Source of the DNA: an uncultured Anaerovibrio sp. | GTDB lineage: Bacteria > Bacillota > Negativicutes > Selenomonadales > Selenomonadaceae | Direction: 5' to 3' | DNA: 64,000 nt | Assembly: GCA_934196075.1 (NCBI GenBank) | Contig: CAKPVW010000004.1 | Location: 1-64,000, forward strand | Shown: in pieces, positions 1-64,000 of the stretch | Numbering within the stretch: the first letter of the stretch is position 1 | How the letters are laid out: every line of letters starts with the position of its first letter | Program-made: the position numbers and the translations under genes | Notes under the pieces: model-generated | The model's input: only the letters and a program-made list of their open reading frames with translations | Database searches by the model: none | Told to the model about the DNA's origin: nothing

Positions 1-2339
1 CTGCTTTTTTAAACGAGGGACAGCCGATGAATTTGCAGAGTCAACAGCCATCCAGCAAGCCATTTGAGCAAAAGCTGAATTCTAGCTTGGATAATATTCA
101 TGGTGCTACAGGCAACCAGTTAGTTGATACCAATCCGGTGGCGGTGGATTTCTTTGGCACAGAATTTGCCAGTGATGTGGAGCCGGAGGGGCAGGTACCC
201 AGTCTGGCTAGTCAATTGGGAATTCCAGAGGAGGAGCTGCATCCAGATAAACACACTGCGACAGATGCAGCGGTACCTATAGCTCAGGAGGAACAGCAGC
301 GAGAGCAGACAAAATTCTTTGATGATATAGTTGATCTGAATCTGTCTCCGTACATTGTAGATAATGAAGCGGAGGAATCAGTTGAGCATATATCATTGAA
401 CAACGTTGATATGGAAACAGGAGAGGTGTTGGAGGCTGAGGAAAACACGGAATGTTCCCCTATGGAGTTAAAAAATACCACAAGGGATTTTACGTTTGCA
501 CCTCAAAATTATGATGGTGGCGATGCCGATATTGGTATGGATGTCCCTGTGGAAGATAGTATGGTCGAGGATGTGCCATTGATTGACACCATTGATACTG
601 ATATGGGTAAGCAATACCATGATACCGCTGCTACTGGGCTGGATATAAAATTGGATGATTTCATTGATGACGACGGGAACACTATCAGAGAAAATAATGA
701 GGAAGCTGAGGAATATGACTATGGCATAGATGATATGGATATCAGCTATAGCCATGATAGCAATGATATAACAGCAAATATATCTGACACTGAAGCTATC
801 ATTCCAAAGGAAGTGCCAGCTGTGACAACTGCCGCAGAGGTTGTAAATGAAACTGTTCAGGAACAGGAACCACCTCCACCTCCGTATATTTTGCCGTCCT
901 TGCATCTTTTATCTAGAAAAGTAAAGGTAATGAACGAAACCTTGAATCAGGAAATTGCGAACAATGCTAAGATTTTGGGGGAGACTTTGGCTAATTTCAA
1001 AGTAAAGGCATCTATACTCAATGCTTGCCACGGCCCTGCTGTTACTCGCTATGAGGTAAAACCGGCTCCTGGTGTAAAGGTTAGCAAGATTACAGGATTG
1101 GCTGATGATATTGCCTTGAATATGGCGGCATCGGCGGTGCGTATTGAGCAGATTCCTGGCAAGGCCGCTATCGGTATTGAGGTACCTAATCAGGAGTTGG
1201 AAAGCGTTCAGCTGCGGGAGGTATTGGAAAATCCAGCCTTTGTTGCGGCTAAATCGCCCCTGACGGTAGGACTGGGTAAGGATATTAGCGGACAAGCTAT
1301 TTTTGCAGATTTGGCAAAGATGCCTCATCTTTTGGTAGCAGGTGCCACAGGCTCTGGTAAGTCCGTATGTATCAATACCTTGATTACCAGTGTTTTATTT
1401 AAGGCCAAGCCTACAGAGGTAAAGTTTATCCTTATAGATCCCAAAATGGTAGAGCTGTCTGTATACAATGATATTCCTCATTTGATGGTGCCTGTGGTAA
1501 CAGATGCCAAAAAGGCTGCCTCTGTGCTTAATTGGGCTGTACAGGAAATGGAAAAACGCTATGGTCTTATTGCTCAGGCTGGAGTGCGTAATATGGAAGG
1601 CTATAATAAGCAGTTTGAGGATGAGCCTGAGCAGAAGCTGCCTTCCATTGTGATTATTATTGACGAGTTGGCAGATTTGATGATGGTTGCGCCTCACGAT
1701 GTGGAGGATGCGATTTGCCGCATTGCTCAAAAAGCCAGAGCAGCAGGCATTTACCTAGTGCTGGCGACACAGCGTCCGTCTGTTAATGTTATTACCGGTG
1801 TTATCAAGGCCAATATTCCGTCTCGTATTTCCTTTGCGGTAACCTCTCAGATAGATTCTCGAACTATTCTGGATGCTTCTGGGGCAGAGAAGCTGCTGGG
1901 CAAAGGCGATATGCTGTTTAAGCCTCAAGAGGCAAATAAGGCCACCCGTATTCAAGGTGCCTTTGTCAGCGATAAGGAAGTGGAGTTATTAGTTGAATAT
2001 ATAAAAAGTCAGGGACACAAGGCAGAGGCCAACCAGGAGATTATTGATTTTACTAATAAAGCAGTGGAGACCGAGGTGGAGGATGAGGCAGAAAAGCCAG
2101 CTAAATCCAAAATTGATACATTGTTAAGAGAAGCTGTTGAGCTGGTAATGTCCAGCAACAATGCCTCTGCTTCTAGTTTTCAACGTAGGTATCATATTGG
2201 TTATAGTCGTGCAGGCAGGCTGTTAGATACCATGGAGCAGCTAGGAATTGTGGGACCGCCTCAAGGAAGCAAACCAAGAGATATATTGGTAACCGAGGCT
2301 CAGGCCTTTGAGATTATGGATAATTACGAAAGCCAATGA
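1..2339 (+). CDS. ftsK: DNA translocase FtsK/SpoIIIE, 5' end outside the window
   Basis: Septal DNA pump that moves chromosome termini during division. The reading frame is open from the left edge (an internal ATG lies at 27), so the gene most likely begins upstream with the usual membrane segments, which are missing here. From the ATG: a long acidic, low-complexity linker (residues about 1-285, ending in a proline run), the FtsK alpha domain, a RecA-type motor with Walker A GATGSGKS near residue 440 and Walker [12 protein letters not shown], and a C-terminal winged-helix gamma domain (about 700-765) with [19 protein letters not shown]. The gamma domain normally reads polar KOPS/SRS sequences. 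The identification is secure; only the true start is unknown. Confidence 0.95.
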
Positions 2340-2406
2340 GCTTTGACAAAATGAAATGGTATGAGCATATTAGAAAAGGTTTAATATTTAGGAAGGAGCA
2401 TATAAC

Positions 2407-2943
2407 ATGGAAGCAAAAGGATTAATTATGGTTCATACCGGTGACGGCAAGGGCAAGACTACAGCAGCACTGGGACTAGCTCTCAGAGCTTGGGGCAGCG
2501 GCTTGCGGGTGATGATTTTGCAGTTCATCAAAGGTGGCTGGAAATATGGGGAACTAGAGGCTATTGCCAAGTTGGGAGAGATAGATGGCAGAATTGAAAT
2601 TCGACCTTTGGGGCTGGGGCTGATGTCAAAAAGTGAGGCGGAGAAACAGCAGCATATAGAGGCTGCCCGCAAGGCCATGCTGGAAGCTGAGCATATTATT
2701 AGTTCTGGTGAATATGATTTGGTGATTCTGGACGAGATAAATTATGCTGTAAAATTTGGCCTGGTTGAGATTGAGGATGTACTGTCCCTGCTAGATAAGA
2801 AACCGGCACAGGTGCATGTGCTTTTGACAGGACGAGATGCTAAACCAAGGTTGATAGACAGAGCAGATTTGGTAACAGAAATGAAGCTGGTGAAACACCC
2901 TTTTCAGCAAGGAATCAAGGCTCAGCGAGGCATAGAGTTCTAA
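2407..2943 (+). CDS. cobO: Cob(I)yrinic acid a,c-diamide adenosyltransferase (CobO/CobA/BtuR family)
   Basis: Transfers the adenosyl group of ATP to cob(I)alamin or its corrinoid precursors. The 178-aa length fits the family. The P-loop GDGKGKTT lies at residues 12-19, followed by AALGLALRAWGSGLRV and the family motif LQFIKGGWKYGE; VILDEINYAVKFG is the Walker B region. An AGGAGC ribosome-binding site stands 8-9 nt before the ATG. It follows ftsK by 67 bp on the same strand and could be co-transcribed with it. No cobalamin riboswitch is visible in the gap. Confidence 0.93.
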   Translation: MEAKGLIMVHTGDGKGKTTAALGLALRAWGSGLRVMILQFIKGGWKYGELEAIAKLGEIDGRIEIRPLGLGLMSKSEAEKQQHIEAARKAMLEAEHIISSGEYDLVILDEINYAVKFGLVEIEDVLSLLDKKPAQVHVLLTGRDAKPRLIDRADLVTEMKLVKHPFQQGIKAQRGIEF

Positions 2944-2984
2944 TTGATTTGCCCAGTTATGAGTATTAGCTAAATGCCCAAAAT

Positions 2985-3021
2985 AAAAATACACACTACG
3001 AATAAGTGGTGTGTATTTTAT
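2985..3021. terminator. Bidirectional intrinsic terminator between cobO and proC
   Basis: Inverted repeat AATACACACTAC / GTGGTGTGTATT with a short AT-rich loop. An A-rich left flank and a T-rich right flank make it usable from both convergent genes. Confidence 0.8.
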
Positions 3022-3031
3022 ATTAGAAGCT

Positions 3032-3841
3032 TTATTTGTTCATAATCGCGTCAATAGATTTGATGCAGGCATTGCGGAACCCCTGATCCTCCAGGGCAGT
3101 GACACCTCGAATTGTAGTGCCAGCTGGAGAACATACATTATCCTTCAACTGGCCGGGATGCTGGCCGGAAACCAACTGAAGCTTGGCAGAGCCTAGTATC
3201 ATCTGAGAAATCAGGCGATAGGCATCTTGCCGCTGTAGACCATATTTCACGGCAGCATCTCCATAGGCCTCTATCATCAGATCCACAAAGGCAGGTCCGC
3301 AGCCAGTAACTGTTCCGCCGATACCCATTAAACGTGAAGGCAGCTCCTTCACCATACCTACAGAACGAAATAGATCTACAATTTGCTGGCGTTCCTCATC
3401 CCTGAGAGTGTTTTCCTCTTCAAAGAGCAGGACACCTTCTCCTACCATAGCAGGGGTATTGGGCATAACGAATTGCAATCTGGTGTCAGTCGTGATAAAC
3501 TGACGATACTTAGCAATATCCCAACCAGCAGCAATGGAAATCAGGGCTTTTCCTTCTAAAGCTTCGCCTAGCTCCTTGATAACTGCTTCAATCTGATAAG
3601 GTTTGCAGGCCATAATCATGGTATCAACCTTTTGAGCCAGCTCCTTTAGACTGCCGATGGGGGTAAAACCAATAGCTTGGGCATTTTTTTGCAATTTTTC
3701 CTGGTGAGGGGCGTAGGCATAAACATTTTCTTTGGAAATAGCCTTAGCATTTATAAAGCCCATGGCTAATGCCTGAGCCATGTTGCCCATGCCGATAAAA
3801 CCGAGTTTGTTCATATAAGCGGAATCTGCTGTATTTGACAT
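3032..3841 (-). CDS. proC: Pyrroline-5-carboxylate reductase
   Basis: NADPH-dependent last step of proline synthesis. The Rossmann motif LGFIGMGNMAQALAMG is at the N-terminus and the C-terminal family signature (GQLKDNVCSPAGTTIRGVTALE) is intact. The start is ambiguous: an ATG at 3841 gives 269 aa, the usual family length but with nine residues before the Rossmann strand; an ATG at 3814 gives 260 aa and begins directly with MNKLGFIG. Neither has a well-spaced ribosome-binding site. The open frame extends further upstream into the divergent MATE gene, but that part reads as non-coding. Convergent with cobO. Confidence 0.92.
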   Translation of the reverse strand: MSNTADSAYMNKLGFIGMGNMAQALAMGFINAKAISKENVYAYAPHQEKLQKNAQAIGFTPIGSLKELAQKVDTMIMACKPYQIEAVIKELGEALEGKALISIAAGWDIAKYRQFITTDTRLQFVMPNTPAMVGEGVLLFEEENTLRDEERQQIVDLFRSVGMVKELPSRLMGIGGTVTGCGPAFVDLMIEAYGDAAVKYGLQRQDAYRLISQMILGSAKLQLVSGQHPGQLKDNVCSPAGTTIRGVTALEDQGFRNACIKSIDAIMNK

Positions 3842-4013
3842 ATTGAATGGCTTGTACAGTGATTCCTTCACTCCTTTCAAAATGTGGCTATAGGGTATTG
3901 CTTTAGAAGCAGACCTAGCCGTAATTTGGTAAAATTTCTTGATGCGGAAATACGATTGTATTCCCATAAGGGATATTATAACATAGTTGATACGATTTTT
4001 CGAGGTGTTAATA

Positions 4014-5357
4014 ATGGCAAAAAGTAGAAATATTGATATGCTGCATGGTTCTCTGTGGGACAAAATGATAATTTTCGCCCTGCCCTTGGCCCTGACTGGT
4101 ATGCTGCAGCAATTATACAATGCAGCAGATGTAGCTGTACTAGGCAAATTTGTAGGTACAACAGCCATGGCTGCTGTAGGCAACAATATTGCAATTATTG
4201 GCATTATCGTTAATTTATTTTTAGGGCTTTCTCTTGGCGGTAATGTAATTATTGCCAGATTTATTGGGGCACGGCAAATGGATAGAGCCCAGGCGGCTTT
4301 GCATACGGCCTTTATATTGGCCCTAATCATTGGTTTTGGCATGGCCTTGGTGGGGCAAATAGCGGCAGGGGCGATTATAGATTGGCTGCAGGTACCTGCC
4401 CAAGTAGAGGATATGGCCGAAACGTATCTTAGGGTATATCTTTTAGGTATGCCACTTCTGGCGTTATATAATTTTCAATCCGCTATTTTTCGGGCACAGG
4501 GAGATACCAGGACGCCATTAATGGCTCTTATGGTGTCCAGTATGTCCAATATAATCATGGATTTAGCCTTTGTTCAGATAGGATTGGGAGTAGCAGGAGT
4601 AGCTTTGGCCACGGACTTATCCAATGGTATTAGCTCAGGAATTTTATTTTGGAAGCTGCTCCATGCCAAGGATGGGCTGCGTTTGGATTTGCGCAAATTA
4701 CGTCCTGAGGCTGTACTTTTGCGGAATATCGTAAAAATAGGATTACCAGCAGGTATTCAGGGAATGGTCTTTTCCGTGTCCAATATCTTGATACAGGCTG
4801 CTATAAATAGCTTAGGATCGGATGCTATGGCTGCTTCAGCGGCAGCCTTTACCATAGAAATAAATGTTTATTGCTTTTTGAATGCCTTTGCTCAAGCTAC
4901 CACTACCTTTGTCAGCCAAAACTTTGGTGCAGGAAATATGGCTAGGTGCTTAATGGTAACTAAGCGGGGCATGGCCTTGGCTTTAGGATCTACCATGGGT
5001 ATGGCAGCGCTGGTACTGGTTTTGTCACAGCAGCTTTTAGGGTTCTTTAATCCAGATGTAAATGTAATAGCTCTAGGCACGGTTCGCCTATGGTATATTG
5101 TGGCACCAGAGTTTTTGCAGGTATTTATCGATGTATTTTCCGGAGCTTTGCGAGGTTATGGTTATTCCATGGAGCCTGCGGTGCTGACCTTGGTGGGAAT
5201 ATGTGGTGTACGAATTGCCTGGCTGTACAGCGTATTTTCAATATATCCTACCTATGAAGTATTGATGGCTTGTTACTCTATTAGCTGGCTGGTAACGGGG
5301 GCTATGATTGTAGCATTATATATCCACCATAAAAAGAAAATTATCACGGCGCATTAA
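4014..5357 (+). CDS. MATE-family multidrug/sodium antiporter
   Basis: Inner-membrane exporter of the MatE family, 447 aa with about 12 hydrophobic segments. The MATE N-terminus is recognisable (FALPLALTGMLQQLYNAADV, then GKFVGTTAMAAVGN), and the second half repeats the fold (IGLPAGIQGMVFSVSN). I chose ATG 4014, preceded by CGAGGTG at good spacing, over a TTG at 3987 that gives a nine-residue extension. Divergent from proC with about 170 bp between the preferred starts. The substrate cannot be told from sequence. Confidence 0.88.
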   Translation: MAKSRNIDMLHGSLWDKMIIFALPLALTGMLQQLYNAADVAVLGKFVGTTAMAAVGNNIAIIGIIVNLFLGLSLGGNVIIARFIGARQMDRAQAALHTAFILALIIGFGMALVGQIAAGAIIDWLQVPAQVEDMAETYLRVYLLGMPLLALYNFQSAIFRAQGDTRTPLMALMVSSMSNIIMDLAFVQIGLGVAGVALATDLSNGISSGILFWKLLHAKDGLRLDLRKLRPEAVLLRNIVKIGLPAGIQGMVFSVSNILIQAAINSLGSDAMAASAAAFTIEINVYCFLNAFAQATTTFVSQNFGAGNMARCLMVTKRGMALALGSTMGMAALVLVLSQQLLGFFNPDVNVIALGTVRLWYIVAPEFLQVFIDVFSGALRGYGYSMEPAVLTLVGICGVRIAWLYSVFSIYPTYEVLMACYSISWLVTGAMIVALYIHHKKKIITAH

Positions 5358-5732
5358 CCGGCACAATTTTAGCTCCCCAAAAGCTATGACCGCTGCCAAG
5401 GAAAATGAGCCAAGTCAATATAAAATAAGTTGTAAGATTTTGCATAATTTCTGTTGTGTAGGAAAAAAATGAAGACATATTATTTAGAAATTTACATATA
5501 TATTACGGGATAGTTTTTTGAACAAAATATTTATTAATGCAAAAAAGCCAAAGTGATGTAAGAAAAAATTCCTAAAAAATAGATAAAATCTGACAAGGCA
5601 ATACCAGAAATTCCTACAAAGATTCTTGCATTTTTAGGTAAAATATAATAACATTAAATACGAATGAATGTGTCAATCAACAGAAATGCTATTTTATTAC
5701 TAAATATCGCTGTTGATGTGAAAGGATAGATT
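5358..5732. other. 375-bp AT-rich intergenic region with a leader hairpin
   Basis: No gene is seen. A TATAAT box at 5644-5649 is a likely -10 for the downstream gene, with no good -35. Just before the next start, ATCAACAG (about 5674) is complementary to CTGTTGAT (about 5717), so the leader can form an 8-bp stem ending at the ribosome-binding site. No clear intrinsic terminator follows the MATE gene. Confidence 0.5.
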
Positions 5733-7283
5733 ATGCTGGATTTTGAGAAGCTTGACAATCTTTATACCAAAGCTTTTGCGCTGCGCAAAAAAAAGCATTG
5801 GCTAAATTTGCCTTGGGATTTTTTGATAGGGATAAAGACGAAAAAATATGGTATGTGGTATGGTCTGCCTATAATAGACTATGAAGGCAACCCCATAGGT
5901 TTTGCCATTTACGACAAGGCATACGGCTTACCTGTTGTGCGGTATACGCTGGATGCAAATCATATGGAGAAAATTTCCCAATACGAATTTGATAGTTTTT
6001 TGTACCAGCAGAATGTTTATTATTTTACCTTTGAAAATAAAGCAGAACTAATGAATTGGCATGAAGCTGAGTGGATCAAGTCTTACTGTGACAAGCACCA
6101 GATGAAATGTCGCGGCAAAAGATGCTATCCCAGCTTTCATCATCTAAAGCCAGGTTTTTATGCAGGTGATTTAGAGAATACGAAGGAGATTGCCTTCTGT
6201 GAAACCTTTGTTACCGCATTGGCACAAATGAACGAGTTGCTGGAGGCAGGGGAGCTGCTGCCTAAGCAGTGGCGCTGCGCCGAGGACATCAAATCAAAAA
6301 TAACCATACCTGCTCTGCTTCAGCAAGCTGGTGGCAAATGGCAGCTGACTCAAGAAGAATTGCCACCTGCAGGAGGCTTAAATTGGCCTCGCTTGATTCC
6401 CAATGATTTTGATACAGTCCGCTTTAAGCGTTTTCCAAAAAATGGCAGTACATGGCAGCTGGAAAAATTTACCCATGATATGAATGAGCTTACCTACACC
6501 ACTAAAGGTAAGGTAGGAGATATTATCTCTAAGGGCATAGGTGTCTGCGTGGATAGTATGATTATTTATGATGAAAGCATGGGGCATATCATGTTCATGG
6601 ATAATTTCTTTCTGCGGATAGAAGGTCAGACTGGAATTATGGGCTTTATGTCAGAAGCTATGGAACAAGATGGCCGGCCTATGAAAATAATAGTGGGTTC
6701 TGAGGAATCCTATGAATTTATTAAAGAGTTTTGCCGTAAACTTGACATTCAGCTTGTTTTGGATGAGGTACCTCGGTTGGTAACTGTTAGAGAAAACATT
6801 TTGGCTGGACGAAACCCTATGGATAATTTTGATGATGAAAATTGGGAGCCGACAGATCCACGGGAGGAATGGGGCGGCACAAGCGGATATATGTCCGATG
6901 TCATGGACAAGACTTGCAAAATAAATAGGCTTCTTCAAAAGCAACAGTGTCATATCCACAAGCCTGGAGAAAAAATTAGTCAAACGGAAGACGATATGGT
7001 CAGATTGGTAAATTTAATTGGAGATTTTTTGCAGGCAGACCTTGCAGGCAACGTAAAGGCTGTCAAAAACACGGAGACTAAGCTGAACGCCTTTTTGGAT
7101 AAATGTGCCAAATCTAGATTTATATCCACTGTGGATGACAATATGTTAGAAATTTTATTGAATTTAGCTATGGCCGCGCCTATGGAAACCGTACTTTTCC
7201 GTACTATTGTAGGAGAGTATCAGAGAAGATCAGCAATGGGTCAAACAGGTTTTTTGGCAATTGTTAATAGAGATGATATGTAG
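5733..7283 (+). CDS. Unrecognised 516-aa cytoplasmic protein, possibly DUF7309/DUF6930-like
   Basis: I do not firmly recognise this protein. It has no signal peptide or membrane segment. The N-terminal part (about 1-130) is rich in aromatics (WYGLPIIDYEGNPIGFAIYD). The middle (about 270-345) reads like a module seen in DUF6930-type proteins: a strand pair ending FFLRIEGQTGIMGFMSEAM, then RPMKIIVGSEESYEFIKEFCRKL and a DEVPRL segment. The C-terminal third is helical. ATG 5733 is preceded by AAAGGAT. It stands alone between a MATE exporter and the purine operon, so context gives no function. The domain assignment is from memory of the family pattern and is tentative. Confidence 0.6.
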   Translation: MLDFEKLDNLYTKAFALRKKKHWLNLPWDFLIGIKTKKYGMWYGLPIIDYEGNPIGFAIYDKAYGLPVVRYTLDANHMEKISQYEFDSFLYQQNVYYFTFENKAELMNWHEAEWIKSYCDKHQMKCRGKRCYPSFHHLKPGFYAGDLENTKEIAFCETFVTALAQMNELLEAGELLPKQWRCAEDIKSKITIPALLQQAGGKWQLTQEELPPAGGLNWPRLIPNDFDTVRFKRFPKNGSTWQLEKFTHDMNELTYTTKGKVGDIISKGIGVCVDSMIIYDESMGHIMFMDNFFLRIEGQTGIMGFMSEAMEQDGRPMKIIVGSEESYEFIKEFCRKLDIQLVLDEVPRLVTVRENILAGRNPMDNFDDENWEPTDPREEWGGTSGYMSDVMDKTCKINRLLQKQQCHIHKPGEKISQTEDDMVRLVNLIGDFLQADLAGNVKAVKNTETKLNAFLDKCAKSRFISTVDDNMLEILLNLAMAAPMETVLFRTIVGEYQRRSAMGQTGFLAIVNRDDM

Positions 7284-7410
7284 AACAAGCTGTTTTTATA
7301 TTCATGGTAAGAAATGAGGTAAAAAAGTTTCATGCCGAGGGACATGTGACCTTGCAATTTTTTATAGATTTTTTAATTAGATTAATTTATCGGTGATTTA
7401 TACTAGGAAT

Positions 7411-7437
7411 TTTCCTGTGGCTATGGTAAAATATAAT
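7411..7437 (+). promoter_or_regulatory. Probable promoter of the purine operon
   Basis: Perfect TATAAT at 7432-7437 with only a weak -35 (TTTCCT or TTTTCC, spacing 15-16), placed 175 bp before purE. The -35 area overlaps a near-palindrome AGGAATTTTCCT (about 7405-7416) that could be an operator. Downstream of it lies a structured leader. Confidence 0.45.
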
Positions 7438-7465
7438 TGATTTTTCATTCACAAGTTTATAACGA

Positions 7466-7569
7466 GGTGTCCGATGCTCTCCATCTCTATATGTAGCGTT
7501 ATGTTGTGCTAATGACAGGGTGGAGCTAATGACATGGTATATCCTTTACAGGGGAGCAAGTCATGCACC
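7466..7569 (+). ncRNA. Structured leader or small RNA upstream of purE, containing a shared intergenic motif
   Basis: GGTGT (7466-7470) pairs with GCACC (7565-7569). After an internal loop, GCTCTCC (7476-7482) pairs with GGGGAGC (7551-7557), and weaker pairings continue inside (TATATGT with ACATGGTATA). The result is one long imperfect hairpin of about 104 nt with bubbles. It does not match the purine or ZTP aptamer consensus. The shape recalls 6S RNA but no family could be confirmed. It carries the TCTCTATATGTAGCG motif also found at 14230 and, in related form, 21480. No T-run follows, so it is either a leader domain or a processed RNA. Confidence 0.4.
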
Positions 7570-7612
7570 TTGATATATTGTTGATATTCTACGAAGGGAA
7601 AGTGATTACAAC

Positions 7613-8101
7613 ATGAAGGTATCTATCATTATGGGCAGTGATTCTGACTGGCCTATTCTGAAGCCTGCTTATGAACTTTTAAAGAAATTCGATATTGAGG
7701 CAGAAGTAATTGTGGCCTCTGCACATCGTACCCCTGCCAGAGTAAAGGAGATTGTTACAACTGCGCCTGAGCGTGGTGTATGTGCCTTTATTTCTGCAGC
7801 TGGAGCTGCCGCTCATCTGGGTGGTGTTATTGCTAGTTATACTACTTTGCCTGTTATAGGTGTACCTATTAACGCAACCGCACTCAATGGCATGGACGCC
7901 CTTTTAAGCACCGTACAGATGCCTTCAGGGATTCCGGTAGCCACTATGGCTATTAACGGTGCCAAGAATGCGGCTATTTTTGTTGTAGAAATGTTTGCTA
8001 TCTCCAATCCTGAGTTGGCACAAAAACTGAAGGATTATCGTCAGAACATGGTTGAAGAGGTAGAAAGAAAGGCTGCTCGCGTAGAACAGCAATTGGGTTG
8101 A
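7613..8101 (+). CDS. purE: 5-(carboxyamino)imidazole ribonucleotide mutase
   Basis: Interconverts N5-CAIR and CAIR in purine synthesis. 162 aa, class I PurE: the N-terminus [14 protein letters not shown] holds the phosphate-binding GSxSD motif, and ASAHRTP with [13 protein letters not shown] forms the active site. First gene of a six-gene purine operon. No purK follows. AAGGGAAAGTG precedes the ATG. Confidence 0.95.
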
Positions 8102-8174
8102 CCTGTAAATTGCCGCATATTCAGGCTCTCTTTGATAGAGAAGCTATGTTAATGTTAGGAGAAATAAAACAACA

Positions 8175-9614
8175 ATGTATAGTGTAGAAGTTGAAGGCAG
8201 CAAGTGGAAAGAGGAATGTGGCGTCTATGGCGTATATTCCCATGAAATGGATGTTTCCGGCATGACCTATTTGGGGCTGTATTCCCTGCAGCATCGTGGT
8301 CAGGAAAGTGCTGGTATTGCCATTACTGATGGAGCTTGGATGGATGTTACCAGAGGTATGGGTTTGGTAAATGAAGTTTTCCGTCATCAGGTTCCTCATA
8401 TGGACAATCAGTATATTGCTATTGGTCATGTACGTTATTCCACTACCGGCTCCAGCATGCTGGCTAATACCCAGCCATTGATGGTAAACTATTCTGGCGG
8501 CAAAATCAGCCTTGCTCATAATGGTAATCTTACCAATGCTACTGAGATTCGTCGGGAGCTGGAGGATGCAGGAACCATTTTTCAGACTACTATTGACTCT
8601 GAGGTTTTTGTGAACCTGATTGCCAGATCTCGCAAAGCTACCGTGGAGGAGAAGGTAATGGAGAGCCTGAACAAGATTCAGGGTGCTTATTGTCTCACCA
8701 TTATGACTGAAAATAAGCTGATCGGTGCTAGAGATCCACAGGGATTCCGTCCTTTGTGTCTGGGCAAAATTGGCGATGATACATGGATACTTTCTTCTGA
8801 GAGCTGTGGTTTGGATGTAGTTGGAGCAGAATTTGTACGTGATATTGAGCCAGGTGAGATGGTAGTTATTGATGAGAATGGTGTCAAGAGCTATCATTTT
8901 GCAGATGCCAAGCTTTCCATGTGCGTATTTGAGTACATTTATTTTGCTCGTCCTGATTCTGTACTGGATGGTCTCAGCGTACATGAGGCTCGCTTTGAGA
9001 TGGGCCGGGTACTGGCTAGAGAGACTAACTACAAAGCGGATATTGTTATTTCTGTACCAGATTCAGGTAATACTGCAGCTTCCGGCTATGCATATGAATC
9101 CGGCATACCTTATGTTGAAGGTCTAATGAAGAACCGTTATATCGGTCGTACTTTTATTCAGCCTACTCAGAAAAAGCGTGATACAGCTGTAAAACTGAAG
9201 CTTAATGCCATCGCCTCTGCTGTTCGTGGCAAATCTGTAGTTATGGTGGATGATTCTATTGTTCGCGGTACCACTAGTGGGAAGATTGTACGTATGCTTC
9301 GCAACGCAGGTGCCAAAGAAGTGCATATGTGCATTAGCTCTCCACCAATTGTTTATCCTTGCTATTATGGCATTGATACCTCTGTCCGTAAGGAGCTGAT
9401 TGCCGCTACCAAGAGTGTAGAGGAAATTTGTGAATATATCGGGGCTGACTCCCTGCACTTCCTGTCTCTGGAGGGCTTGAAGCATTGCATGGGCAAGTTG
9501 GGACCTGATCATATGTGCTATGCCTGCTTTAATGGCGGTTATCCAGTAGAGCAGAAATCTGCTTCTCCTGCCGAGCATGATAAATATGTATTTGAGCAGC
9601 GCAAAAAGTCTTAA
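8175..9614 (+). CDS. purF: Amidophosphoribosyltransferase
   Basis: Commits PRPP and glutamine to phosphoribosylamine. 479 aa. An N-terminal propeptide of 14 residues precedes Cys15 (KEECGVYGVY), the expected catalytic nucleophile after self-processing, as in the Bacillus enzyme. The Ntn glutaminase domain has GHVRYSTTG; the C-terminal PRTase domain has VVMVDDSIVRGTTS. Cysteines in LSMCVFEYIYFARPDS, HMCISSPP and HMCYACFNGGYP fit the 4Fe-4S ligands of Bacillus-type PurF. Follows purE by 73 bp with ribosome-binding site GTTAGGAG. Confidence 0.96.
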   Translation: MYSVEVEGSKWKEECGVYGVYSHEMDVSGMTYLGLYSLQHRGQESAGIAITDGAWMDVTRGMGLVNEVFRHQVPHMDNQYIAIGHVRYSTTGSSMLANTQPLMVNYSGGKISLAHNGNLTNATEIRRELEDAGTIFQTTIDSEVFVNLIARSRKATVEEKVMESLNKIQGAYCLTIMTENKLIGARDPQGFRPLCLGKIGDDTWILSSESCGLDVVGAEFVRDIEPGEMVVIDENGVKSYHFADAKLSMCVFEYIYFARPDSVLDGLSVHEARFEMGRVLARETNYKADIVISVPDSGNTAASGYAYESGIPYVEGLMKNRYIGRTFIQPTQKKRDTAVKLKLNAIASAVRGKSVVMVDDSIVRGTTSGKIVRMLRNAGAKEVHMCISSPPIVYPCYYGIDTSVRKELIAATKSVEEICEYIGADSLHFLSLEGLKHCMGKLGPDHMCYACFNGGYPVEQKSASPAEHDKYVFEQRKKS

Positions 9615-9636
9615 TATACAGGAGGAAATGGATTAG

Positions 9637-10686
9637 ATGGAAAAGAAACTTACTTATAGGGATGCTGGTGTAGATATTGATGCAGGAAATCTGTCTGTAA
9701 AGCTGATTAAGGATAGCGTAAAGGCAACCTATCGTCCAGAGGTATTGGGTGATCTGGGTGGCTTTGGCGGTCTTTTTGCCATGAGCAATAAATACAAGGA
9801 GCCTGTACTAGTTTCTGGTACTGATGGTGTAGGTACCAAGCTGCGTTTGGCTTTTATCTTGGACAAGCATGATACCATTGGTCAGGATGCAGTAGCTATG
9901 TGTGTCAATGATATTTTGGTACAGGGTGCGGAGCCATTGTTCTTCTTGGATTATTTGGCTGTAGGCAAGCTTGATCCTGAGCAGGTTGCTGATGTAGTAA
10001 AAGGCGTAGCTAACGCCTGCAAGGAGTCTGGCTGTGCACTTATCGGCGGTGAAACTGCTGAGATGGCTGGTTTCTATGCTGAGGGCGAATACGATATTGC
10101 TGGTTTTGCTGTAGGAGCTGTGGAGAAGTCCAAGATTATTACCAGTGAAAAGGTACAGGCTGGCGATGTTATTTTGGGCCTGCCTTCTTCTGGTGTTCAT
10201 TCTAATGGTTATTCTCTGGTACGCAAAATTGTCTTTGATGTAAAGGGCTTCAAGGGTGATGAGTACATTGATGAGCTGGGCAAAACCATTGGGGAGGAGC
10301 TGTTGACTCCAACTCGTCTTTATCCAAAATCCTGTCTGCCTCTGATTGAAAAGTTTGATATCCACGGCATGGTTCACGTAACAGGCGGTGGATACTATGA
10401 AAATATTCCTCGTGCTCTGCCTGAGGATATGGGTGCTGATATTGATGCTGCCAGCTGGCCTGTTCCTCCGATCTTCAATTTATTGAAGGAATGGGGCAAT
10501 GTAGATTGGCATGAAATGTATCGTACTTTTAACATGGGTATTGGTATGATTATTATAGCTTCTGCTGAGGAGGCAGAGAAGATTAAGGCTGACCTGCAGG
10601 CTCGTAACGAAGCCGTATATGAAATCGGTAAGGTTACTCAGGGAAGCCACGAAGTAATTGTTAAGGGCGGCGTATTCGATGAGTAA
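9637..10686 (+). CDS. purM: Phosphoribosylformylglycinamidine cyclo-ligase (AIR synthetase)
   Basis: ATP-dependent ring closure giving aminoimidazole ribonucleotide. 349 aa, the usual length. The N-terminal [13 protein letters not shown] and the glycine-rich [13 protein letters not shown] followed by [10 protein letters not shown] are PurM hallmarks; [14 protein letters not shown] is the conserved C-terminal motif. A strong AGGAGG stands before the ATG 22 bp after purF. Its last 8 bases overlap the start of purN, indicating translational coupling. Confidence 0.96.
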
Positions 10687-11293
10687 ACATATTCTAGGTA
10701 TTCTCTGCTCTGGCCGGGGCTCCAATATGCAATCCATTATGGCCGCTATTGAATCTGGTCAGATTAAGGCAGAAATCGGTATTGTGCTGACTGACAAACC
10801 TGAGGCTAGGGCTTTACAGGTAGCCAGTGAGGCTGGCATCAAAAGTGTTTGCGTTAATCGTAAGGCCTGCAGCTCCCAGCAGGAGTTTGAGGAAAAGCTG
10901 GTGGCCGAACTAAAGGCAGCTAATGTTACTTTGGTGGTTTTGGCTGGCTTTATGCGGATTCTTAGTCCATATTTTGTAGAGGCCTATAGACATCGTATTC
11001 TTAATATTCATCCGTCTCTGCTGCCATCCTTTGGCGGAGCTCATGCTCATCGTGACGTTTTGGCCTATGGTACCAAAGTGTCAGGCTGCACCATCCATTT
11101 TGTAGATGAGGGCATGGATCATGGCCCTATTATTCTGCAGGATACTGTGCCTGTTCTAGATGATGATACTGAAGATACTTTGGCAGCTAGAGTGCTGACC
11201 AAGGAGCATATCCTCTACCCAAAGGCTATAGAGCTTTTTGTTGACGGCAAGCTGGAGCTTATAGGCGAGCGTCATGTTCGTATAAAACCATAA
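10679..11293 (+). CDS. purN: Phosphoribosylglycinamide formyltransferase (folate-dependent)
   Basis: Transfers formyl from 10-formyl-THF to GAR. 204 aa. [10 protein letters not shown] binds the phosphate; the catalytic Asn/His/Asp set is visible in [19 protein letters not shown] and [12 protein letters not shown] used ATG 10679 ([16 protein letters not shown]), which overlaps the end of purM by 8 bp; an upstream alternative at 10658 would add seven residues unlike the family. Confidence 0.95.
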
Positions 11294-11372
11294 TTCAGTC
11301 AGAGCCTTGATTTGGCTGTGCTGCAGCCTGATAAATAATGCTTTGACCTGTGAGAAAAGGAGATAGACTACT

Positions 11373-11966
11373 ATGAAAATCAAACGTGCATTAATCAGTG
11401 TATCTGACAAAACTGGTGTTGTTGAGCTGGCTCAGAAGCTTCACGCTGCTGGTGTAGAGATTGTTTCTACTGGTGGCACCATGAAAGCCTTGAAGGAGGC
11501 AGGTATTCCTGTAACCTATGTTAGTGATGTAACTGGCTTCCCTGAGATTATGGATGGCCGTGTTAAAACCTTGAATCCATATATTCATGGCGGTATTCTG
11601 GCAGTTCGTGATAACCCTGCCCATGTAAAGGCTATGCAGGAGCACAAGATTACTCCTATTGATATGGTAGTAGTTAATCTCTATCCTTTCAAGGAGACTA
11701 TTTCCAAGGCTGATGTTACCTTGGCCGAGGCTATTGAGAATATCGATATCGGTGGCCCTGCTATGATTCGCGCTGCAGCTAAGAACTTCAAGTTTGTTAC
11801 TGTTGTTACCAACCCTGCTCGCTATGATGAAGTAGCTGAGTGTGTGGCTAAGGATGGCTGCGTAGGCGGAATGCTGCGTATGCAGCTGGCTCAGGAGGCC
11901 TTCCAGCATACTGCAGAGTATGATGATTGCATTCAGAACTATCTCATGGAGCAGGTGAACAAATAA
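11373..11966 (+). CDS. purH: IMP cyclohydrolase, stand-alone N-terminal half of PurH
   Basis: Closes FAICAR to IMP. The 197 aa cover only the MGS-like cyclohydrolase domain of the usual roughly 510-aa bifunctional Pur[31 protein letters not shown], and the signature [15 protein letters not shown] followed by HGGIL. The frame stops cleanly after the domain and the next gene starts in the stop codon (TAATG), so this is a genuine short form rather than a truncation by frameshift. The AICAR transformylase step must be encoded elsewhere. Ribosome-binding site AAAAGGAG. Confidence 0.93.
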
Positions 11967-13246
11967 TGAATATACTGGTAATCGGTAGTGGTGCCCGTGA
12001 GCACACATTGGTATGGAAGCTGGCTCAGAGTGCCAAGGCAGATAAGATTTATGCAGTACCTGGCAATCCTGGTATGGCTCAGCTGGCAGAATGCATTGAT
12101 GATATTTCCATTACAGATAATGCAGCGCTGGTTAAGCTGGCTCAGGAAAAAAATGTAGAGCTGGCTGTAGTAGGTCCAGAGGTGCCATTGACTAATGGTG
12201 CTGTAGATGCCTTTAATGCAGCAGGTATCAAGGCTTTTGGCCCTGTACAGGCTGCAGCAGAGATTGAGGGCTCCAAGTCCTTTTCCAAGAATCTTATGAA
12301 GAAGTACAATATCCCTACTGCCAAGTATGAGGTATTTACCGAGGCTGAGGCTGCCAAGGAGTATATCCGCCAGGAGGGTGCTCCTATTGTTATCAAGGCT
12401 GATGGCTTGGCTGCTGGTAAGGGTGTTATTGTAGCTATGACTCTGGAGGAGGCTCTGGGGGCTATTGATGAAATCATGGGTGATCAGGCTTTTGGTACTG
12501 CTGGCAGCCGTGTGGTTGTTGAGGAGTTTATGGAAGGCGAGGAAGTTTCTGTCCTGTGCTTTACAGATGGTAAGACTATTGTGCCTATGGTTCCTTCCCA
12601 GGATCACAAACGTGTTTATGACCATGACAAGGGCCCTAATACAGGTGGTATGGGTGCCTATGCTCCAGCTCCTGTTGGTACACCTGAGCTTTTGGCTCAA
12701 GTACAGAAGGAAGTTCTGGATCCTACTATCAAGGCTATGGAGCAGGAAGGCCGCCTTTACAAAGGCTGTCTCTATGCTGGCCTGATGGTTACCAAAACCG
12801 GCCCACGTGTAGTTGAGTTCAATGCCCGTTTCGGTGATCCTGAGACTCAGGTAGTTTTGCCTTTGCTGGAAAGCGATTTGGTAGATGTAATGCTGGCCTG
12901 CATTGATGGTAACCTGGCTGAGACTCAGGTAAAATGGAGCGATGGGGCAGCTGTGTGTATCGTTATGGCAGCTGGAGGCTATCCAAAATCCTACAATAAA
13001 GGTGATGAGATTCTTGGCATAGATGCTGCCGAGGCTGATGGCTGTACTGTATTCCATGCAGGTACCAGTGCTAAGGATGGTCATATCTATACCAACGGTG
13101 GCCGCGTACTGGGTGTGGTAGCCAAGGCTGATGGCATCAAGGAAGCTGTAGACAAGGCGTATGCTGGTGTAGACAGAATTTCCTTTAAGGATGCTCATTT
13201 CCGCCATGATATTGCTCACTGGGCTTTGGAAAGACTGAATAAATAA
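11966..13246 (+). CDS. purD: Phosphoribosylamine-glycine ligase (GAR synthetase)
   Basis: ATP-grasp ligase joining glycine to phosphoribosylamine. 426 aa. [19 protein letters not shown] is the typical N-terminus; ATP-grasp motifs include VIKADGLAAGKGVIVA and PNTGGMGAYAPAP, with VVEFNARFGDPETQVVLPLL as metal-binding signature. The ATG overlaps the purH stop by one base (TAATG). Last gene of the operon, followed by an intrinsic terminator. Confidence 0.96.
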   Translation: MNILVIGSGAREHTLVWKLAQSAKADKIYAVPGNPGMAQLAECIDDISITDNAALVKLAQEKNVELAVVGPEVPLTNGAVDAFNAAGIKAFGPVQAAAEIEGSKSFSKNLMKKYNIPTAKYEVFTEAEAAKEYIRQEGAPIVIKADGLAAGKGVIVAMTLEEALGAIDEIMGDQAFGTAGSRVVVEEFMEGEEVSVLCFTDGKTIVPMVPSQDHKRVYDHDKGPNTGGMGAYAPAPVGTPELLAQVQKEVLDPTIKAMEQEGRLYKGCLYAGLMVTKTGPRVVEFNARFGDPETQVVLPLLESDLVDVMLACIDGNLAETQVKWSDGAAVCIVMAAGGYPKSYNKGDEILGIDAAEADGCTVFHAGTSAKDGHIYTNGGRVLGVVAKADGIKEAVDKAYAGVDRISFKDAHFRHDIAHWALERLNK

Positions 13247-13262
13247 ATATTGCTATATGTAG

Positions 13263-13305
13263 CGGTGCATATTTTAGCTGGTTGCTGAAAATGCACCGTT
13301 TTTAT
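13263..13305 (+). terminator. Intrinsic terminator of the purine operon
   Basis: CGGTGCATATTTTAGC pairs with GCTGAAAATGCACCG across a short loop, followed by TTTTTATT. Confidence 0.9.
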
Positions 13306-13327
13306 TGTCTAATATTTGAACATTATG

Positions 13328-13356
13328 TTGACAAAATTGCACATATGTTATATTAT
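13328..13356 (+). promoter_or_regulatory. Sigma-A type promoter of the TetR gene
   Basis: Perfect TTGACA at 13328-13333, 17-bp spacer, TATTAT at 13351-13356. The start codon lies 120 bp downstream, leaving room for autoregulatory operators. Confidence 0.75.
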
Positions 13357-13477
13357 TGAACTGATTAAATCTATATTATTGAAAATTTTCAGGTTTAATT
13401 AGGTGAGTTATTAATAAAAATTTGACTGTTTCAAATATTTTGCAAAGGGAAAGGCGATATGAAAGGGGTATTGGGAA

Positions 13478-14203
13478 ATGGCTAGAAGGAAGACATATGC
13501 TAGTGAGGATGGTAGTATTCAAAAGTTGGTAGGAAATCACGATCATGCCTCTGCCGTACGGGCAAGGATTATCAACAGCGCTAAATGCCTGCTGGCAGAG
13601 GAAGGGTATAGCAAAACTACTATTCGCAAAATCGTAGAACATTCAGGTATTTTAACTGGCAGTATTTATTATTTCTTCAAAAACAAAGAAGATATTTTTC
13701 ATGCTATTTTATTGGAGTTGATGCGTGATTGTATTCGACGTATCAACCTAAGATTCAAGAATGAATCTCCATTATTTATCTATGCAGCAGTATGTCAGGT
13801 AGAGCTAAAGGTATTGGCTGATAATCAGATTGTAAGGGACAGCTACAAAAAGGGATATGATTCCATTATTATCTTTGAGGGAATGATTGCTCAATTCCAT
13901 GAAATGGCTAGAAACCTTTTTAATGGCACGAAGTATGAAAAAAGCGATGAGGAATATTATGAAAACACCCTTATGATAAAAGGAGCTATGCATGCCTGCT
14001 TGACAGAAATGTCCTTCCGGCGGCCAATTTCTTTGCCAAAATCCAGAGAACGACTCATCCGTCTGGTTGCAGAAATATTTGGCACCAAAAAGGAAGCTGC
14101 ACAGATTGTAAGTAAAATACGCGAATATGGAACTGTTTGGGAAGATATTGGTGCAGAATTGGTAGAGAAGCCTATTTCAGCTGTTCCTGAATACGAGTTA
14201 TGA
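13478..14203 (+). CDS. TetR/AcrR-family transcriptional regulator
   Basis: 241-aa one-component regulator. The N-terminal helix-turn-helix domain (about 28-75) is clear: ARIINSAKCLLAEEGYSKTTIRKIVEHSG, then SIYYFFKNKEDIFHAIL. The C-terminal ligand domain is not assignable. The basic N-terminal extension before the HTH is longer than usual. ATG 13478 has GAAAGGGG at proper distance. Flanked by terminators on both sides, so it is a single-gene unit; its target and ligand are unknown. Confidence 0.88.
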   Translation: MARRKTYASEDGSIQKLVGNHDHASAVRARIINSAKCLLAEEGYSKTTIRKIVEHSGILTGSIYYFFKNKEDIFHAILLELMRDCIRRINLRFKNESPLFIYAAVCQVELKVLADNQIVRDSYKKGYDSIIIFEGMIAQFHEMARNLFNGTKYEKSDEEYYENTLMIKGAMHACLTEMSFRRPISLPKSRERLIRLVAEIFGTKKEAAQIVSKIREYGTVWEDIGAELVEKPISAVPEYEL

Positions 14204-14212
14204 CGATATGTC

Positions 14213-14259
14213 GTGTCCGATGTTACTTGTCTCTGTAGGTAACGGAAGATTGTACTAAT
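14213..14259 (+). repeat. Second copy of the intergenic motif found upstream of purE
   Basis: Starting 9 bp after the TetR stop codon, a 47-nt stretch aligns without gaps to 7467-7513 at about 33 of 47 identical positions. It shares GTGTCCGATG, TCTCT-TA-GTA-CG and TTGT-CTAAT. Here GTTAC (14222-14226) pairs with GTAAC (14239-14243), closing a loop that holds TCTCTGTA. Confidence 0.55.
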
Positions 14260-14268
14260 TTAAATAAA

Positions 14269-14340
14269 AACCCCTTCAGATAAAATTGTCCTGAAAAGAC
14301 TAAGTCTTAGATAATTTTATCTGAAGGGGTAATTTTTTTA
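14269..14340. terminator. Bidirectional terminator between the TetR gene and the AI-2E-family gene
   Basis: ACCCCTTCAGATAAAATT pairs with AATTTTATCTGAAGGGGT, with a further inner stem (GACTAAGTC). It is followed by T7 on the plus strand, and on the minus strand by TTTTTATTT. Confidence 0.9.
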
Positions 14341-14342
14341 AA

Positions 14343-15341
14343 TTACATTAGATGACTGTGCTCATTAATATCCTCAATTACATGACGAATAACAACCATA
14401 AAGGGAACAGCCAAAAACATACCGGCAGCCCCAAGAAGTTCTCCACCGAGAATAATAGACAAGATGATAGCTACTGGATGAAGATTCAAGGAACGTCCTA
14501 CAATGGCAGGATAGACAACATTATGATTAATCTGAGTCATAACCAGATAAAAGATAGCTGTCTGAATAGCTACGTCCGGATTTGAGATAGCTGTCATAAG
14601 AATACCAAAGCAGGAAGCAACTGTCGGCCCTAAAACCGGTATAAATTCGCTAATGGCAGATGCTACAGCAAATACGGAGGCAAAAGGCAAATCCATAATT
14701 GTAAAATAGCCATAAACTATAAAACCAGTGAGAAAGCAGATGGCCAACTGACTGCGGACATATAGCCGCAGGGACAGCAGAATTCTATCTATCAGCAGGC
14801 TAATCCTCTTTACATCCTTGCCAGGGAAAAGTCTAGCTACAAATTTTTTGATTTTATCTCCGTCCATAAGCATATAAAAGGAAAGGAAAATTATAATAAT
14901 AAAATCAATAAATTTGTTAAACAAGGAAAAGGCTATTAATAGGGAAGAACGTATGGCATCTGTAACAAAATTGGAAGCTTCTGCCCAGGCTTCATCAAGG
15001 CCAGTTTTGAAAATACCACTATCTGTCCAAGCATTCATATTCTGTATATTGCTGGCAAGTCGAGGTAATTCCTCCGTAAATTCCGAAAGGGTAGGTATAA
15101 AACTGCTGGAAATAACAGCTATTAATCCAAGTAGCAGTCCTAAAAATCCTGCTAAGCCTAGAAAGGCTGCCAAACCACGAGGCAGCCTCAAAGCCATTTT
15201 ATCAACAATATCCAAAAGCAATAGGGTTAGGAGAACGGACAAAAAGAAAACAAAAGCAAAGGACGGCATAAACCAAAATGCCGCCAGTAGACATGCAATA
15301 GCAAGGCCTACAATAATTGACGTTTTATGACGATTCCACAT
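14343..15341 (-). CDS. AI-2E family transporter (PerM/UPF0118)
   Basis: Polytopic membrane protein of the AI-2E exporter/PerM family, 332 aa with about seven or eight hydrophobic segments. The C-terminal family motif is visible in FIPVLGPTVAS and VYPAIVGRSLNLHPVAIILSI. I chose ATG 15341 (MWNRHK), with AAAGTGAG nine bases upstream, over a TTG three codons earlier. Substrate not known; family members range from AI-2 export to Na+/H+ exchange. Confidence 0.85.
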   Translation of the reverse strand: MWNRHKTSIIVGLAIACLLAAFWFMPSFAFVFFLSVLLTLLLLDIVDKMALRLPRGLAAFLGLAGFLGLLLGLIAVISSSFIPTLSEFTEELPRLASNIQNMNAWTDSGIFKTGLDEAWAEASNFVTDAIRSSLLIAFSLFNKFIDFIIIIFLSFYMLMDGDKIKKFVARLFPGKDVKRISLLIDRILLSLRLYVRSQLAICFLTGFIVYGYFTIMDLPFASVFAVASAISEFIPVLGPTVASCFGILMTAISNPDVAIQTAIFYLVMTQINHNVVYPAIVGRSLNLHPVAIILSIILGGELLGAAGMFLAVPFMVVIRHVIEDINEHSHLM

Positions 15342-15405
15342 ATATATCAACTCACTTTAAAGAAACATAACGAGGTGAAACTATACCACCATTGGTAATA
15401 AAAAT

Positions 15406-16497
15406 TTATTTTCGTAGATTGTTGAAACGATCTGCCAACTCCTGTGCAGATAAATCACCTTCAGCTGGAGTCATAACAGCCTGATCCTCAACATAAATGG
15501 TACCATTTACCACATGAGCTTCAGGAATATTTCTAGTGCCACGATTATAGTAACGAGCCAGATTGCCAGCTACAAAATAGGAACGTTCCGCTCCGCTCAT
15601 GGAGCTTATGGAAACAGGTGTCACAAACTCTTGGCCATGAATCTTCACAGTGCCATCAGCTACAGTAACAATTCCATGAGAATACTCAGATATTTTTTGA
15701 GCGTAGGAATCTCGACGCTGCTCATGGGTTGGATGATCAGATGGACTGAATAAATCACCAGCAAAATTGCTCTTGTTGGTACCATATTCCTCAATAACCT
15801 TTTGCCAAACAGCAGCAGTAGCTCCAATATTATAATTAGTGTAACTTATATATTCAAAGGCAAGATCATCAGCTTCCCACTCTAATGGTTTGGAAATATG
15901 AACTTTATCAATATAATTAGCAACTACACCTGCGCCAAGGGCTGCACCATATCCGCCACCAGCGGCAGCAGCTGTGGCCAGCAGGCCAACAGGAATGCTT
16001 TGCTGGTAGCCCTTTAATACATGATTTTTTTGACCATGGCCCATTTCATGCCCTAGCACTACGGCAATCTCGTCATCAGTAGTCAACAGGGAGAAAATAC
16101 CTGTATTAATCGTCATATTGTGGCCTAAAGAGCAGGCTGCATTAAAACTGGTATCTGGGTTAATATAGTAATTGTAGGGCATATCATTGATGGAAGGATC
16201 TACCTGAGCAATAGCATTGGAAAGATTGGCCATAATACTATCTACCCTTTGGTTCAGCACCGGGTCATTATTTACCCCTTGCTGTTCCTTCATGGATTGA
16301 AATAATGCCTGCCGACCTTCCTCCGTGTTGTTCATATGCTTCAACTGTTCATTTTGCGCAGTCATTTGAATACCGGCAGCAATCACGGAACCCAATACAC
16401 TAGCATCTGCCTGAGCTGGTAATGCTGCCGTTATAGGCAGTCCTACAGCCATACAGGTAACAATCATTTTGGTAAGATTTTTTTTCATGTTCCACAT
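15406..16497 (-). CDS. Secreted M48-family zinc metalloprotease
   Basis: 363 aa with an N-terminal signal peptide (MWNMKKNLTK, hydrophobic core, AQA cleavage site near residue 32). The zinc site HEMGHGQKNH and the third-ligand region LEWEADDLAFEYIS mark it as a Ste24/HtpX-like M48 peptidase, similar to periplasmic BepA/LoiP-type quality-control proteases. GGAGG lies before ATG 16497. In an organism with an outer membrane a role in periplasmic or outer-membrane protein turnover is plausible (inference). Confidence 0.87.
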   Translation of the reverse strand: MWNMKKNLTKMIVTCMAVGLPITAALPAQADASVLGSVIAAGIQMTAQNEQLKHMNNTEEGRQALFQSMKEQQGVNNDPVLNQRVDSIMANLSNAIAQVDPSINDMPYNYYINPDTSFNAACSLGHNMTINTGIFSLLTTDDEIAVVLGHEMGHGQKNHVLKGYQQSIPVGLLATAAAAGGGYGAALGAGVVANYIDKVHISKPLEWEADDLAFEYISYTNYNIGATAAVWQKVIEEYGTNKSNFAGDLFSPSDHPTHEQRRDSYAQKISEYSHGIVTVADGTVKIHGQEFVTPVSISSMSGAERSYFVAGNLARYYNRGTRNIPEAHVVNGTIYVEDQAVMTPAEGDLSAQELADRFNNLRK

Positions 16498-16677
16498 AGT
16501 AATACCTCCATGTATAAAAATTCCTATTATCTCACCTGAGATGACCAACTAATAATACAATGATAATATATGCAAGATAATAAGGCAAATTAAAATGGCA
16601 TTAAAATGTTCTTTTGATACATATAATGTAAATTTTGCAGGCAAATAATCCAGAAAACTGGATTTTGAAAAGTGAGA

Positions 16678-16706
16678 TTGATATATTGGTTAATTTTGGT
16701 TATAAT
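16678..16706 (+). promoter_or_regulatory. Promoter of the M29 aminopeptidase gene
   Basis: TTGATA (16678-16683), 17-bp spacer, perfect TATAAT (16701-16706), 38 bp upstream of the start codon. Confidence 0.75.
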
Positions 16707-16744
16707 ATTTTGTGTGAATCAAAAAATAAAGAGGTGTTTGTTGT

Positions 16745-17980
16745 ATGGATAAGCTTTTAAATAAATATGCAGAATTGGTAATAAAAACAGGTGTTAATCT
16801 TCAGCCCCAGCAATTGCTGGTGATTAATGCACCCATCGAGTGCAGTGATTTTGCCAGACGGGTTGCCAAGGCTGCCTTTGAAGCAGGTGCAAAGGATGTT
16901 AAGGTGAATTGGTCAGATGAAAAACTAGCTAGAATACGTTTAGATTATGCAGAAGCAGATGTTTTTGATGAATTTCCAGTCTGGCGGAGAGATATGTTTA
17001 TGGATTTCAAGGCCAAAGGAGCAGCGGTAGTTTCTATTCACGCTTCAGATCCTACCATTTTTCAAAATGTAGATACAGACAAACTAACCAGAAGTCAGCG
17101 AGCAGCAGGAATGGCGCTCTTGGAATATCGTCAAGCTATGATGAATAATGAACTAAGATGGTGCGTTGTTTCTATTCCTACAGAAAGCTGGGCTGCCAAG
17201 GTATTTGCTCATGAGGATGGCAAAACAGCAGTGGCAAAACTATGGCAGGAGATTTTTGCTACTGTACGTATTGATGAAGAAAATAATCCGGTAGAAGCTT
17301 GGCAGCAGCATATTGCCTTCCTGCAGCGGGCCTGCAAATTTATGAATGAACAGAAATTTACAGCCTTGAAATATAGCAATAGCTTAGGCACCAAACTTAC
17401 AGTAGGGCTGCCAGATGGACATATTTGGGCTGGCGGCGCAGAAATTGCTGGTGATGGTGTAGAATTTGTAGCCAATATGCCTACTGAGGAAATTTACACC
17501 TTGCCAGATAGAAATGGTGTTGACGGGGTTGTTTATGCATCAAAACCATTGAATTACAATGGAAATTTGATTAAGGGTATCTGTTTGAAACTAAAATCTG
17601 GCAAAGTAGTCAAGGCTGCCGCCACCGAGGGACAGGAAGTGCTGGAGCAGCTGCTCGCTATGGATGAGGGAGCAGCTCATCTAGGAGAGGTAGCTCTAGT
17701 GCCTTATGATTCTCCTATTTCTAATAGCGGTATACTGTTTTACAATACTCTTTTCGATGAAAATGCAGCATGTCATTTAGCTTTAGGAAAGGCCTATCCT
17801 ACCTGTATTCAAGGCGGAGAGAAAATGAATTCTGTAGAACTGGCGCAACATGGGGTAAATGATTCCCTGATTCACGAAGATTTTATGATTGGCACTGAGG
17901 ATATGGAGATAGACGGTGTCAAAGAGGATGGCTCATTAGTGCCAGTATTTCGCCAAGGAAATTTTGTTAGCTTTGACTAA
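16745..17980 (+). CDS. Aminopeptidase, M29 family (AmpS/PepS-like)
   Basis: 411-aa cytoplasmic metallo-aminopeptidase. The N-terminal half has the family sequence NKYAELVIKTGVNLQPQQLL. The metal-binding C-terminal part includes NMPTEEIYTLPDRNGVDGVV, LGEVALVPYDSPIS, and LALGKAYPTCI with an HEDFMIGTEDMEIDG tail containing the conserved acidic and His ligands. Releases N-terminal residues from short peptides. First of a likely operon with azlCD. GAGGTG precedes the ATG. Confidence 0.9.
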   Translation: MDKLLNKYAELVIKTGVNLQPQQLLVINAPIECSDFARRVAKAAFEAGAKDVKVNWSDEKLARIRLDYAEADVFDEFPVWRRDMFMDFKAKGAAVVSIHASDPTIFQNVDTDKLTRSQRAAGMALLEYRQAMMNNELRWCVVSIPTESWAAKVFAHEDGKTAVAKLWQEIFATVRIDEENNPVEAWQQHIAFLQRACKFMNEQKFTALKYSNSLGTKLTVGLPDGHIWAGGAEIAGDGVEFVANMPTEEIYTLPDRNGVDGVVYASKPLNYNGNLIKGICLKLKSGKVVKAAATEGQEVLEQLLAMDEGAAHLGEVALVPYDSPISNSGILFYNTLFDENAACHLALGKAYPTCIQGGEKMNSVELAQHGVNDSLIHEDFMIGTEDMEIDGVKEDGSLVPVFRQGNFVSFD

Positions 17981-18002
17981 ATAAAGTTTGGAGATGTATA
18001 TT

Positions 18003-18776
18003 GTGCTAAAGGGATATTTTGAATTAAAGGTGCTAAAAGCGGCTTGGCCCATTATATTTGGCTATATTCCTCTGGGAATTGCTTGCGGAATTTTAGCGCA
18101 AAAGGTGGGCTTTGACTGGTTTCAGATGCTGATGATGGCAGTTTTCCTTTTTGCTGGCAGTGGTCAGTTTATCGCCCTGGCTATGATTGGCAGTGGCAGT
18201 ACCATTATGCCAGTAGTATTAACTGTATGTATCGTAAACCTGCGACATCTTTTATATGCGTTGATTCTCAACCAATATTTATCTAAAGAAAGCTGGCTCT
18301 ACAAGGCTTGGTTCGCTCAGGAAATTGTAGATGAAAGCTTTGCTGTAAATCAAAATCAATTTACGATAGATACAAATTGGACAGGTAAAAATGCTTTGGG
18401 AGTCAATATTATTGGTCATAGTTCTTGGATTATTGCCAATTTAGCAGGACTGTTTCTTGGTAACAGCATTTATATTGACACAAATTTGGTAAGCTATGCC
18501 TTGATTGCCATGTTTATCGGTTTGTGGTCCTTTCATTTCCTTAATTCCCGCTTGGTACTAACAGGCATTTTAGGTGGGCTGCTGGCCTTGATTTTATCCT
18601 ACTGGCTCACCAATATGCTAAATGTTGTAGTGGCAACTGTTGTTGCAGCAGTGTTAGCGGCCTTTTATGAAACTCATAGGGGGCCTATCGAATTGGATAA
18701 GGAAGCCTTGCAAATGCAGCAAAAGAATGAAGTTTCTGGTCAGTCTTTCAATAAAGGGAATTTGTCAGAAAAATAG
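18003..18776 (+). CDS. azlC: AzlC-family branched-chain amino-acid export subunit
   Basis: Large subunit of an AzlCD two-component exporter. 257 aa with five to six hydrophobic segments; the family motif KAAWPIIFGYIPLGIACGILA and the FAGSGQFIALAMIG stretch are present. I chose GTG 18003, nine bases after GGAG; an ATG at 17994 directly abuts the same GGAG and would add three residues. Only 22 bp after the aminopeptidase gene, which fits coupling of peptide breakdown to amino-acid export. Confidence 0.85.
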   Translation: MLKGYFELKVLKAAWPIIFGYIPLGIACGILAQKVGFDWFQMLMMAVFLFAGSGQFIALAMIGSGSTIMPVVLTVCIVNLRHLLYALILNQYLSKESWLYKAWFAQEIVDESFAVNQNQFTIDTNWTGKNALGVNIIGHSSWIIANLAGLFLGNSIYIDTNLVSYALIAMFIGLWSFHFLNSRLVLTGILGGLLALILSYWLTNMLNVVVATVVAAVLAAFYETHRGPIELDKEALQMQQKNEVSGQSFNKGNLSEK

Positions 18777-18821
18777 TAGTGTCAATATGGAATAAAATAC
18801 AGAAACGGGGGATGAAGGCTA

Positions 18822-19151
18822 ATGAGTTATAGCGATACATTGCTATGTATTTTGGGACTATTTGTGGTGTCCTATATACCTAGAGTAATTCCTTTTGCCC
18901 TGCTTGGTAATCGGGAATTACCCCGCAGCTTTCGTATATGGCTGCAATATGTACCTACGGCGGTTTTTGGTGCCTTGATTTTTACATCTATTTTTGGTAC
19001 GGGTATTGATGGGTTCAGATTCAGCTGGGAGAACAAAGAACTTCTAGCTTCTATAGTTGTACTGCCTGTAGCAGCTGCTACCCGCTCATTACCTTATAGT
19101 ATTATCAGTGGTCTAATAGCATATGGAGCCGCTCAGTATATGCTAGGATAG
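18822..19151 (+). CDS. azlD: AzlD-family branched-chain amino-acid export subunit
   Basis: 109-aa small membrane subunit with three to four hydrophobic segments and the family words SYIPRVIPFALLGNRELP and RSFRIWLQYVPTAVFGALIF. Lies 45 bp after azlC with a GGGG-rich ribosome-binding site. Confidence 0.88.
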   Translation: MSYSDTLLCILGLFVVSYIPRVIPFALLGNRELPRSFRIWLQYVPTAVFGALIFTSIFGTGIDGFRFSWENKELLASIVVLPVAAATRSLPYSIISGLIAYGAAQYMLG

Positions 19152-19211
19152 AGGTAGTGTGAATACACTATTACAAACATAAGCAGGCAGTAATACAAGG
19201 GAGCGATAACT

Positions 19212-19898
19212 ATGAAAAAATTGGTAGGTTTTGCTTTAGGTACTATTTTATTAATGAACACTGCTTTAGTAGCTGAGGCCAAGGATAATGTGTCTGAAAA
19301 TACTTTTATGGTAAAAGCTGCGGCGGTGCAGGAAATGCCCAACAATACACCTCAGAAGGTAGACAATTATCGGCCTATTACTGCTGATACTTCGGAAATT
19401 GTTGGGCAAAAGCCCACTGTTATTGTGATGAATGGCAGCGAAAGGTATTTGCAGGAGGAATATCAGGATATCCTAACCCGCTATTTTGTAAAATGCTATT
19501 CCCAATATCGTTTTCCGATGACATACGGAGTGGAAGCTCAGGAGGATTTTTCTCAGACCTGCAGCAAGGTAAATGGAGCTAAAGATATATATAGCCTTAG
19601 CCAGAAGGAACTGGCCGAGGTTTTGACCCGAATGAATCAGGAGCAGGTTTTGATTCTGAATGTACATGACAGGGTATATAAGAAAAGACGTAGTTTGGAT
19701 TTGTGGATGGGCTCCTATGATACCTGGGATGTAGTAGTTTATTTGGAGGCGGTCTTGGCAAATAAAGAGGGAATTCTTGACCATAAAAAGTACCAATATA
19801 CCATGGAGGAACAGTATACGCCCGATAAAGGCCTCCTGGCAGCCTATGCCAGATGTATCAGACAGATGCAGAAGTCTGATATACTTGAGACTAAATAA
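19212..19898 (+). CDS. Secreted protein of unknown function
   Basis: 228 aa. A signal peptide is clear: MKKLVGFALGTILLMNTALV then AEA for cleavage near residue 23. The mature part has no motif I can name. A beta strand PTVIVMNGSERYL and a stretch QVLILNVHDRVYKKRRSLDL suggest an alpha/beta fold; one cysteine pair (CYSQYRF and CSKVNGA) could form a disulfide. GGGAG precedes the ATG. It follows azlD by 60 bp and is followed by the metK promoter. Confidence 0.7.
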   Translation: MKKLVGFALGTILLMNTALVAEAKDNVSENTFMVKAAAVQEMPNNTPQKVDNYRPITADTSEIVGQKPTVIVMNGSERYLQEEYQDILTRYFVKCYSQYRFPMTYGVEAQEDFSQTCSKVNGAKDIYSLSQKELAEVLTRMNQEQVLILNVHDRVYKKRRSLDLWMGSYDTWDVVVYLEAVLANKEGILDHKKYQYTMEEQYTPDKGLLAAYARCIRQMQKSDILETK

Positions 19899-19901
19899 CT
19901 G

Positions 19902-19930
19902 TTGACATTTGTTGTTTTTTCGTGTATCAT
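19902..19930 (+). promoter_or_regulatory. metK promoter
   Basis: TTGACA (19902-19907), 17-bp spacer, TATCAT (19925-19930). It begins 3 bp after the stop codon of the upstream gene and drives the SAM-I leader. Confidence 0.85.
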
Positions 19931-19968
19931 TCATATGTGTTGTAAAGGACACTAAAAGGAAATATGAA

Positions 19969-20107
19969 CTCATCCAGAGCGGTGGAGGGACTGGCCCTGC
20001 GAAGCCGCGGCAACCATTGTCAGTGTGACAAAACGGTGCTAATTCCTGAAGGCATAGCCTGAAAGATGAGAGATTTGGAAACTCTCTCATTAGGGAGAGT
20101 TTTTTTG
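19969..20107 (+). promoter_or_regulatory. SAM-I (S-box) riboswitch with terminator
   Basis: P1 arms CTCATC / GATGAG enclose the S-box core: AGAGCGGTGGAGGGACTGGC, CCTGCGAAGCCGCGGCAACC and CGGTGCTAATTCC. The expression platform is the hairpin AAACTCTC / GAGAGTTT with T7 (20078-20107). SAM binding should favour termination before metK, lowering SAM synthetase when SAM is abundant. All core elements of the family are visible. Confidence 0.97.
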
Positions 20108-20256
20108 TGTATTAAAAGCGATAAGGGCTGTTGTGTATAACGGTTGTTTTCATATTTCAGGTCGTGTTTTTGTGAAGGTACAGCGGGGGATAGCTGGACA
20201 GCTGATTAGCTGGAGAGAAACTTTTGCTGTACAGTAGTTTATGAGGAGGCGTTTTT

Positions 20257-21444
20257 ATGGCAAAGCGTTTATTATTTACCTCTGAGTCTGTTACTGAGGG
20301 ACATCCTGACAAAGTAGCAGATCAGATTTCTGACAGCATTTTGGATGCTATTTTGGCTAAGGATCCATATGGCCGTGTAGCCTGTGAGACCATGGTTACC
20401 ACTGGTCAGGCTCATATTGCCGGTGAGATATCCACCAAGTGCTATGTGGATATTGCCAAAATCGTAAGAGATACAGTTCGTCATATTGGTTATACCAGAG
20501 CAAAGTTCGGTTTTGATGCAGATACCTGTGGTATTCTGGTATCCCTTGACGAGCAGTCCCCAGATATTGCTCAGGGTGTTGACAAGGCTCTAGAAGCTCG
20601 TGAGGGCAATCTGGATGAGGAAGAGGCTACCGGTGCTGGTGACCAGGGTATGATGTTTGGTTATGCTACCAACGAAACTCCTGAGTATCTGCCTGTTCCT
20701 ATTGCTTTGGCCCATCGTTTGGCTCGCCGCTTGGCTGAGGTGCGCAAAAATGGCACTCTGCCATATCTCCGTCCAGATGGCAAGACTCAGGTTACTGTTG
20801 CCTATGAGAATGGCAAGCCTGTAGCTATTGATACCATTGTTATCTCTACTCAGCATGATGAAAGCGTTACTCTGGAACAGATTCGCAAGGATATGATTGA
20901 GTATGTAATCAAGGCTGTTATTCCTGCGGAGCTTCTCAGCGAGGAAACCAAGTATTTCATCAACCCAACTGGCAAGTTCGTTATTGGCGGCCCACAGGGT
21001 GACTGCGGTCTTACTGGCCGTAAGATTATTGTTGATACCTATGGCGGTATGGCTCGTCATGGCGGCGGTGCATTCTCCGGCAAAGATCCAACGAAGGTTG
21101 ACCGCTCTGGTGCCTATGCAGCCCGCTATGTAGCAAAGAACATTGTGGCTGCTGGTCTGGCTGACAGAGCAGAGGTACAGCTGGCCTATGCTATCGGCGT
21201 AGCTACTCCTGTATCTATCATGGTTGATACCTTTGGCACTGGCAAGGTTAATGACCGTGTTCTGGAAGAACTGGTTACCAAGAATTTTGACCTGCGCCCA
21301 GCTGGTATTATCAAAATGTTGGATCTTCGCCGTCCTATCTATGCTCAGACTGCAGCTTATGGTCATTTCGGCCGAACTGATGTGGATCTGCCTTGGGAGC
21401 ATACTGACAAGGCAGAGGCTTTGAAGGCGCAGGCTGGTATCTAA
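20257..21444 (+). CDS. metK: S-adenosylmethionine synthetase
   Basis: Makes SAM from methionine and ATP. 395 aa, normal length. [20 protein letters not shown] at the N-terminus, [12 protein letters not shown] (signature 1) and [20 protein letters not shown] (signature 2) are intact. A strong GAGGAGG stands 8 nt before the ATG. Controlled by the SAM-I riboswitch in its leader. Confidence 0.98.
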
Positions 21445-21479
21445 GCGAAAAATAAATGATGCGTACAGCATATCTCATA

Positions 21480-21506
21480 TCTCTATAGGTAGCGGGTTGT
21501 TGTACA
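21480..21506 (+). repeat. Third copy of the TCTCT-TA-GTA-CG ... TTGT-C motif, downstream of metK
   Basis: TCTCTATAGGTAGCG (21480-21494) followed by TTGTAC (21500-21505). The distance between the two blocks is exactly that of the copies at 7484 and 14230. Here the flanks differ: GTACAGCA (about 21463) can pair with TGTTGTAC (about 21498). Confidence 0.5.
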
Positions 21507-21514
21507 CTCTTAAT

Positions 21515-21608
21515 GAGCTGTTTCCTTGAGGATTTGTATAGCAGCGTGAAAATATGGTATTTTCATGGTATTGGCTTAATTTTTCTCCTGAGGAAATAGC
21601 TCTTTTTT
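21515..21608 (+). terminator. Large composite terminator hairpin or structured 3' RNA after metK
   Basis: GAGCTGTTTCCTTGAGGA (21515-21532) pairs with TCCTGAGGAAATAGCTC (21586-21602), followed by T6. The about 50-nt loop holds its own perfect stem TGAAAATA / TATTTTCA. Much larger than a normal terminator; it may end the metK transcript or be the 3' end of a separate small RNA. Confidence 0.65.
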
Positions 21609-21864
21609 CGTATAAATTAATATGATAAAGATATCACATTATATACTCAGAATTAACGTGACTGAAGTAAATATTCACATCGAAAGGTTTCTTGACTAAC
21701 ACGTGACCAACAAAGGTGTTTATTATAATATAAAAATGTAAAATCAGGTAAACATGAAGTGTAGATAAATAAAGGCTTGGTGAACTATGGTATACAAATC
21801 CAATATTACATCCGATAAATTATACTTATCGGATGTAATATTGGATTTAACATCTACCCCATGC
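21609..21864. other. Gene-free stretch with a perfect 23-bp inverted repeat
   Basis: No ORF is supported. At 21796-21818 and 21826-21848 lie two perfectly complementary 23-nt arms (beginning AAATCCAATATTACATCCGA) separated by 7 nt. No T-run follows, so it is not a standard terminator. Upstream, TTGACTAACACGTGACCAA (about 21692) is a loose dyad around CACGTG, and TATAAT occurs at 21724, but no correctly spaced promoter was found. Confidence 0.6.
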
Positions 21865-21911
21865 AAAAATCCCTGCTAAGATGTCCTAACATCGTTTAGC
21901 AGGGATTTTTT
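21865..21911. terminator. Bidirectional terminator downstream of prfC
   Basis: AAAAATCCCTGCTAA and TTAGCAGGGATTTTT form a perfect stem around an 18-nt loop, with T-runs for both strands; it serves prfC on the minus strand. Confidence 0.9.
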
Positions 21912-21926
21912 ATATTACATATTAAA

Positions 21927-23540
21927 TTAAGCTTCTACCTTGTCCACAGGTACTACATGAAGTTCCAAATCAGGGTTGTTATCTGTAATCCATCCCAATG
22001 CCCATTCGTTGCTTACCAAAAGAACTGGATTATTGCGACGGTCATAGACAAACATACCTCTATCAGCACCGTGAAGGCTGGCCGGCGTTACTTCACGGCC
22101 ATCTGTATAGGTCATCCATCTGGCAACCTCATATGGCTGCATATTCATAATTATATCCACGCCGTATTCATTCTTCAAACGGTACTCTAATACCTCAAAC
22201 TGCAAGGTACCTACCGTGCCTACGATATAAGATTCTGTACCAGCACCAGCCTGCTGGAATAACTGAATAGCACCTTCCTGAGTCAGCTGCTCAATGCCCT
22301 TGACAAATTGCTTTCGCTTCATAGTATCTTTAGCCTGCACGCGGGCAAATTTCTCTGGTGGAAATACAGGAAAATCTTCGTATTTGAATTTGTGGGATGG
22401 TTCACAAAGAGTATCACCTATACCAAAAATCCCTGGATCGAAAAGTCCTACAATATCTCCTGGATATGCTTCATCTACAATCTGACGATCCTGAGCCAAG
22501 AACTGCTGTGGTTGAGCCAGTTTAATTGGCTTTCCACTGCGATTGTGATAAACGCTCATGCCACGTTCAAATTTGCCGGAGCAGATACGAATAAAGGCCA
22601 ACCTATCTCGATGAGCAGGATTCATATTGGCCTGTATCTTAAAAACAAAGGCAGAAAATTTTTCATCATCTGGCGCAATAAGGCCATCACTGGAATTTCG
22701 ACCTACTGGCTCTGGTGCCAATTTGAGATATTCCTCCAAAAAATTCTGCACACCAAAATTAGTCATAGCAGAGCCGAAGAACATAGGTGTTAATTCGCCT
22801 TTAGCCACCTTTTCCAAATCGAATTCCTCACCAGCTGTATCTAAGAGATCAATATCGTCTACAAGAGTCTGATGAGCCTCAGCTCCCAGCATAGCAGCAA
22901 ATTCCTCATCCTCCAGGGAACCTGTTACAGAAGTTCTAGCATTTTGTCCATGGGAAGTATCGTCATCAAAAAGTTCAATCTGCTTTTTCTGGCGGTCATA
23001 AACACCGAAATAATTACCATCGGTACCAATAGGCCAATTCATAGGATAAGAACGTATACCTAATACATTCTCAAGCTCATCCATCAAATCCAGTGGTGCC
23101 TTGCCATAACGATCTAATTTGTTGACAAAGGTAAAGATAGGAATCCCTCTCTGCTTGCACACTTTGAACAGCTTCTTGGTCTGAGCCTCAACACCCTTGG
23201 CCACATCAATAATCATAACAGCACTATCCACCGCCATCAAAGTTCTATATGTGTCCTCGGAGAAGTCCTGATGGCCAGGAGTATCTAAAATATTGATGCA
23301 ATAACCGTTATAATTAAACTGCAATACAGATGAAGTAACGGAAATACCACGCTGCTTCTCAATTTCCATCCAGTCAGAAACAGCGTGATGCTGAGTCTTG
23401 CGGGATTTTATTGAACCAGCCAGATGAATAGCACCGCCATACAGCAGCAGTTTCTCTGTCAATGTGGTTTTACCAGCATCCGGATGGGAAATGATAGCAA
23501 AGGTCCGCCGCTTCCGGATTTCTTCTTTTAAATCAGCCAA
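21927..23540 (-). CDS. prfC: Peptide chain release factor 3 (RF-3)
   Basis: Translational GTPase that recycles RF1/RF2. 537 aa. G1 ISHPDAGKTTLTEKLL, G2 area KQRGISVTSSV, G3 DTPGHQDFSEDTYR and G4 FVNKLDRYGKAPLDLMDE fit RF3. The C-terminal domain carries the family end AWMTYTDGREVTP. The start is TTG (23540), preceded by a strong AGGAGG about 10 nt away; there is no better ATG. Followed by a bidirectional terminator. Confidence 0.96.
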   Translation of the reverse strand: MADLKEEIRKRRTFAIISHPDAGKTTLTEKLLLYGGAIHLAGSIKSRKTQHHAVSDWMEIEKQRGISVTSSVLQFNYNGYCINILDTPGHQDFSEDTYRTLMAVDSAVMIIDVAKGVEAQTKKLFKVCKQRGIPIFTFVNKLDRYGKAPLDLMDELENVLGIRSYPMNWPIGTDGNYFGVYDRQKKQIELFDDDTSHGQNARTSVTGSLEDEEFAAMLGAEAHQTLVDDIDLLDTAGEEFDLEKVAKGELTPMFFGSAMTNFGVQNFLEEYLKLAPEPVGRNSSDGLIAPDDEKFSAFVFKIQANMNPAHRDRLAFIRICSGKFERGMSVYHNRSGKPIKLAQPQQFLAQDRQIVDEAYPGDIVGLFDPGIFGIGDTLCEPSHKFKYEDFPVFPPEKFARVQAKDTMKRKQFVKGIEQLTQEGAIQLFQQAGAGTESYIVGTVGTLQFEVLEYRLKNEYGVDIIMNMQPYEVARWMTYTDGREVTPASLHGADRGMFVYDRRNNPVLLVSNEWALGWITDNNPDLELHVVPVDKVEA

Positions 23541-23591
23541 AATTTATCTTCCTCCTAAAATATGCTTACATAACGAAGTAATTTGTGTGTT

Positions 23592-23629
23592 CCCCATTTC
23601 TGCAGGTATAAACCTACAGAAAATCTGGG
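23592..23629. repeat. Hairpin between pyrD and prfC
   Basis: CCCCATTTCTGCAGGT pairs with ACCTACAGAAAATCTGGG around TATAA. On the minus strand no T-run follows, so it is not a clear terminator; it may stabilise or process a pyrK-pyrD-prfC transcript. Confidence 0.45.
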
Positions 23630-23632
23630 ATT

Positions 23633-24562
23633 TTATCCAATTTGTACCTTGCCAACTAATTCAGATACATGGTTCAATCCTCTAGCCTCCAGATAGGCAT
23701 CAATATCAGCTGCTACCTGCACCACTGCATCTGGATGAACGAAATTTTCCGCTCCCACAGCCACAGCACTAGCTCCAGCCAATAGGAATTCAATGGCATC
23801 CTGCCCACAGGTAATACCGCCTAGACCTAGAATTGGAATCTGTACCGCCTGTGCTGCCTGCCACACCATGCGTACCGCAATAGGGCGAAGAGCTGGGCCG
23901 GACATACCACCAGTAACATTGCCCAACAAAGGTTTCCAAGTGCGAGTATCAATTACCATGCCGGTTAAGGTGTTAATTAAAGCTATAGCATCTGCGCCAG
24001 CTTCCTCAACAGCCTTGGCCATAGCAGTAATATCCGTTACATTAGGAGACAACTTCACAATCACGGGCTTGGAAGTATTCTTTTTTACTGTCTCTGTAAC
24101 TGCTGCTGCCGCCCTTGGATCTGTACCAAAAACAATGCCGCCCTCTTTTACATTTGGGCAGGAAATATTTACCTCTACCCCATCTACCCCATCTACATCC
24201 AGCTTGGCAGCCATCATGCCATAATCCTCCACTGTACCAGCAGAAAAATTAGCAATGAAAGCTGTCTCAGAGGCTTCCTTCCGCACCTGAGGCAAAATAT
24301 CTGTCAGGAATTTATCAATACCAGGGTTTTCCAAGCCGATACAATTCAGCATGCCAGCTGGTGTCTCTGCAATTCGTACCCCCTTGTTTCCAGCACGAGG
24401 TACAGGAGTCAACCCTTTGCTAATAATGGCTCCTACTTGTTTTAAATCAAGAAAATCCTTGTATTCAATACCAAAACCAAAGGTTCCAGAGGCACCCATA
24501 ACTGGAGTTTTCATTTTTATGCCAGCAAAGTCTGTGGCTAATCTATCCATATTCATTTTCAT
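23633..24562 (-). CDS. pyrD: Dihydroorotate dehydrogenase B, catalytic subunit
   Basis: FMN enzyme of pyrimidine synthesis, class 1B, NAD-linked through PyrK. 309 aa. NISCPNVKEGG holds the catalytic cysteine typical of class 1B; VIVKLSPNVTDI and LGLGGITCGQDAIEFLLAGA are FMN phosphate motifs. The ATG overlaps the pyrK stop in an ATGA, so translation is coupled. RPIAVRMVWQA and GNVTGGMSGPALRP are further family words. Confidence 0.95.
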   Translation of the reverse strand: MKMNMDRLATDFAGIKMKTPVMGASGTFGFGIEYKDFLDLKQVGAIISKGLTPVPRAGNKGVRIAETPAGMLNCIGLENPGIDKFLTDILPQVRKEASETAFIANFSAGTVEDYGMMAAKLDVDGVDGVEVNISCPNVKEGGIVFGTDPRAAAAVTETVKKNTSKPVIVKLSPNVTDITAMAKAVEEAGADAIALINTLTGMVIDTRTWKPLLGNVTGGMSGPALRPIAVRMVWQAAQAVQIPILGLGGITCGQDAIEFLLAGASAVAVGAENFVHPDAVVQVAADIDAYLEARGLNHVSELVGKVQIG

Positions 24563-25437
24563 CTTGCAAATACCTCCTCAGCAGGGAACACCGGACCATC
24601 ATGGCAAATCTTCCAACGTTTGCCACTGACCATTCCCTCAAAGGTACAGCCTAAACATACACCGATACCACAGGCCATTCGCTTTTCCAAGGAAACCTGA
24701 CATTCAATGCCCTGCTTCATAGCCAGCTTGGCCAAGCCCTCCATCATAATAGTAGGTCCGCAGATTTTTATATGACGAATATCATAACGGTTGAGAATCT
24801 CTGGCATAGCGTCTATAGCAAAGCCCTTGATACCAGCAGAACCATCGTTGGTGGTTACTATGATTTCCTCAGTAAAGTTCTCCAAATAATCCTGCCAAAA
24901 CAGCTCGCCTTCATTACGAATACCCAGCAAAAAAATAGGTTTGTTATCAGGCTCCAGCTCTGCCAGACGACGGGCAGTATAAATCATAGGAGCAACACCT
25001 ACACCACCGCCAATCAACAGGGTACGCCCTCCATGAATTTCGTCTGTATCTGCACTTATGCTATCTGCAGCAGCCTGTTCTGTATCGAGAGATTGGGTAT
25101 CTCCCAAAGTTCCCTTTGCACCAAATCCCTCTGGAGCAAAACAAAATCCTCCCCCAAGAGGTCCTTCAACACTAAGCTCCATAGTAGGCTCTAGACCTGC
25201 TAGTTCTTGAGTTCCTTTGCCTGCCACTCGATAGATAAGCAGAATACGCCCTTGCTCTCTATCAACATCAGCCACACCAAAAGGACGACGTAAAAAGGTA
25301 CCACCATTTTCATTTTTCACCATAACAAATTGTCCTGGTTCAGCCTCAGCAGCAACCCCTGGCACCTGAATAACCATACATCTTACATCATCAGACAAAA
25401 TATCATTTGCCACAATGGAACCTGATTCCACCAACAT
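24559..25437 (-). CDS. pyrK: Dihydroorotate dehydrogenase B, electron-transfer subunit
   Basis: FAD and 2Fe-2S protein passing electrons from PyrD to NAD+. 292 aa, longer than the usual roughly 250-260. FLRRPFGVADV is the FAD-binding segment, LLIGGGVGVAPM the NAD site, and MACGIGVCLGCTFEG with WKICHDGPVF supplies the four cysteines of the 2Fe-2S cluster. The extra length is an acidic insert near residues 100-135 (rich in D, E, S, A, T) between the FAD and NAD domains. AGGTGG precedes ATG 25437. Confidence 0.93.
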   Translation of the reverse strand: MLVESGSIVANDILSDDVRCMVIQVPGVAAEAEPGQFVMVKNENGGTFLRRPFGVADVDREQGRILLIYRVAGKGTQELAGLEPTMELSVEGPLGGGFCFAPEGFGAKGTLGDTQSLDTEQAAADSISADTDEIHGGRTLLIGGGVGVAPMIYTARRLAELEPDNKPIFLLGIRNEGELFWQDYLENFTEEIIVTTNDGSAGIKGFAIDAMPEILNRYDIRHIKICGPTIMMEGLAKLAMKQGIECQVSLEKRMACGIGVCLGCTFEGMVSGKRWKICHDGPVFPAEEVFAR

Positions 25438-25682
25438 TTAGCTACACCACCTGTTTCTATATGATACATAAATTACACACCACAAAACCCTGCACAACCT
25501 AATACCTCTGCTTGTGAGCCGGAGATGGTCACGTCAAATGTATATATACTTTGCCATGACGAACTTTGTTGAATGCAGGTCTCTTTTCATTATACTATAT
25601 TTTATCCTGTGATTGCTATCACTTCTTGTAATTTATCCAATATTGTCCTTAGTAATTCTACTTAACACAAATTCATAATTCC
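25438..25682. other. pyrK upstream region
   Basis: Untranslated region of about 245 bp before pyrK. A minus-strand TATAAT lies near 25592-25597 with a poor -35. I looked for a PyrR-type attenuator and found no clear anti-antiterminator or terminator. Confidence 0.4.
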
Positions 25683-25844
25683 TTATTTATGCTTCTTTTG
25701 CTCCTGCAAAAGCCGTACTAAAGCAATAACTGCTATACCTATACCACAAATACTAGCTGCCCCTGAAGCTTCTGCTGGTCCGAATTCACTGATCAGCCAC
25801 ATAATCAGCACCATTATAACCAGTATTTTGGAATTAAGTTTCAT
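25683..25844 (-). CDS. Small membrane protein, 53 aa
   Basis: ATG at 25844 preceded by GAGGAG at good spacing; 53 codons to TAA. The product begins MKLNSKILVIMVLIMWLISE, a hydrophobic segment, then a Gly/Ala-rich second hydrophobic segment (SICGIGIAVIALVRLL) and a basic tail QEQKKHK. No known family is recognised. The good ribosome-binding site and amphipathic pattern support a real gene in what otherwise looks like a 570-bp gap. Confidence 0.6.
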   Translation of the reverse strand: MKLNSKILVIMVLIMWLISEFGPAEASGAASICGIGIAVIALVRLLQEQKKHK

Positions 25845-26005
25845 ATTTTATCGCTCCTCACTTCTATTTTACTACCGCCCAGAACACCCTTCAACCAAAA
25901 TAAGGCTATTACCTTAGAGGCATTTATCCAAAACATAGTCAGCCCCAAGGCAACAGCCTTATCAAAACCTCATGCCCCTGCTTTTTAGTACAGGAAGTAT
26001 TAACC

Positions 26006-27241
26006 CTAGATTCTCCTTATAGCATAGACCAACCCACAAAGCAGCCACAACAGCATGGAGGAAGGAATATTAAACAACACATCATCCGTAACACCATTCA
26101 AAGCCACAGAAACCAAGGCCAAGCCCAGCCCCAACAACAGGCCTTCCATGAGATTATCTGCCAATATCCGCTTATTGAAAAGAGCCAGCCCCATGGTTTT
26201 GAAGAAATACCACAGGAAGGCAGTACCTCCTATCAAGCCGATTTCCGCCCAGTAATTCAAATAAATATTGTGGGCATGAACCAAGGTTACACTGCCATCT
26301 ACAATATAGGTATCATACTGAGGGTAAACCATCCAATAGGCTCCCCAGCCAATTCCCAGCAAAGGATGATCCATAATCATCTGAACCGTGCTTTCCCACA
26401 TGGCAATCCGCATTTCGGAAGAGGTATCTGCCACCAGAAAAGCTGTCTGCATCCGCTCTAACAGCACCGGATCCATAGCCAGAACGCCGCCAGCCACTAG
26501 AATAAGGGCCAGCAGAATCCGTCTATCCTTCAGCATGCCATAACAGCCCATGATAACAGCAATGGTCAGCAAAGCACCTCTAGCATAGGTCATAGCCAGA
26601 CAGGCCAGACAGGCCACCATAAACAAAGCCAAACCTATTCTCGCATCCCTATCCTTTAATTTGGCAAACAAGCCCAAAAGGACACAGATAACAATATCCA
26701 GATAAGCCGCCAAAATATTAGGATTCTCCCAGGTAGCAAAAACCCTTTTCCTCAGCTCCGGAAAAGCCTCGCCGTCAACCCATTTCATATCAGCCGTATC
26801 AATGCCAAAAATAAACTGATAGAAGCCATCCGCCACCACCAGCAGGGCCGACAGGCCAAGGGCATAGGCCACCACCTTGATTTCATCCCTAGTCGTAACA
26901 TTCTGCGTCACCAGCACAAAGGTCATACAGTATACTACCGCCAGATTGTACCAATTGTAAAAGCTAAATCCCCTATCGGGAGAAACCAGTATCGAGGCCG
27001 CCCCGCAAAGCATAAATACAGCTATGGCCCCAAAGACAGGAGTTTTCTTGAAATGGTGATTCCTATCCATCCGCCAGCGAAAAAGGTAAATCACAAAGCC
27101 TATAAGTAAGGAAATCTCCGCCACCATAGGAGACAATGCCAGGAAAAATGCCTCCAGCACCACTGCCATGACAATCAGATCCTTGCACCGTCTTGAGGCA
27201 GCAAAATTTCTCAATGCCTTCAAATATCCACACCTCCACAT
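26006..27241 (-). CDS. O-antigen ligase / Wzy-type polysaccharide polymerase family protein
   Basis: Polytopic membrane protein, 411 aa with about 11-12 hydrophobic segments. The Wzy_C-type motif is seen late in the protein, MDHPLLGIGWGAYWMVYP followed by a periplasmic loop with VHAHNIYLNYWAEIGLIGG; the conserved His and Gly of WaaL/Wzy ligases lie here. I chose ATG 27241 (MWRCGYLKALRNF), with CAGGAG six bases upstream; a longer frame from 27316 has its ribosome-binding site too close. Probably joins or polymerises surface glycans; no other glycan genes are adjacent. Confidence 0.82.
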   Translation of the reverse strand: MWRCGYLKALRNFAASRRCKDLIVMAVVLEAFFLALSPMVAEISLLIGFVIYLFRWRMDRNHHFKKTPVFGAIAVFMLCGAASILVSPDRGFSFYNWYNLAVVYCMTFVLVTQNVTTRDEIKVVAYALGLSALLVVADGFYQFIFGIDTADMKWVDGEAFPELRKRVFATWENPNILAAYLDIVICVLLGLFAKLKDRDARIGLALFMVACLACLAMTYARGALLTIAVIMGCYGMLKDRRILLALILVAGGVLAMDPVLLERMQTAFLVADTSSEMRIAMWESTVQMIMDHPLLGIGWGAYWMVYPQYDTYIVDGSVTLVHAHNIYLNYWAEIGLIGGTAFLWYFFKTMGLALFNKRILADNLMEGLLLGLGLALVSVALNGVTDDVLFNIPSSMLLWLLCGLVYAIRRI

Positions 27242-27422
27242 TTTAAGCTCCTGCCTATCATACCACAAATACGATTTTTTTACCACGATAAAACCCTGCC
27301 AATAAATATCAGCCATTACCTCCTTCCCTCAGAAGTCATAGCAAAATATTTATCAGCAGGGTAAAAAATATTTCAGCGCCCTATTTATGGCCCTGTCGGC
27401 AGCATAATCTCATAACCATATA

Positions 27423-28730
27423 TCAGAGAATATCAATATGCTCCCCAGCCAAAGCCTTGTTCATACTGCGCACCGCACAGAATTTACCGCACATAGAGCA
27501 GGTATCCTCATGCTCTGGAGAACGATCCGCCCGGATAGCCTTGGCAGTTTCAGGATCCAGGGCACACTCCCACTGCGCATCCCAATCCAGCACCCGGCGG
27601 GCATCACCCATTTTATCATCTATATCCCTGGCACCCCGGACACCCTTGGCAATATCCGCTGCATGAGCCGCAATCTTGCTGGCAATAATGCCCTGCTTTA
27701 CATCATCTACATTTGGCAGAGCCAGATGCTCAGCTGGGGTGACATAGCACAGGAAAGCCGCTCCATGCATAGCTGCCATAGCACCGCCGATGGCTGCCGT
27801 AATATGGTCATACCCTGGCGCAATATCTGTTACCAATGGCCCCAACACATAGAAAGGTGCTCCCTGACAAATAGTCTCCTGTACCTTCATATTGGCTGCA
27901 ATCTGATCCATAGGCACATGACCAGGCCCCTCAACCATAACCTGTACATCCTTGGCCCAGGCTCTCTTGGTCAGCTCTCCCAGACGCACCAGCTCCTCAA
28001 TCTGACACACATCAGTAGCATCCGCCAGACAGCCAGGACGGCAGGCATCCCCCAGAGAAATAGTCACATCATATTCACGACAGATATCCAGAATCTCATC
28101 ATAATACTCATAGAAAGGATTCTCATTGCCAGTCATGGACATCCAGGCGAAAACCAAAGAACCACCACGAGAAACAATATTCATCTTTCTCTTATGCTTC
28201 TTAATCTGGTCAATGGTCTTGCGGGTAATGCCGCAATGGAGGGTAACAAAATCCACACCATCCTCAGCATGAAGGCGGATAACATCAATAAAATCCTTGG
28301 CAGTCAAAGTATCTAAATCTCTCTGATAATGAATAACGCTGTCATAAACAGGCACAGTACCAATCATCACAGGACACTCACTGGTCAGCTTCTGACGGAA
28401 AGGCTGGGTATTGCCATGGCTGGACAAATCCATAATAGCCTCTGCCCCCATATTCACAGCAGACATAACCTTTTCCATTTCCACATCATAGTCCTTGCAG
28501 TCTCTGGACACACCAAGATTAACATTAATCTTGGTACGCAGCATAGAGCCGATACCCTCCGGTTCCAAGCATTTGTGATTCACATTGGCAGGAATAGCCA
28601 CCTTGCCGCAGGCAACCAGGGGCAGCAGCTCCTCCACAGACATATGCTCCTTGGTAGCAACCTTTTCAATTTCCGGAGTAACAATCCCCTTGCGGGCTGC
28701 TTCCATCTGAGTCTTATACTCTTTAGCCAT
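27423..28730 (-). CDS. thiC: Phosphomethylpyrimidine synthase (HMP-P synthase)
   Basis: Radical-SAM enzyme converting AIR to HMP-phosphate in thiamine synthesis. 435 aa, the short form without the plant/proteobacterial N-terminal domain. [30 protein letters not shown] and [15 protein letters not shown] are diagnostic; the unusual C-terminal cluster motif [12 protein letters not shown] is intact. ATG 28730 is used, nine bases after AAAGG; an ATG three codons upstream lacks spacing. Its substrate AIR is made by the purine operon enzymes in this window. Controlled by a TPP riboswitch. Confidence 0.96.
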
Positions 28731-28753
28731 ACATAACATCCTTTCCTAATACA

Positions 28754-28792
28754 CAAAAATGGTATACCTAGCCACAGCCATTGGTATACCAT
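28754..28792 (-). terminator. Terminator of the TPP riboswitch
   Basis: On the minus strand ATGGTATACC and GGTATACCAT form a perfect 10-bp stem with a 14-nt loop, then TTTTTG. It sits between the TPP aptamer and thiC and is the expected expression platform. Confidence 0.88.
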
Positions 28793-28808
28793 CATACCTA
28801 CACAATAT

Positions 28809-28888
28809 GGTTCCCTACGGTGGCATTATCCACATCAGGTACGGTCAAGGCCCCAGCCTACTCTCAGCCTGCCTGCGCAAGCTCCCGT
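28809..28888 (-). promoter_or_regulatory. TPP (THI-box) riboswitch of thiC
   Basis: Minus-strand core elements in order: CGGGAGCTTG, the GGCTGAGA pyrimidine-sensor word, CCTTGACCGTACCTGATGTG, GATAATGCCACCGTAGGGAA. All conserved THI-box blocks are present. TPP binding should allow the downstream terminator to form. Confidence 0.97.
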
Positions 28889-28898
28889 TTTGTCTAAT

Positions 28899-30467
28899 TT
28901 ATTCGTCTTTATTCATTGTAACATCTTTTCTCTCATTTGTACAATAATAGGGATAAAAAATTTTCTCCAGCTCCTTGACCAGATTGGCCTGGGGTGCCTC
29001 CTGACCAACCATTTGCTTATAAACAGCCAATATCCTCTCCCTAGCCTGCTCACCAAGGATTTCTATATCCAGCATTTCAGCCTGCTGTAAATCCCCCGGC
29101 TGCAGCTTGGCCAGCCCCCGGCCCAGTTCCTTGCGATTGCGGTCAATCAACATTCTGGCCCTATCCGTCAGCAAATAGCAAAAAATAATATCCGTCCATT
29201 CTCTATAGGCCTCATGGACAAAAATTCCATGAAAAGCCGTCAGATTCCCTGTGCCAGCCAAATTCCGCAGTACCTTATACTCATTGCGATAAGCAGAGGA
29301 AATCAAAATAGGTGCCGCAGGCTTCTGCTCCATGCTATACCAGGGCTGTCTTTTGGACAGAAGATACCGCTTAGCCAGCCCCTCTGCCTGTCCCTGACGG
29401 ATATATGCCCGTACCCTGCCCTCAGGCTTCCCCTGTACATTCAAGATAAAAGCCTTGCCCTGCCCAGCTGCCAAAGCCTGCCAATCCCCCAGCTGCCAGA
29501 TACAATCCTTTACATCCCTGCTGCGGCAAAGGCAGGGCCGGAGATATTTGGCGTCAATTCTCAATTCCTCAGCCTGCTGCCGGCTCAGACAAAAGAAATC
29601 ATTGGCTCCCGTAGCAATCCCCCGGCCAATCCGACAATATTTTTCCATAGGCACCAGATGAGCCAGCCTCTGCTGTTTCTCCTGATGCAGATAAGGACGC
29701 CACTTTTCCTCCGGTCCTATCTGACCATATTTTACCCTGACGCCATGAGGCCCCTGTCCTCTATCCACATCAACAGCAGAAAGCTCCTCCATGGAAGCAA
29801 GATTAAAAAAAGCAATCTCCTCCTTGGGCGCCCTATCCAGCAAAAGAATACAGCAGGTAGTATTGGCCCCAGGAAAAATATCCTCATTATAGCGGAAATT
29901 GACAATACACCGCAGCAGCCTATCCTCCAAAAGCATGGCCTTCAGCTGAGTACCATAAATGGAGTTAAGGAACTCACTAGGAATCAGATAAGCCAACTTC
30001 CCCTGAGGGGCCAGCTGAAAAATACTTTTCGCCAAAAAAAGCAGGTAAAGATTGCTATTGCCGCCATAGCGGATGCCAGTTTCCTCCTGGATTTTATTCA
30101 ATATTTCCTGCCGATTAGCCACCGCCTGAAATCTATTATAGGGAGGATTTCCCACAATAGCCTCGTATTGTTCCTGCCAATCCATGGTCAAATAATCCCC
30201 CAGCACCATTTCCGCCCCAGAGGGATTGCCAAAAAACTCCAAAATATCCCCGTCGATTTCATAGCCTTTCAGCTGGCATTGAGGAAAAATCCTATGCATC
30301 TGTTGGAGAAAAATACTATTACCAGCTGCAGGATCCAGCATATTTTTGGCATTTTTCCCAGCCCAGCCACACATAAACTCCGCCACTGGAGCCGGCGTAA
30401 AAAATTGGCCCAAAGCCTTCAAATGCTTATGTCCCGCTTGTTCTGCATATATTTTTTCCTGCTCCAT
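28899..30467 (-). CDS. Orphan class I N6-adenine DNA methyltransferase
   Basis: 522 aa. SAM-binding motif I is seen in KALGQFFTPAPVAEFM then MLDPAAGNSIFL, and the catalytic motif IV is NPPYNRF, typical of gamma-type adenine methyltransferases (TaqI/Eco57I-like). A long C-terminal region (about 250-500) should be the target-recognition domain. No restriction endonuclease gene is adjacent, so it is solitary or regulatory, or the remnant of a type IIG-like system. Its last codons overlap the thiC promoter. Confidence 0.85.
   Translation of the reverse strand: MEQEKIYAEQAGHKHLKALGQFFTPAPVAEFMCGWAGKNAKNMLDPAAGNSIFLQQMHRIFPQCQLKGYEIDGDILEFFGNPSGAEMVLGDYLTMDWQEQYEAIVGNPPYNRFQAVANRQEILNKIQEETGIRYGGNSNLYLLFLAKSIFQLAPQGKLAYLIPSEFLNSIYGTQLKAMLLEDRLLRCIVNFRYNEDIFPGANTTCCILLLDRAPKEEIAFFNLASMEELSAVDVDRGQGPHGVRVKYGQIGPEEKWRPYLHQEKQQRLAHLVPMEKYCRIGRGIATGANDFFCLSRQQAEELRIDAKYLRPCLCRSRDVKDCIWQLGDWQALAAGQGKAFILNVQGKPEGRVRAYIRQGQAEGLAKRYLLSKRQPWYSMEQKPAAPILISSAYRNEYKVLRNLAGTGNLTAFHGIFVHEAYREWTDIIFCYLLTDRARMLIDRNRKELGRGLAKLQPGDLQQAEMLDIEILGEQARERILAVYKQMVGQEAPQANLVKELEKIFYPYYCTNERKDVTMNKDE
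28915..28944 (-). promoter_or_regulatory. Probable thiC promoter inside the 3' end of the methyltransferase gene
   Basis: On the minus strand TTGTAC (28944-28939), 18-bp spacer, TACAAT (28920-28915). Transcription would start about 20 nt before the TPP aptamer. The -35 and -10 lie in the last codons of the methyltransferase. Confidence 0.6.
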
Positions 30468-30542
30468 TTCCTCATCCTTTACAAAATAATCTTTTCATCT
30501 GACCATAAATCTGATATTATATTTTTATCTCATTCTGACTAT

Positions 30543-30594
30543 TTCAATATAGCCAATGTGGCATTATACTAGGTAGCATATTCAATATATTGAA
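30543..30594 (+). promoter_or_regulatory. Promoter/operator region of the ECF S-component gene
   Basis: TTCAATATA occurs twice (30543 and 30581); the second copy is inside the perfect 14-bp palindrome TTCAATATATTGAA (30581-30594). A TATACT -10-like box lies between them (30565-30570). The divergent methyltransferase starts at 30467. The repeated word is a candidate binding site for the PdxR-type regulator encoded downstream (inference). Confidence 0.45.
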
Positions 30595-30620
30595 CACAAA
30601 TTCAGTCAGGAGTGACCATT

Positions 30621-31115
30621 ATGAGATTAACTACCAAGGATTTATGCCTTACCTCTTTATTTACCGCTATTGTATTTGTTATGACCTTTGTGCCCAAAAT
30701 CCCTATTCCCTTGGGCTATGCCCATCTGGGAGATGCCGCTGTATTGCTGGCCGTTGTGCTTTTGGGCCGGAAGCAGGGAGCCATCGCCGGAGCGATAGGT
30801 TCCGCTTTAGCCGATTTGATAGGCGGCTTTGCCCTTTGGATTGTGCCTACCCTGCTTATCAAATACATTATGGCTTGGATTTTCGGCCTGCTCTACCAGA
30901 ACAGTCACAACAGCTTTGAGATTAACAGCGGCAACCTTACCGCTATTTTCCTGGGCTTTGTTTGGATGGTAGCCGCCTACACCATTTTCGGTGCTCTTCT
31001 CTATGACAGCATAGAGGCAGGACTCAGCTCCACCCCAGGTCTGGCTCTGAAGGCTTTCCTCAACGCCGTAATCTTCCTGATATTGGTAAAGCCATTACAG
31101 AAAATTTCACTCTAA
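30621..31115 (+). CDS. ECF transporter S component, probably for a vitamin precursor
   Basis: 164-aa substrate-capture membrane protein with five to six hydrophobic segments. The N-terminal LTSLFTAIVFVMTFVPKIPIPLGYAHLGDA and the stretch GRKQGAIAGAIGSALADLIGG are typical of ECF S components (riboflavin/HMP/pyridoxine group). ATG 30621 follows CAGGAG by 8 nt; a GTG at 30612 overlaps the ribosome-binding site. Neighbour to a MocR/PdxR regulator, suggesting a B6 vitamer (PdxU-like); thiC nearby makes HMP an alternative. The energising EcfAAT module is not in the window. Confidence 0.8.
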   Translation: MRLTTKDLCLTSLFTAIVFVMTFVPKIPIPLGYAHLGDAAVLLAVVLLGRKQGAIAGAIGSALADLIGGFALWIVPTLLIKYIMAWIFGLLYQNSHNSFEINSGNLTAIFLGFVWMVAAYTIFGALLYDSIEAGLSSTPGLALKAFLNAVIFLILVKPLQKISL

Positions 31116-31146
31116 CCCTCCTATCCGTTAGGTGGATAGAAGCTAC

Positions 31147-31175
31147 AAAGCGGCATACCCTGCCGCTTTTATTTT
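31147..31175 (+). terminator. Terminator after the ECF S component
   Basis: AAAGCGGCA / TGCCGCTTT stem with loop TACCC, followed by TATTTT. Confidence 0.85.
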
Positions 31176-31249
31176 ACCACAAATCCTGCCAATTAGCCGA
31201 ACACTTTTCCAGTACCCCCTGATTTTCATTGTAGAAAGGCGGTCCCTCT

Positions 31250-32731
31250 ATGCTGACTTTGAATCTGGAGCCTAACAAGCCCCAGCCCATCTATATGCAG
31301 ATTTATCAATACATCAAAAACGAAATTCTCCTCCATCACCTAACCCCCGGCACCAGGCTGCCCTCCAAGCGTTCACTGGCTGCCCAGCTTGGCATCAGCA
31401 CCATTACGGTAGAAGGAGCCTATGGCCAGCTGGTTTCCGAAGGCTATATTTATGCCAAATTAAAATCAGGCTACTTTGTCTCTCCCGTGGAAAGCTATCG
31501 TCAATCCATGGATTTCTTTGACCAACAGCAAAGCACCAACACCAATCTCCCTCAGGAGAATACTTCTCCTGACCTGGGCGGAAACATGCCCCAACAGGCT
31601 TGGGAAAATTCTGAGACAAAGGACTCACCCACAGTTCCTGCCCCTCACATAGTTGATTTATCCTCCAACAGCCTATTGGCCGAAAACTTTCCCTTCAGCA
31701 CCTGGAGCCGTCTCCTGCGGCACACCATCAGCGAGAAACAGCAGCTGCTCCTCACCCAGTCTCCTACTGCCGGTGTAGCCCCTCTGCGGCAGGCCATTGC
31801 CAATCATCTACGGCATTTTCGAGGCATGGATATTGCCCCGGAACAGATTGTTATCGGCGCCGGCACAGAGTATCTCTATGAACTGTTGATTAAGCTTATC
31901 GGCCGGGACAAAATCTACTGTGTGGAGGATCCAGGCTATCAGAAACTACGCAAGATCTATGGAGACAACGGAGCCTGCTGTATCGCTCTTCCCATTGACC
32001 AGCAGGGCATGTCTGTCACCGCCCTGAATTCCATGAGCTGTGATGTTATCCATATCAGCCCCTCCCACCATTTCCCTACAGGCATTATCACGCCCATCAG
32101 CCGCCGCTATGAACTGCTGGGCTGGGCCGCAGCCGGCCCTAGATACATCATTGAAGATGATTATGACACAGAATTCCGTCTCGTAGGCCGTCCCATTCCC
32201 TCCCTTTTCAGCATAGATATGAGCAGCAAGGTTATTTATATGAATACCTTCTCCAAAAGTCTGGCCTCCACCATCCGTATCAGCTATATGGTACTGCCCA
32301 AGCCTTTGCTGGAAAAATTCAACAGCAAATTGAACTATCTAAGCTGTACTGTCTCCACCTTTGAGCAATACACTCTGGCGGAGTTTATCAATCAGGGGTA
32401 TTTTGAACGGCATATTAACCGTATGCGGAACAACTACAAAAAACTTCGTCAACAGCTGCTGAAGGCCTTGACCAGCCATCCTCAGCACGAAAAAATTCAG
32501 ATACTCCAGCAATCCTCCGGCCTATATTTTCTTCTGCAAATCCATACCAATTTGTCTGACCGGGATTTGCAGGCCAGATTACAGCAAAAGGGGCTGATGC
32601 TTCAGCCTCTCCAGCACTACTATCAAAACCGTCAGGCAGCCCCGGAGCATACCTTTGTGGTAAACTATTCCTCCATCGCAGCCACAGATATTCATCAAAT
32701 TGTAGATGCCCTTTTCAGCAGTCTGTCCTAA
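31250..32731 (+). CDS. pdxR: MocR/PdxR-family regulator (GntR HTH plus class I aminotransferase domain)
   Basis: 493 aa. N-terminal GntR winged helix (about 12-80): PIYMQIYQYIKNEILLHHL, LPSKRSLAAQLGISTITVEGAY, LVSEGYIYAKLKSGYFV. C-terminal fold-type I PLP domain with VIHISPSHHFPTGI, IIEDDYDTEFR and the PLP-lysine region MNTFSKSLASTIRISYMVLP. PdxR members activate PLP synthesis or uptake genes; here the upstream ECF S component is the likely target. The symbol is by family and context, not proof of orthology. Confidence 0.85.
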   Translation: MLTLNLEPNKPQPIYMQIYQYIKNEILLHHLTPGTRLPSKRSLAAQLGISTITVEGAYGQLVSEGYIYAKLKSGYFVSPVESYRQSMDFFDQQQSTNTNLPQENTSPDLGGNMPQQAWENSETKDSPTVPAPHIVDLSSNSLLAENFPFSTWSRLLRHTISEKQQLLLTQSPTAGVAPLRQAIANHLRHFRGMDIAPEQIVIGAGTEYLYELLIKLIGRDKIYCVEDPGYQKLRKIYGDNGACCIALPIDQQGMSVTALNSMSCDVIHISPSHHFPTGIITPISRRYELLGWAAAGPRYIIEDDYDTEFRLVGRPIPSLFSIDMSSKVIYMNTFSKSLASTIRISYMVLPKPLLEKFNSKLNYLSCTVSTFEQYTLAEFINQGYFERHINRMRNNYKKLRQQLLKALTSHPQHEKIQILQQSSGLYFLLQIHTNLSDRDLQARLQQKGLMLQPLQHYYQNRQAAPEHTFVVNYSSIAATDIHQIVDALFSSLS

Positions 32732-32736
32732 AGACA

Positions 32737-32862
32737 AATAGCCCCCTTCAGCCACCCTCAGCAACGGAATGCAGTCCCCCTAAAGTTATACCTAAAATCT
32801 ACTTTAGGGAGACCGCTGCACTCAGCAATGCTGTGGACAGGCCGAAAAGGGCTATTTTATTT
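32737..32862. terminator. Very long bidirectional hairpin between pdxR and the COG2509 gene
   Basis: Outer arms AAATAGCCC / GGGCTATTT. Inner arms include CAGCA / TGCTG and GTCCCCCTAAAGT (32774-32786) pairing with ACTTTAGGGAGAC (32800-32812). T-rich flanks lie on both outer sides, so it can end both convergent genes. The inner loop sequence recurs in the terminator at 35938. Confidence 0.75.
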
Positions 32863-32865
32863 TGC

Positions 32866-34236
32866 TTACATACCAGCTAGAATCTCTCTAGCTACAAAAA
32901 CGCCGCTGGCCGAAGCATGGGACAGGGAATGGGTTACGCCGCTGCCATCACCGATAATATACAGTCCCTTGTAACGACACTCCAGCTTGTGATCCAGCTC
33001 CACCTCCATATTGTAGAATTTTACCTCTACACCATAGAGCAGGGTATCATCATTGGCGGTGCCCGGTGCGATTTTGTCCAAAGCATAAATCATTTCAATA
33101 ATGCCGTCCAAAATACGCTTGGGCAGAACCAGGCTCAAATCTCCAGGAGCCGCTGCCAGAGTCGGTGTCACAAACCCCTCATCCATACGCTTTTGGGTAC
33201 TGCGACGTCCCCGCACCAAATCCCCAAAACGCTGTACCAGCACTCCGCCTCCCAGCATATTGGACAGGCGGGCAATGCTTTCGCCATAACCATTGCTGTC
33301 CTTGAAAGGCTCGGAAAAATGCTTGGACACCAGCAGGGCAAAATTGGTATTGCCAGTCTGGAGGGCCTTGTCCTCATAGCTATGGCCATTGACGGTAATA
33401 ATGCCATTGGTATTTTCGCTTACCACACTGCCATAAGGATTCATGCAGAAAGTACGCACTTTGTCCTCAAATTTGTCTGTACGATAAACAATTTTGCTTT
33501 CATACAGCTCATCAGTAAGATGGGAAAATACCTCTGCCGGCAGCTCCACTCTGACACCCAAATCCACCCGGTTGGACATGGTAGGAATCTCCAGCTCCTG
33601 ACAGATTTTTTCCATCCATTTGCTGCCGCTGCGGCCTACAGAAACAATGCATTTAGCACATTCATAGCTGTCCTGGGCGGTAATAACCCGGTAGCCCTTG
33701 TCCAACACCTCCAGCTTTTCCACTGGAGTCATAAAGAAGAAATCCACTCGCTCCTGCAGCTCGTTATAGAGATTTTCCAGCACTACATAGTTTTTGTCCG
33801 TACCCAGATGGCGCACAGAAGCATCCAGCAGCTTCAGCTTATTCTGCATACAGGTCTTTTTCAGGCTGGTACCAGTGGTAGAATACATTTTTGTGCCCTG
33901 ACCGCCATGGCTGACATTGATATCATCCACATAATACATCAGCTCCAGCGCTTCCTCCCTGCCGATATGCTCATAAAGGGTACCGCCGAAATCATTGGTA
34001 ATATTGTATTTGCCATCAGAAAAAGCCCCAGCACCGCCAAAACCATTCATAATAGCACAGGATGGACAATTGATACAGCTTTTGATGTTCTTGCCATCAA
34101 TAGGACATTTTCTTTTTTCCAGAGAACGGCCTGCCTCAAAAACAGCCACCTTTATATCCTTGTTCCCCTTAATCAGCTCATAGGCAGAAAAAATGCCCCC
34201 CGGCCCTGCACCAATAATAATAACATCGTATTTCAT
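32866..34236 (-). CDS. FAD-dependent dehydrogenase, COG2509 family
   Basis: 456-aa flavoprotein. MKYDVIIIGAGPGGIFSAYEL is a classic dinucleotide-binding GxGxxG fold; RSLEKRKCPIDGKNIKSC holds a cysteine-rich stretch (with INCPSC) typical of this group, and GFGGAGAFSDGKYN follows. The C-terminus GLYIIGDGSGVTHSLSHASA is the second FAD motif. Start ATG 34236 has GGGAG seven bases upstream; the longer frame to 34338 runs into the leader. Substrate unknown. It is preceded by a guanine-class riboswitch and a strong promoter, linking it to purine status. Confidence 0.85.
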   Translation of the reverse strand: MKYDVIIIGAGPGGIFSAYELIKGNKDIKVAVFEAGRSLEKRKCPIDGKNIKSCINCPSCAIMNGFGGAGAFSDGKYNITNDFGGTLYEHIGREEALELMYYVDDINVSHGGQGTKMYSTTGTSLKKTCMQNKLKLLDASVRHLGTDKNYVVLENLYNELQERVDFFFMTPVEKLEVLDKGYRVITAQDSYECAKCIVSVGRSGSKWMEKICQELEIPTMSNRVDLGVRVELPAEVFSHLTDELYESKIVYRTDKFEDKVRTFCMNPYGSVVSENTNGIITVNGHSYEDKALQTGNTNFALLVSKHFSEPFKDSNGYGESIARLSNMLGGGVLVQRFGDLVRGRRSTQKRMDEGFVTPTLAAAPGDLSLVLPKRILDGIIEMIYALDKIAPGTANDDTLLYGVEVKFYNMEVELDHKLECRYKGLYIIGDGSGVTHSLSHASASGVFVAREILAGM

Positions 34237-34345
34237 CCAAACACTCCCTCTTCTGCAACTAAAATGCCTGCTGCCAAATCTATTCCTGCGGCTTGGGCTA
34301 AATTTACACACAAAAAAACCCAGAAAAGTATACCACAACCCAGCG

Positions 34346-34410
34346 GGTCATAGACAACTATTCTCGGCAGTTGGTAGAAACACTCTTCCCTATCAAGAGT
34401 ATATATAACC
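34346..34410 (-). promoter_or_regulatory. Purine riboswitch aptamer, guanine class, upstream of the COG2509 gene
   Basis: Minus strand, 65 nt. P1 GGTTATA / TATGACC. P2 ACTCTT / AAGAGT with loop GATAGGG. J2/3 is GTTTCTA, identical to xpt. P3 CAACTG / TAGTTG with loop CCGAGAA. The loop-loop GG and CC pairs are kept. Binding-site residues equivalent to U22, U47, U51 and C74 are present, which predicts guanine or hypoxanthine. Positions 24 and 73 are both T instead of A. A T7 run follows GGGTT about 45 nt later, with GACCC of P1 as possible partner. Confidence 0.9.
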
Positions 34411-34416
34411 TAAGAA

Positions 34417-34445
34417 ATGATATCAAAAAAAAATAACCATGTCAA
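34417..34445 (-). promoter_or_regulatory. Promoter of the riboswitch-controlled COG2509 gene
   Basis: On the minus strand perfect TTGACA (34445-34440), 17-bp spacer, TATCAT (34422-34417). The start point would fall at about the first base of the aptamer. Confidence 0.88.
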
Positions 34446-34455
34446 GTATGAATAT

Positions 34456-34848
34456 TAAGCAGAGACTTACCAGTATGAAGGTGTTCCTGCTGACGGAACG
34501 CATTGCGGAACACCTAAGGATTTTTCGGCAAATGGTGTTCCTTCTCACGGAACGCATCACGGAACGCATTACGGAACGCATCACGGAACACCTACAGCCT
34601 CTCAGCCCTTGTGCCACAAGGCTTCCCCACCACCTAAGAATAAGATAAAAGAAAAAGAAAAAAATCCTTCTGCTAGTATACCTCAGTACGAAGGTATACA
34701 GTCCTCCGAGGCTGACAATCCTGAGAACATACATATGAATCAGCCAAACCAGCAAGAGACAGGTCAAACTAATCCATCTCCTACAGAGGAAGAATTTCAT
34801 TTCTGCTTCGATACCTACAACGTATGTCTCAACAGAAAACCCAATTAA
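34456..34848 (+). pseudogene. Remnant of a replication- or HTH-type protein with a low-complexity repeat
   Basis: After a stop near 34451 a frame stays open to TAA at 34846-34848. It reads a repetitive part with GTHHGTHYGTHHGTP, a basic stretch PPPKNKIKEKEKNP, and an acidic Pro-rich end SPTEEEFHFCFDTYNVCLN. There is no credible start or folded domain. This pattern (Gly-Thr repeats, then a Lys/Glu linker) is seen in the middle of phage or plasmid HTH/DnaD-type replication proteins, so I read it as the leftover C-terminal part of such a gene. Tentative. Confidence 0.4.
34547..34594 (+). repeat. Four tandem 12-bp repeats
   Basis: ACGGAACGCATC, ACGGAACGCATT, ACGGAACGCATC and a degenerate ACGGAACACCTA follow head to tail. 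Related words and GGTGTTCC / GGAACACC inverted copies lie from 34470. Being a multiple of three, it encodes a Gly-Thr-His repeat in the remnant gene. Confidence 0.85.
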
Positions 34849-34982
34849 GACCTATTTTCACAACTAAACTTGAAAGGATTAATCTATTTTGCCATTTTGC
34901 ATTAGTTATTTCCGTATATCCCCCTTGCCTATGACATGTCATAGAAGTATCATAAGAATGTAGCCAAACTCTCACCATTACC

Positions 34983-35117
34983 GATCCAAATCCAAACTTG
35001 ACTAAAGGCAAGGTATTGAAGGCCATGGAAAACATGGTAGTCCGCAAAACTATTCTTGCAAGCAAGAAGATTGTGGAAACGCCAAAAGAATACTATACGC
35101 TCACAGATCAATCATAA
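34983..35117 (+). pseudogene. Short coding remnant, unknown origin
   Basis: A frame without start codon context reads NPNLTKGKVLKAMENMVV, then RKTILASKKIVETPKEYYTL and stops at TAA 35115. It looks like the last 44 codons of a lost gene. The surrounding 34849-35164 has no intact gene. Confidence 0.3.
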
Positions 35118-35123
35118 ATTCAA

Positions 35124-35152
35124 TTGCCTAGCATCTTTTACCATGTTATAAT
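35124..35152 (+). promoter_or_regulatory. Promoter-like element just before the Rpn-family gene
   Basis: TTGCCT (35124-35129), 17-bp spacer, perfect TATAAT (35147-35152). The first ATG of the next frame is only 13 bp past the -10, so its transcript would be nearly leaderless. Confidence 0.5.
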
Positions 35153-35164
35153 GAAATTAGAAAC

Positions 35165-35902
35165 ATGTTTTCTTATGTGAAAGTGGGATTATATGATATT
35201 TCCTTTCTTTTGAATAATCTTATGGTTGTACTCATTGAACATCAGACCACTATCAATCCCAATATGCCCCTGCGTTTTCTCAGTTATGTTGATGAACTGT
35301 ACAGACGCTATACCAGCACCTCTCATAAAAAGATTTACGGCGATGATTTAATCAAGATTCCTGCACCAGAGTTTTATGTATTCTACGATGGAAGCGATAC
35401 ATCTTTTGAGCAGCAAACCTTGAAGCTAAGCGATGCCTTTGAAACTCACTCTGATAAGTTGGAGCTTACTGTTCATGTATATAATCTAGCGGATGGCATG
35501 AACTATGAATTGAAAAGAAAATGCCTGCCTATAGGAGAATACAGTATATTTTCCAACGCTTATAAGCATTTTCGTCAACAGAAAATAGAAATTGATCATG
35601 CTGTCGATGCAGCCATTAAATATTGTCTGGAGAATAATGTTATGGTTGACTATCTAAAAAACAACCAAAAGGAGGTTATAGATATGTTCGGATTTGAGTG
35701 GAATGAAAAAGAGGAACGAGAGACGCTCATTAAGATTGGCGAGGAACGGGGAGAAGCTCGTGGCAGATTGGAAGGTAAACTAGAAGGTAAAATCGAGTCA
35801 ATAAAGGAATTGATGCGTAATCTAAACTTGTCCCCTGAGAAAGCTATGACTGCTCTGGGCATTGATCCTTCGGAATTTAGCCGTTATCTTACTATGCTCT
35901 AA
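35165..35902 (+). CDS. Rpn-family recombination-promoting nuclease (PD-(D/E)XK_2), N-terminally shortened
   Basis: 245 aa. LLNNLMVVLIEHQTTINPNMPLRFLSYVDELY is the core motif of the COG5464/Rpn family, including the EHQ catalytic segment; the C-terminal coiled, charged region (ERGEARGRLEGKLEGKIESI) is also typical. Family members normally carry some 50 more N-terminal residues before this motif, and no ribosome-binding site precedes ATG 35165, so this is probably a decayed gene or one with a non-standard start. Such proteins are common in accessory islands of anaerobes. Confidence 0.7.
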   Translation: MFSYVKVGLYDISFLLNNLMVVLIEHQTTINPNMPLRFLSYVDELYRRYTSTSHKKIYGDDLIKIPAPEFYVFYDGSDTSFEQQTLKLSDAFETHSDKLELTVHVYNLADGMNYELKRKCLPIGEYSIFSNAYKHFRQQKIEIDHAVDAAIKYCLENNVMVDYLKNNQKEVIDMFGFEWNEKEERETLIKIGEERGEARGRLEGKLEGKIESIKELMRNLNLSPEKAMTALGIDPSEFSRYLTML

Positions 35903-35937
35903 TAAAACAATACTAAAAATCCCCTAAGTTAAACATG

Positions 35938-35992
35938 TACCGACCTCAAAAATTAGACCTAAAATCTAATTTTGGGAGGTCGGTTTTCTTTT
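35938..35992. terminator. Terminator downstream of the Rpn-family gene
   Basis: ACCGACCTCAAAAATTAGA pairs with TCTAATTTTGGGAGGTCGG, loop about CCTAAAA, followed by TTTTCTTTT. Its loop and right arm (CCTAAAATCTAATTTTGGGAG) resemble 32791-32811 (CCTAAAATCTACTTTAGGGAG). Confidence 0.85.
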
Positions 35993-36022
35993 GGCAAAAT
36001 ACAGTGCTATTTATTGATATTC

Positions 36023-37026
36023 TCACCATTGCCACTCCTGAAATACACCATTTTGGGCATATCCCCACAGATTAACCATCATGTTATCAGTATAATTCTG
36101 AAAATCCTCCGCTACACATCGCAGTGAACTGCCATACGTACGGATGATATCATTACGCTCAATGACGAAGCGTATAACAGGCTTTGTTGTAATACGATTA
36201 TTTTTGCTTGCATTACAAGAAGGACAAGCCAGAACAAAATTCCATAGCTTGTCCTCCCGCACCATTTGCCAAGGAATCACATGATCCACCTGAGACTTAT
36301 CTGTTAATTTTTTACCACAATAAAAACAGCTTGCCACACCAAATTCATTTCTCAAAATATCTCTGTAGAGCGACAGATTATGCCGTTTCGGCGTTGCATC
36401 CTCCAATTTATTTAGCAAGCAATTAGTAACATTTCCTCCATTGTACTTCTCCAAAAGCTTTGCCCAAGCATAATAATTATTATGTTCTATATTTAACTTA
36501 AACTTTTGCAAAAAGCATAAAACGGCATATTAAGCCATATTCTTCCTTCTTTTTTGCTAAAACCATACATCTTTCCAGCAAAATCCGCATATACAGCCCC
36601 TACAACATTTTCCTGACAAACAAACATTACTTGCTTAGCAATTTCCTTGCGCAATGATGCATCTAAAGAACTATATTCTGCAAATTCTGATAATCTATAT
36701 TGATTTACAGCTTCTCGAATAATACGCTCTGTACCCGAATATTTAACTCTGCTAGTTACTTTTGCCTGCTTTAGATTGTACTTTAGAATCAAATTCCAGT
36801 AGTTCTATGTAAATTTGTCGAAAAGCTGCTGAAAGCTCAGTTCCAATCCTCTACTTGTTGGTTCGACTGAAAATAAATTATCCAAGATGGATTTCAAAAA
36901 ACCATATTTATATGTTGTGTTTTTACGACAGCTATCTGAGAAAAAATAACTGAACGCCGTCCATATTTCATCCTCAAAAACAATACTATCTAAAATATCG
37001 CCACTAGGAACATTCCATCCTGCCAT
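36023..37026 (-). pseudogene. HNH endonuclease gene broken by a stop codon and a frameshift
   Basis: Read from ATG 37026 (MAGWNVPSGDILDSIVFEDE), the protein is interrupted by TAG at 36807-36805 in the same frame as the following segment, and then by a one-base shift in a T5 run near 36515. The last part has a complete HNH motif: CFYCGKKLTDKSQVDHVIPW and ACPSCNASKNNR. Joined, the pieces give about 330 aa of one HNH family protein. Two independent lesions make it a pseudogene unless the sequence has errors. It lies behind the defence operon on the same strand. Confidence 0.8.
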
Positions 37027-37104
37027 AATCATCACCGCTCTACTATAAATCATACCAGCATTTGTTTGATATGAATATTATAGCATTAATAGGAGCAAAA
37101 ATCA

Positions 37105-37586
37105 TTATTGCCAACTTAAAAGACACTCATTTATTCTATTCTCGACATCTCCCTTTACAGCAGTAAATCTTCCTGCAAGAATTTCATGTATATATTTCTC
37201 ACTACTCCTATCACCAGCATTTGTATATGTACTAATATGTAATGCTGAGCTTGCCCTATCAGTTAATTCCTTTACATAATCCTCCAATGAATATGATGAA
37301 ATCATATTATTGGCGATATCTGTAAAAAGAACACATCATCTTTTATGATAGATGTATCTACTTTTTTCTTAGCACATCCTATTACCTTTGCCGCATAATC
37401 ATTTGGATTAGCTTGCAATAATAAAATACTGCCTATAGGCATCTTGCAAAGCACTGATGCCACTAATTTTTTTTGCTGCTCTTCATCTCTCCAAACAAAT
37501 TTTCTCTGAAAATCTGGCAACAATATTTCATTCTTATTTATCTGCTCTATCACTGTTGTTAAATTTGATTTAGTTTCATCAGCCAT
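37105..37586 (-). pseudogene. Decayed DUF262 (GmrSD/SspE-like) protein gene
   Basis: The 94-codon first part holds the DUF262 N-terminal motif NEILLPDFQRKFVWRDEEQQ and KKLVASVLCKMPIGSILLL. It reads up to IIKDDVFFL, where family members continue into the LDGQQR motif; here that motif is missing and the frame ends in TGA. A second 66-codon frame starts in an ATGA overlap (ATG 37305) and can be joined by a +1 shift at T5 (TDIANN, then MISSYSLEDYVKEL); it looks like a C-terminal remainder. Most of the protein (normally over 500 aa) has been deleted. Confidence 0.7.
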
Positions 37587-37641
37587 ACAATTTCTCCCAC
37601 CTTCATCTATTTTTCAATAGACCATATCCTGCAAGCAACAA

Positions 37642-38202
37642 CTATTCTCCAGCCAAACTACACAATTCTATGATATCCTCTTTCGTTCTCTTTTTAGGTG
37701 ACAGTTTATCAAATTCATCAATAAATTCTATACAGTTCATAAAATCTTCATCTAATGTGCTCGAATCTTTTATTAATTTTTCATATAAAACCTCTATTCC
37801 TCCTAACATATACGCTTTAAATATATCGTCTCCCGCTTTTCTCTTTACCTGATTTCGATCATATTTAAATGCTCTATCCAACCTATCCTGGGCAGAGATT
37901 TCTTCCTTTTGATCCAATATCATTATAATTCTATACGACCTTGTTAATATATGGCTTATCTGCATCATCTGAGAGGCCAACATACTTATATCCTCACCCG
38001 TATCAGCCATCCCTCTTTTTTTGTAAATAAATCCTACAATAGGTGCTACTGCTATTACATCAACATAACGTTGGAATATAGGTATTCTTGAAGATTTTAT
38101 TTTTGTTCCTGATGAATTGGTTCCTACCAGCGCCCGTACATATCCTGCGTGTCGGCCATATATTTTGTAATCTTTTTGAAAAATTTCCATCGAATCAGTC
38201 AT
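37642..38202 (-). CDS. 186-aa protein of unknown function, last intact gene of the defence operon
   Basis: No motif is recognised with certainty. The protein is alpha-helical and charged, with a central hydrophobic strand (RYVDVIAVAPIVGFIYKKRG) and the C-terminal FDKLSPKKRTKEDIIELCSL. ATG 38202 begins one base after the stop of the upstream ATPase gene, with AAAGGAAAT inside that gene's end; this coupling shows it belongs to the same operon. The partly similar size and position recall accessory Dnd-type proteins (DndE and others), but no homology can be claimed. Confidence 0.7.
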   Translation of the reverse strand: MTDSMEIFQKDYKIYGRHAGYVRALVGTNSSGTKIKSSRIPIFQRYVDVIAVAPIVGFIYKKRGMADTGEDISMLASQMMQISHILTRSYRIIMILDQKEEISAQDRLDRAFKYDRNQVKRKAGDDIFKAYMLGGIEVLYEKLIKDSSTLDEDFMNCIEFIDEFDKLSPKKRTKEDIIELCSLAGE

Positions 38203-38203
38203 A

Positions 38204-40210
38204 TTAACATTTCCTTTCAATATTTGAATATGCCTTACTAATAGGAAGAATTTTATATCTGGCTCCAATTCTATTAGCTAGATGTTTTTCCGCAATATCT
38301 CCATCTGTATCCTTTATAAAAAGAATGAACTGCTCCGCTATATCTGGTAATGATTGACAAATATTTGCTATTCTGGTTTTATCAAATGAGGATAATGGCG
38401 CATCCATTACCAATGGATAGCTTTCCTTAGTATTACACAGAATATTTTCATTTTTACCATCTCCGCGCTTTTTCTTTGCCATCTCAATAATTCCTGCGAT
38501 AAAAGCAAAAATAATAGCATAATTTTGTGCAGTATTTCTATCTACGTCTCCAGATAATAAAGACAAATCCATATTTCTTATTTGAGTTGAAACTCTATAT
38601 TTTTCATCTACTTTTAATAAAATTTCTCCATCATATATTTTAGAAAAAATTTTATTTATAGTTTGTTGCAATTCATTTCTAATTTTGTTTTCCTTTTCCT
38701 CATAGACCTCATTCAAGATCTCGTATACTGCTTCTGCATATGTCAGGTATTTTTTATTTAAGGAAGTTCTTGTATCCTGCTCTAGTAAATCCTCTCGTTT
38801 CTTCTGATTATGTTTAATCTCTCTATTCAATGACTCTAATTGCATAGAGAGTCTACCTCTGTTTTCTTTCGCTTCCTTTAGAACAGCATTCGCTTTATTT
38901 CTTCTCTGTCTTAGCGCATTCGCTTCATTTACATCAGATAATGATTCCTCTATTTCGGAACGACGAACTTCGGCTCTTCTAATCTCTTCCTTAAAGCTTC
39001 TATAATTTTTCAGGCAATTATCTTTTTGTGATGTAAAATCATCGAGGCTATCCATGGCCGTTTTGACACCAGCAGAGAAAATACTTATGGAATTTCCTAT
39101 ACTATGTGGTGGCAACGCTAATTCCAATTCTCTCAAATGTTTAATTCTAGATTCTGAATCAGAGATTTTTTCTCCACATATACATATATTTCTTTTTAGC
39201 AAAAAAGCTACTGTATCTGAGTGTATGCCTGGAACGCCTTTGTCTAAAACATCAAAATCCCTTAATTCTTCCAATACTTCGCCTATTACATTCTGGGAAT
39301 AATATAAGCCTATTTTGTTGCCAAATAACTTAAAGAACCCATTTATATTATCTGTTTTTCTTTGCTCATTTTCCTTTATTTTTTTATTAAGAGCTTCATA
39401 TTCCCTTTTTCTATCGGCATCATCATTCAATAAAGCCAATTTAGTTTCAACTTCACCTAACTCTTTATTACTTATATCTATACTTTCTTCGGCTAATTTC
39501 AATTCTCTATCAACATTTCCTGCCCTTGCTTCCAAATCCTCAATTAAATTAGTCAATTTGCCAAGTTCCTCTACCCCTGACTCATCTATTTCTTTATTAA
39601 ATCTACTAATAACAGTGATAGAACGAGGGCCCGGTTTCTTGCCAAAATGTGTAACTGCCGCCTCTAAAGCTGCTAACCCTACTAATCCTCGCACAGCATC
39701 TCTAAAATTATTACTTTTTTTCTTTTCAAACAGTTCTTTACTCATATCGCTTAAATGTTCCCCGTCAAAAAAGAAAAATTGTGATAACTGTTCTGCCATT
39801 ATCCTATTTACCTTAGACCTTATCACAGTAGCATCTATTTTATCCCATCCGCCTGTAGCATTTCTTATATCTAGAAATACCTGTGGTACATCTGGTTCCC
39901 AGACAAAATTAGTTCTTCTATATGACTGTATTCTTTTTATCTTATATTCTGTGCCATGATGTTCTATATATAGTTCCACTTCTACAGTTGCATACCTTGT
40001 ATTCTCAATTTCCAGATTCAGCAATCCCTTATTCTGGAAATTATTTTGACCATATAAACACCATAAAAAAGCCTGTTCTAATGTTGTTTTACCAGAACCA
40101 TTATCCCCCATAACAATGGTAACATTCTTTTCCTTATCTGTGGAAAAATTAATTTTATGTTCGCCTTTAAACTGTCTAAAATTCTTTAATTTTATATATT
40201 TAATTAGCAT
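38204..40210 (-). CDS. DndD/SMC-like AAA ATPase
   Basis: 668 aa. N-terminal MLIKYIKLKNFRQFKGEHKI and Walker A GDNGSGKTT (35-43) are those of RecF/Rad50/DndD ATPases. Long coiled coils (about 200-300 and 370-500) flank a CICGEKI hook-like cysteine pair. The C-terminal head has LSLLSGDVDRNTAQNYAI (signature region) and YPLVMDAPLSSFDKTRI (Walker B and D-loop). Start ATG 40210 overlaps the preceding 52-aa gene by 11 bp. In phosphorothioation systems DndD-like ATPases act in modification or restriction; here the modification genes are of the Ssp type, so a restriction role is more likely (inference). Confidence 0.85.
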   Translation of the reverse strand: MLIKYIKLKNFRQFKGEHKINFSTDKEKNVTIVMGDNGSGKTTLEQAFLWCLYGQNNFQNKGLLNLEIENTRYATVEVELYIEHHGTEYKIKRIQSYRRTNFVWEPDVPQVFLDIRNATGGWDKIDATVIRSKVNRIMAEQLSQFFFFDGEHLSDMSKELFEKKKSNNFRDAVRGLVGLAALEAAVTHFGKKPGPRSITVISRFNKEIDESGVEELGKLTNLIEDLEARAGNVDRELKLAEESIDISNKELGEVETKLALLNDDADRKREYEALNKKIKENEQRKTDNINGFFKLFGNKIGLYYSQNVIGEVLEELRDFDVLDKGVPGIHSDTVAFLLKRNICICGEKISDSESRIKHLRELELALPPHSIGNSISIFSAGVKTAMDSLDDFTSQKDNCLKNYRSFKEEIRRAEVRRSEIEESLSDVNEANALRQRRNKANAVLKEAKENRGRLSMQLESLNREIKHNQKKREDLLEQDTRTSLNKKYLTYAEAVYEILNEVYEEKENKIRNELQQTINKIFSKIYDGEILLKVDEKYRVSTQIRNMDLSLLSGDVDRNTAQNYAIIFAFIAGIIEMAKKKRGDGKNENILCNTKESYPLVMDAPLSSFDKTRIANICQSLPDIAEQFILFIKDTDGDIAEKHLANRIGARYKILPISKAYSNIERKC

Positions 40211-40358
40211 TAACGTACTCCTTTATAATTTTGACGATTTTATCTACCATATCAACATCTGAGATTATATGATTATTATTTATATTATCCTGTTCTTCCT
40301 TTAATATTTTGTCTATAATTTCATATTTTGCAGACTCACTTACAATCATATCATCCAT
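40200..40358 (-). CDS. 52-aa protein nested between helicase and ATPase genes
   Basis: ATG 40358, with GGAGGATGATG upstream inside the helicase 3' end, runs 52 codons to TAA at 40202-40200. It overlaps the helicase stop by 13 bp and the ATPase start by 11 bp, the arrangement of a translationally coupled gene. The product begins MDDMIVSESAKYEIIDKILK, is acidic and helical, and ends IVKIIKEYVNAN. No family is recognised. Without it the operon would have an unexplained 135-bp gap. It could be a small structural partner of the ATPase or helicase. Confidence 0.7.
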   Translation of the reverse strand: MDDMIVSESAKYEIIDKILKEEQDNINNNHIISDVDMVDKIVKIIKEYVNAN

Positions 40359-42532
40359 AATTCATCATCCTCCATAACAGGCTCAGATTCCAACATTAAT
40401 TCAAAATCATATAAATTATATTTATCAATTATTCGATGTATTTGATATTCATTAGCATAACTATTTTTTGCTAAATCATTAAACTCTACCATACGAAGAA
40501 GCTCCCGTTTTATTAAACCTAATGAATTATCTCTATCCTCTGTTGCCTCAACCTCCTCGCATGGCATAGTCACAAAATCGTATATTTCTGCATAATTTTT
40601 ATTGGGAGACAATCTCAATACTCTCCCCCGCCTCTGAATATATTCCTTAGGGTTTGTAGTGCTTGCCAGAATAAATGCTGTCCTAATCTGAGGAATATCA
40701 ACACCCTCATCAAGACATTTTATGGCAACTAATCCTTGAATCTCCTGATTCTTTAACTGCTCTATCCTGTATTTCCTTTCCTCCATGGATTGTCTTGATG
40801 TAAATTGCTCCGTTCTCATGCCTAAATCCATATTCATCATAGTGCTTATACAGTCTATTTGGCGTCCTAGATTAAAATCTTCACTATCATAAACATCCCA
40901 ATCTTCATAAACATTGGCAGCTCCACAATATATCAATAAATCATGTTCATTGATATATGAATCCTGCAATATATCCCTCAAGCTATCTATTTTATTGTAC
41001 GCCCCTGCTATCAAGCGAGATCTAATTATAAGCAACTGTTTTCCACGTTCATTTACAGCAATCTTTCCATATTTATCTTTATACAAACATTTGACAATTT
41101 CTCTAGTTAGTTTGTTATATTGTTCTTGTTCCTGCATTGTAAGATTAACAACGATAGGATAGTAATAATATGGTGTAAGCTTTTTATCCTTTATGGCATT
41201 TTCTAAGCCATACTCTATACACTTTTCACCAAAAAATTTCTTCAGGGCATTAGTTCCGGAGGTATCATTATGTCTTTCCAAGGTCGCAGATAGTGCTAAT
41301 CTATATTTATAGTCTATATTCAGTGTATTTCTAATTTTCTTTGCGCCTATATTATGTGCCTCATCTACTATCAGAAGAACATCATGACCGTCTAAACGAT
41401 TCATTTCTTTTTGAAATGCTTCACTAACAAAACTACTGTTGGTAGTAATTATCAAAATAAATTTCTCTTCTGATATTGAATACTTAAAATCAAAAAACAT
41501 CTCTCGACAAATCATTTTGTAATTTTTATCAGGTGAATCACTATACCACAATATAGGCTTATAGCTAAACTCTTTAACATCTTTTGCCCACTGTTCCACC
41601 AAATGCTGATATGGGCATACGATAATCACTGCTAGGCGTTTGACATTTTTACATAATTCCGCTACAGCTCCCAATGCCGTTAGAGTTTTACCTGTTCCTG
41701 TTGCCATGTCGAAAATTCCGCAATAGTCATTTGCCTGCCAATTTTTTATGGCTTCTTGCTGATAATCATACAAATTCAGCCATTCAGGCTTCACCAAGCC
41801 AAATGTTGTTTTAAAATGATCTGCCGCCCAGCCTTCTCGCAATGCTTTTGCATCAATATCCCCTATCTGATATTTTTCTATAAATTCCTTTTCTATTTCT
41901 GGAAACTTCATAACGCATATATTTTCATCCAATCCATCCCACATTTTTGTAAAGGCTTGATTTTTTCTTTCCACCCTTTTATCATCTGTGGAAATCCACG
42001 AACAAAATACATCTATGGCCTCATAGTTATCATGTATAGCAGTATCTGTTTCATTCATGGAACCAGAAAATGCTACTATATTGCCTTCTATATCCTCTAT
42101 CAATCCCATTTTTTCATGATACATGCCGATACCTTTCTTTCCTATGGTAACAGCAATTCTTATATCTAAAATTCCTTTGGCAATAAGTGTTGCCAGTAAA
42201 TTAAGACGATTTTGATGACAAAAATCTGTGCAATCTTCCAATTCTCGTTTTAAGGCACCTTTAATGATTTCTTCCCTTTGCTGGTAACCATCATTTATAG
42301 CCTCAATATCTTCCGGTGACAATTTTGGAGAAGCTATTAACTGTATTTTGCCGCCATTTTCATACAATTCATAAATCCCCGCTGAAATAGCAGCTAGTGC
42401 AGAGGAAGAAAAGAATCCCACAGCTCTTTTGTACAAAATTGCCTCTCCTAGCATTGGTATGTAAAAATCGTTAGCCATATCGCAGCTAAGGGTTCTATAT
42501 TCGCTGTCTATCTGAATATCCCGCAAGCTCAT
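40346..42532 (-). CDS. PLD-domain plus DEAD/DEAH-box helicase
   Basis: 728 aa. The N-terminal phospholipase-D-like nuclease domain (about 1-190) shows GFFSSSALAAISAGI and YHEKMGLIEDIEGNIVAFSGSMNET, an HxK...GS half-site. The superfamily 2 helicase follows: Walker A MATGTGKTLTALGA near 265-280, DEAH box LLIVDEAHNIGA, motif III ALSATL and motif VI QRRGRVLR. GAGGG precedes ATG 42532. It starts 23 bp after the cysteine desulfurase gene and opens the part of the operon that follows the modification genes, so it is a candidate restriction effector that unwinds and cuts unmodified DNA (inference). Confidence 0.85.
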   Translation of the reverse strand: MSLRDIQIDSEYRTLSCDMANDFYIPMLGEAILYKRAVGFFSSSALAAISAGIYELYENGGKIQLIASPKLSPEDIEAINDGYQQREEIIKGALKRELEDCTDFCHQNRLNLLATLIAKGILDIRIAVTIGKKGIGMYHEKMGLIEDIEGNIVAFSGSMNETDTAIHDNYEAIDVFCSWISTDDKRVERKNQAFTKMWDGLDENICVMKFPEIEKEFIEKYQIGDIDAKALREGWAADHFKTTFGLVKPEWLNLYDYQQEAIKNWQANDYCGIFDMATGTGKTLTALGAVAELCKNVKRLAVIIVCPYQHLVEQWAKDVKEFSYKPILWYSDSPDKNYKMICREMFFDFKYSISEEKFILIITTNSSFVSEAFQKEMNRLDGHDVLLIVDEAHNIGAKKIRNTLNIDYKYRLALSATLERHNDTSGTNALKKFFGEKCIEYGLENAIKDKKLTPYYYYPIVVNLTMQEQEQYNKLTREIVKCLYKDKYGKIAVNERGKQLLIIRSRLIAGAYNKIDSLRDILQDSYINEHDLLIYCGAANVYEDWDVYDSEDFNLGRQIDCISTMMNMDLGMRTEQFTSRQSMEERKYRIEQLKNQEIQGLVAIKCLDEGVDIPQIRTAFILASTTNPKEYIQRRGRVLRLSPNKNYAEIYDFVTMPCEEVEATEDRDNSLGLIKRELLRMVEFNDLAKNSYANEYQIHRIIDKYNLYDFELMLESEPVMEDDELWMI

Positions 42533-42555
42533 TTTTATCCCTCTTTGTACTCCAC

Positions 42556-43701
42556 TTAGATATTATCCTGTATATCATCCAAGGCCGCTTCTAATTCTGC
42601 AAAATCTCTTTCGCTGGTAAAATATCCTACACTAAAGCGTATAGTACCTGCTGGATAGGTGCCTAAAAATTTATGTGCTAATGGTGCACATTGCAAGCCA
42701 GTCCGAACGGAAATATTGCACTCATTGAATATTGTAGCTGCACTATCACTGCTGATGCCGTCCAATAAACAGGAAACAATACCTGCATATTCTGCTTCTT
42801 CGCTTATACCTATAAGCTTAACAAAATAATATCTTTGCAAGATCTCCAGCAGCCTTTTTCTATTTTCCTGCTCCCTTTGCCATATATTCTCTATTCCTTG
42901 TTTCTTTAACCATTTCAGTGCACCATGGAGACCTGCTAAACCTGATGTGTTCATGGTGCCCATTTCAAACCGCTGTGGTAAATTGTCTGGCATATCCTGA
43001 TTAGCTGAATCATATCCTGTACCACCATATAAAACTGGCTCTAATCTTATATCCGGCCTCATAACAAAACCAGAAATACCAGTAGGGCCATATAAAGTTT
43101 TGTGGCCTGCAAAAACAGCAAAATCAAAAATATCCCCCACTTGTAAATTCACTAATCCGGCAGATTGAGACATATCTGCCACTGTATAGGCATTATATTG
43201 CTTGGCCAATGCAAAAATATCCTTGATAGGCGCAATTAAACCAGTAACATTACTTACATGGCTAATTACCACCAAATCTGGCCTTGTCCTCTCAAAATCC
43301 ATTTTCATTTTTGCAAAATCAAAGATAAAATTTACTCTATCAACAGGCAAAATATGAACCTTTATTTGCCCTTTTTGTTCAAAATAGTGCAAAACTCTGG
43401 TAACTGCATTATGCTCAAAAGGACTTATATAGACATTTTTCAACTCTTGGCACAATAACCCCTGCAAAATCATATTCAAGGCCAATGTTGCCGTAGGTGT
43501 AAATATCACCTGCTTGCCAGGACAGTGAAGTACATCTAATACCATATTTCTTATATTCTGTAAAAGATTGGCCGCTGAAATAGCCCCCTGATATTCTCCT
43601 CTGCCTACACTGCCAGCAATATTTCTATATAGCAAGTCCATCTGCTTGTACACTTCCTCAGGCTTGGGAAATGTTGTAGCTGCATTATCAAAATACGCCA
43701 T
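42556..43701 (-). CDS. sspA: Cysteine desulfurase, SspA/DndA-like
   Basis: Supplies sulfur from cysteine for DNA phosphorothioation. 381 aa, fold-type I PLP enzyme of class V. N-terminal MAYFDNAATTFPKPEEVY; PLP lysine K201 in FAGHKTLYGPTGISG; catalytic cysteine in ISVRTGLQCAPLAHK near the C-terminus (group II style). GGGGG ribosome-binding site. Located 11 bp after the SspC-like gene and directly before the helicase, inside the operon. On sequence alone it could be a general IscS/SufS-type enzyme; the context gives the specific role. Confidence 0.8.
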   Translation of the reverse strand: MAYFDNAATTFPKPEEVYKQMDLLYRNIAGSVGRGEYQGAISAANLLQNIRNMVLDVLHCPGKQVIFTPTATLALNMILQGLLCQELKNVYISPFEHNAVTRVLHYFEQKGQIKVHILPVDRVNFIFDFAKMKMDFERTRPDLVVISHVSNVTGLIAPIKDIFALAKQYNAYTVADMSQSAGLVNLQVGDIFDFAVFAGHKTLYGPTGISGFVMRPDIRLEPVLYGGTGYDSANQDMPDNLPQRFEMGTMNTSGLAGLHGALKWLKKQGIENIWQREQENRKRLLEILQRYYFVKLIGISEEAEYAGIVSCLLDGISSDSAATIFNECNISVRTGLQCAPLAHKFLGTYPAGTIRFSVGYFTSERDFAELEAALDDIQDNI

Positions 43702-43712
43702 ATTTGCGCCCC

Positions 43713-46700
43713 CTAAAGCATAGTCTCCAAAATATCCATAAGCACCTGCCTCTTATCAGCCTTGGACAGGCTCTGACCACTTTCTTCTAATCTGGCCATC
43801 AATGCATTGCGTAATCTTTTTCCGCTAGCAGGATATTCCTTCCTAGCAAATCTTTTTACCACATTCTCACCTTGTACATTGACAAAATTAATTGCATAAT
43901 CAGCAGTCTCGCCAATTTCCTTTACTGGCGCTGTATTATTAGATGTTGTACATTTCTCTATTTCCAACTTACACTGAGAAATTCTCTCTAAAAATACAGG
44001 TATTTCTTCCTCAGACCAATCATTCAGCCGCAAACCTGTAAACAAAAAAGCCAACTTTTGTATCAAGCCTCTTTCATCATCAGATTCATATAGCTTTAGC
44101 AGCTGCAAAAACTCTCCAGTATTATCTGCAAATACCTGCTCCCAAACGCCGCTATCCAGATTTTCCTGCCAATTTTTCAGCAAGGATATCAAGGAAGCTC
44201 TGCTATCTCCTGAGAATATATTCCTTAGCTCTGCATCTAATGTTTTATACAAATCAGCTAAAGCCTCATCCCGCCAATGCTTGTTGTCGAAAATAGCATT
44301 GTACAAATGAGTATAATCATTTGTGCCAAATATCTGAGGAAAATGCTTAAATAAAATATCTCGAGGATTATTTTGATTTCGTAATACATTCATAAATCTT
44401 TTACTAGTACCTCGAGTATCATTACCATTCAAGGAAAGATTAAATTCCCTGCTATATCTAGGCAAGCTGCGATACCAATTTTGCATTGCCAGCATAATGC
44501 TATTTAAACTGCTTGTATTCTCCTCTGCAGCTCCATAATCAATAAATAACTCTTTAAGTCTTGCAATATAGTTTTCTTTTTCTGCATCCCAATGCAAACG
44601 CTCCACAAAAAAACTATCTGGCGTACTGTCTATCTGCTGAAGTACATCTCCATTTAGAGGTAATTCTCCATTACTATCCGAAATCACTAAGCCTTTTCTA
44701 TAAATATGCAGAACTACCGCCAAGTAAATTGGTATAAGACCTCTGCGCATGCCAATATGAAAATCTGGATTTTGTAAAAAATCATAAATCAGTTCAAAAC
44801 TAATCTTTTTATTCTCTATATCATCCCAGAGTATTTTTTTCATTCCCTGCAGAACTTCTGCCAGAGCTGGATTTTTTTCTGTATGCAAATTCAAGGTAGG
44901 ACGTATATTGTCGCCTTGCGCCAATACCCCTGTACGAAGCAATGTACTGCGCATAATAGCTACATCCTGCCCACTGCCTTTTAACCCTAAATTTTCCTCC
45001 AAATCTCGTCTTAACAGGGCAGCCACAACTTTGTTACGATTATTAACAACAATATTCGTAACCTCATTTTTATTTACAGCTTCATTGTTAATAACCGGTG
45101 TTGCAGAGAAAATGTCATCCATAATCGTAGACAAAAATTCCGATAACTGGGATTTGCGAATAAAATTTAATTGCTGCCCTTGATAATAATACTCTACGCT
45201 CCCTCCCTCTGGGCGGGTGTATCCTCTCATGTATTCATTCACTAATCCGTATACATCATCATAGATAATTTCATATTCATTACGAAGAACAATATCATTG
45301 CCAGCTTCTTCCCTAAGACCATTTACCGCAGCTAGTTCTAATACCAAGGCTGTAATATTTTTACTTTTTTTAGGTACAGCAAACAGCACCCTGTTACAAT
45401 CAACATGTGCTAGTATTTCTTCTATTCTACTCATATCCTCTTGATTTTCTGGCAATACTCCAAAAATCACACCATCTGCTGCCTCGCCTTGAATCATAGC
45501 ATGCCAGTCTGTATCTTTTGCTACTTTTGAGGAACTAATAAATACAAATTTAAAATATCTAGTTATTTCCTTTGCGTCATTATACCTGACTGGATAAAGA
45601 AAACTATCAAAATTCATTTCATTGAGAATATCATGCGTATCTTTGGTATGCTCCAAGGCTGCCATTCTATCCTGAATCTGTTTCCATATATCTACACCAG
45701 AGCTTTCCTTCAAACGCAAAAAACCATTATTGCGATGTAGCTTGGCAATATAATTAGCTGACAACAATTCTGCTATAGCTTTTTCAATTTCCTCTTTGCT
45801 ATATGCTAGGTGATAAATATCAAAAAGAGTATTAGACTTTGGTGATAGCTTTTCAAATTCTCCCACCATAGAAATAAGGGCCAAGGTTTTAACTAACTTT
45901 GACTGTAATGAATTAGCCTGCAAATTTTGTAATATATTTGATGTTAAAATATATTGCTGATGTATTTCCCCTTCATACAATTCCTTCTGCATTAAAGGTT
46001 GAAAATAATCATAAATTAAATCAGGCATAAGCAAATTGCCCTCAGCATTGCTAGCTATATAATTTAATAAGCTAGACTCCTCATTAGCTGACAGAAAGGT
46101 AAACAATGTTCTTTCATTTTGAGCAATTTTCTCTGACAGTCGTGGCAATAAAAATAAAGTAACAGGATGCAAGGGGTAACACTCCCTGATAATCTGCTCC
46201 AAATTCTCTATGCCTGCATCTGCAAACAATCTACTTTCAATGTATGTGGAGGACAAGCTTCTGAACATTTTCTCATATTTTTCACAAAACTTTTCCCACA
46301 GTGTCTTATCCTTTTGAATTACCCTGCTTATTATTTCATAGGTTTGACCAAATTCATTTTGTATATGTATATGTTTAAAACGCTCTGATACACCCCGCCA
46401 ACCATCTGTTTTTTCCTTAGGCAGCTTATTAATATAATTTGCAATTTCTTTATGACATATTAACAATATGTGCATTTGGCAACTTCCACTGCGGTTGCAT
46501 TTTTCGGCAAAATCTTGCAGCATTTTGGTATCGCTAACTGTAGCTTCTTCTATATTAGATTCCAGATATTTACTAAATTCATCATATATAACATAAAGCC
46601 CAGAATACCCTTTACTTTTAATAGCTTTAGCTACACCTTCATATAATTCCACAACATCAAAGCCCAAAAATGGATTGAAACTGCTACCGGCTGTTAAAGT

Positions 46701-47303
46701 TGGATAGATTTGTTCAAATTGTTTATAGGCCTTTATATCATAGGTAGTTAAGGCCAACATAAAATCATCCACAGGACAGCCAATCTTCTTAACTAGCAAC
46801 TTATATACTTCAGGATATTCTGTGTGCCATCTTTTAATACATTTCACAGCTGCCTGATAGTTAGTTTCTGGCATAATATCCAGCATATCATTATCATTCA
46901 AGGTTCTTTGCAAAGACAGAATGAATGCCTGTGTGAGACTAGTATTGCTGCCACTAATAATAACAGGCAGCAATTTTTTTCCTTGATGATCAAATACATC
47001 AACCTGCTTACGCAAAATACCTTCTGTATCAGCCTGCCAAAGATGTTGAAACAGATTTCTATCCCTGCGCATTAACAAGGCCATAGTGGACAGCACCATA
47101 TGAGATTTACCTTTGCCATATGCCCCTACCAATACTCTAGCCCTATCTGTTGCCTTTTCATCAGTAGAAGCAATAACCTGACTAATAAACTTCATGGCAC
47201 TGCTATTAGGCATATAATTGATAATTTTCTCGTCGTTGTTCAAATCATAGCCGATATTCACAGAATATTGAAAACCGGATGCTATACTTAACATATTTTT
47301 CAC
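43713..47303 (-). CDS. sspC: Large P-loop ATPase, SspC-like
   Basis: 1196 aa. Walker A GAYGKGKSHM at residues 60-69, after FQYSVNIGYDLNNDEKIINY; a Walker-B-like YSGLYVIYDEFSKYLES follows near 230. The long remainder is helical without a nameable domain. Start is GTG 47303, overlapping the DUF4007 stop (GTGA) with GGGGAG upstream; ATG three codons later is an alternative. Size, P-loop and position between a DUF4007 protein and a cysteine desulfurase fit SspC of single-strand phosphorothioation systems. Also resembles BREX BrxC-type ATPases in general build. Confidence 0.75.
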   Translation of the reverse strand: MKNMLSIASGFQYSVNIGYDLNNDEKIINYMPNSSAMKFISQVIASTDEKATDRARVLVGAYGKGKSHMVLSTMALLMRRDRNLFQHLWQADTEGILRKQVDVFDHQGKKLLPVIISGSNTSLTQAFILSLQRTLNDNDMLDIMPETNYQAAVKCIKRWHTEYPEVYKLLVKKIGCPVDDFMLALTTYDIKAYKQFEQIYPTLTAGSSFNPFLGFDVVELYEGVAKAIKSKGYSGLYVIYDEFSKYLESNIEEATVSDTKMLQDFAEKCNRSGSCQMHILLICHKEIANYINKLPKEKTDGWRGVSERFKHIHIQNEFGQTYEIISRVIQKDKTLWEKFCEKYEKMFRSLSSTYIESRLFADAGIENLEQIIRECYPLHPVTLFLLPRLSEKIAQNERTLFTFLSANEESSLLNYIASNAEGNLLMPDLIYDYFQPLMQKELYEGEIHQQYILTSNILQNLQANSLQSKLVKTLALISMVGEFEKLSPKSNTLFDIYHLAYSKEEIEKAIAELLSANYIAKLHRNNGFLRLKESSGVDIWKQIQDRMAALEHTKDTHDILNEMNFDSFLYPVRYNDAKEITRYFKFVFISSSKVAKDTDWHAMIQGEAADGVIFGVLPENQEDMSRIEEILAHVDCNRVLFAVPKKSKNITALVLELAAVNGLREEAGNDIVLRNEYEIIYDDVYGLVNEYMRGYTRPEGGSVEYYYQGQQLNFIRKSQLSEFLSTIMDDIFSATPVINNEAVNKNEVTNIVVNNRNKVVAALLRRDLEENLGLKGSGQDVAIMRSTLLRTGVLAQGDNIRPTLNLHTEKNPALAEVLQGMKKILWDDIENKKISFELIYDFLQNPDFHIGMRRGLIPIYLAVVLHIYRKGLVISDSNGELPLNGDVLQQIDSTPDSFFVERLHWDAEKENYIARLKELFIDYGAAEENTSSLNSIMLAMQNWYRSLPRYSREFNLSLNGNDTRGTSKRFMNVLRNQNNPRDILFKHFPQIFGTNDYTHLYNAIFDNKHWRDEALADLYKTLDAELRNIFSGDSRASLISLLKNWQENLDSGVWEQVFADNTGEFLQLLKLYESDDERGLIQKLAFLFTGLRLNDWSEEEIPVFLERISQCKLEIEKCTTSNNTAPVKEIGETADYAINFVNVQGENVVKRFARKEYPASGKRLRNALMARLEESGQSLSKADKRQVLMDILETML

Positions 47304-48223
47304 AGTGCCTTCTCCCCATTTGTTTTTAGGCTTTCATAATAGTGCAACAAACACTCTTCCACCGTATATTTTTTTACAATTCTTACTACGTCCAAGCCTG
47401 CTGTTCGCACTATTTTTAACAGGCCTTTTATCTCTGCCAATCGCAATATTTCCAAAATAGTAAGGGTATCCAGATTAAAAACCTTGCCAATACTATTTTT
47501 ACCATGCAGTAATTGGTCTAAATCGATTTCCATTTTATCCTTGTTTTCTGCAAAATATGACTGGCATTGCTCAAATATTATGGCTAGAACAATCCATTCA
47601 TTGAATAATTTTGTAGAAACTATCTGCTTTCGATAAAGTTTCGTCTCTTTGTTGGCAATATCAATCAATCCCAATTCCCCCAAGGGACAATCAATATTAT
47701 TTTCCGGAGAAATTTTGCCTGGATTTAATTTAAATCTTGATACATAAGTATTAATGATACAGTTAAAATCTTCCTGCATAGAACGTTCAGCATGAGATGC
47801 CCCAGAAAATTCCATGACAATATAATTATTAAGAGCTCGAACAAAATCTTCCCTTGTAAATTCCTTCATTTTAAATTCTTGAAATAGGAAATACCATGCT
47901 GTTGCCATCTCGTAATTGCAAGCAAGCTTGTAATGAATCATCAACAGAGTGCCCATTTCCTCTATATAGCGATCATGTTCATTAATAACTCTCCCCAGGC
48001 TAGTTAATCTTTGTCTTCGCACACCTGATTTTGGCTCAACTGCTAGTCCTGTTGCCTGCATCCAATAGCGCAATGACTTCACCATATTAGCACCGATGCC
48101 TAGTACATCCATAGGATTGTTTACTTTGGACACAAAAACATCAGGGCTTTCCACAATATGTTTTAGCCCCTTAGAAAGCCATCCCTTTCTGATAAAAAAT
48201 GTTTCATGTCCTCTTAATTTCAT
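47300..48223 (-). CDS. sspB: DUF4007-family protein, SspB-like
   Basis: 307 aa. The N-terminus MKLRGHETFFIRKGWLSKGL and the phrase NPMDVLGIGANMVKSLRYWM are the hallmarks of DUF4007. In the Ssp system the DUF4007 protein SspB nicks DNA to allow sulfur insertion (established for SspB; applied here by family and context). Starts 18 bp after the SspD-like gene with GAGG-type signal; its stop overlaps the start of the ATPase gene. Confidence 0.82.
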   Translation of the reverse strand: MKLRGHETFFIRKGWLSKGLKHIVESPDVFVSKVNNPMDVLGIGANMVKSLRYWMQATGLAVEPKSGVRRQRLTSLGRVINEHDRYIEEMGTLLMIHYKLACNYEMATAWYFLFQEFKMKEFTREDFVRALNNYIVMEFSGASHAERSMQEDFNCIINTYVSRFKLNPGKISPENNIDCPLGELGLIDIANKETKLYRKQIVSTKLFNEWIVLAIIFEQCQSYFAENKDKMEIDLDQLLHGKNSIGKVFNLDTLTILEILRLAEIKGLLKIVRTAGLDVVRIVKKYTVEECLLHYYESLKTNGEKAL

Positions 48224-48241
48224 CCCTCAACGTCCTCTCAT

Positions 48242-49990
48242 TTATTTTGTTCTCAAATATTTATCCATCATACAGCCACCAGCGAGATATTTCTGATTGA
48301 CACAAACCTTACAGTGTACACATTTATCTGGATTTATATAATATGTATCTCCTAAGATTGATATAGCACCTGAACGACATAGTGATTCACATTTTAGACA
48401 TTTGCGACAAGCATTAAACTTACGCACTTGATAACCTGCCATTCTTTGCAAATCAGCATGCTTTTTTACATTCATGGTTTTTATTTTTACTGCTTCAGTA
48501 TAATTATCCTGTCTAAATGGCTGTATAGACAAAATAGGTACATTAGTGGCTATATCCAACACTAACACCTCATGCAGCAGCTTATTACCTAATTCTGGCG
48601 CCAACTTGCCAAATGGTACAAACAAATTAATAAGCTCCTGACTATAAGGCCTAGTTAATTTATATATTTTGGCATGATTTTCGCTGGTACAGTTGGTAAA
48701 TTGCAATTTTACATCAGATGCCGAAGCCAATCCGTTGCCACCCTGTCTGGCTTTCCATTTACCTGAATCCACATATTCTTCTGCATCAGGCTTACCAATT
48801 TTTCTAGCAAAGTCCAATAAAAATTTTCGCCATATTTCTGCTTTATCCGACATATAAATATTTGTTAAAAACTGTGCTCTGCTATTATTATTTGGACAAC
48901 AATAGCAACCTACTCGGTCATACCCCAAACGGTAGGCATAATTAAAATCTATTTTTTCCGTTAGCATGTACAACCAAACATCAACGTCATTCCAATAAAA
49001 AATAGGCGCAGCTACAGTTTGCTGCTGAATCTTTACAGATTCCGAAGCCTTTTCTACTCGATTATATTTACTCCGGCTAACAGACTCGTGCTTACGAATA
49101 CCATAAAAGATCAATATCTGTTCATTTCGATAATTTTCATATATAACTCGCGTTATGGGCCCTGTTTTAAACATAGAACAGCACCAACGCATCATACGGG
49201 CAGGAGGCCCTATATCCTTGCAAACATCTAAAAATACCTGCTCTTGATTTTTGGCTGTTAAACACTCTGCTAATTGGTGTTGTCTGCGATAGCGTTTGGC
49301 ATATTCTATAGTCATAGGAAATTCCAAAGTTGTATCGCCAAAAATATGAACTAAAGATGGATTCCCCAAAGCTTTGATAACAATATCTGCTACCACGGTG
49401 GAATCCTTCCCCCCTGAAAAAGAGAGAACTATATTTTCCTCATGATATTTAGCTGCCTCTAGCTTTATAAACTCTCTTGCCTCATCGACTATATAATCAA
49501 AACGCTTTTTGTTGTAGCGGATAAAAAGAGATACCTCTTCCTCAAAATGCTCATAGGAAATATCTGCTTGATGAGCTTGTAAGCTTTTTTTAATGGAATC
49601 AGTGTCAGCTAGAGCTAGTTTTTTTAGAGAAACAATATGCTTCTTGCCGTTTATAAAATATTTATTCTCATGTGCCCATACTGCTGAACTCTGCAAAGAA
49701 TGTATCTCTCTGTTATCCAACAACTCTAATAACAATCTCTCCTCTGGAAATACTGGTCGAATATCCGTCGAAAGATATGACAGGACACTGCCACAGGTTG
49801 GACAGCTTACATGCCTATTATTTTCCATACTAGACTTGACCTGACTTTTATCCAAAATTATAGGCACATGACAGTTACTGCACCAGTATACCTCTATGGG
49901 AATATCAATATCTGGAACTGTTTCATTATGACAGCCATCCATTGGACATTTTTTTTGATTTGTCTTTATTTCACATTTTGGGCACCACAT
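48242..49990 (-). CDS. sspD: PAPS-reductase-family ATP pyrophosphatase, SspD/DndC-like, with zinc and Fe-S modules
   Basis: 582 aa, first gene of the operon. N-terminal zinc ribbons: CPKC at 3-6 with CPMDGC, then WCSNC near 36-41 and SCPTC near 63-68. The core has the PP-loop LSFSGGKDSTVVAD near residue 190, and FGDTTLEFPMTIEYAKRY, typical of PAPS reductase/DndC. Near the C-terminus is a ferredoxin-like part, CRKCLKCESLCRSGAI and CVHCKVC. Activates and delivers sulfur to the DNA backbone. ATG 49990 is preceded by GGTGA. N-terminal ribbons and C-terminal ferredoxin distinguish it from assimilatory CysH. Confidence 0.83.
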   Translation of the reverse strand: MWCPKCEIKTNQKKCPMDGCHNETVPDIDIPIEVYWCSNCHVPIILDKSQVKSSMENNRHVSCPTCGSVLSYLSTDIRPVFPEERLLLELLDNREIHSLQSSAVWAHENKYFINGKKHIVSLKKLALADTDSIKKSLQAHQADISYEHFEEEVSLFIRYNKKRFDYIVDEAREFIKLEAAKYHEENIVLSFSGGKDSTVVADIVIKALGNPSLVHIFGDTTLEFPMTIEYAKRYRRQHQLAECLTAKNQEQVFLDVCKDIGPPARMMRWCCSMFKTGPITRVIYENYRNEQILIFYGIRKHESVSRSKYNRVEKASESVKIQQQTVAAPIFYWNDVDVWLYMLTEKIDFNYAYRLGYDRVGCYCCPNNNSRAQFLTNIYMSDKAEIWRKFLLDFARKIGKPDAEEYVDSGKWKARQGGNGLASASDVKLQFTNCTSENHAKIYKLTRPYSQELINLFVPFGKLAPELGNKLLHEVLVLDIATNVPILSIQPFRQDNYTEAVKIKTMNVKKHADLQRMAGYQVRKFNACRKCLKCESLCRSGAISILGDTYYINPDKCVHCKVCVNQKYLAGGCMMDKYLRTK

Positions 49991-50055
49991 AAAATCACCA
50001 TATTAAATAAAATTCACACCTGATGCACGATACCCAAAAATTATGCAACAAAAAA

Positions 50056-50127
50056 GTCAAGTTATCATTGTGGATAACTTGACCAAGTTTCGTTGTGGAT
50101 AACTTGACCAAGTTTCGTTGTGGATTT
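50056..50127 (-). repeat. 25-bp direct repeats with DnaA-box-like words and palindromes upstream of the ssp operon
   Basis: The 25-bp unit beginning TGTGGATAACTTGACCAAGT occurs at 50069-50093 and 50094-50118, and its first nine bases in altered form (TGTGGATTT) at 50119. Each unit holds TTATCCACA on the minus strand, a perfect DnaA-box word, and the palindrome AACTTG-N2-CAAGTT. A further dyad GTCAAGTTATC / GATAACTTGAC spans 50056-50083. It lies 66-137 bp upstream of the SspD-like start, in the expected promoter region, so repressor binding is plausible. Confidence 0.8.
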
Positions 50128-50159
50128 CGTCTAAAGCAAATACGCTTTAGACGAAATCC
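50122..50159. repeat. Perfect 16-bp inverted repeat next to the direct repeats
   Basis: GGATTTCGTCTAAAGC (50122-50137) and GCTTTAGACGAAATCC (50144-50159), loop AAATAC. Contiguous with the third partial repeat. On the minus strand no T-run follows, so not a terminator for the galE side. A minus-strand TATAAT lies just beyond it (about 50163-50168). Confidence 0.85.
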
Positions 50160-50220
50160 TAACATTATAATATCATAATAGATTTTATTTTTAAATAGCA
50201 TAAAGCTTTTATTTACCACA

Positions 50221-50264
50221 AAAATCCCCTAAAGCAGTCTTTTCTGACTTGCTTTAGGGGATTT
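50221..50264 (-). terminator. Terminator downstream of galE
   Basis: On the minus strand AAATCCCCTAAAGCA pairs with TGCTTTAGGGGATTT, followed by TTTGTGG; 41 bp after the galE stop. It separates the lac-gal operon from the defence operon. Confidence 0.88.
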
Positions 50265-50304
50265 GCGTTTTAGGGTGTGATATCTTTGAGTTTTTTAGCT
50301 GGAC

Positions 50305-51300
50305 TTAGTTTTTGTCCTCATAGCCGTTTGGATGGTTCTGATGCCATTTCCAAGCGGTGCCGATAACATCGTGTACATCGGTGAAGCGTGGCTTCCAGCC
50401 CAGTACCTTTCTGGCTTTTTCGCTGGAGGCAATGAGCTGGGCAGGATCCCCGGCTCTGCGGGCACCCATTTCTACCTTGATTTCCTCGCCGGTAGCTTCC
50501 TTGGCTGCCTGAATCATTTCCTTAACTGAGAAGCCCTGGCCATTGCCCAGATTGAAGATATTGCTATCCCCGCCCTGGCGGAGATAGTCTACAGCCAGTA
50601 CATGGGCATCTGCCAAATCCAGTACATGGATATAGTCTCTCAGACAGGTTCCATCTGGAGTTGGATAGTCATCGCCGAAGATGGTAATATGATCCCGCTT
50701 GCCCAGTGGCACCTGCAAAATCAAAGGAATCAAATGAGTCTCAGGATTGTGATCCTCACCGATGGAGCCATCCTCCATGGCACCGGCCGCATTGAAATAA
50801 CGCAAAGAGACATAGCGGATGCCATTGGCCTGGCTTACCCACTTCATCATCTTTTCCATAATCAGCTTGGACTGACCATATGGGTTGGTAGGCTCGGTAC
50901 GGTCATCCTCCATAATAGGAATCCGCTCAGGCTCGCCATAGGTAGCAGCCGTAGAGGAAAAGACAATCTTGTCCACACCGTTTCTTACCATAGCCTCCAG
51001 CAGTACCTGCATACCATAAACATTGTTGTTAAAATACTTCAATGGCTGAGTAACGGATTCACCCACCAAGGAATTGGCTGCAAAATGCACCACGCTGTCA
51101 ATCTTGTTCTCAGTAAAAATCTTGTCCAGAATGGCTGCATCACGAATATCTCCCTCATAGAACTTTGCCTTTGGGTGTACAGCCTTTATATGACCAGTCT
51201 GGAGATTATCAACAATCACAACCTCCTCACCCTTATTAATCAAAGTATAAACTGTATGAGAGCCAATGTACCCAGCTCCACCACAAACCAAAACTGCCAT
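50305..51300 (-). CDS. galE: UDP-glucose 4-epimerase
   Basis: Interconverts UDP-galactose and UDP-glucose in the Leloir pathway. 331 aa SDR enzyme: VLVCGGAGYIGSHTVYTLI (NAD motif), SSTAATYGEPERIP, and catalytic YGQSK. C-terminal GLGNGQGFSVKEMI-like segment is present. Ribosome-binding site GGAGG. Last gene of the lacZ-galK-galT-galE series, separated from galT by 250 bp containing a large hairpin element. Confidence 0.96.
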   Translation of the reverse strand: MAVLVCGGAGYIGSHTVYTLINKGEEVVIVDNLQTGHIKAVHPKAKFYEGDIRDAAILDKIFTENKIDSVVHFAANSLVGESVTQPLKYFNNNVYGMQVLLEAMVRNGVDKIVFSSTAATYGEPERIPIMEDDRTEPTNPYGQSKLIMEKMMKWVSQANGIRYVSLRYFNAAGAMEDGSIGEDHNPETHLIPLILQVPLGKRDHITIFGDDYPTPDGTCLRDYIHVLDLADAHVLAVDYLRQGGDSNIFNLGNGQGFSVKEMIQAAKEATGEEIKVEMGARRAGDPAQLIASSEKARKVLGWKPRFTDVHDVIGTAWKWHQNHPNGYEDKN

Positions 51301-51365
51301 CTTTCTTTCCTCCTATAATAATTTGTGTAAGTATGCATAATACTGTGTGCTTCTCAACCAAAAGA

Positions 51366-51528
51366 CATGCTATATGCTATTGCAGGCATATTTATGAGCC
51401 TCGCTTCTTAACGAATGCAAGCCGTTAGAAGCTGAACGATGTGATAGCTTCTAACGAGATTGAATGAGTTTAGCAGCGTGAGGCTCATATATATAGTGCG
51501 AACGTGCCGGCAATAGCACTATAGCATG
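51366..51528. repeat. 163-nt nearly complete inverted-repeat element between galT and galE
   Basis: Outer arms: CATGCTATATGCTATTGCAGG against CCGGCAATAGCACTATAGCATG. Next: ATGAGCCTCGC against GCGTGAGGCTCAT. Core: a perfect stem CGTTAGAAGCT (51423-51433) / AGCTTCTAACG (51446-51456). The whole element folds into one long arm with few interruptions. No T-run on either side and no coding potential. It may be a MITE-like insertion or a structured intercistronic RNA that separates galE expression from upstream genes. Confidence 0.75.
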
Positions 51529-51549
51529 GATGACTCCTAAGACAGTCAC

Positions 51550-53043
51550 TTACTGGCAGGCTTCCACAAATCTATCAAACGCCTCCATGCCGGCTGTATC
51601 TCTCTTGAATACCCCTGCATCTGTCAGCACCTGCATAAATACCTTGCCGATTTCATCCTTGATAATGCTTTCCACATTGTCAGCATTTACCTCTGGATGC
51701 TTGGCCTTGATTTCCTTATACCAAGCCCCATGTACAGCCAGCTTTTTATTATCCTCAATGGACTCTTTGCCAGCCAGCCAAGCCTCAGCAATCAGAGCCA
51801 TATTCTCCTTGAGACGAGGTGGCAGAACAGCCAGGCCCATAACCTCAATCAAGCCGATATTCTCCTTCTTAATATGATGTACATTGGCATGAGGATGGAA
51901 GATACCCAGAGGATTCTCCGCATCGGTGCGATTGTTGCGCAATACTAAATCCAGCTGATAAGCCTTGCCTGCTCTCCGGCAGATTGGGGTAATAGTGTTA
52001 TGAGGCTCCCCCTTGGTTTCCGCAAAGATACCTACAGCTTCATCGCTATAGCCTCTCCAATGGTTCAGAATCTTCTCAGCCAAATCAATCAGCTGGGGAA
52101 GATTCTCAGAGGTAAGGCGCAGAGCACTCATAGGCCACTTTACCCGGCCAGCCTGAACCTCTGGGAAGCCTGCAAAGCTGTATTCCTTTTCCACCGCAGC
52201 CTTGGCCATAGCAAAGGTATAATGACCACCCTGATAATGGTCATGGGATAGAATAGAGCCGCCTACAATTGGCAAATCTGCATTGGAGCCAGCAAAATAA
52301 TGTGGGAAGATGGTGACAAACTGGGTAAGATTCTCAAAAGTAGTACGGGAAATCTTCATAGGCACATGCTTGCCATTCAGGATAATGCAGTGCTCATTGT
52401 AATAGGTATATGGGGAGTACTGCAGGAACCAGCTCTTGCCGTGGAAATCCAAAGGAATCAGGCGGTGAGTCTGGCGGGCTGGATGATTGGCCCGGCCAGC
52501 ATAGCCCTCGTTTTCCCGGCACAGCAGGCACTTAGGATAGCTGGAGGATTTCATCAGCTTGGCCTTGGCAATGTCCCGTGGATCCTTCTCAGGCTTGGAC
52601 AGATTAATGGTAATATCCAAATCTCCGTACTCAGTAGCTGTTTTCCAGATAACATTCTTGTCAATACGGCTCTTGCGAATATAGTTGGATGCAATACTCA
52701 GCTTGTAGTAATTGTCCGTAGCCAGCTCTGGGGACTGGGCATAATCAGCCTTGAAGCCTGCAATCACCTCAGATGGACGAGGCATCAGGCAGTCCATAAT
52801 GGCTGTATCAAACAAATCCCGCTCATTGGCTGTATTCTCAATCAAGCCCTTTTCTGCTGCATAATCCAGCATCTTGTCAAGAATCCCGTCTGCCACAGGC
52901 AAAGTTTCTTCCACCTGCTCAGGCTCAAATTCATCAATTTTCAGCACAGCCAACAGACGATTGGCAGCATAGCAATAATCTTCTTCCTTTATCAAGCCCT
53001 GCTGAAGCCCAAAATTCAGCAGACGGTTTATCTCGCGATTCAT
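51550..53043 (-). CDS. galT: UTP-hexose-1-phosphate uridylyltransferase (Firmicutes-type GalT)
   Basis: Exchanges galactose-1-P with the glucose-1-P of UDP-glucose. 497 aa, the long GalT type of Bacillota rather than the 350-aa E. coli type. PSYPKCLLCRENEGYAGRAN-like metal region, HYQGGHYTF with SHDH (HIT-type active-site histidines) and CRRAGKAYQLDLVLRNNRTD are characteristic. ATG 53043 follows GGGAG by seven bases; an upstream in-frame start at 53061 lacks such a site. Confidence 0.95.
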   Translation of the reverse strand: MNREINRLLNFGLQQGLIKEEDYCYAANRLLAVLKIDEFEPEQVEETLPVADGILDKMLDYAAEKGLIENTANERDLFDTAIMDCLMPRPSEVIAGFKADYAQSPELATDNYYKLSIASNYIRKSRIDKNVIWKTATEYGDLDITINLSKPEKDPRDIAKAKLMKSSSYPKCLLCRENEGYAGRANHPARQTHRLIPLDFHGKSWFLQYSPYTYYNEHCIILNGKHVPMKISRTTFENLTQFVTIFPHYFAGSNADLPIVGGSILSHDHYQGGHYTFAMAKAAVEKEYSFAGFPEVQAGRVKWPMSALRLTSENLPQLIDLAEKILNHWRGYSDEAVGIFAETKGEPHNTITPICRRAGKAYQLDLVLRNNRTDAENPLGIFHPHANVHHIKKENIGLIEVMGLAVLPPRLKENMALIAEAWLAGKESIEDNKKLAVHGAWYKEIKAKHPEVNADNVESIIKDEIGKVFMQVLTDAGVFKRDTAGMEAFDRFVEACQ

Positions 53044-53077
53044 AATAGCACTCCCTTGCAATTTTTACCCCATGCTA

Positions 53078-53176
53078 ACGGGTGCTAAGGCTCCCTCCCT
53101 TAGGAGGGAGTAAGCACCCGTAAAGCTCTGGATTTATTCGACTAAATTCAGTGGGAGTCTAAAGCTCCCACCGAAT
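53078..53176. repeat. Two stable hairpins between galK and galT
   Basis: First: ACGGGTGCT - CTCCCTCC against GGAGGGAG - AGCACCCGT (53078-53121). Second: ATTCAGTGGGAG against CTCCCACCGAAT (53146-53176), which competes with TTATTCG / CGAATAA. No T-run on the minus strand. Probably intercistronic RNA structures for differential stability in the lac-gal operon. Confidence 0.8.
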
Positions 53177-53186
53177 AAGTCTCATT

Positions 53187-54464
53187 TTACATAACCTGAA
53201 CGCCGCCCAGAGGACGAATATTCAATCTATAGCAGCTTCCCTCACCAAAGAGGTTCTCCATAGCAGCCACATACTTGTCTACCAGCTCAGTTGGTACAAA
53301 GGCCTGAATAGTACCAGCAAAACCACCGCCATGTACACGGCTGGCTCCCTTGCCATCCAATACCTTCTCACTGACCATCAGGCCCATGCTGACACCCTGC
53401 TCCTCTGGCTTCTGAATGGAGTAAACATTCTGCAACCACTTGGCAGAGGAATTGCCGGAAGCCTTGACCAGATCAAAGAACTTCTGGAAGTCCTTGGCAT
53501 CCAAAGCAGCCACCTCCTGTGGTACTCTGGCATCATCAGCAAAGAAATGAGCAGCTCTCAGAATAGCTCTGTCGCTTACCTTGCCACGGAGCGCCCCAAT
53601 CTCAGCAAAGAAATCAGCCTCTGCCACCTCATGGAGTACCTCCTTGCCAAAGTGAGCTGCTACGGATTTCATCTCTACAGGAATAGAAACATAATCCGCA
53701 GTCAAATCAGCGTGGCTTCCCTTGGTATCTGTAATGCACAGGCTGATGTCGGCAGCAGCAAAATCGCAGACATGCTTGTCAATAACAGGCTTGGCAGGAT
53801 CAGCAAAATCAATGAAGACAAAACCGCCTACAGAGGAAACCATCTGATCCATCAGACCGCAGTTCTTGCCGAAATACTTATTCTCAGCAAACTGGCCCAT
53901 CTTGGCAATATCCACAGCGCCTACAGCACCATTGTTATAATGTATATCCAGAATAGTACCAATCAGCACCTCAAAGGCTGCAGAAGAAGAAAGACCGCTG
54001 CCTCCCAATACATCAGAGGTAACATAGGCATCAAAACCGCCAATCTTTACACCCTTGTCGGCAAACTGAGCAGCCATGCCCCGAATCAGAGCCTTGGTAG
54101 TGCCATGCTCAGCCTCGTTAATAGCCAGTTCAGCCAGCTCTACAGTAATGGCAGGATAACCCTCAGAATGAAGGCGGATAGCCCCCTCCTCATGGAAGCC
54201 TACTACAGCTACAGCATCCAGATTGATGGCTGCTGCCAGCACCTTGCCGTGCTGATGGTCGGTATGGTTGCCACATACCTCGGTACGGCCTGGAGCAGAA
54301 AATACTTCCATATCTTCTCTCTCAGGATAGAGGGCAGCAAACTTTGCTACAGCCTGGCTGTAACGCTGCTTCTGGGCAGTCAGGGCCTCCTGACCATAGA
54401 GCTTTACCAGCATTTCATCGTATTTACCTGCCTGGATTCCCTGCAACAATTCTTCCTTCTTCAT
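53187..54464 (-). CDS. galK: Galactokinase
   Basis: Phosphorylates galactose at C1 with ATP. 425 aa GHMP kinase. GRTEVCGNHTDHQHGKVLAAAI is the galactokinase signature, VLGGSGLSSSAAFEVLIG the ATP-binding GHMP motif, and VHGGGFAGTIQAFVP motif 3. An N-terminal extension of about 45 residues precedes the signature, usual for Firmicutes GalK. Starts 25 bp after the lacZ stop, so co-transcribed. Confidence 0.96.
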   Translation of the reverse strand: MKKEELLQGIQAGKYDEMLVKLYGQEALTAQKQRYSQAVAKFAALYPEREDMEVFSAPGRTEVCGNHTDHQHGKVLAAAINLDAVAVVGFHEEGAIRLHSEGYPAITVELAELAINEAEHGTTKALIRGMAAQFADKGVKIGGFDAYVTSDVLGGSGLSSSAAFEVLIGTILDIHYNNGAVGAVDIAKMGQFAENKYFGKNCGLMDQMVSSVGGFVFIDFADPAKPVIDKHVCDFAAADISLCITDTKGSHADLTADYVSIPVEMKSVAAHFGKEVLHEVAEADFFAEIGALRGKVSDRAILRAAHFFADDARVPQEVAALDAKDFQKFFDLVKASGNSSAKWLQNVYSIQKPEEQGVSMGLMVSEKVLDGKGASRVHGGGFAGTIQAFVPTELVDKYVAAMENLFGEGSCYRLNIRPLGGVQVM

Positions 54465-54489
54465 TTTTTACTTCCCCGCTTTCAATAAA

Positions 54490-57400
54490 TTAAATTCCCT
54501 TAAACTTAAAGACAAACTTCCTGCTAATATTCTTCATGGTATATTCATCCAATACTGGAGAACCCCATGTATCATCGCCGCCTACACCGGACTGTCCGGC
54601 AGATGCCCGCAAATAGGTGTGATGCACCTGAGGCAGATCATATGGATGACGGGCGTTTTCGATTTCATGTGGATTGTATGGCAGGGCGGAGGCCTCAAAA
54701 GGCACATCTCCTAAAAGCTCCATGCCTCTGCCCTTCTTGTCCATAATCTTGAACCAGCGGATACCGCAATGGTTGCCACATTCCTGTGGTCTAAGATATG
54801 GGGCAAATTCCTTGGCTGTATCGCTGGCAAAGATGCCCAATCTGGCACCATTCTGCCGGTCAGCATAATTATCACTGGCCCCTAGACCATAATAAGCAAT
54901 CTGGCTGTATTCCCTTGGCAGGGTGAAAATCATGCCAAAGTCTGGCAGTTCTGGCAGGCCATCTACATGCTGGTAGTCCAGCTCCACCGCTACAGTGCCA
55001 TCCTGGGTAACAGTATAAGTAACAGCTACTACGGTTTCTGGCTTATCCAGCACAATATAGCTAAAGCGGATTTTGAACTCCTGAGCCTGATAATTGCCAA
55101 TGCCATTGGCACCAAAGAATCTTTCTACCTTCTGCCACTGGCCATTTTCCCACAGCTCAATGGTCTTGACTCTGCGGTACAGGCTGGCCAGCTTCCAAGG
55201 AGCGCAGTCAATATGACGGCTGCTGCCTCGGTCATTATCTACTGGGGCACGCCAGAAGTTCAGCTGTGGCTGTTCCTCTATCAGCTCTACCCCATTGTAC
55301 TTGTAGGAAACAATATTTCCTGCTGCACTGGAGAACATCACGCTAAAGCCCTCACCATAAATACCGATGTTAATATCGGATTTGCAGATTCTCATGGCAG
55401 AGCACCCAGCCAAAGTCTGTGCCGGCATAGCTGGAGCACAATTTCCTGCCAGCCATTCCTTGATGCCACCCTCTGATTCCTTGGTGGCCACAGTCTGACC
55501 AAAGGCTACCTCATGGCCAACTGGTGCCCAGCTTTCCTGCTCCTTTAGCACCAGAGCTGCATTAAAGGCATATTCTCCGGCTCCAAAGGATGGATAAGGA
55601 TAATCTACAAAGGCTTCTTCACCAGGAGCAATCTCCACAGAGGTGGACATTTCCCAAACCTGCTGGCCATCCTTCAGGAGAGACAGCTTCAAGGCATATT
55701 TGTCAGTATTGGTAAAGAGGCTCTTATTGACAATTTTTACTCCCTTGGCTTCTGGATAAAGGGAGAAGTTCTGATAATTGAACTTGACCTCCTCCATCTT
55801 TGGAGTAATGCTTCTGTCAGCAAAGACAATACCATTGCCACTGAAATTGTAGTCGCTTGGTCTGTCCCCAAAATCACCGCCATAGAAGAGAGCATCCTCA
55901 CCATGACTGTCCTTGTCAGCGATGGCCTGATCCACATAGTCCCAGATAAAGCCACCCTGATACAGCTCATCTTCCTCAGTCAAATCGGTGTATTTGCTCA
56001 TACCGCCGTTGGAATTGCCCATGGAATGGGTATATTCACAGCAGATAAAAGGCTTGTCCCGATGCTCTGCCAGGAATTTCTTGATATCTGCCACATGGGT
56101 GTACATCTGGCTTTCCATATCGCTGGAAGCGTTGAATCTTCTATCATGGAAAAGTCCCTCATAATGTACCAGTCGTGAAGCATCGGCCTCATGGAAGTAC
56201 TCATGCATCTTGAAGATGGTTTCACCGCCAAAGGACTCGTTGCCGCAGGACCAGATAATAATGGCTGGATGATTCTTGTCCCGCTGCAGCATATTGGCTG
56301 CTCTCTGGAGCACCGCCCCCTGCCACTGAGGATGACCATCTGGCAAAGCATATTCGTCAGGGAAATCACCGCCGTTTTTCATCCAGGTGCCGTGAGTTTC
56401 CAAATTGACTTCGTCTATTACATAAAGGCCATAAATATCACACAGTTCATAGATAAGACTGCTGTTAGGATAATGGGAACAGCGCACTGCATTGATATTG
56501 TTCTGCTTCATGGTAATAATATCCTGCTCAATCAGCTTCTGGTCGCAGGCCCGGCCGCTATAGCAGTCAAATTCATGACGATTGGTGCCCTTGAACACAA
56601 TCCGCTGACCATTCAGCTTCATAATATTGCCATCCAGCTTGAACTCACGGAAGCCTACCTGCTGAGGAATCAGCTCCTGCACCTCTCCAGCGGTATTCTC
56701 TACCACCAGCAACATTCTGTAGAGGTTTGGCTTCTCTGCACTCCACAGCTTGATATTCTCCAGCTCTGCTTCATAGGTGCTTTCCTGGCCCTGCACCAGC
56801 TGGGACTCCTCCAGCACTACATCGCCGTTGCTGTCAAAGAGCTTTACCGTCAGCTTCTTTGCCTCAGGGGTATTCCATTTCATTTCCAAGGAAAGCTGAC
56901 CAAATTGATATGCCTTGGTAGGTACAGCATGGACAAACATATCCTCTACATGAATCTGAGGCAGGGTGTACAAATAAACTCCCCGGAACAAACCGCTGAA
57001 CCGCCAGAAGTCCTGATCCTCCAGCCAGCTGCCACTGGCAAAGCGGAATACCTGTACTGCCAGCTTGTTTTCCCCAGCCTGTACATAAGGAGTCAAATCA
57101 AAATCTGATGGGGTGAAACTATCCTCGCTATAGCCTACAAAATGACCGTTCAGCCATACAGCCAAAGCGGTTTCTGCTCCCTGAAAGGAAATCCGCAGAT
57201 CCTGCCAGCCCTCTGGCACAGCAAAATACTTTACATAGGAGGCTACAGGATTTTCTTGGGGCAGCTCTCCCGGCACAATGACCTCATGGCCATCCCAAGG
57301 ATAGGTTGTATTGGTATAATGAGGCTTGCCATAGCCCTCCATCTGAATATGGGCAGGCACCGCTATGGTGTCCCAGCTGTGGCAATCATAGTCAGAGGCT

Positions 57401-57597
57401 TCAAAGCCCTCTGGACGCTCTGTCAGATTCTGGGCTACATGAATATGCCACAGACCATTTAAGGAATATTTAAAGGAGGAACAGCCACTGGCCAGCTCTG
57501 CCTCAGAACCATAATATTCGTGGTCGCTATGAGGTGGCAGAACATTTTCCTCAAAATATAATGGGTTAGCCAGGTTTTTTATCTCGAATCCGCTCAT
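54490..57597 (-). CDS. lacZ: Beta-galactosidase, GH2 family
   Basis: Hydrolyses lactose and other beta-galactosides in the cytoplasm. 1035 aa, LacZ-like five-domain length. Sugar-binding N-terminal domain with GYSEDSFTPSDFDLTPYVQAGEN; TIM barrel with VDEVNLETHG, acid/base glutamate in WSCGNESFGG, nucleophile in CCEYTHSMGNSNGG; C-terminal domain 5 with HPYDLPQVHHTYLR and GVGGDDTWGSPVLDEY. First gene of the lacZ-galK-galT-galE unit, divergent from the AraC gene with an 86-bp shared promoter region. GAAGGAG precedes the ATG. Confidence 0.97.
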   Translation of the reverse strand: MSGFEIKNLANPLYFEENVLPPHSDHEYYGSEAELASGCSSFKYSLNGLWHIHVAQNLTERPEGFEASDYDCHSWDTIAVPAHIQMEGYGKPHYTNTTYPWDGHEVIVPGELPQENPVASYVKYFAVPEGWQDLRISFQGAETALAVWLNGHFVGYSEDSFTPSDFDLTPYVQAGENKLAVQVFRFASGSWLEDQDFWRFSGLFRGVYLYTLPQIHVEDMFVHAVPTKAYQFGQLSLEMKWNTPEAKKLTVKLFDSNGDVVLEESQLVQGQESTYEAELENIKLWSAEKPNLYRMLLVVENTAGEVQELIPQQVGFREFKLDGNIMKLNGQRIVFKGTNRHEFDCYSGRACDQKLIEQDIITMKQNNINAVRCSHYPNSSLIYELCDIYGLYVIDEVNLETHGTWMKNGGDFPDEYALPDGHPQWQGAVLQRAANMLQRDKNHPAIIIWSCGNESFGGETIFKMHEYFHEADASRLVHYEGLFHDRRFNASSDMESQMYTHVADIKKFLAEHRDKPFICCEYTHSMGNSNGGMSKYTDLTEEDELYQGGFIWDYVDQAIADKDSHGEDALFYGGDFGDRPSDYNFSGNGIVFADRSITPKMEEVKFNYQNFSLYPEAKGVKIVNKSLFTNTDKYALKLSLLKDGQQVWEMSTSVEIAPGEEAFVDYPYPSFGAGEYAFNAALVLKEQESWAPVGHEVAFGQTVATKESEGGIKEWLAGNCAPAMPAQTLAGCSAMRICKSDINIGIYGEGFSVMFSSAAGNIVSYKYNGVELIEEQPQLNFWRAPVDNDRGSSRHIDCAPWKLASLYRRVKTIELWENGQWQKVERFFGANGIGNYQAQEFKIRFSYIVLDKPETVVAVTYTVTQDGTVAVELDYQHVDGLPELPDFGMIFTLPREYSQIAYYGLGASDNYADRQNGARLGIFASDTAKEFAPYLRPQECGNHCGIRWFKIMDKKGRGMELLGDVPFEASALPYNPHEIENARHPYDLPQVHHTYLRASAGQSGVGGDDTWGSPVLDEYTMKNISRKFVFKFKGI

Positions 57598-57617
57598 TTT
57601 TCAACACTCCTTCAGAT

Positions 57618-57646
57618 TTAACAAAGTATACCGAATATGATAAAAT
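57618..57646 (+). promoter_or_regulatory. Promoter of the AraC gene overlapping the lacZ control region
   Basis: TTAACA (57618-57623), 17-bp spacer, TAAAAT (57641-57646) on the plus strand. In the same interval a minus-strand TATACT (about 57627-57632) with a poor -35 could serve lacZ, which fits an activator-dependent promoter. Confidence 0.6.
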
Positions 57647-57683
57647 ATGCTCATGATATTAAACAGCAAATGGAGGAATACAT

Positions 57684-58535
57684 ATGGAAGATGCAGAAAA
57701 GATTGTCCTTACGGCTCAGGACACCGCCCTGTCCATTACCACCTTTGGTAAGTCCCATACCCATCCCGGCCATTACTATGGCCCAGGTATGAGGCCATAT
57801 TATCTCATTCATTTCATTCTTTCCGGTAAAGGCACCTTCAAGACTTTCTATGATGAAAACAAGGTATATAATCTACAAGCTGGTCAAGGATTCCTGATTG
57901 AGCCGGGGCTGGTTATCCGCTATGAAAGCGATTTGGCAGAGCCTTGGAGCTATATCTGGGTTGCCTTTATGGGCAGTGATGCGGCAAACATCGTGTCCTC
58001 TCTAGGCCTTAGCCATGACAATCCTATCTTTTCCTGCACCGAGGCTCAGGGCCAGCAGCTGGACAAATGCGTGTCCACCATGCTGAAATACCATGATGCC
58101 CAGCTGGTCAACAACTTCCGCCGTCTTTCCCTGCTTCATGAATTTTTTGCGGTTATGGCAGAGGTGCAGACGGACAGTATGCCTCAGACCAGAACCGATG
58201 ATTATGTAACCAATGCTTTGGAGTATATCCGCAAACATCTGGCTGAGCCTTTTACAGTACAAGAGCTGGCGGATTACCTGCGGTTGAACCGCAGCTATAT
58301 GACCACCCTTTTCAAGACCAAAACCGGTATGTCCCCTCACGAATATATTCAGCAATGCCGAATTAACAAATCCCGGCATCTCCTGGATTCCTCCAAGCTT
58401 TCCATTGAAACCATTGCCTACTCCTGCGGTTATAGCAAATGCGATTCCTATACCAGAGCCTTTCAGCGGCAGAAGGGCATGAGCCCCTCTGCCTACCGAA
58501 AGATGCGCCGGCAGGAATCTCAGGAGGAGATCTGA
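57684..58535 (+). CDS. AraC-family regulator, probable activator of galactoside genes
   Basis: 283 aa. N-terminal cupin-like effector domain (about 1-150) with GPGMRPYYLIHFILSGKGTF and LQAGQGFLIEPG; C-terminal double HTH (about 180-280): YIRKHLAEPFTVQELADYL, LNRSYMTTLFKTKTGMSPHE, AYSCGYSKCDSYTRAFQRQK. This build is like MsmR/RafR-type sugar regulators. Divergent from lacZ, convergent with the alpha-galactosidase gene; galactoside-responsive control of both is likely. GGAGG lies before the ATG. Confidence 0.9.
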   Translation: MEDAEKIVLTAQDTALSITTFGKSHTHPGHYYGPGMRPYYLIHFILSGKGTFKTFYDENKVYNLQAGQGFLIEPGLVIRYESDLAEPWSYIWVAFMGSDAANIVSSLGLSHDNPIFSCTEAQGQQLDKCVSTMLKYHDAQLVNNFRRLSLLHEFFAVMAEVQTDSMPQTRTDDYVTNALEYIRKHLAEPFTVQELADYLRLNRSYMTTLFKTKTGMSPHEYIQQCRINKSRHLLDSSKLSIETIAYSCGYSKCDSYTRAFQRQKGMSPSAYRKMRRQESQEEI

Positions 58536-58562
58536 TTCTATGCTGACTATGTGATTAGGAGA

Positions 58563-60803
58563 TTATTCAGCTTCTAACAGGAAGAGGCGGGAATAGAAGT
58601 CCCCACAGAATACTTTCTCTTCTGTTTTTTGCTCGCCACAGGCTTCATCAGTAGTAACCAAACCTGCCCGCATCAGCTCTGCTCCGGTGAAGCTGCCCAT
58701 TTCCTCTACATTGTCTATGGTGACATGGTAGGTAGCATTTTCATCCAGTCCCTGCAGCTTGGTCAGACTGAATGGCATGCAGGACTTGGACAACATCCGA
58801 TAGAACCCAAAGATGGCCTGCTTCTTGTCTGGCGATACTACCATCCAGGCTGCTTCGTTGCCAGCAAATGGATCCTTGATACGATAGAAAGTACCATACT
58901 GAATCAGCTGGCGGTATTTCTTCATAAACTTAATCTGTTCCTTGACCTCCTCAAATTCCTCTGGAGACAAACGGCCCAGATCCAGCTCATAGCCGAAGCT
59001 GCCGAAGTAAGCCACATCCCCACGGAATTTCAGACTGGTATTTCTGAATACCTGATGATTTGGGGTAATGGATACATGAGAGCCAATAAAGGACAGAGGG
59101 TAGCAGTAGCTGGTACCATACTGAATGAAGAGACGCTCGCAGGCATCGCTATCGTCACTTGCCCACGCCTGAGGTGCATAGTAGAACATGCCTGGGTCAA
59201 AACGACCGCCCCCTGAGGCACAAGATTCAAAGAGTATATGGGGGAATTCTGAGGTTAATCTTTCGTACAAATCATATACTCCCAGGATATAGCGATGGAA
59301 GATTTCGCCCTGCTGAGCTGCTGGCCAGCCGGCGGATCCGCATTCGGTAATACTGCGGTTCATATCCCATTTGATATAGGAAATATCTGCGGTGCTGAGA
59401 ACCTTGTAGATAGCATCATGGATGTAATCCACCACCTCTGGACGGGAAAAGTCCAGCACGTACTGGTTACGGCCATGAGATTGCTTACGGCCTGGCACGT
59501 GGATAATCCAATCTGGATGCTCCTTATAGATTGGAGTGTCCTTGTTCACCATTTCCAGCTCCACCCACAGGCCGAATTTCATGCCCATATCATTGATGCG
59601 CTGGGCAAGACCGGTGATGCCATTAGGCAGCAATTCCTTATTTGGTGTCCAGTCCCCCAGACCATGATAATCATCACGGCGGGTGGAGAACCAGCCATCA
59701 TCCAGAACAAACAGCTCTACATCGGCTTCCTGTGCCTTGCTGGCAATCTTTACCAGCTTGTCCTCATCAAAGTCAAAGTAGGTGGCTTCCCAGTTGTTGA
59801 TAAGGATAGGACAAACCTTGTCCCGCCATACGCCTCTAGCCAGACGGCTGCGGTACAGCTCATGGAAAATATGGCTCATGCCATTCAAGCCTGTATCTGA
59901 CCAGGTCATAACAGCCTCTGGTGTCTGGAAATGCTGGCCTGGCTTCAACTGCCAGCAGAAGGACTGAGGATGAATACCCAGCATTACTCTGGAGGTATCA
60001 AAGGTATCTACCTCTATCTGAGCCAGGAAATTGCCGCTGTACACCAGAGAGAAACCCATAGCCTCACCCTGATTTTCATCCGTATTAGGACGCTTCAAAA
60101 TCAGGAAAGGATTGTGGGTATGGCTGGACTGGCCTCTCATACTGCCAATTGACTGAATACCCTGTCTGAGATGAGCGGTTTTCTTATGTCTTTCTCTGGT
60201 CCACCAGCCGGAGAACTGCACCATTTCATAATCATCATCTGGCAAATCCAGATTAAGGCTCATGGCCTTGGTGAGATTGACTACTTCCTCGCCAGTATTC
60301 TTGAAATAAGCATTTCTGGCAATAGCATCAAAGTTAGCAAAAATTGTATAGGAGAGAATCAACTCCATGCCATCCTTGGCATCCATGAGCTTCACCAGCA
60401 GGGTTTCTGCTTCCTCATCCTTTTCCACATAGGTAGCAGGCAGTCCCTCCAGCTTTGGCTTGCCTGGTACAATCTCATGGGACACATAGCAGAAATCAGA
60501 GATTCTGCTGCCATCCTGCTGCAGTACCTCCACAGCTCCCTCACGGAAATCAGTGGCTCCGTAGGATGGATATTCCTGCTTTATCTGCTCCAGAGAAAAT
60601 CTATATTCATTTTCATAAACCTGAGCCAGCATAGAACGATAATGTACCTTGTCCTGGAGATAGGAATAATTCCCCTCCAAAGGCAGAGCCTGGCCAAAGT
60701 ACAGCTGGCCTAAATGTCCATTGCGGATAATTTCAAACACATAGCTGATATTGCCATTGGTCAAATGAAACTGCTTTGTTTTTTCGTTAAACTGAATTGC
60801 CAT
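58563..60803 (-). CDS. Alpha-galactosidase, GH36 family
   Basis: Cleaves alpha-1,6-galactose from raffinose-type sugars. 746 aa. Nucleophile aspartate in YIKWDMNRSITE, acid/base in WASDDSDACERLFIQYG, and the substrate-loop motif SCASGGGRFDPGMFYYAP are all intact. No signal peptide, so it works in the cytoplasm on imported sugar. ATG 60803 follows GGGGG; a longer frame from 60824 adds seven residues without a site. Downstream of a GPH-type symporter on the same strand, which likely supplies substrate. Confidence 0.95.
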   Translation of the reverse strand: MAIQFNEKTKQFHLTNGNISYVFEIIRNGHLGQLYFGQALPLEGNYSYLQDKVHYRSMLAQVYENEYRFSLEQIKQEYPSYGATDFREGAVEVLQQDGSRISDFCYVSHEIVPGKPKLEGLPATYVEKDEEAETLLVKLMDAKDGMELILSYTIFANFDAIARNAYFKNTGEEVVNLTKAMSLNLDLPDDDYEMVQFSGWWTRERHKKTAHLRQGIQSIGSMRGQSSHTHNPFLILKRPNTDENQGEAMGFSLVYSGNFLAQIEVDTFDTSRVMLGIHPQSFCWQLKPGQHFQTPEAVMTWSDTGLNGMSHIFHELYRSRLARGVWRDKVCPILINNWEATYFDFDEDKLVKIASKAQEADVELFVLDDGWFSTRRDDYHGLGDWTPNKELLPNGITGLAQRINDMGMKFGLWVELEMVNKDTPIYKEHPDWIIHVPGRKQSHGRNQYVLDFSRPEVVDYIHDAIYKVLSTADISYIKWDMNRSITECGSAGWPAAQQGEIFHRYILGVYDLYERLTSEFPHILFESCASGGGRFDPGMFYYAPQAWASDDSDACERLFIQYGTSYCYPLSFIGSHVSITPNHQVFRNTSLKFRGDVAYFGSFGYELDLGRLSPEEFEEVKEQIKFMKKYRQLIQYGTFYRIKDPFAGNEAAWMVVSPDKKQAIFGFYRMLSKSCMPFSLTKLQGLDENATYHVTIDNVEEMGSFTGAELMRAGLVTTDEACGEQKTEEKVFCGDFYSRLFLLEAE

Positions 60804-60867
60804 AAATATACCCCCGTCTTTCACCTATTATTAATTTTGGCGGTTGTAATCAACCTAGTTATACTGT

Positions 60868-60907
60868 TTAGTCCCCCGTCTCGTCTGTGGCGAAAGGGGG
60901 GACTAAT
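60868..60907. repeat. Hairpin between symporter and alpha-galactosidase genes
   Basis: TTTAGTCCCCC against GGGGGACTAA. The T-run is on the plus strand only, where no gene ends; for the minus-strand operon it is an intercistronic stem-loop that may lower or protect downstream mRNA. Confidence 0.7.
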
Positions 60908-60910
60908 TTT

Positions 60911-62332
60911 TTATTTATTCATGGATTCCCATTTGTCTTCCAATTCCTCAACAATGCGGGCATGTTCCTGCTCAGTCAAGGTAACCTTGGCACGGTAGAT
61001 AAGAGCACCGATAATCATCAACACGATAGGAGCTGCAAACATGATAATCTGCAAGCGCATCATATTGTCAGCAGTCAGACCGCTGGCACTGGCACTGCCG
61101 GTCATGCCTACCCAGATGGCAGCCAAGCCGATAATACCAGAGGAAACAGCGCCGGCGAATTTATCAACCAAAGGTCTTACGCAGAGGCACACTGCTTCAT
61201 CACGATGGCCAAGCTTCAACTGGCCATACTCTACAGAGTCAGTAATGGTCATCAGCACAACCAGGAAAATCAAGGCCTGTGGCAGAGTAAAGAGACCAGC
61301 AGCCACCAGAGCCAAAGTAACATTAGTACCGCTCATAGCATAAAGCACCAGAGCAACTGTCATAACAGCAATGGAAGAGAAGAACAGCTTGCGACGGCTG
61401 AACTTGGCAGTGAGAATTGGGAAAGCTGCTACAGCCAGCAGGCCGATAACAGTATTGATAACACCCAGAATAGAGAACTTGGTAGCATCACCAATTACAT
61501 AGATGAAATAATACAGGTTGAAGTTGTTGACAATATTGATACCGATACCATAAACCAGATAAGCAATAGCCATCCAAAGGAGCTGGTCATTCTTGGTGAG
61601 AACCTTCATTACATCCTTGGCAGAAGTCTCTTCCTTGTTTTCACGAAGAGCATTATCCTGCTCGTGAGTACCCAGGCCCAGGATGATTGCACCCAAGGTA
61701 GCAATACCACCGCCGATGCAGGCAAAGGCAAACCAGCCTGTTGGATCACCAGCGCCGCCATTCTGATTGATGGAGAAATACAGCACAACCGGCATTACAA
61801 TAACAGTAACCAGCTGACCGCCAAATACGGAACCAATACGAGCAATAGTGGCGGTAACCTCACGCTCATGGGAATCAAAGGACAAAGCCGGAATCATGGA
61901 CCAGATAGCTACGTCCTTGGCGGAGTAGAAAATATCCATGATGAAATATACAATAGCAAAGATAATAAGATACAGAGTTGGATTGCTTACGGTTAAACCT
62001 CCAAAATCGGTAAACAGCATAGCCAGGGTAACAGCTGCGACAACTGCACCACCCAGAACCCAAGGCTTGAAACGGCCCCAACGGGTTTTGGTTTTATCAA
62101 TAATATTACCAATAAATGGATCTACGAAAAGCTCTGCAATTCTCAATACCAGAATAATGGTAGTAACAATACCTATCATATAGGCATCATTGGTTGGATC
62201 CTCTGATTTGAACAGATTACTGGTAACAAAAATCATGAAATATGTGCCGATCATAGCATAGAACACATCATGACCGAAGGTACCGCAGGCATAGGCTATA
62301 CGCTGCAGGACACGATTTTTACCGTTTGACAT
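60911..62332 (-). CDS. GPH-family sugar:cation symporter (MelB/LacS-like)
   Basis: 473 aa, about 12 transmembrane segments, major facilitator-type glycoside-pentoside-hexuronide family. ACGTFGHDVFYAMIGTYFM and ELFVDPFIGNIIDKTKTRWGRFKPW form the family signature (the D-x-x-x-D cation site and RWGRFKPW loop). No PTS EIIA domain is fused at the C-terminus. Next to an alpha-galactosidase, so raffinose or melibiose uptake is likely; lactose is possible because lacZ is close. Confidence 0.9.
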   Translation of the reverse strand: MSNGKNRVLQRIAYACGTFGHDVFYAMIGTYFMIFVTSNLFKSEDPTNDAYMIGIVTTIILVLRIAELFVDPFIGNIIDKTKTRWGRFKPWVLGGAVVAAVTLAMLFTDFGGLTVSNPTLYLIIFAIVYFIMDIFYSAKDVAIWSMIPALSFDSHEREVTATIARIGSVFGGQLVTVIVMPVVLYFSINQNGGAGDPTGWFAFACIGGGIATLGAIILGLGTHEQDNALRENKEETSAKDVMKVLTKNDQLLWMAIAYLVYGIGINIVNNFNLYYFIYVIGDATKFSILGVINTVIGLLAVAAFPILTAKFSRRKLFFSSIAVMTVALVLYAMSGTNVTLALVAAGLFTLPQALIFLVVLMTITDSVEYGQLKLGHRDEAVCLCVRPLVDKFAGAVSSGIIGLAAIWVGMTGSASASGLTADNMMRLQIIMFAAPIVLMIIGALIYRAKVTLTEQEHARIVEELEDKWESMNK

Positions 62333-62362
62333 AATATTAACTTCCCCTCTTTTACTAAATAA

Positions 62363-62965
62363 TTACCCCTTAACAACCTTGATATAGTCGATAATAGCAT
62401 CAGCTATCTTGTCCAGTGAATCACGGCTGGTATTGACAACCAAATCATAGTTCCGGCCTTCTCCCCAGTTCTGACCAGTATAGTAGTTGTAATAACGAGC
62501 ACGTTTCTTGTCCTCCTGATCCAGCTCCTTCAAGGTTTTGCCGCCATAGACTTCCTTGCCTCTGGCCTCACGGAATTCATCATCTGCACAGATGAAGATG
62601 GAGAATTTGTTCTCGAACTTCCGCAATACGTAGTCAGCACTGCGGCCCAGAATAACACAAGGGCCATCTTCTGCCAGCTTGCGAATAGCAGCAGACTCAG
62701 TCATGAAGATTTTCTGACTGGAATCGCTCATATTCATGCCAAAGGAACGGAATGGCAAAAAGCTCATGGACAAAGGCTTGACATAGTTCTCCAGCTCTAA
62801 CAAATCATTTTCGCTGAGATCATCAAGACCAATTTTGGCTGCGGCAATATGGACAATCTGACGGTCATAGAGCTTGACACCAAGCTTTTCGGCTACCAGA
62901 CCAGCAATCTCACGGCCACCGGCACCATATTGACGGCTAATGGTAATTACAGGAATTCCACTCAT
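62363..62965 (-). CDS. Cytidylate-kinase-like family protein
   Basis: 200 aa P-loop protein. VITISRQYGAGGREIAGLVAEKLG is the cytidylate-kinase-like Walker region (GxGGxxI), GPCVILGRSADYVLR and a lid-like DKKRARYYNYYTG stretch follow. This family is common in Bacillota, often near transporters; the substrate is undefined, and true Cmk is usually encoded elsewhere. It lies 30 bp upstream of the symporter and starts the transcription unit. Confidence 0.82.
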   Translation of the reverse strand: MSGIPVITISRQYGAGGREIAGLVAEKLGVKLYDRQIVHIAAAKIGLDDLSENDLLELENYVKPLSMSFLPFRSFGMNMSDSSQKIFMTESAAIRKLAEDGPCVILGRSADYVLRKFENKFSIFICADDEFREARGKEVYGGKTLKELDQEDKKRARYYNYYTGQNWGEGRNYDLVVNTSRDSLDKIADAIIDYIKVVKG

Positions 62966-63246
62966 AATACTTCCTCCTCTGATACAGCTTCCTTACCCCC
63001 ACCGCTGGACAAATTCCGGTCATAGTTATCAAATCCCCACTTTTGTTGCAAGGGAATTGTCATAATAATTTGGTTTTTTACCAAAAAATCTGACATAAAC
63101 GGAATTTATGGCGGTTTTTCTTTATTGTTTTACATCATTTCGCTGTTTCTATATAGGATTTTAATATTTTTTCCTGTATCACGCCACCCATATCTGTTAC
63201 GTATATACGGAAAAATGTTGTATTTTGCGTGTTTTCCTTGATTAAT
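62966..63246. other. Gene-free control region upstream of the cytidylate-kinase-like gene
   Basis: No coding sequence. On the minus strand TTGCAA, 17 bp, TAACTA (near 63050-63020) is a weak promoter candidate. An inverted repeat TTTGGT / ACCAAA around a T-tract (about 63070-63088) may be a regulator site. No clear cre box was found. Confidence 0.4.
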
Positions 63247-63290
63247 AAAATTAAAATAGGGCTGCGAGGCTAATTGGCACTCACAGCCCC
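63247..63290 (-). terminator. Terminator downstream of the PTS gene
   Basis: On the minus strand GGGCTGTGAG pairs with CTCGCAGCCC, followed by TATTTTAATTTT. Confidence 0.85.
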
Positions 63291-63338
63291 TTGGGAAAAA
63301 GTACATTAATATTACATCAATGCACTGACAGGGATAAC

Positions 63339-64000
63339 TTAAGCAATATGTGCCAGAGCAAATTCCAATGCACCAGCAGGATTCCGGGTAAGTCCTACAT
63401 ATTCCTTGCCAGAGCAGGTGGCTGCAGGTACGCCCTTCTCGTCACAGTCGTGCTTCAGTTCATCAAACATGGAAGCCATCTGTGGAGCCAGAACAATCAA
63501 ATCATAGTCGGTAATGCAATCCTTGTGCTGACCATAGGCCATAGCGATGGAATCAACAGGAGCATTAGCAGCCTTGGCTCCCTTGACGATTGCCTTAGCC
63601 AGCATGGAGCTGGTGGCACCGGAGGCACAGAGAACCAGAACCTTCTTTTCAGTCTTTGGTACAGCAGCCTTGGGAGCTTCTTTCTTAACTTCAACTTCCT
63701 TAACAGCTACAGCTTCTTCTACAGGTACACCATCATCATCCAGCTCAGCACCCTCAGCAATCAGAGCCTCACGCTCTACCAACTGCTTGTCATAAGCACG
63801 GAAGAATGGATAGTAAATAACAGCATCCACAACCAGCAGCAATGGCGCCAGGAAGAAGGACAGCTTGGCAAAGCCAGTAGCCACAATCAAACCGATAGTA
63901 CCTGGAGTAGTCCAAGGCAGGATATAGGAGAAGGCGTTCATGCCCAGAACATCAACGAAGAACTTGTAGAGCCATACGTTGGCGATTGGAGCCAGAATGA
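63339..64000 (-). CDS. lacE: Lactose-family PTS EIICB component, 3' part only
   Basis: The frame is open to the right edge, so the gene starts outside the window. The visible 220 codons are the end of the EIIC membrane domain (APIANVWLYKFFVDVLGMNA, then PWTTPGTIGLIVATG), a charged linker rich in E, V, K and P, and an EIIB domain with the phosphocysteine in VLVLCASGATSSMLAKAI. This is the LacE arrangement. Substrate may be lactose, cellobiose or another disaccharide; no phospho-beta-galactosidase or lacF is visible. Confidence 0.88.
   Translation of the reverse strand, partial: ILAPIANVWLYKFFVDVLGMNAFSYILPWTTPGTIGLIVATGFAKLSFFLAPLLLVVDAVIYYPFFRAYDKQLVEREALIAEGAELDDDGVPVEEAVAVKEVEVKKEAPKAAVPKTEKKVLVLCASGATSSMLAKAIVKGAKAANAPVDSIAMAYGQHKDCITDYDLIVLAPQMASMFDELKHDCDEKGVPAATCSGKEYVGLTRNPAGALEFALAHIA

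Follow-up and report, generated by a model that had tools for sequence, protein, structure and literature searches.

The question raised by this locus is whether a single operon couples a phosphorothioation (PT) writer to a defence effector and, if so, which effector it carries. Eight minus-strand open reading frames were found in the window (the whole 64-kb stretch of DNA analysed) between 37642 and 49990, exactly where an earlier sequence-only reading had placed them. Its view that a phosphorothioation module and an effector module share one operon is upheld by the profile identity of the two halves. We consider it likely that the operon serves PT defence, its Ssp writer providing the tag that a PbeABCD effector uses. 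The features of the operon and its flanks are as follows.

48242..49990, minus strand: sspD (brxP-like), 582 aa, with N-terminal zinc-ribbon motifs, a PP-loop PAPS-reductase domain and a C-terminal 4Fe-4S ferredoxin domain
47300..48223, minus strand: sspB, 307 aa, by family a DUF4007 DNA-binding/nicking component
43713..47303, minus strand: sspC, 1196 aa, GTG start, AAA+ ATPase
42556..43701, minus strand: sspA, 381 aa, cysteine desulfurase with PLP lysine and catalytic cysteine
40346..42532, minus strand: pbeA, 728 aa, HKD/PLD nuclease fused to an SF2 helicase
40200..40358, minus strand: pbeB, 52 aa, predicted helical hairpin, overlapping pbeA and pbeC
38204..40210, minus strand: pbeC, 668 aa, DndD-like coiled-coil ABC ATPase with a CxC hook
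37642..38202, minus strand: pbeD, 186 aa, predicted DndE-fold protein
49991..50304, minus strand: leader of the operon, with a 16-bp perfect inverted repeat, two 25-bp direct repeats and then a terminator-like hairpin before sspD
36023..37586, minus strand: broken GmrSD_N (DUF262)/HNH nuclease gene or gene pair after pbeD, in five ORF pieces

The genes are consecutive and tightly packed, as had been claimed when their gaps and overlaps were put at under 25 bp. Spacing ranges from -13 to +23 bp (sspD to sspB, 18; sspB to sspC, -4; sspC to sspA, 11; sspA to pbeA, 23; pbeA to pbeB, -13; pbeB to pbeC, -11; pbeC to pbeD, 1), and a purine-rich, ribosome-binding-like stretch lies ahead of most starts. 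The operon block has a G+C content of 0.33-0.38 against 0.44-0.49 in the flanking DNA, and third-codon-position G+C is 0.24-0.33 in its eight genes versus 0.50-0.53 in galE, galT, galK, lacZ and thiC, which together point to horizontal acquisition. The galE-galT-galK-lacZ genes lie upstream of the operon, and no tRNA was found in the 64-kb window. The idea that the leader hairpin is a conserved attenuator was rejected, since among 31 leaders ahead of sspD-like genes at other loci a single one had a terminator-like hairpin. An Rfam search over 49000-51000 returned three matches at E up to 1, every one below its gathering score.

By their profiles, the first four genes are an Ssp phosphorothioation writer in the order D-B-C-A with a BrxP-like SspD, and the names SspD, SspB, SspC and SspA given to them from sequence alone are borne out by Pfam, PADLOC, TIGR01977 and a match to solved SspB. 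SspB carries DUF4007 (Pfam, 269 bits) and matches the SspB structures 6juf/6lb9 at E 7e-19. SspC scores 429 bits with the PADLOC SspC profile, the best BrxC score being 149, and retains the Walker A GK(S) and Walker B DE residues in 38/38 aligned rows. SspA matches TIGR01977 at 415 bits, above its cut-off, as well as PADLOC SspA (134 bits) and DndA (124 bits), with the catalytic cysteine present in 34/34 rows. SspD has PAPS_reduct (106 bits) and Fer4 (26 bits) domains in Pfam, and in PADLOC lies nearer the BrxP model (275 bits) than DndC (47 bits) or SspD (43 bits). The SGGKDS motif and seven ferredoxin-tail cysteines are found in all 31 aligned SspD rows, including that of the window; N-terminal CxxC ribbon motifs are present, and the two cysteines of the first ribbon are kept in 29/31 and 28/31 rows. 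The zinc ribbons and ferredoxin tail had been described as extra to SspD. Both are there, and the tail occurs beyond this locus: a ferredoxin-type tail is reported in BREX type 4 and a subset of SspD (PMC12839542), so that this part is a known variant; the passages on that tail make no mention of the ribbons.

The second four genes are PbeABCD and not SspFGH, as had earlier been thought possible; this identity comes from the PADLOC profiles for PbeA and PbeC and from a DndE-fold match for PbeD. A profile check against PbeABCD had been suggested from the sequence-only reading, and both PbeA (785 bits) and PbeC (339 bits) matched in PADLOC. PbeA also reaches 505 bits with TIGR04095, under its cut-off of 600, and in Pfam matches ResIII (94 bits), Helicase_C (55 bits) and PLDc_2 (25.7 bits, slightly under its cut-off of 27). 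Its helicase motifs are conserved with Walker A and DEAH intact, and of the HKD residues H139 and K141 occur in 38/38 rows and D147 in 37/38. PbeC matches AAA_23 in Pfam, has intact Walker A and B motifs and carries CxC at 343-345 in 36/36 aligned rows. No profile matched PbeB in the PADLOC, Pfam or TIGR searches, and its predicted model has two helices (pLDDT 87). The 52-aa frame is counted as a real gene on comparative grounds, since a small frame lies between pbeA and pbeC in 31/34 relatives (two others have no pbeC in reach and one has no frame), 30 of these align with PbeB, and E22, N25 and M37 are invariant. For pbeD, the ATG at 38202 gives 186 aa and a TTG gives a 208-aa ORF. PbeD is assigned as the DndE cognate mainly from its predicted fold: the DndE-fold match came from the VIA second look only, Foldseek gave no match under E 0.001, and a PDB profile search with the PbeD alignment returned no DndE.

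The effector half thus named has the same gene order and domains (PLD-SF2 helicase, tiny PbeB, CxC ABC ATPase, DndE-fold PbeD) as DndCDEA-PbeABCD of Haloterrigena jeotgali A29 (PMC6459918), which is the CxC ABC-ATPase/DndE-anchored system of PMC10853773; the published PbeB and PbeD are likewise small, at 66 and 152 aa (PMC6459918). The writer differs, being Ssp (DUF4007 SspB, SspC) and not Dnd (DndD, DndE), and one-strand marks are therefore expected. By analogy with published Ssp and Dnd work, SspA would draw sulfur from cysteine, SspD would carry the sulfur and activate the DNA, SspB would nick or select the site, and SspC would power writing, so that in this proposal host DNA would carry single-strand PT marks. 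The marks would serve Pbe as Dnd marks do: the CxC-hook ABC ATPase PbeC and its partner PbeD, of DndE fold, would together scan DNA and sense PT, PbeB may be a small helical adaptor, and PbeA would unwind and probably cut invading DNA via its HKD site. The window copy would then be active and the operon antiviral.

In the archaeal system, pbeB, pbeC and pbeD are reported to be essential for protection, with pbeA contributing in part; protection depends on the PT mark, virus that carries PT escapes and viral DNA replication stops, the effector without its writer is non-toxic, and viral DNA cleavage was not seen (PMC6459918). It is possible, if rather unlikely, that Pbe instead behaves like a classical restriction system on DNA lacking Ssp marks, with PT holding it off the host and writer loss being toxic, as for SspFGH. 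The intact nuclease and helicase motifs of PbeA and the published escape of PT-marked virus would fit such behaviour, as would the reported cell damage by SspFGH when its writer is missing, which sspBCD relieves (PMC8092258); however, in the archaeal system deletion of writer genes was non-toxic and left no protection, and a catalytic DndA mutant was likewise unprotected (PMC6459918). Cleavage by the HKD domain has been argued for (PMC10853773), and conservation of HKD in PbeA favours that side, short of proof. We also note that the intact HKD site of PbeA stands against the published absence of viral DNA cleavage by PbeABCD, an absence which counts against cutting by PbeA.

Relatives of the operon were obtained from one PbeA-only search of a genome contig collection, which gave 34 loci. 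In 25 of these a sigma70-like gene, mostly of 360-410 codons, joins the operon, usually directly after pbeD; it lies before sspD in L022 and is cut by the contig end in L004. Nine relatives are without it, three of them (L017, L027, L032) having no usable sequence after pbeD; Ssp-Pbe relatives without it in a stretch where sequence behind pbeD is present are L018, L023, L028, L034, L055 and L056. The alignment held 23 of the 25 sigma-like proteins, with L004 and the near-copy L031 left out, and in Pfam all 23 showed sigma region 2, 22 showed region 4 and 19 showed region 1.1. PADLOC matched all 23 to the C-terminal part of MzaA, and this is the likeness to the MZA system (PADLOC MzaA/MzaB), from which the window differs in lacking the sigma-like gene and in having no Mza among the PADLOC matches listed for its eight proteins. 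When the relatives' sigma-like proteins were run by tblastn against the 64-kb window, nothing sigma-like scored below E 0.3. Behind pbeD, GmrSD_N (44 bits, 37302-37586) and HNH (41 bits, 36023-36511) are recognised in pieces that match proteins of loci L001, L064 and L066.

With the sigma-like gene missing and the downstream nuclease broken, the window copy may be reduced. That it is a decaying copy which has lost both partners, and with them its defence, is improbable in our judgement: absence from 64 kb of a gene present in 25/34 relatives and the broken GmrSD/HNH gene would suit decay, but all eight frames are intact, their catalytic residues are kept, and the several Ssp-Pbe relatives listed above are also without the sigma-like gene in the stretch.

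The pairing of an Ssp writer with Pbe recurs. Among the 34 loci, 30 were evaluable (L003, L004, L008 and L021 were set aside, their upstream sequence being too short), and SspD-SspB-SspC-SspA lie on the same strand ahead of pbeA in 27 of the 30. The placing of sspA fourth instead of first, remarked on in the sequence-only reading, is correct and belongs to the usual order. The 27 include L001 and L028, which have extra genes between sspC and sspA. Two further evaluable loci carry SspB and SspC, L016 in the order SspB-SspC-SspD and L011 with SspB-SspC downstream of Pbe; L009 has no Ssp and a full-length BREX-type-4 BrxP (747 bits) 4.5 kb away. Since the loci were picked by likeness to the window PbeA, 27/30 is not a rate for all Pbe. 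Judged by record title, relatives with the D-B-C-A order fall in several bacterial phyla. Other arrangements are convergent (L054, L076), B-C-D-A (L064), or with Ssp downstream of Pbe (L087, as in L011). L054 is a Rhizobium plasmid typed as conjugative, on which Pbe faces a canonical SspABCD, and L055 and L056 are phage-labelled scaffolds from human faeces with the Ssp-Pbe set (pbeB left out of the comparison). PbeA-profile matches of 180 bits or less beside Ssp (L063, L072, L074, L077, L080, L082-L085) were taken as other helicases and left uncounted. At L061, an Ssp locus without Pbe, the three proteins after Ssp match no Pfam family.

In genome surveys of Clostridia (391 genomes), PbeA was found in 6 (E 1e-60), DUF4007 in 6 (E 1e-10) and both, adjacent, in 3. 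The survey centre G001 was known in advance to carry both; without it, 2 are shared between 5 PbeA and 5 DUF4007 genomes among 390 (hypergeometric p 0.0013). DUF4007 was found in 15/395 Bacteroidia and 7/376 Alphaproteobacteria (E 1e-20). Pbe adjoins it in at least 4 of 25 DUF4007 genomes (G069, G297, G404, G1315; three centres left out), a minimum because several contigs are short and reading covered 24 of the 25, in stretches of no more than 20 kb; in G306 the match is part of the domain. PbeA was found in 18/398 Bacilli. Of 22 PbeA genomes in Clostridia and Bacilli (two centres left out), 5 are linked to Ssp and 6 to Dnd, and the remaining 11 show neither one in the stretch read; the PbeA surveys scored two candidates for nearly every genome, and matches may have been missed.

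These 11 of 22 genomes without a nearby PT writer bear on the idea that the operon holds two independent systems on a common island and promoter, Pbe working alone or with another modification; methyltransferase genes within about 10 kb of Pbe on two haloarchaeal plasmids and one Leuconostoc plasmid lend it some colour. Yet the genes overlap or nearly touch, their order is conserved across phyla, the halves diverge together, and the genomes checked gave no DndC over cut-off, so that we find independence very improbable. No DndC over the curated cut-off was found in any of the 15 Ssp-Pbe genomes checked (of about 36 found; assemblies may be incomplete), while both Dnd-Pbe control genomes had one. 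In the window's own genome a Dnd writer may lie outside the 64 kb. Weak DndC matches in nine of the 15 were by position the operon's own SspD in eight and a BrxP in one (G004), and a full-length BrxP besides the operon occurred in 1/10 Ssp-Pbe genomes, again G004. Distances were compared across 31 of 38 Ssp-labelled operons in which all six genes were long enough. With shared ancestry uncorrected, SspC and PbeA distances correlate at rho 0.74 (0/500 shuffles as high), SspB and PbeD at 0.60, and PbeC and PbeD at 0.94. The published correlation of DndCD with PbeAC is 0.107 (PMC6459918), obtained by another method on another sample and not directly comparable with 0.74.

A PbeA tree of 60 rows was built by a short search. 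One branch (SH-aLRT 99) holds 41 rows, comprising 36 Ssp-linked rows, L009 and 4 unclassed rows. The Ssp-linked L054 and L081 fall outside it on long branches. Independent origins of the Ssp-Pbe pairing are unsupported by this tree: a single clade of all 38 Ssp rows is not rejected (AU p 0.268), and the outlying rows are long-branched.

A BREX type 4 operon (BrxP-BrxC-PglZ-BrxL, PMC12839542) would likewise have a BrxP-like PAPS reductase with a ferredoxin tail, DUF4007, a BrxC/SspC-type ATPase and a cysteine desulfurase, and SspD does score best as BrxP. Nevertheless this identity is highly improbable and the name was rejected: the BrxP match covers only positions 23-513 of a 779-position profile, DUF4007 stands as a gene of its own, SspC outscores BrxC, PbeABCD follows, and no PglZ or BrxL was matched among the eight proteins or scanned neighbours. 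The window shares SspB, SspC, SspA and a PAPS-reductase-family SspD with SspABCD-SspE and SspABCD-SspFGH (PMC8092258), and differs from them in its PbeABCD effector, its BrxP-like SspD with ribbons and ferredoxin tail, and its order D-B-C-A. We give almost no credence to an effector of SspFGH type or a variant of it, which its place beside an Ssp writer might suggest: SspFGH is described as a three-gene cassette that includes a Walker-A protein and an FtsK/SpoIIIE-like SspH (PMC8092258), from which the window is set apart by four genes, a PLD-helicase, a DndD-like ATPase, the PADLOC identity of PbeA and PbeC, and the lack of any FtsK-type hit in Pfam at E 0.01.

The operon therefore appears as known Ssp and Pbe modules in a real, recurrent pairing and, since many relatives keep that pairing, is probably a real recurring defence system. 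No description of an Ssp-Pbe operon was found in the papers searched, and the pairing may be listed elsewhere in the literature. One study pooled strains carrying pbeA-D together with dnd or ssp in a single count, and Ssp-Pbe strains may hide in its figures (PMC7464106). Published counts give 2,211 of 2,678 sspBCD modules without sspE and without sspFGH (PMC8092258) and 320 of 553 pbeAC without dnd (PMC6459918); the recurrent pairing partly fills these two gaps, of effector-less sspBCD and dnd-less pbe. It also poses a clear question: can a single effector recognise both single-strand Ssp and double-strand Dnd marks?

A wider reading is tentative, and we hold it somewhat doubtful as a whole. 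PbeABCD may be a writer-independent PT reader-effector that has joined Dnd in some loci and Ssp, in several gene orders, in others, with BREX type 4 as a possible third partner; Ssp-Pbe would then be a distinct class accounting for much of the orphan sspBCD and of the pbe loci that lack dnd, and the dedicated RpoD-like sigma protein of most relatives would link PT sensing to transcription. A partner of this sort would bring a component of a new kind to PT systems. In four other scanned loci, longer proteins (1029-1337 aa) with sigma region 4 are encoded upstream of pbeA, L050 and L058 being Dnd-linked and L089 and L098 without a PT writer nearby; an RNA polymerase alpha-CTD match was seen at 20 bits, below cut-off, in L050 and at 79 bits in L058.

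The SspDBCA phosphorothioation (PT) writer of the window's kind is also found with other genes behind it, on Treponema saccharophilum plasmid pTS1 (locus L066).

L066:9392-21312, SspDBCA writer and downstream candidate effector

Here the writer is followed by an SF2 helicase, an MzaB-like GHKL ATPase and, as a protein of its own, a DrmC/ZacB-like PLD protein, which together possibly form a different effector. At a further relative (L061:14955-19901), three frames lie behind SspDBCA, with lengths of 607, 515 and at least 530 codons. None of them has a Pfam match, and they are perhaps an additional Ssp effector.

Ssp-Pbe operons also contain a gene for a sigma70-like protein with regions 1.1, 2 and 4, most often directly 3' of pbeD, and this gene was not found in the window. 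Large sigma region 4 proteins (1029-1337 aa) are encoded upstream of pbeA in Pbe loci that are Dnd-linked or have no PT writer nearby, and the L058 protein additionally has RNA polymerase alpha-CTD matches.

L019:14902-16029, sigma70-like gene (likewise at 24 further loci among the 34 from the PbeA search)
L050:8759-11845, large sigma region 4 protein
L058:4936-8946, large sigma region 4 protein
L089:5727-9026, large sigma region 4 protein
L098:4770-8750, large sigma region 4 protein

DndB-family proteins accompany the Ssp-Pbe operons of L012, L013, L020, L028, L029, L030 and L031, some of which also have a further, uncharacterized protein of 180-200 aa. No other dnd genes were seen in the stretch around these operons.

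L012:16131-17920, DndB-family protein (Pfam DndB, 105 bits)

Desulfosporosinus sp. I2 has a Pbe set that belongs to the Ssp-linked branch, with a full-length BREX type 4 BrxP (L009:19366-21705) at a distance of 4.5 kb, and a DUF4007 search of this genome gave no match. An Ssp-Pbe operon with the sigma70-like gene occurs on a contig binned as archaeal (L025, a Methanobrevibacter MAG from goat ileum), reflecting either a binning error or transfer into an archaeon.

Immediately 3' of pbeD, the window contains broken-frame pieces of GmrSD_N (DUF262) and HNH (36023-37586). In L001 a GmrSD_N relative, located between sspC and sspA, has a single open frame, and on pTS1 an HNH relative adjoins sspD.

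The leader before sspD (window 49991-50304) has a 16-bp perfect inverted repeat, two 25-bp direct repeats, both containing the DnaA-box-like TTATCCACA, and a terminator-like hairpin with a counterpart in only one of 31 other leaders. Where the low-G+C block that holds the operon ends, a 125-aa minus-strand ORF contains short tandem CACGGAACGCAT-type repeats (window 34480-34589).
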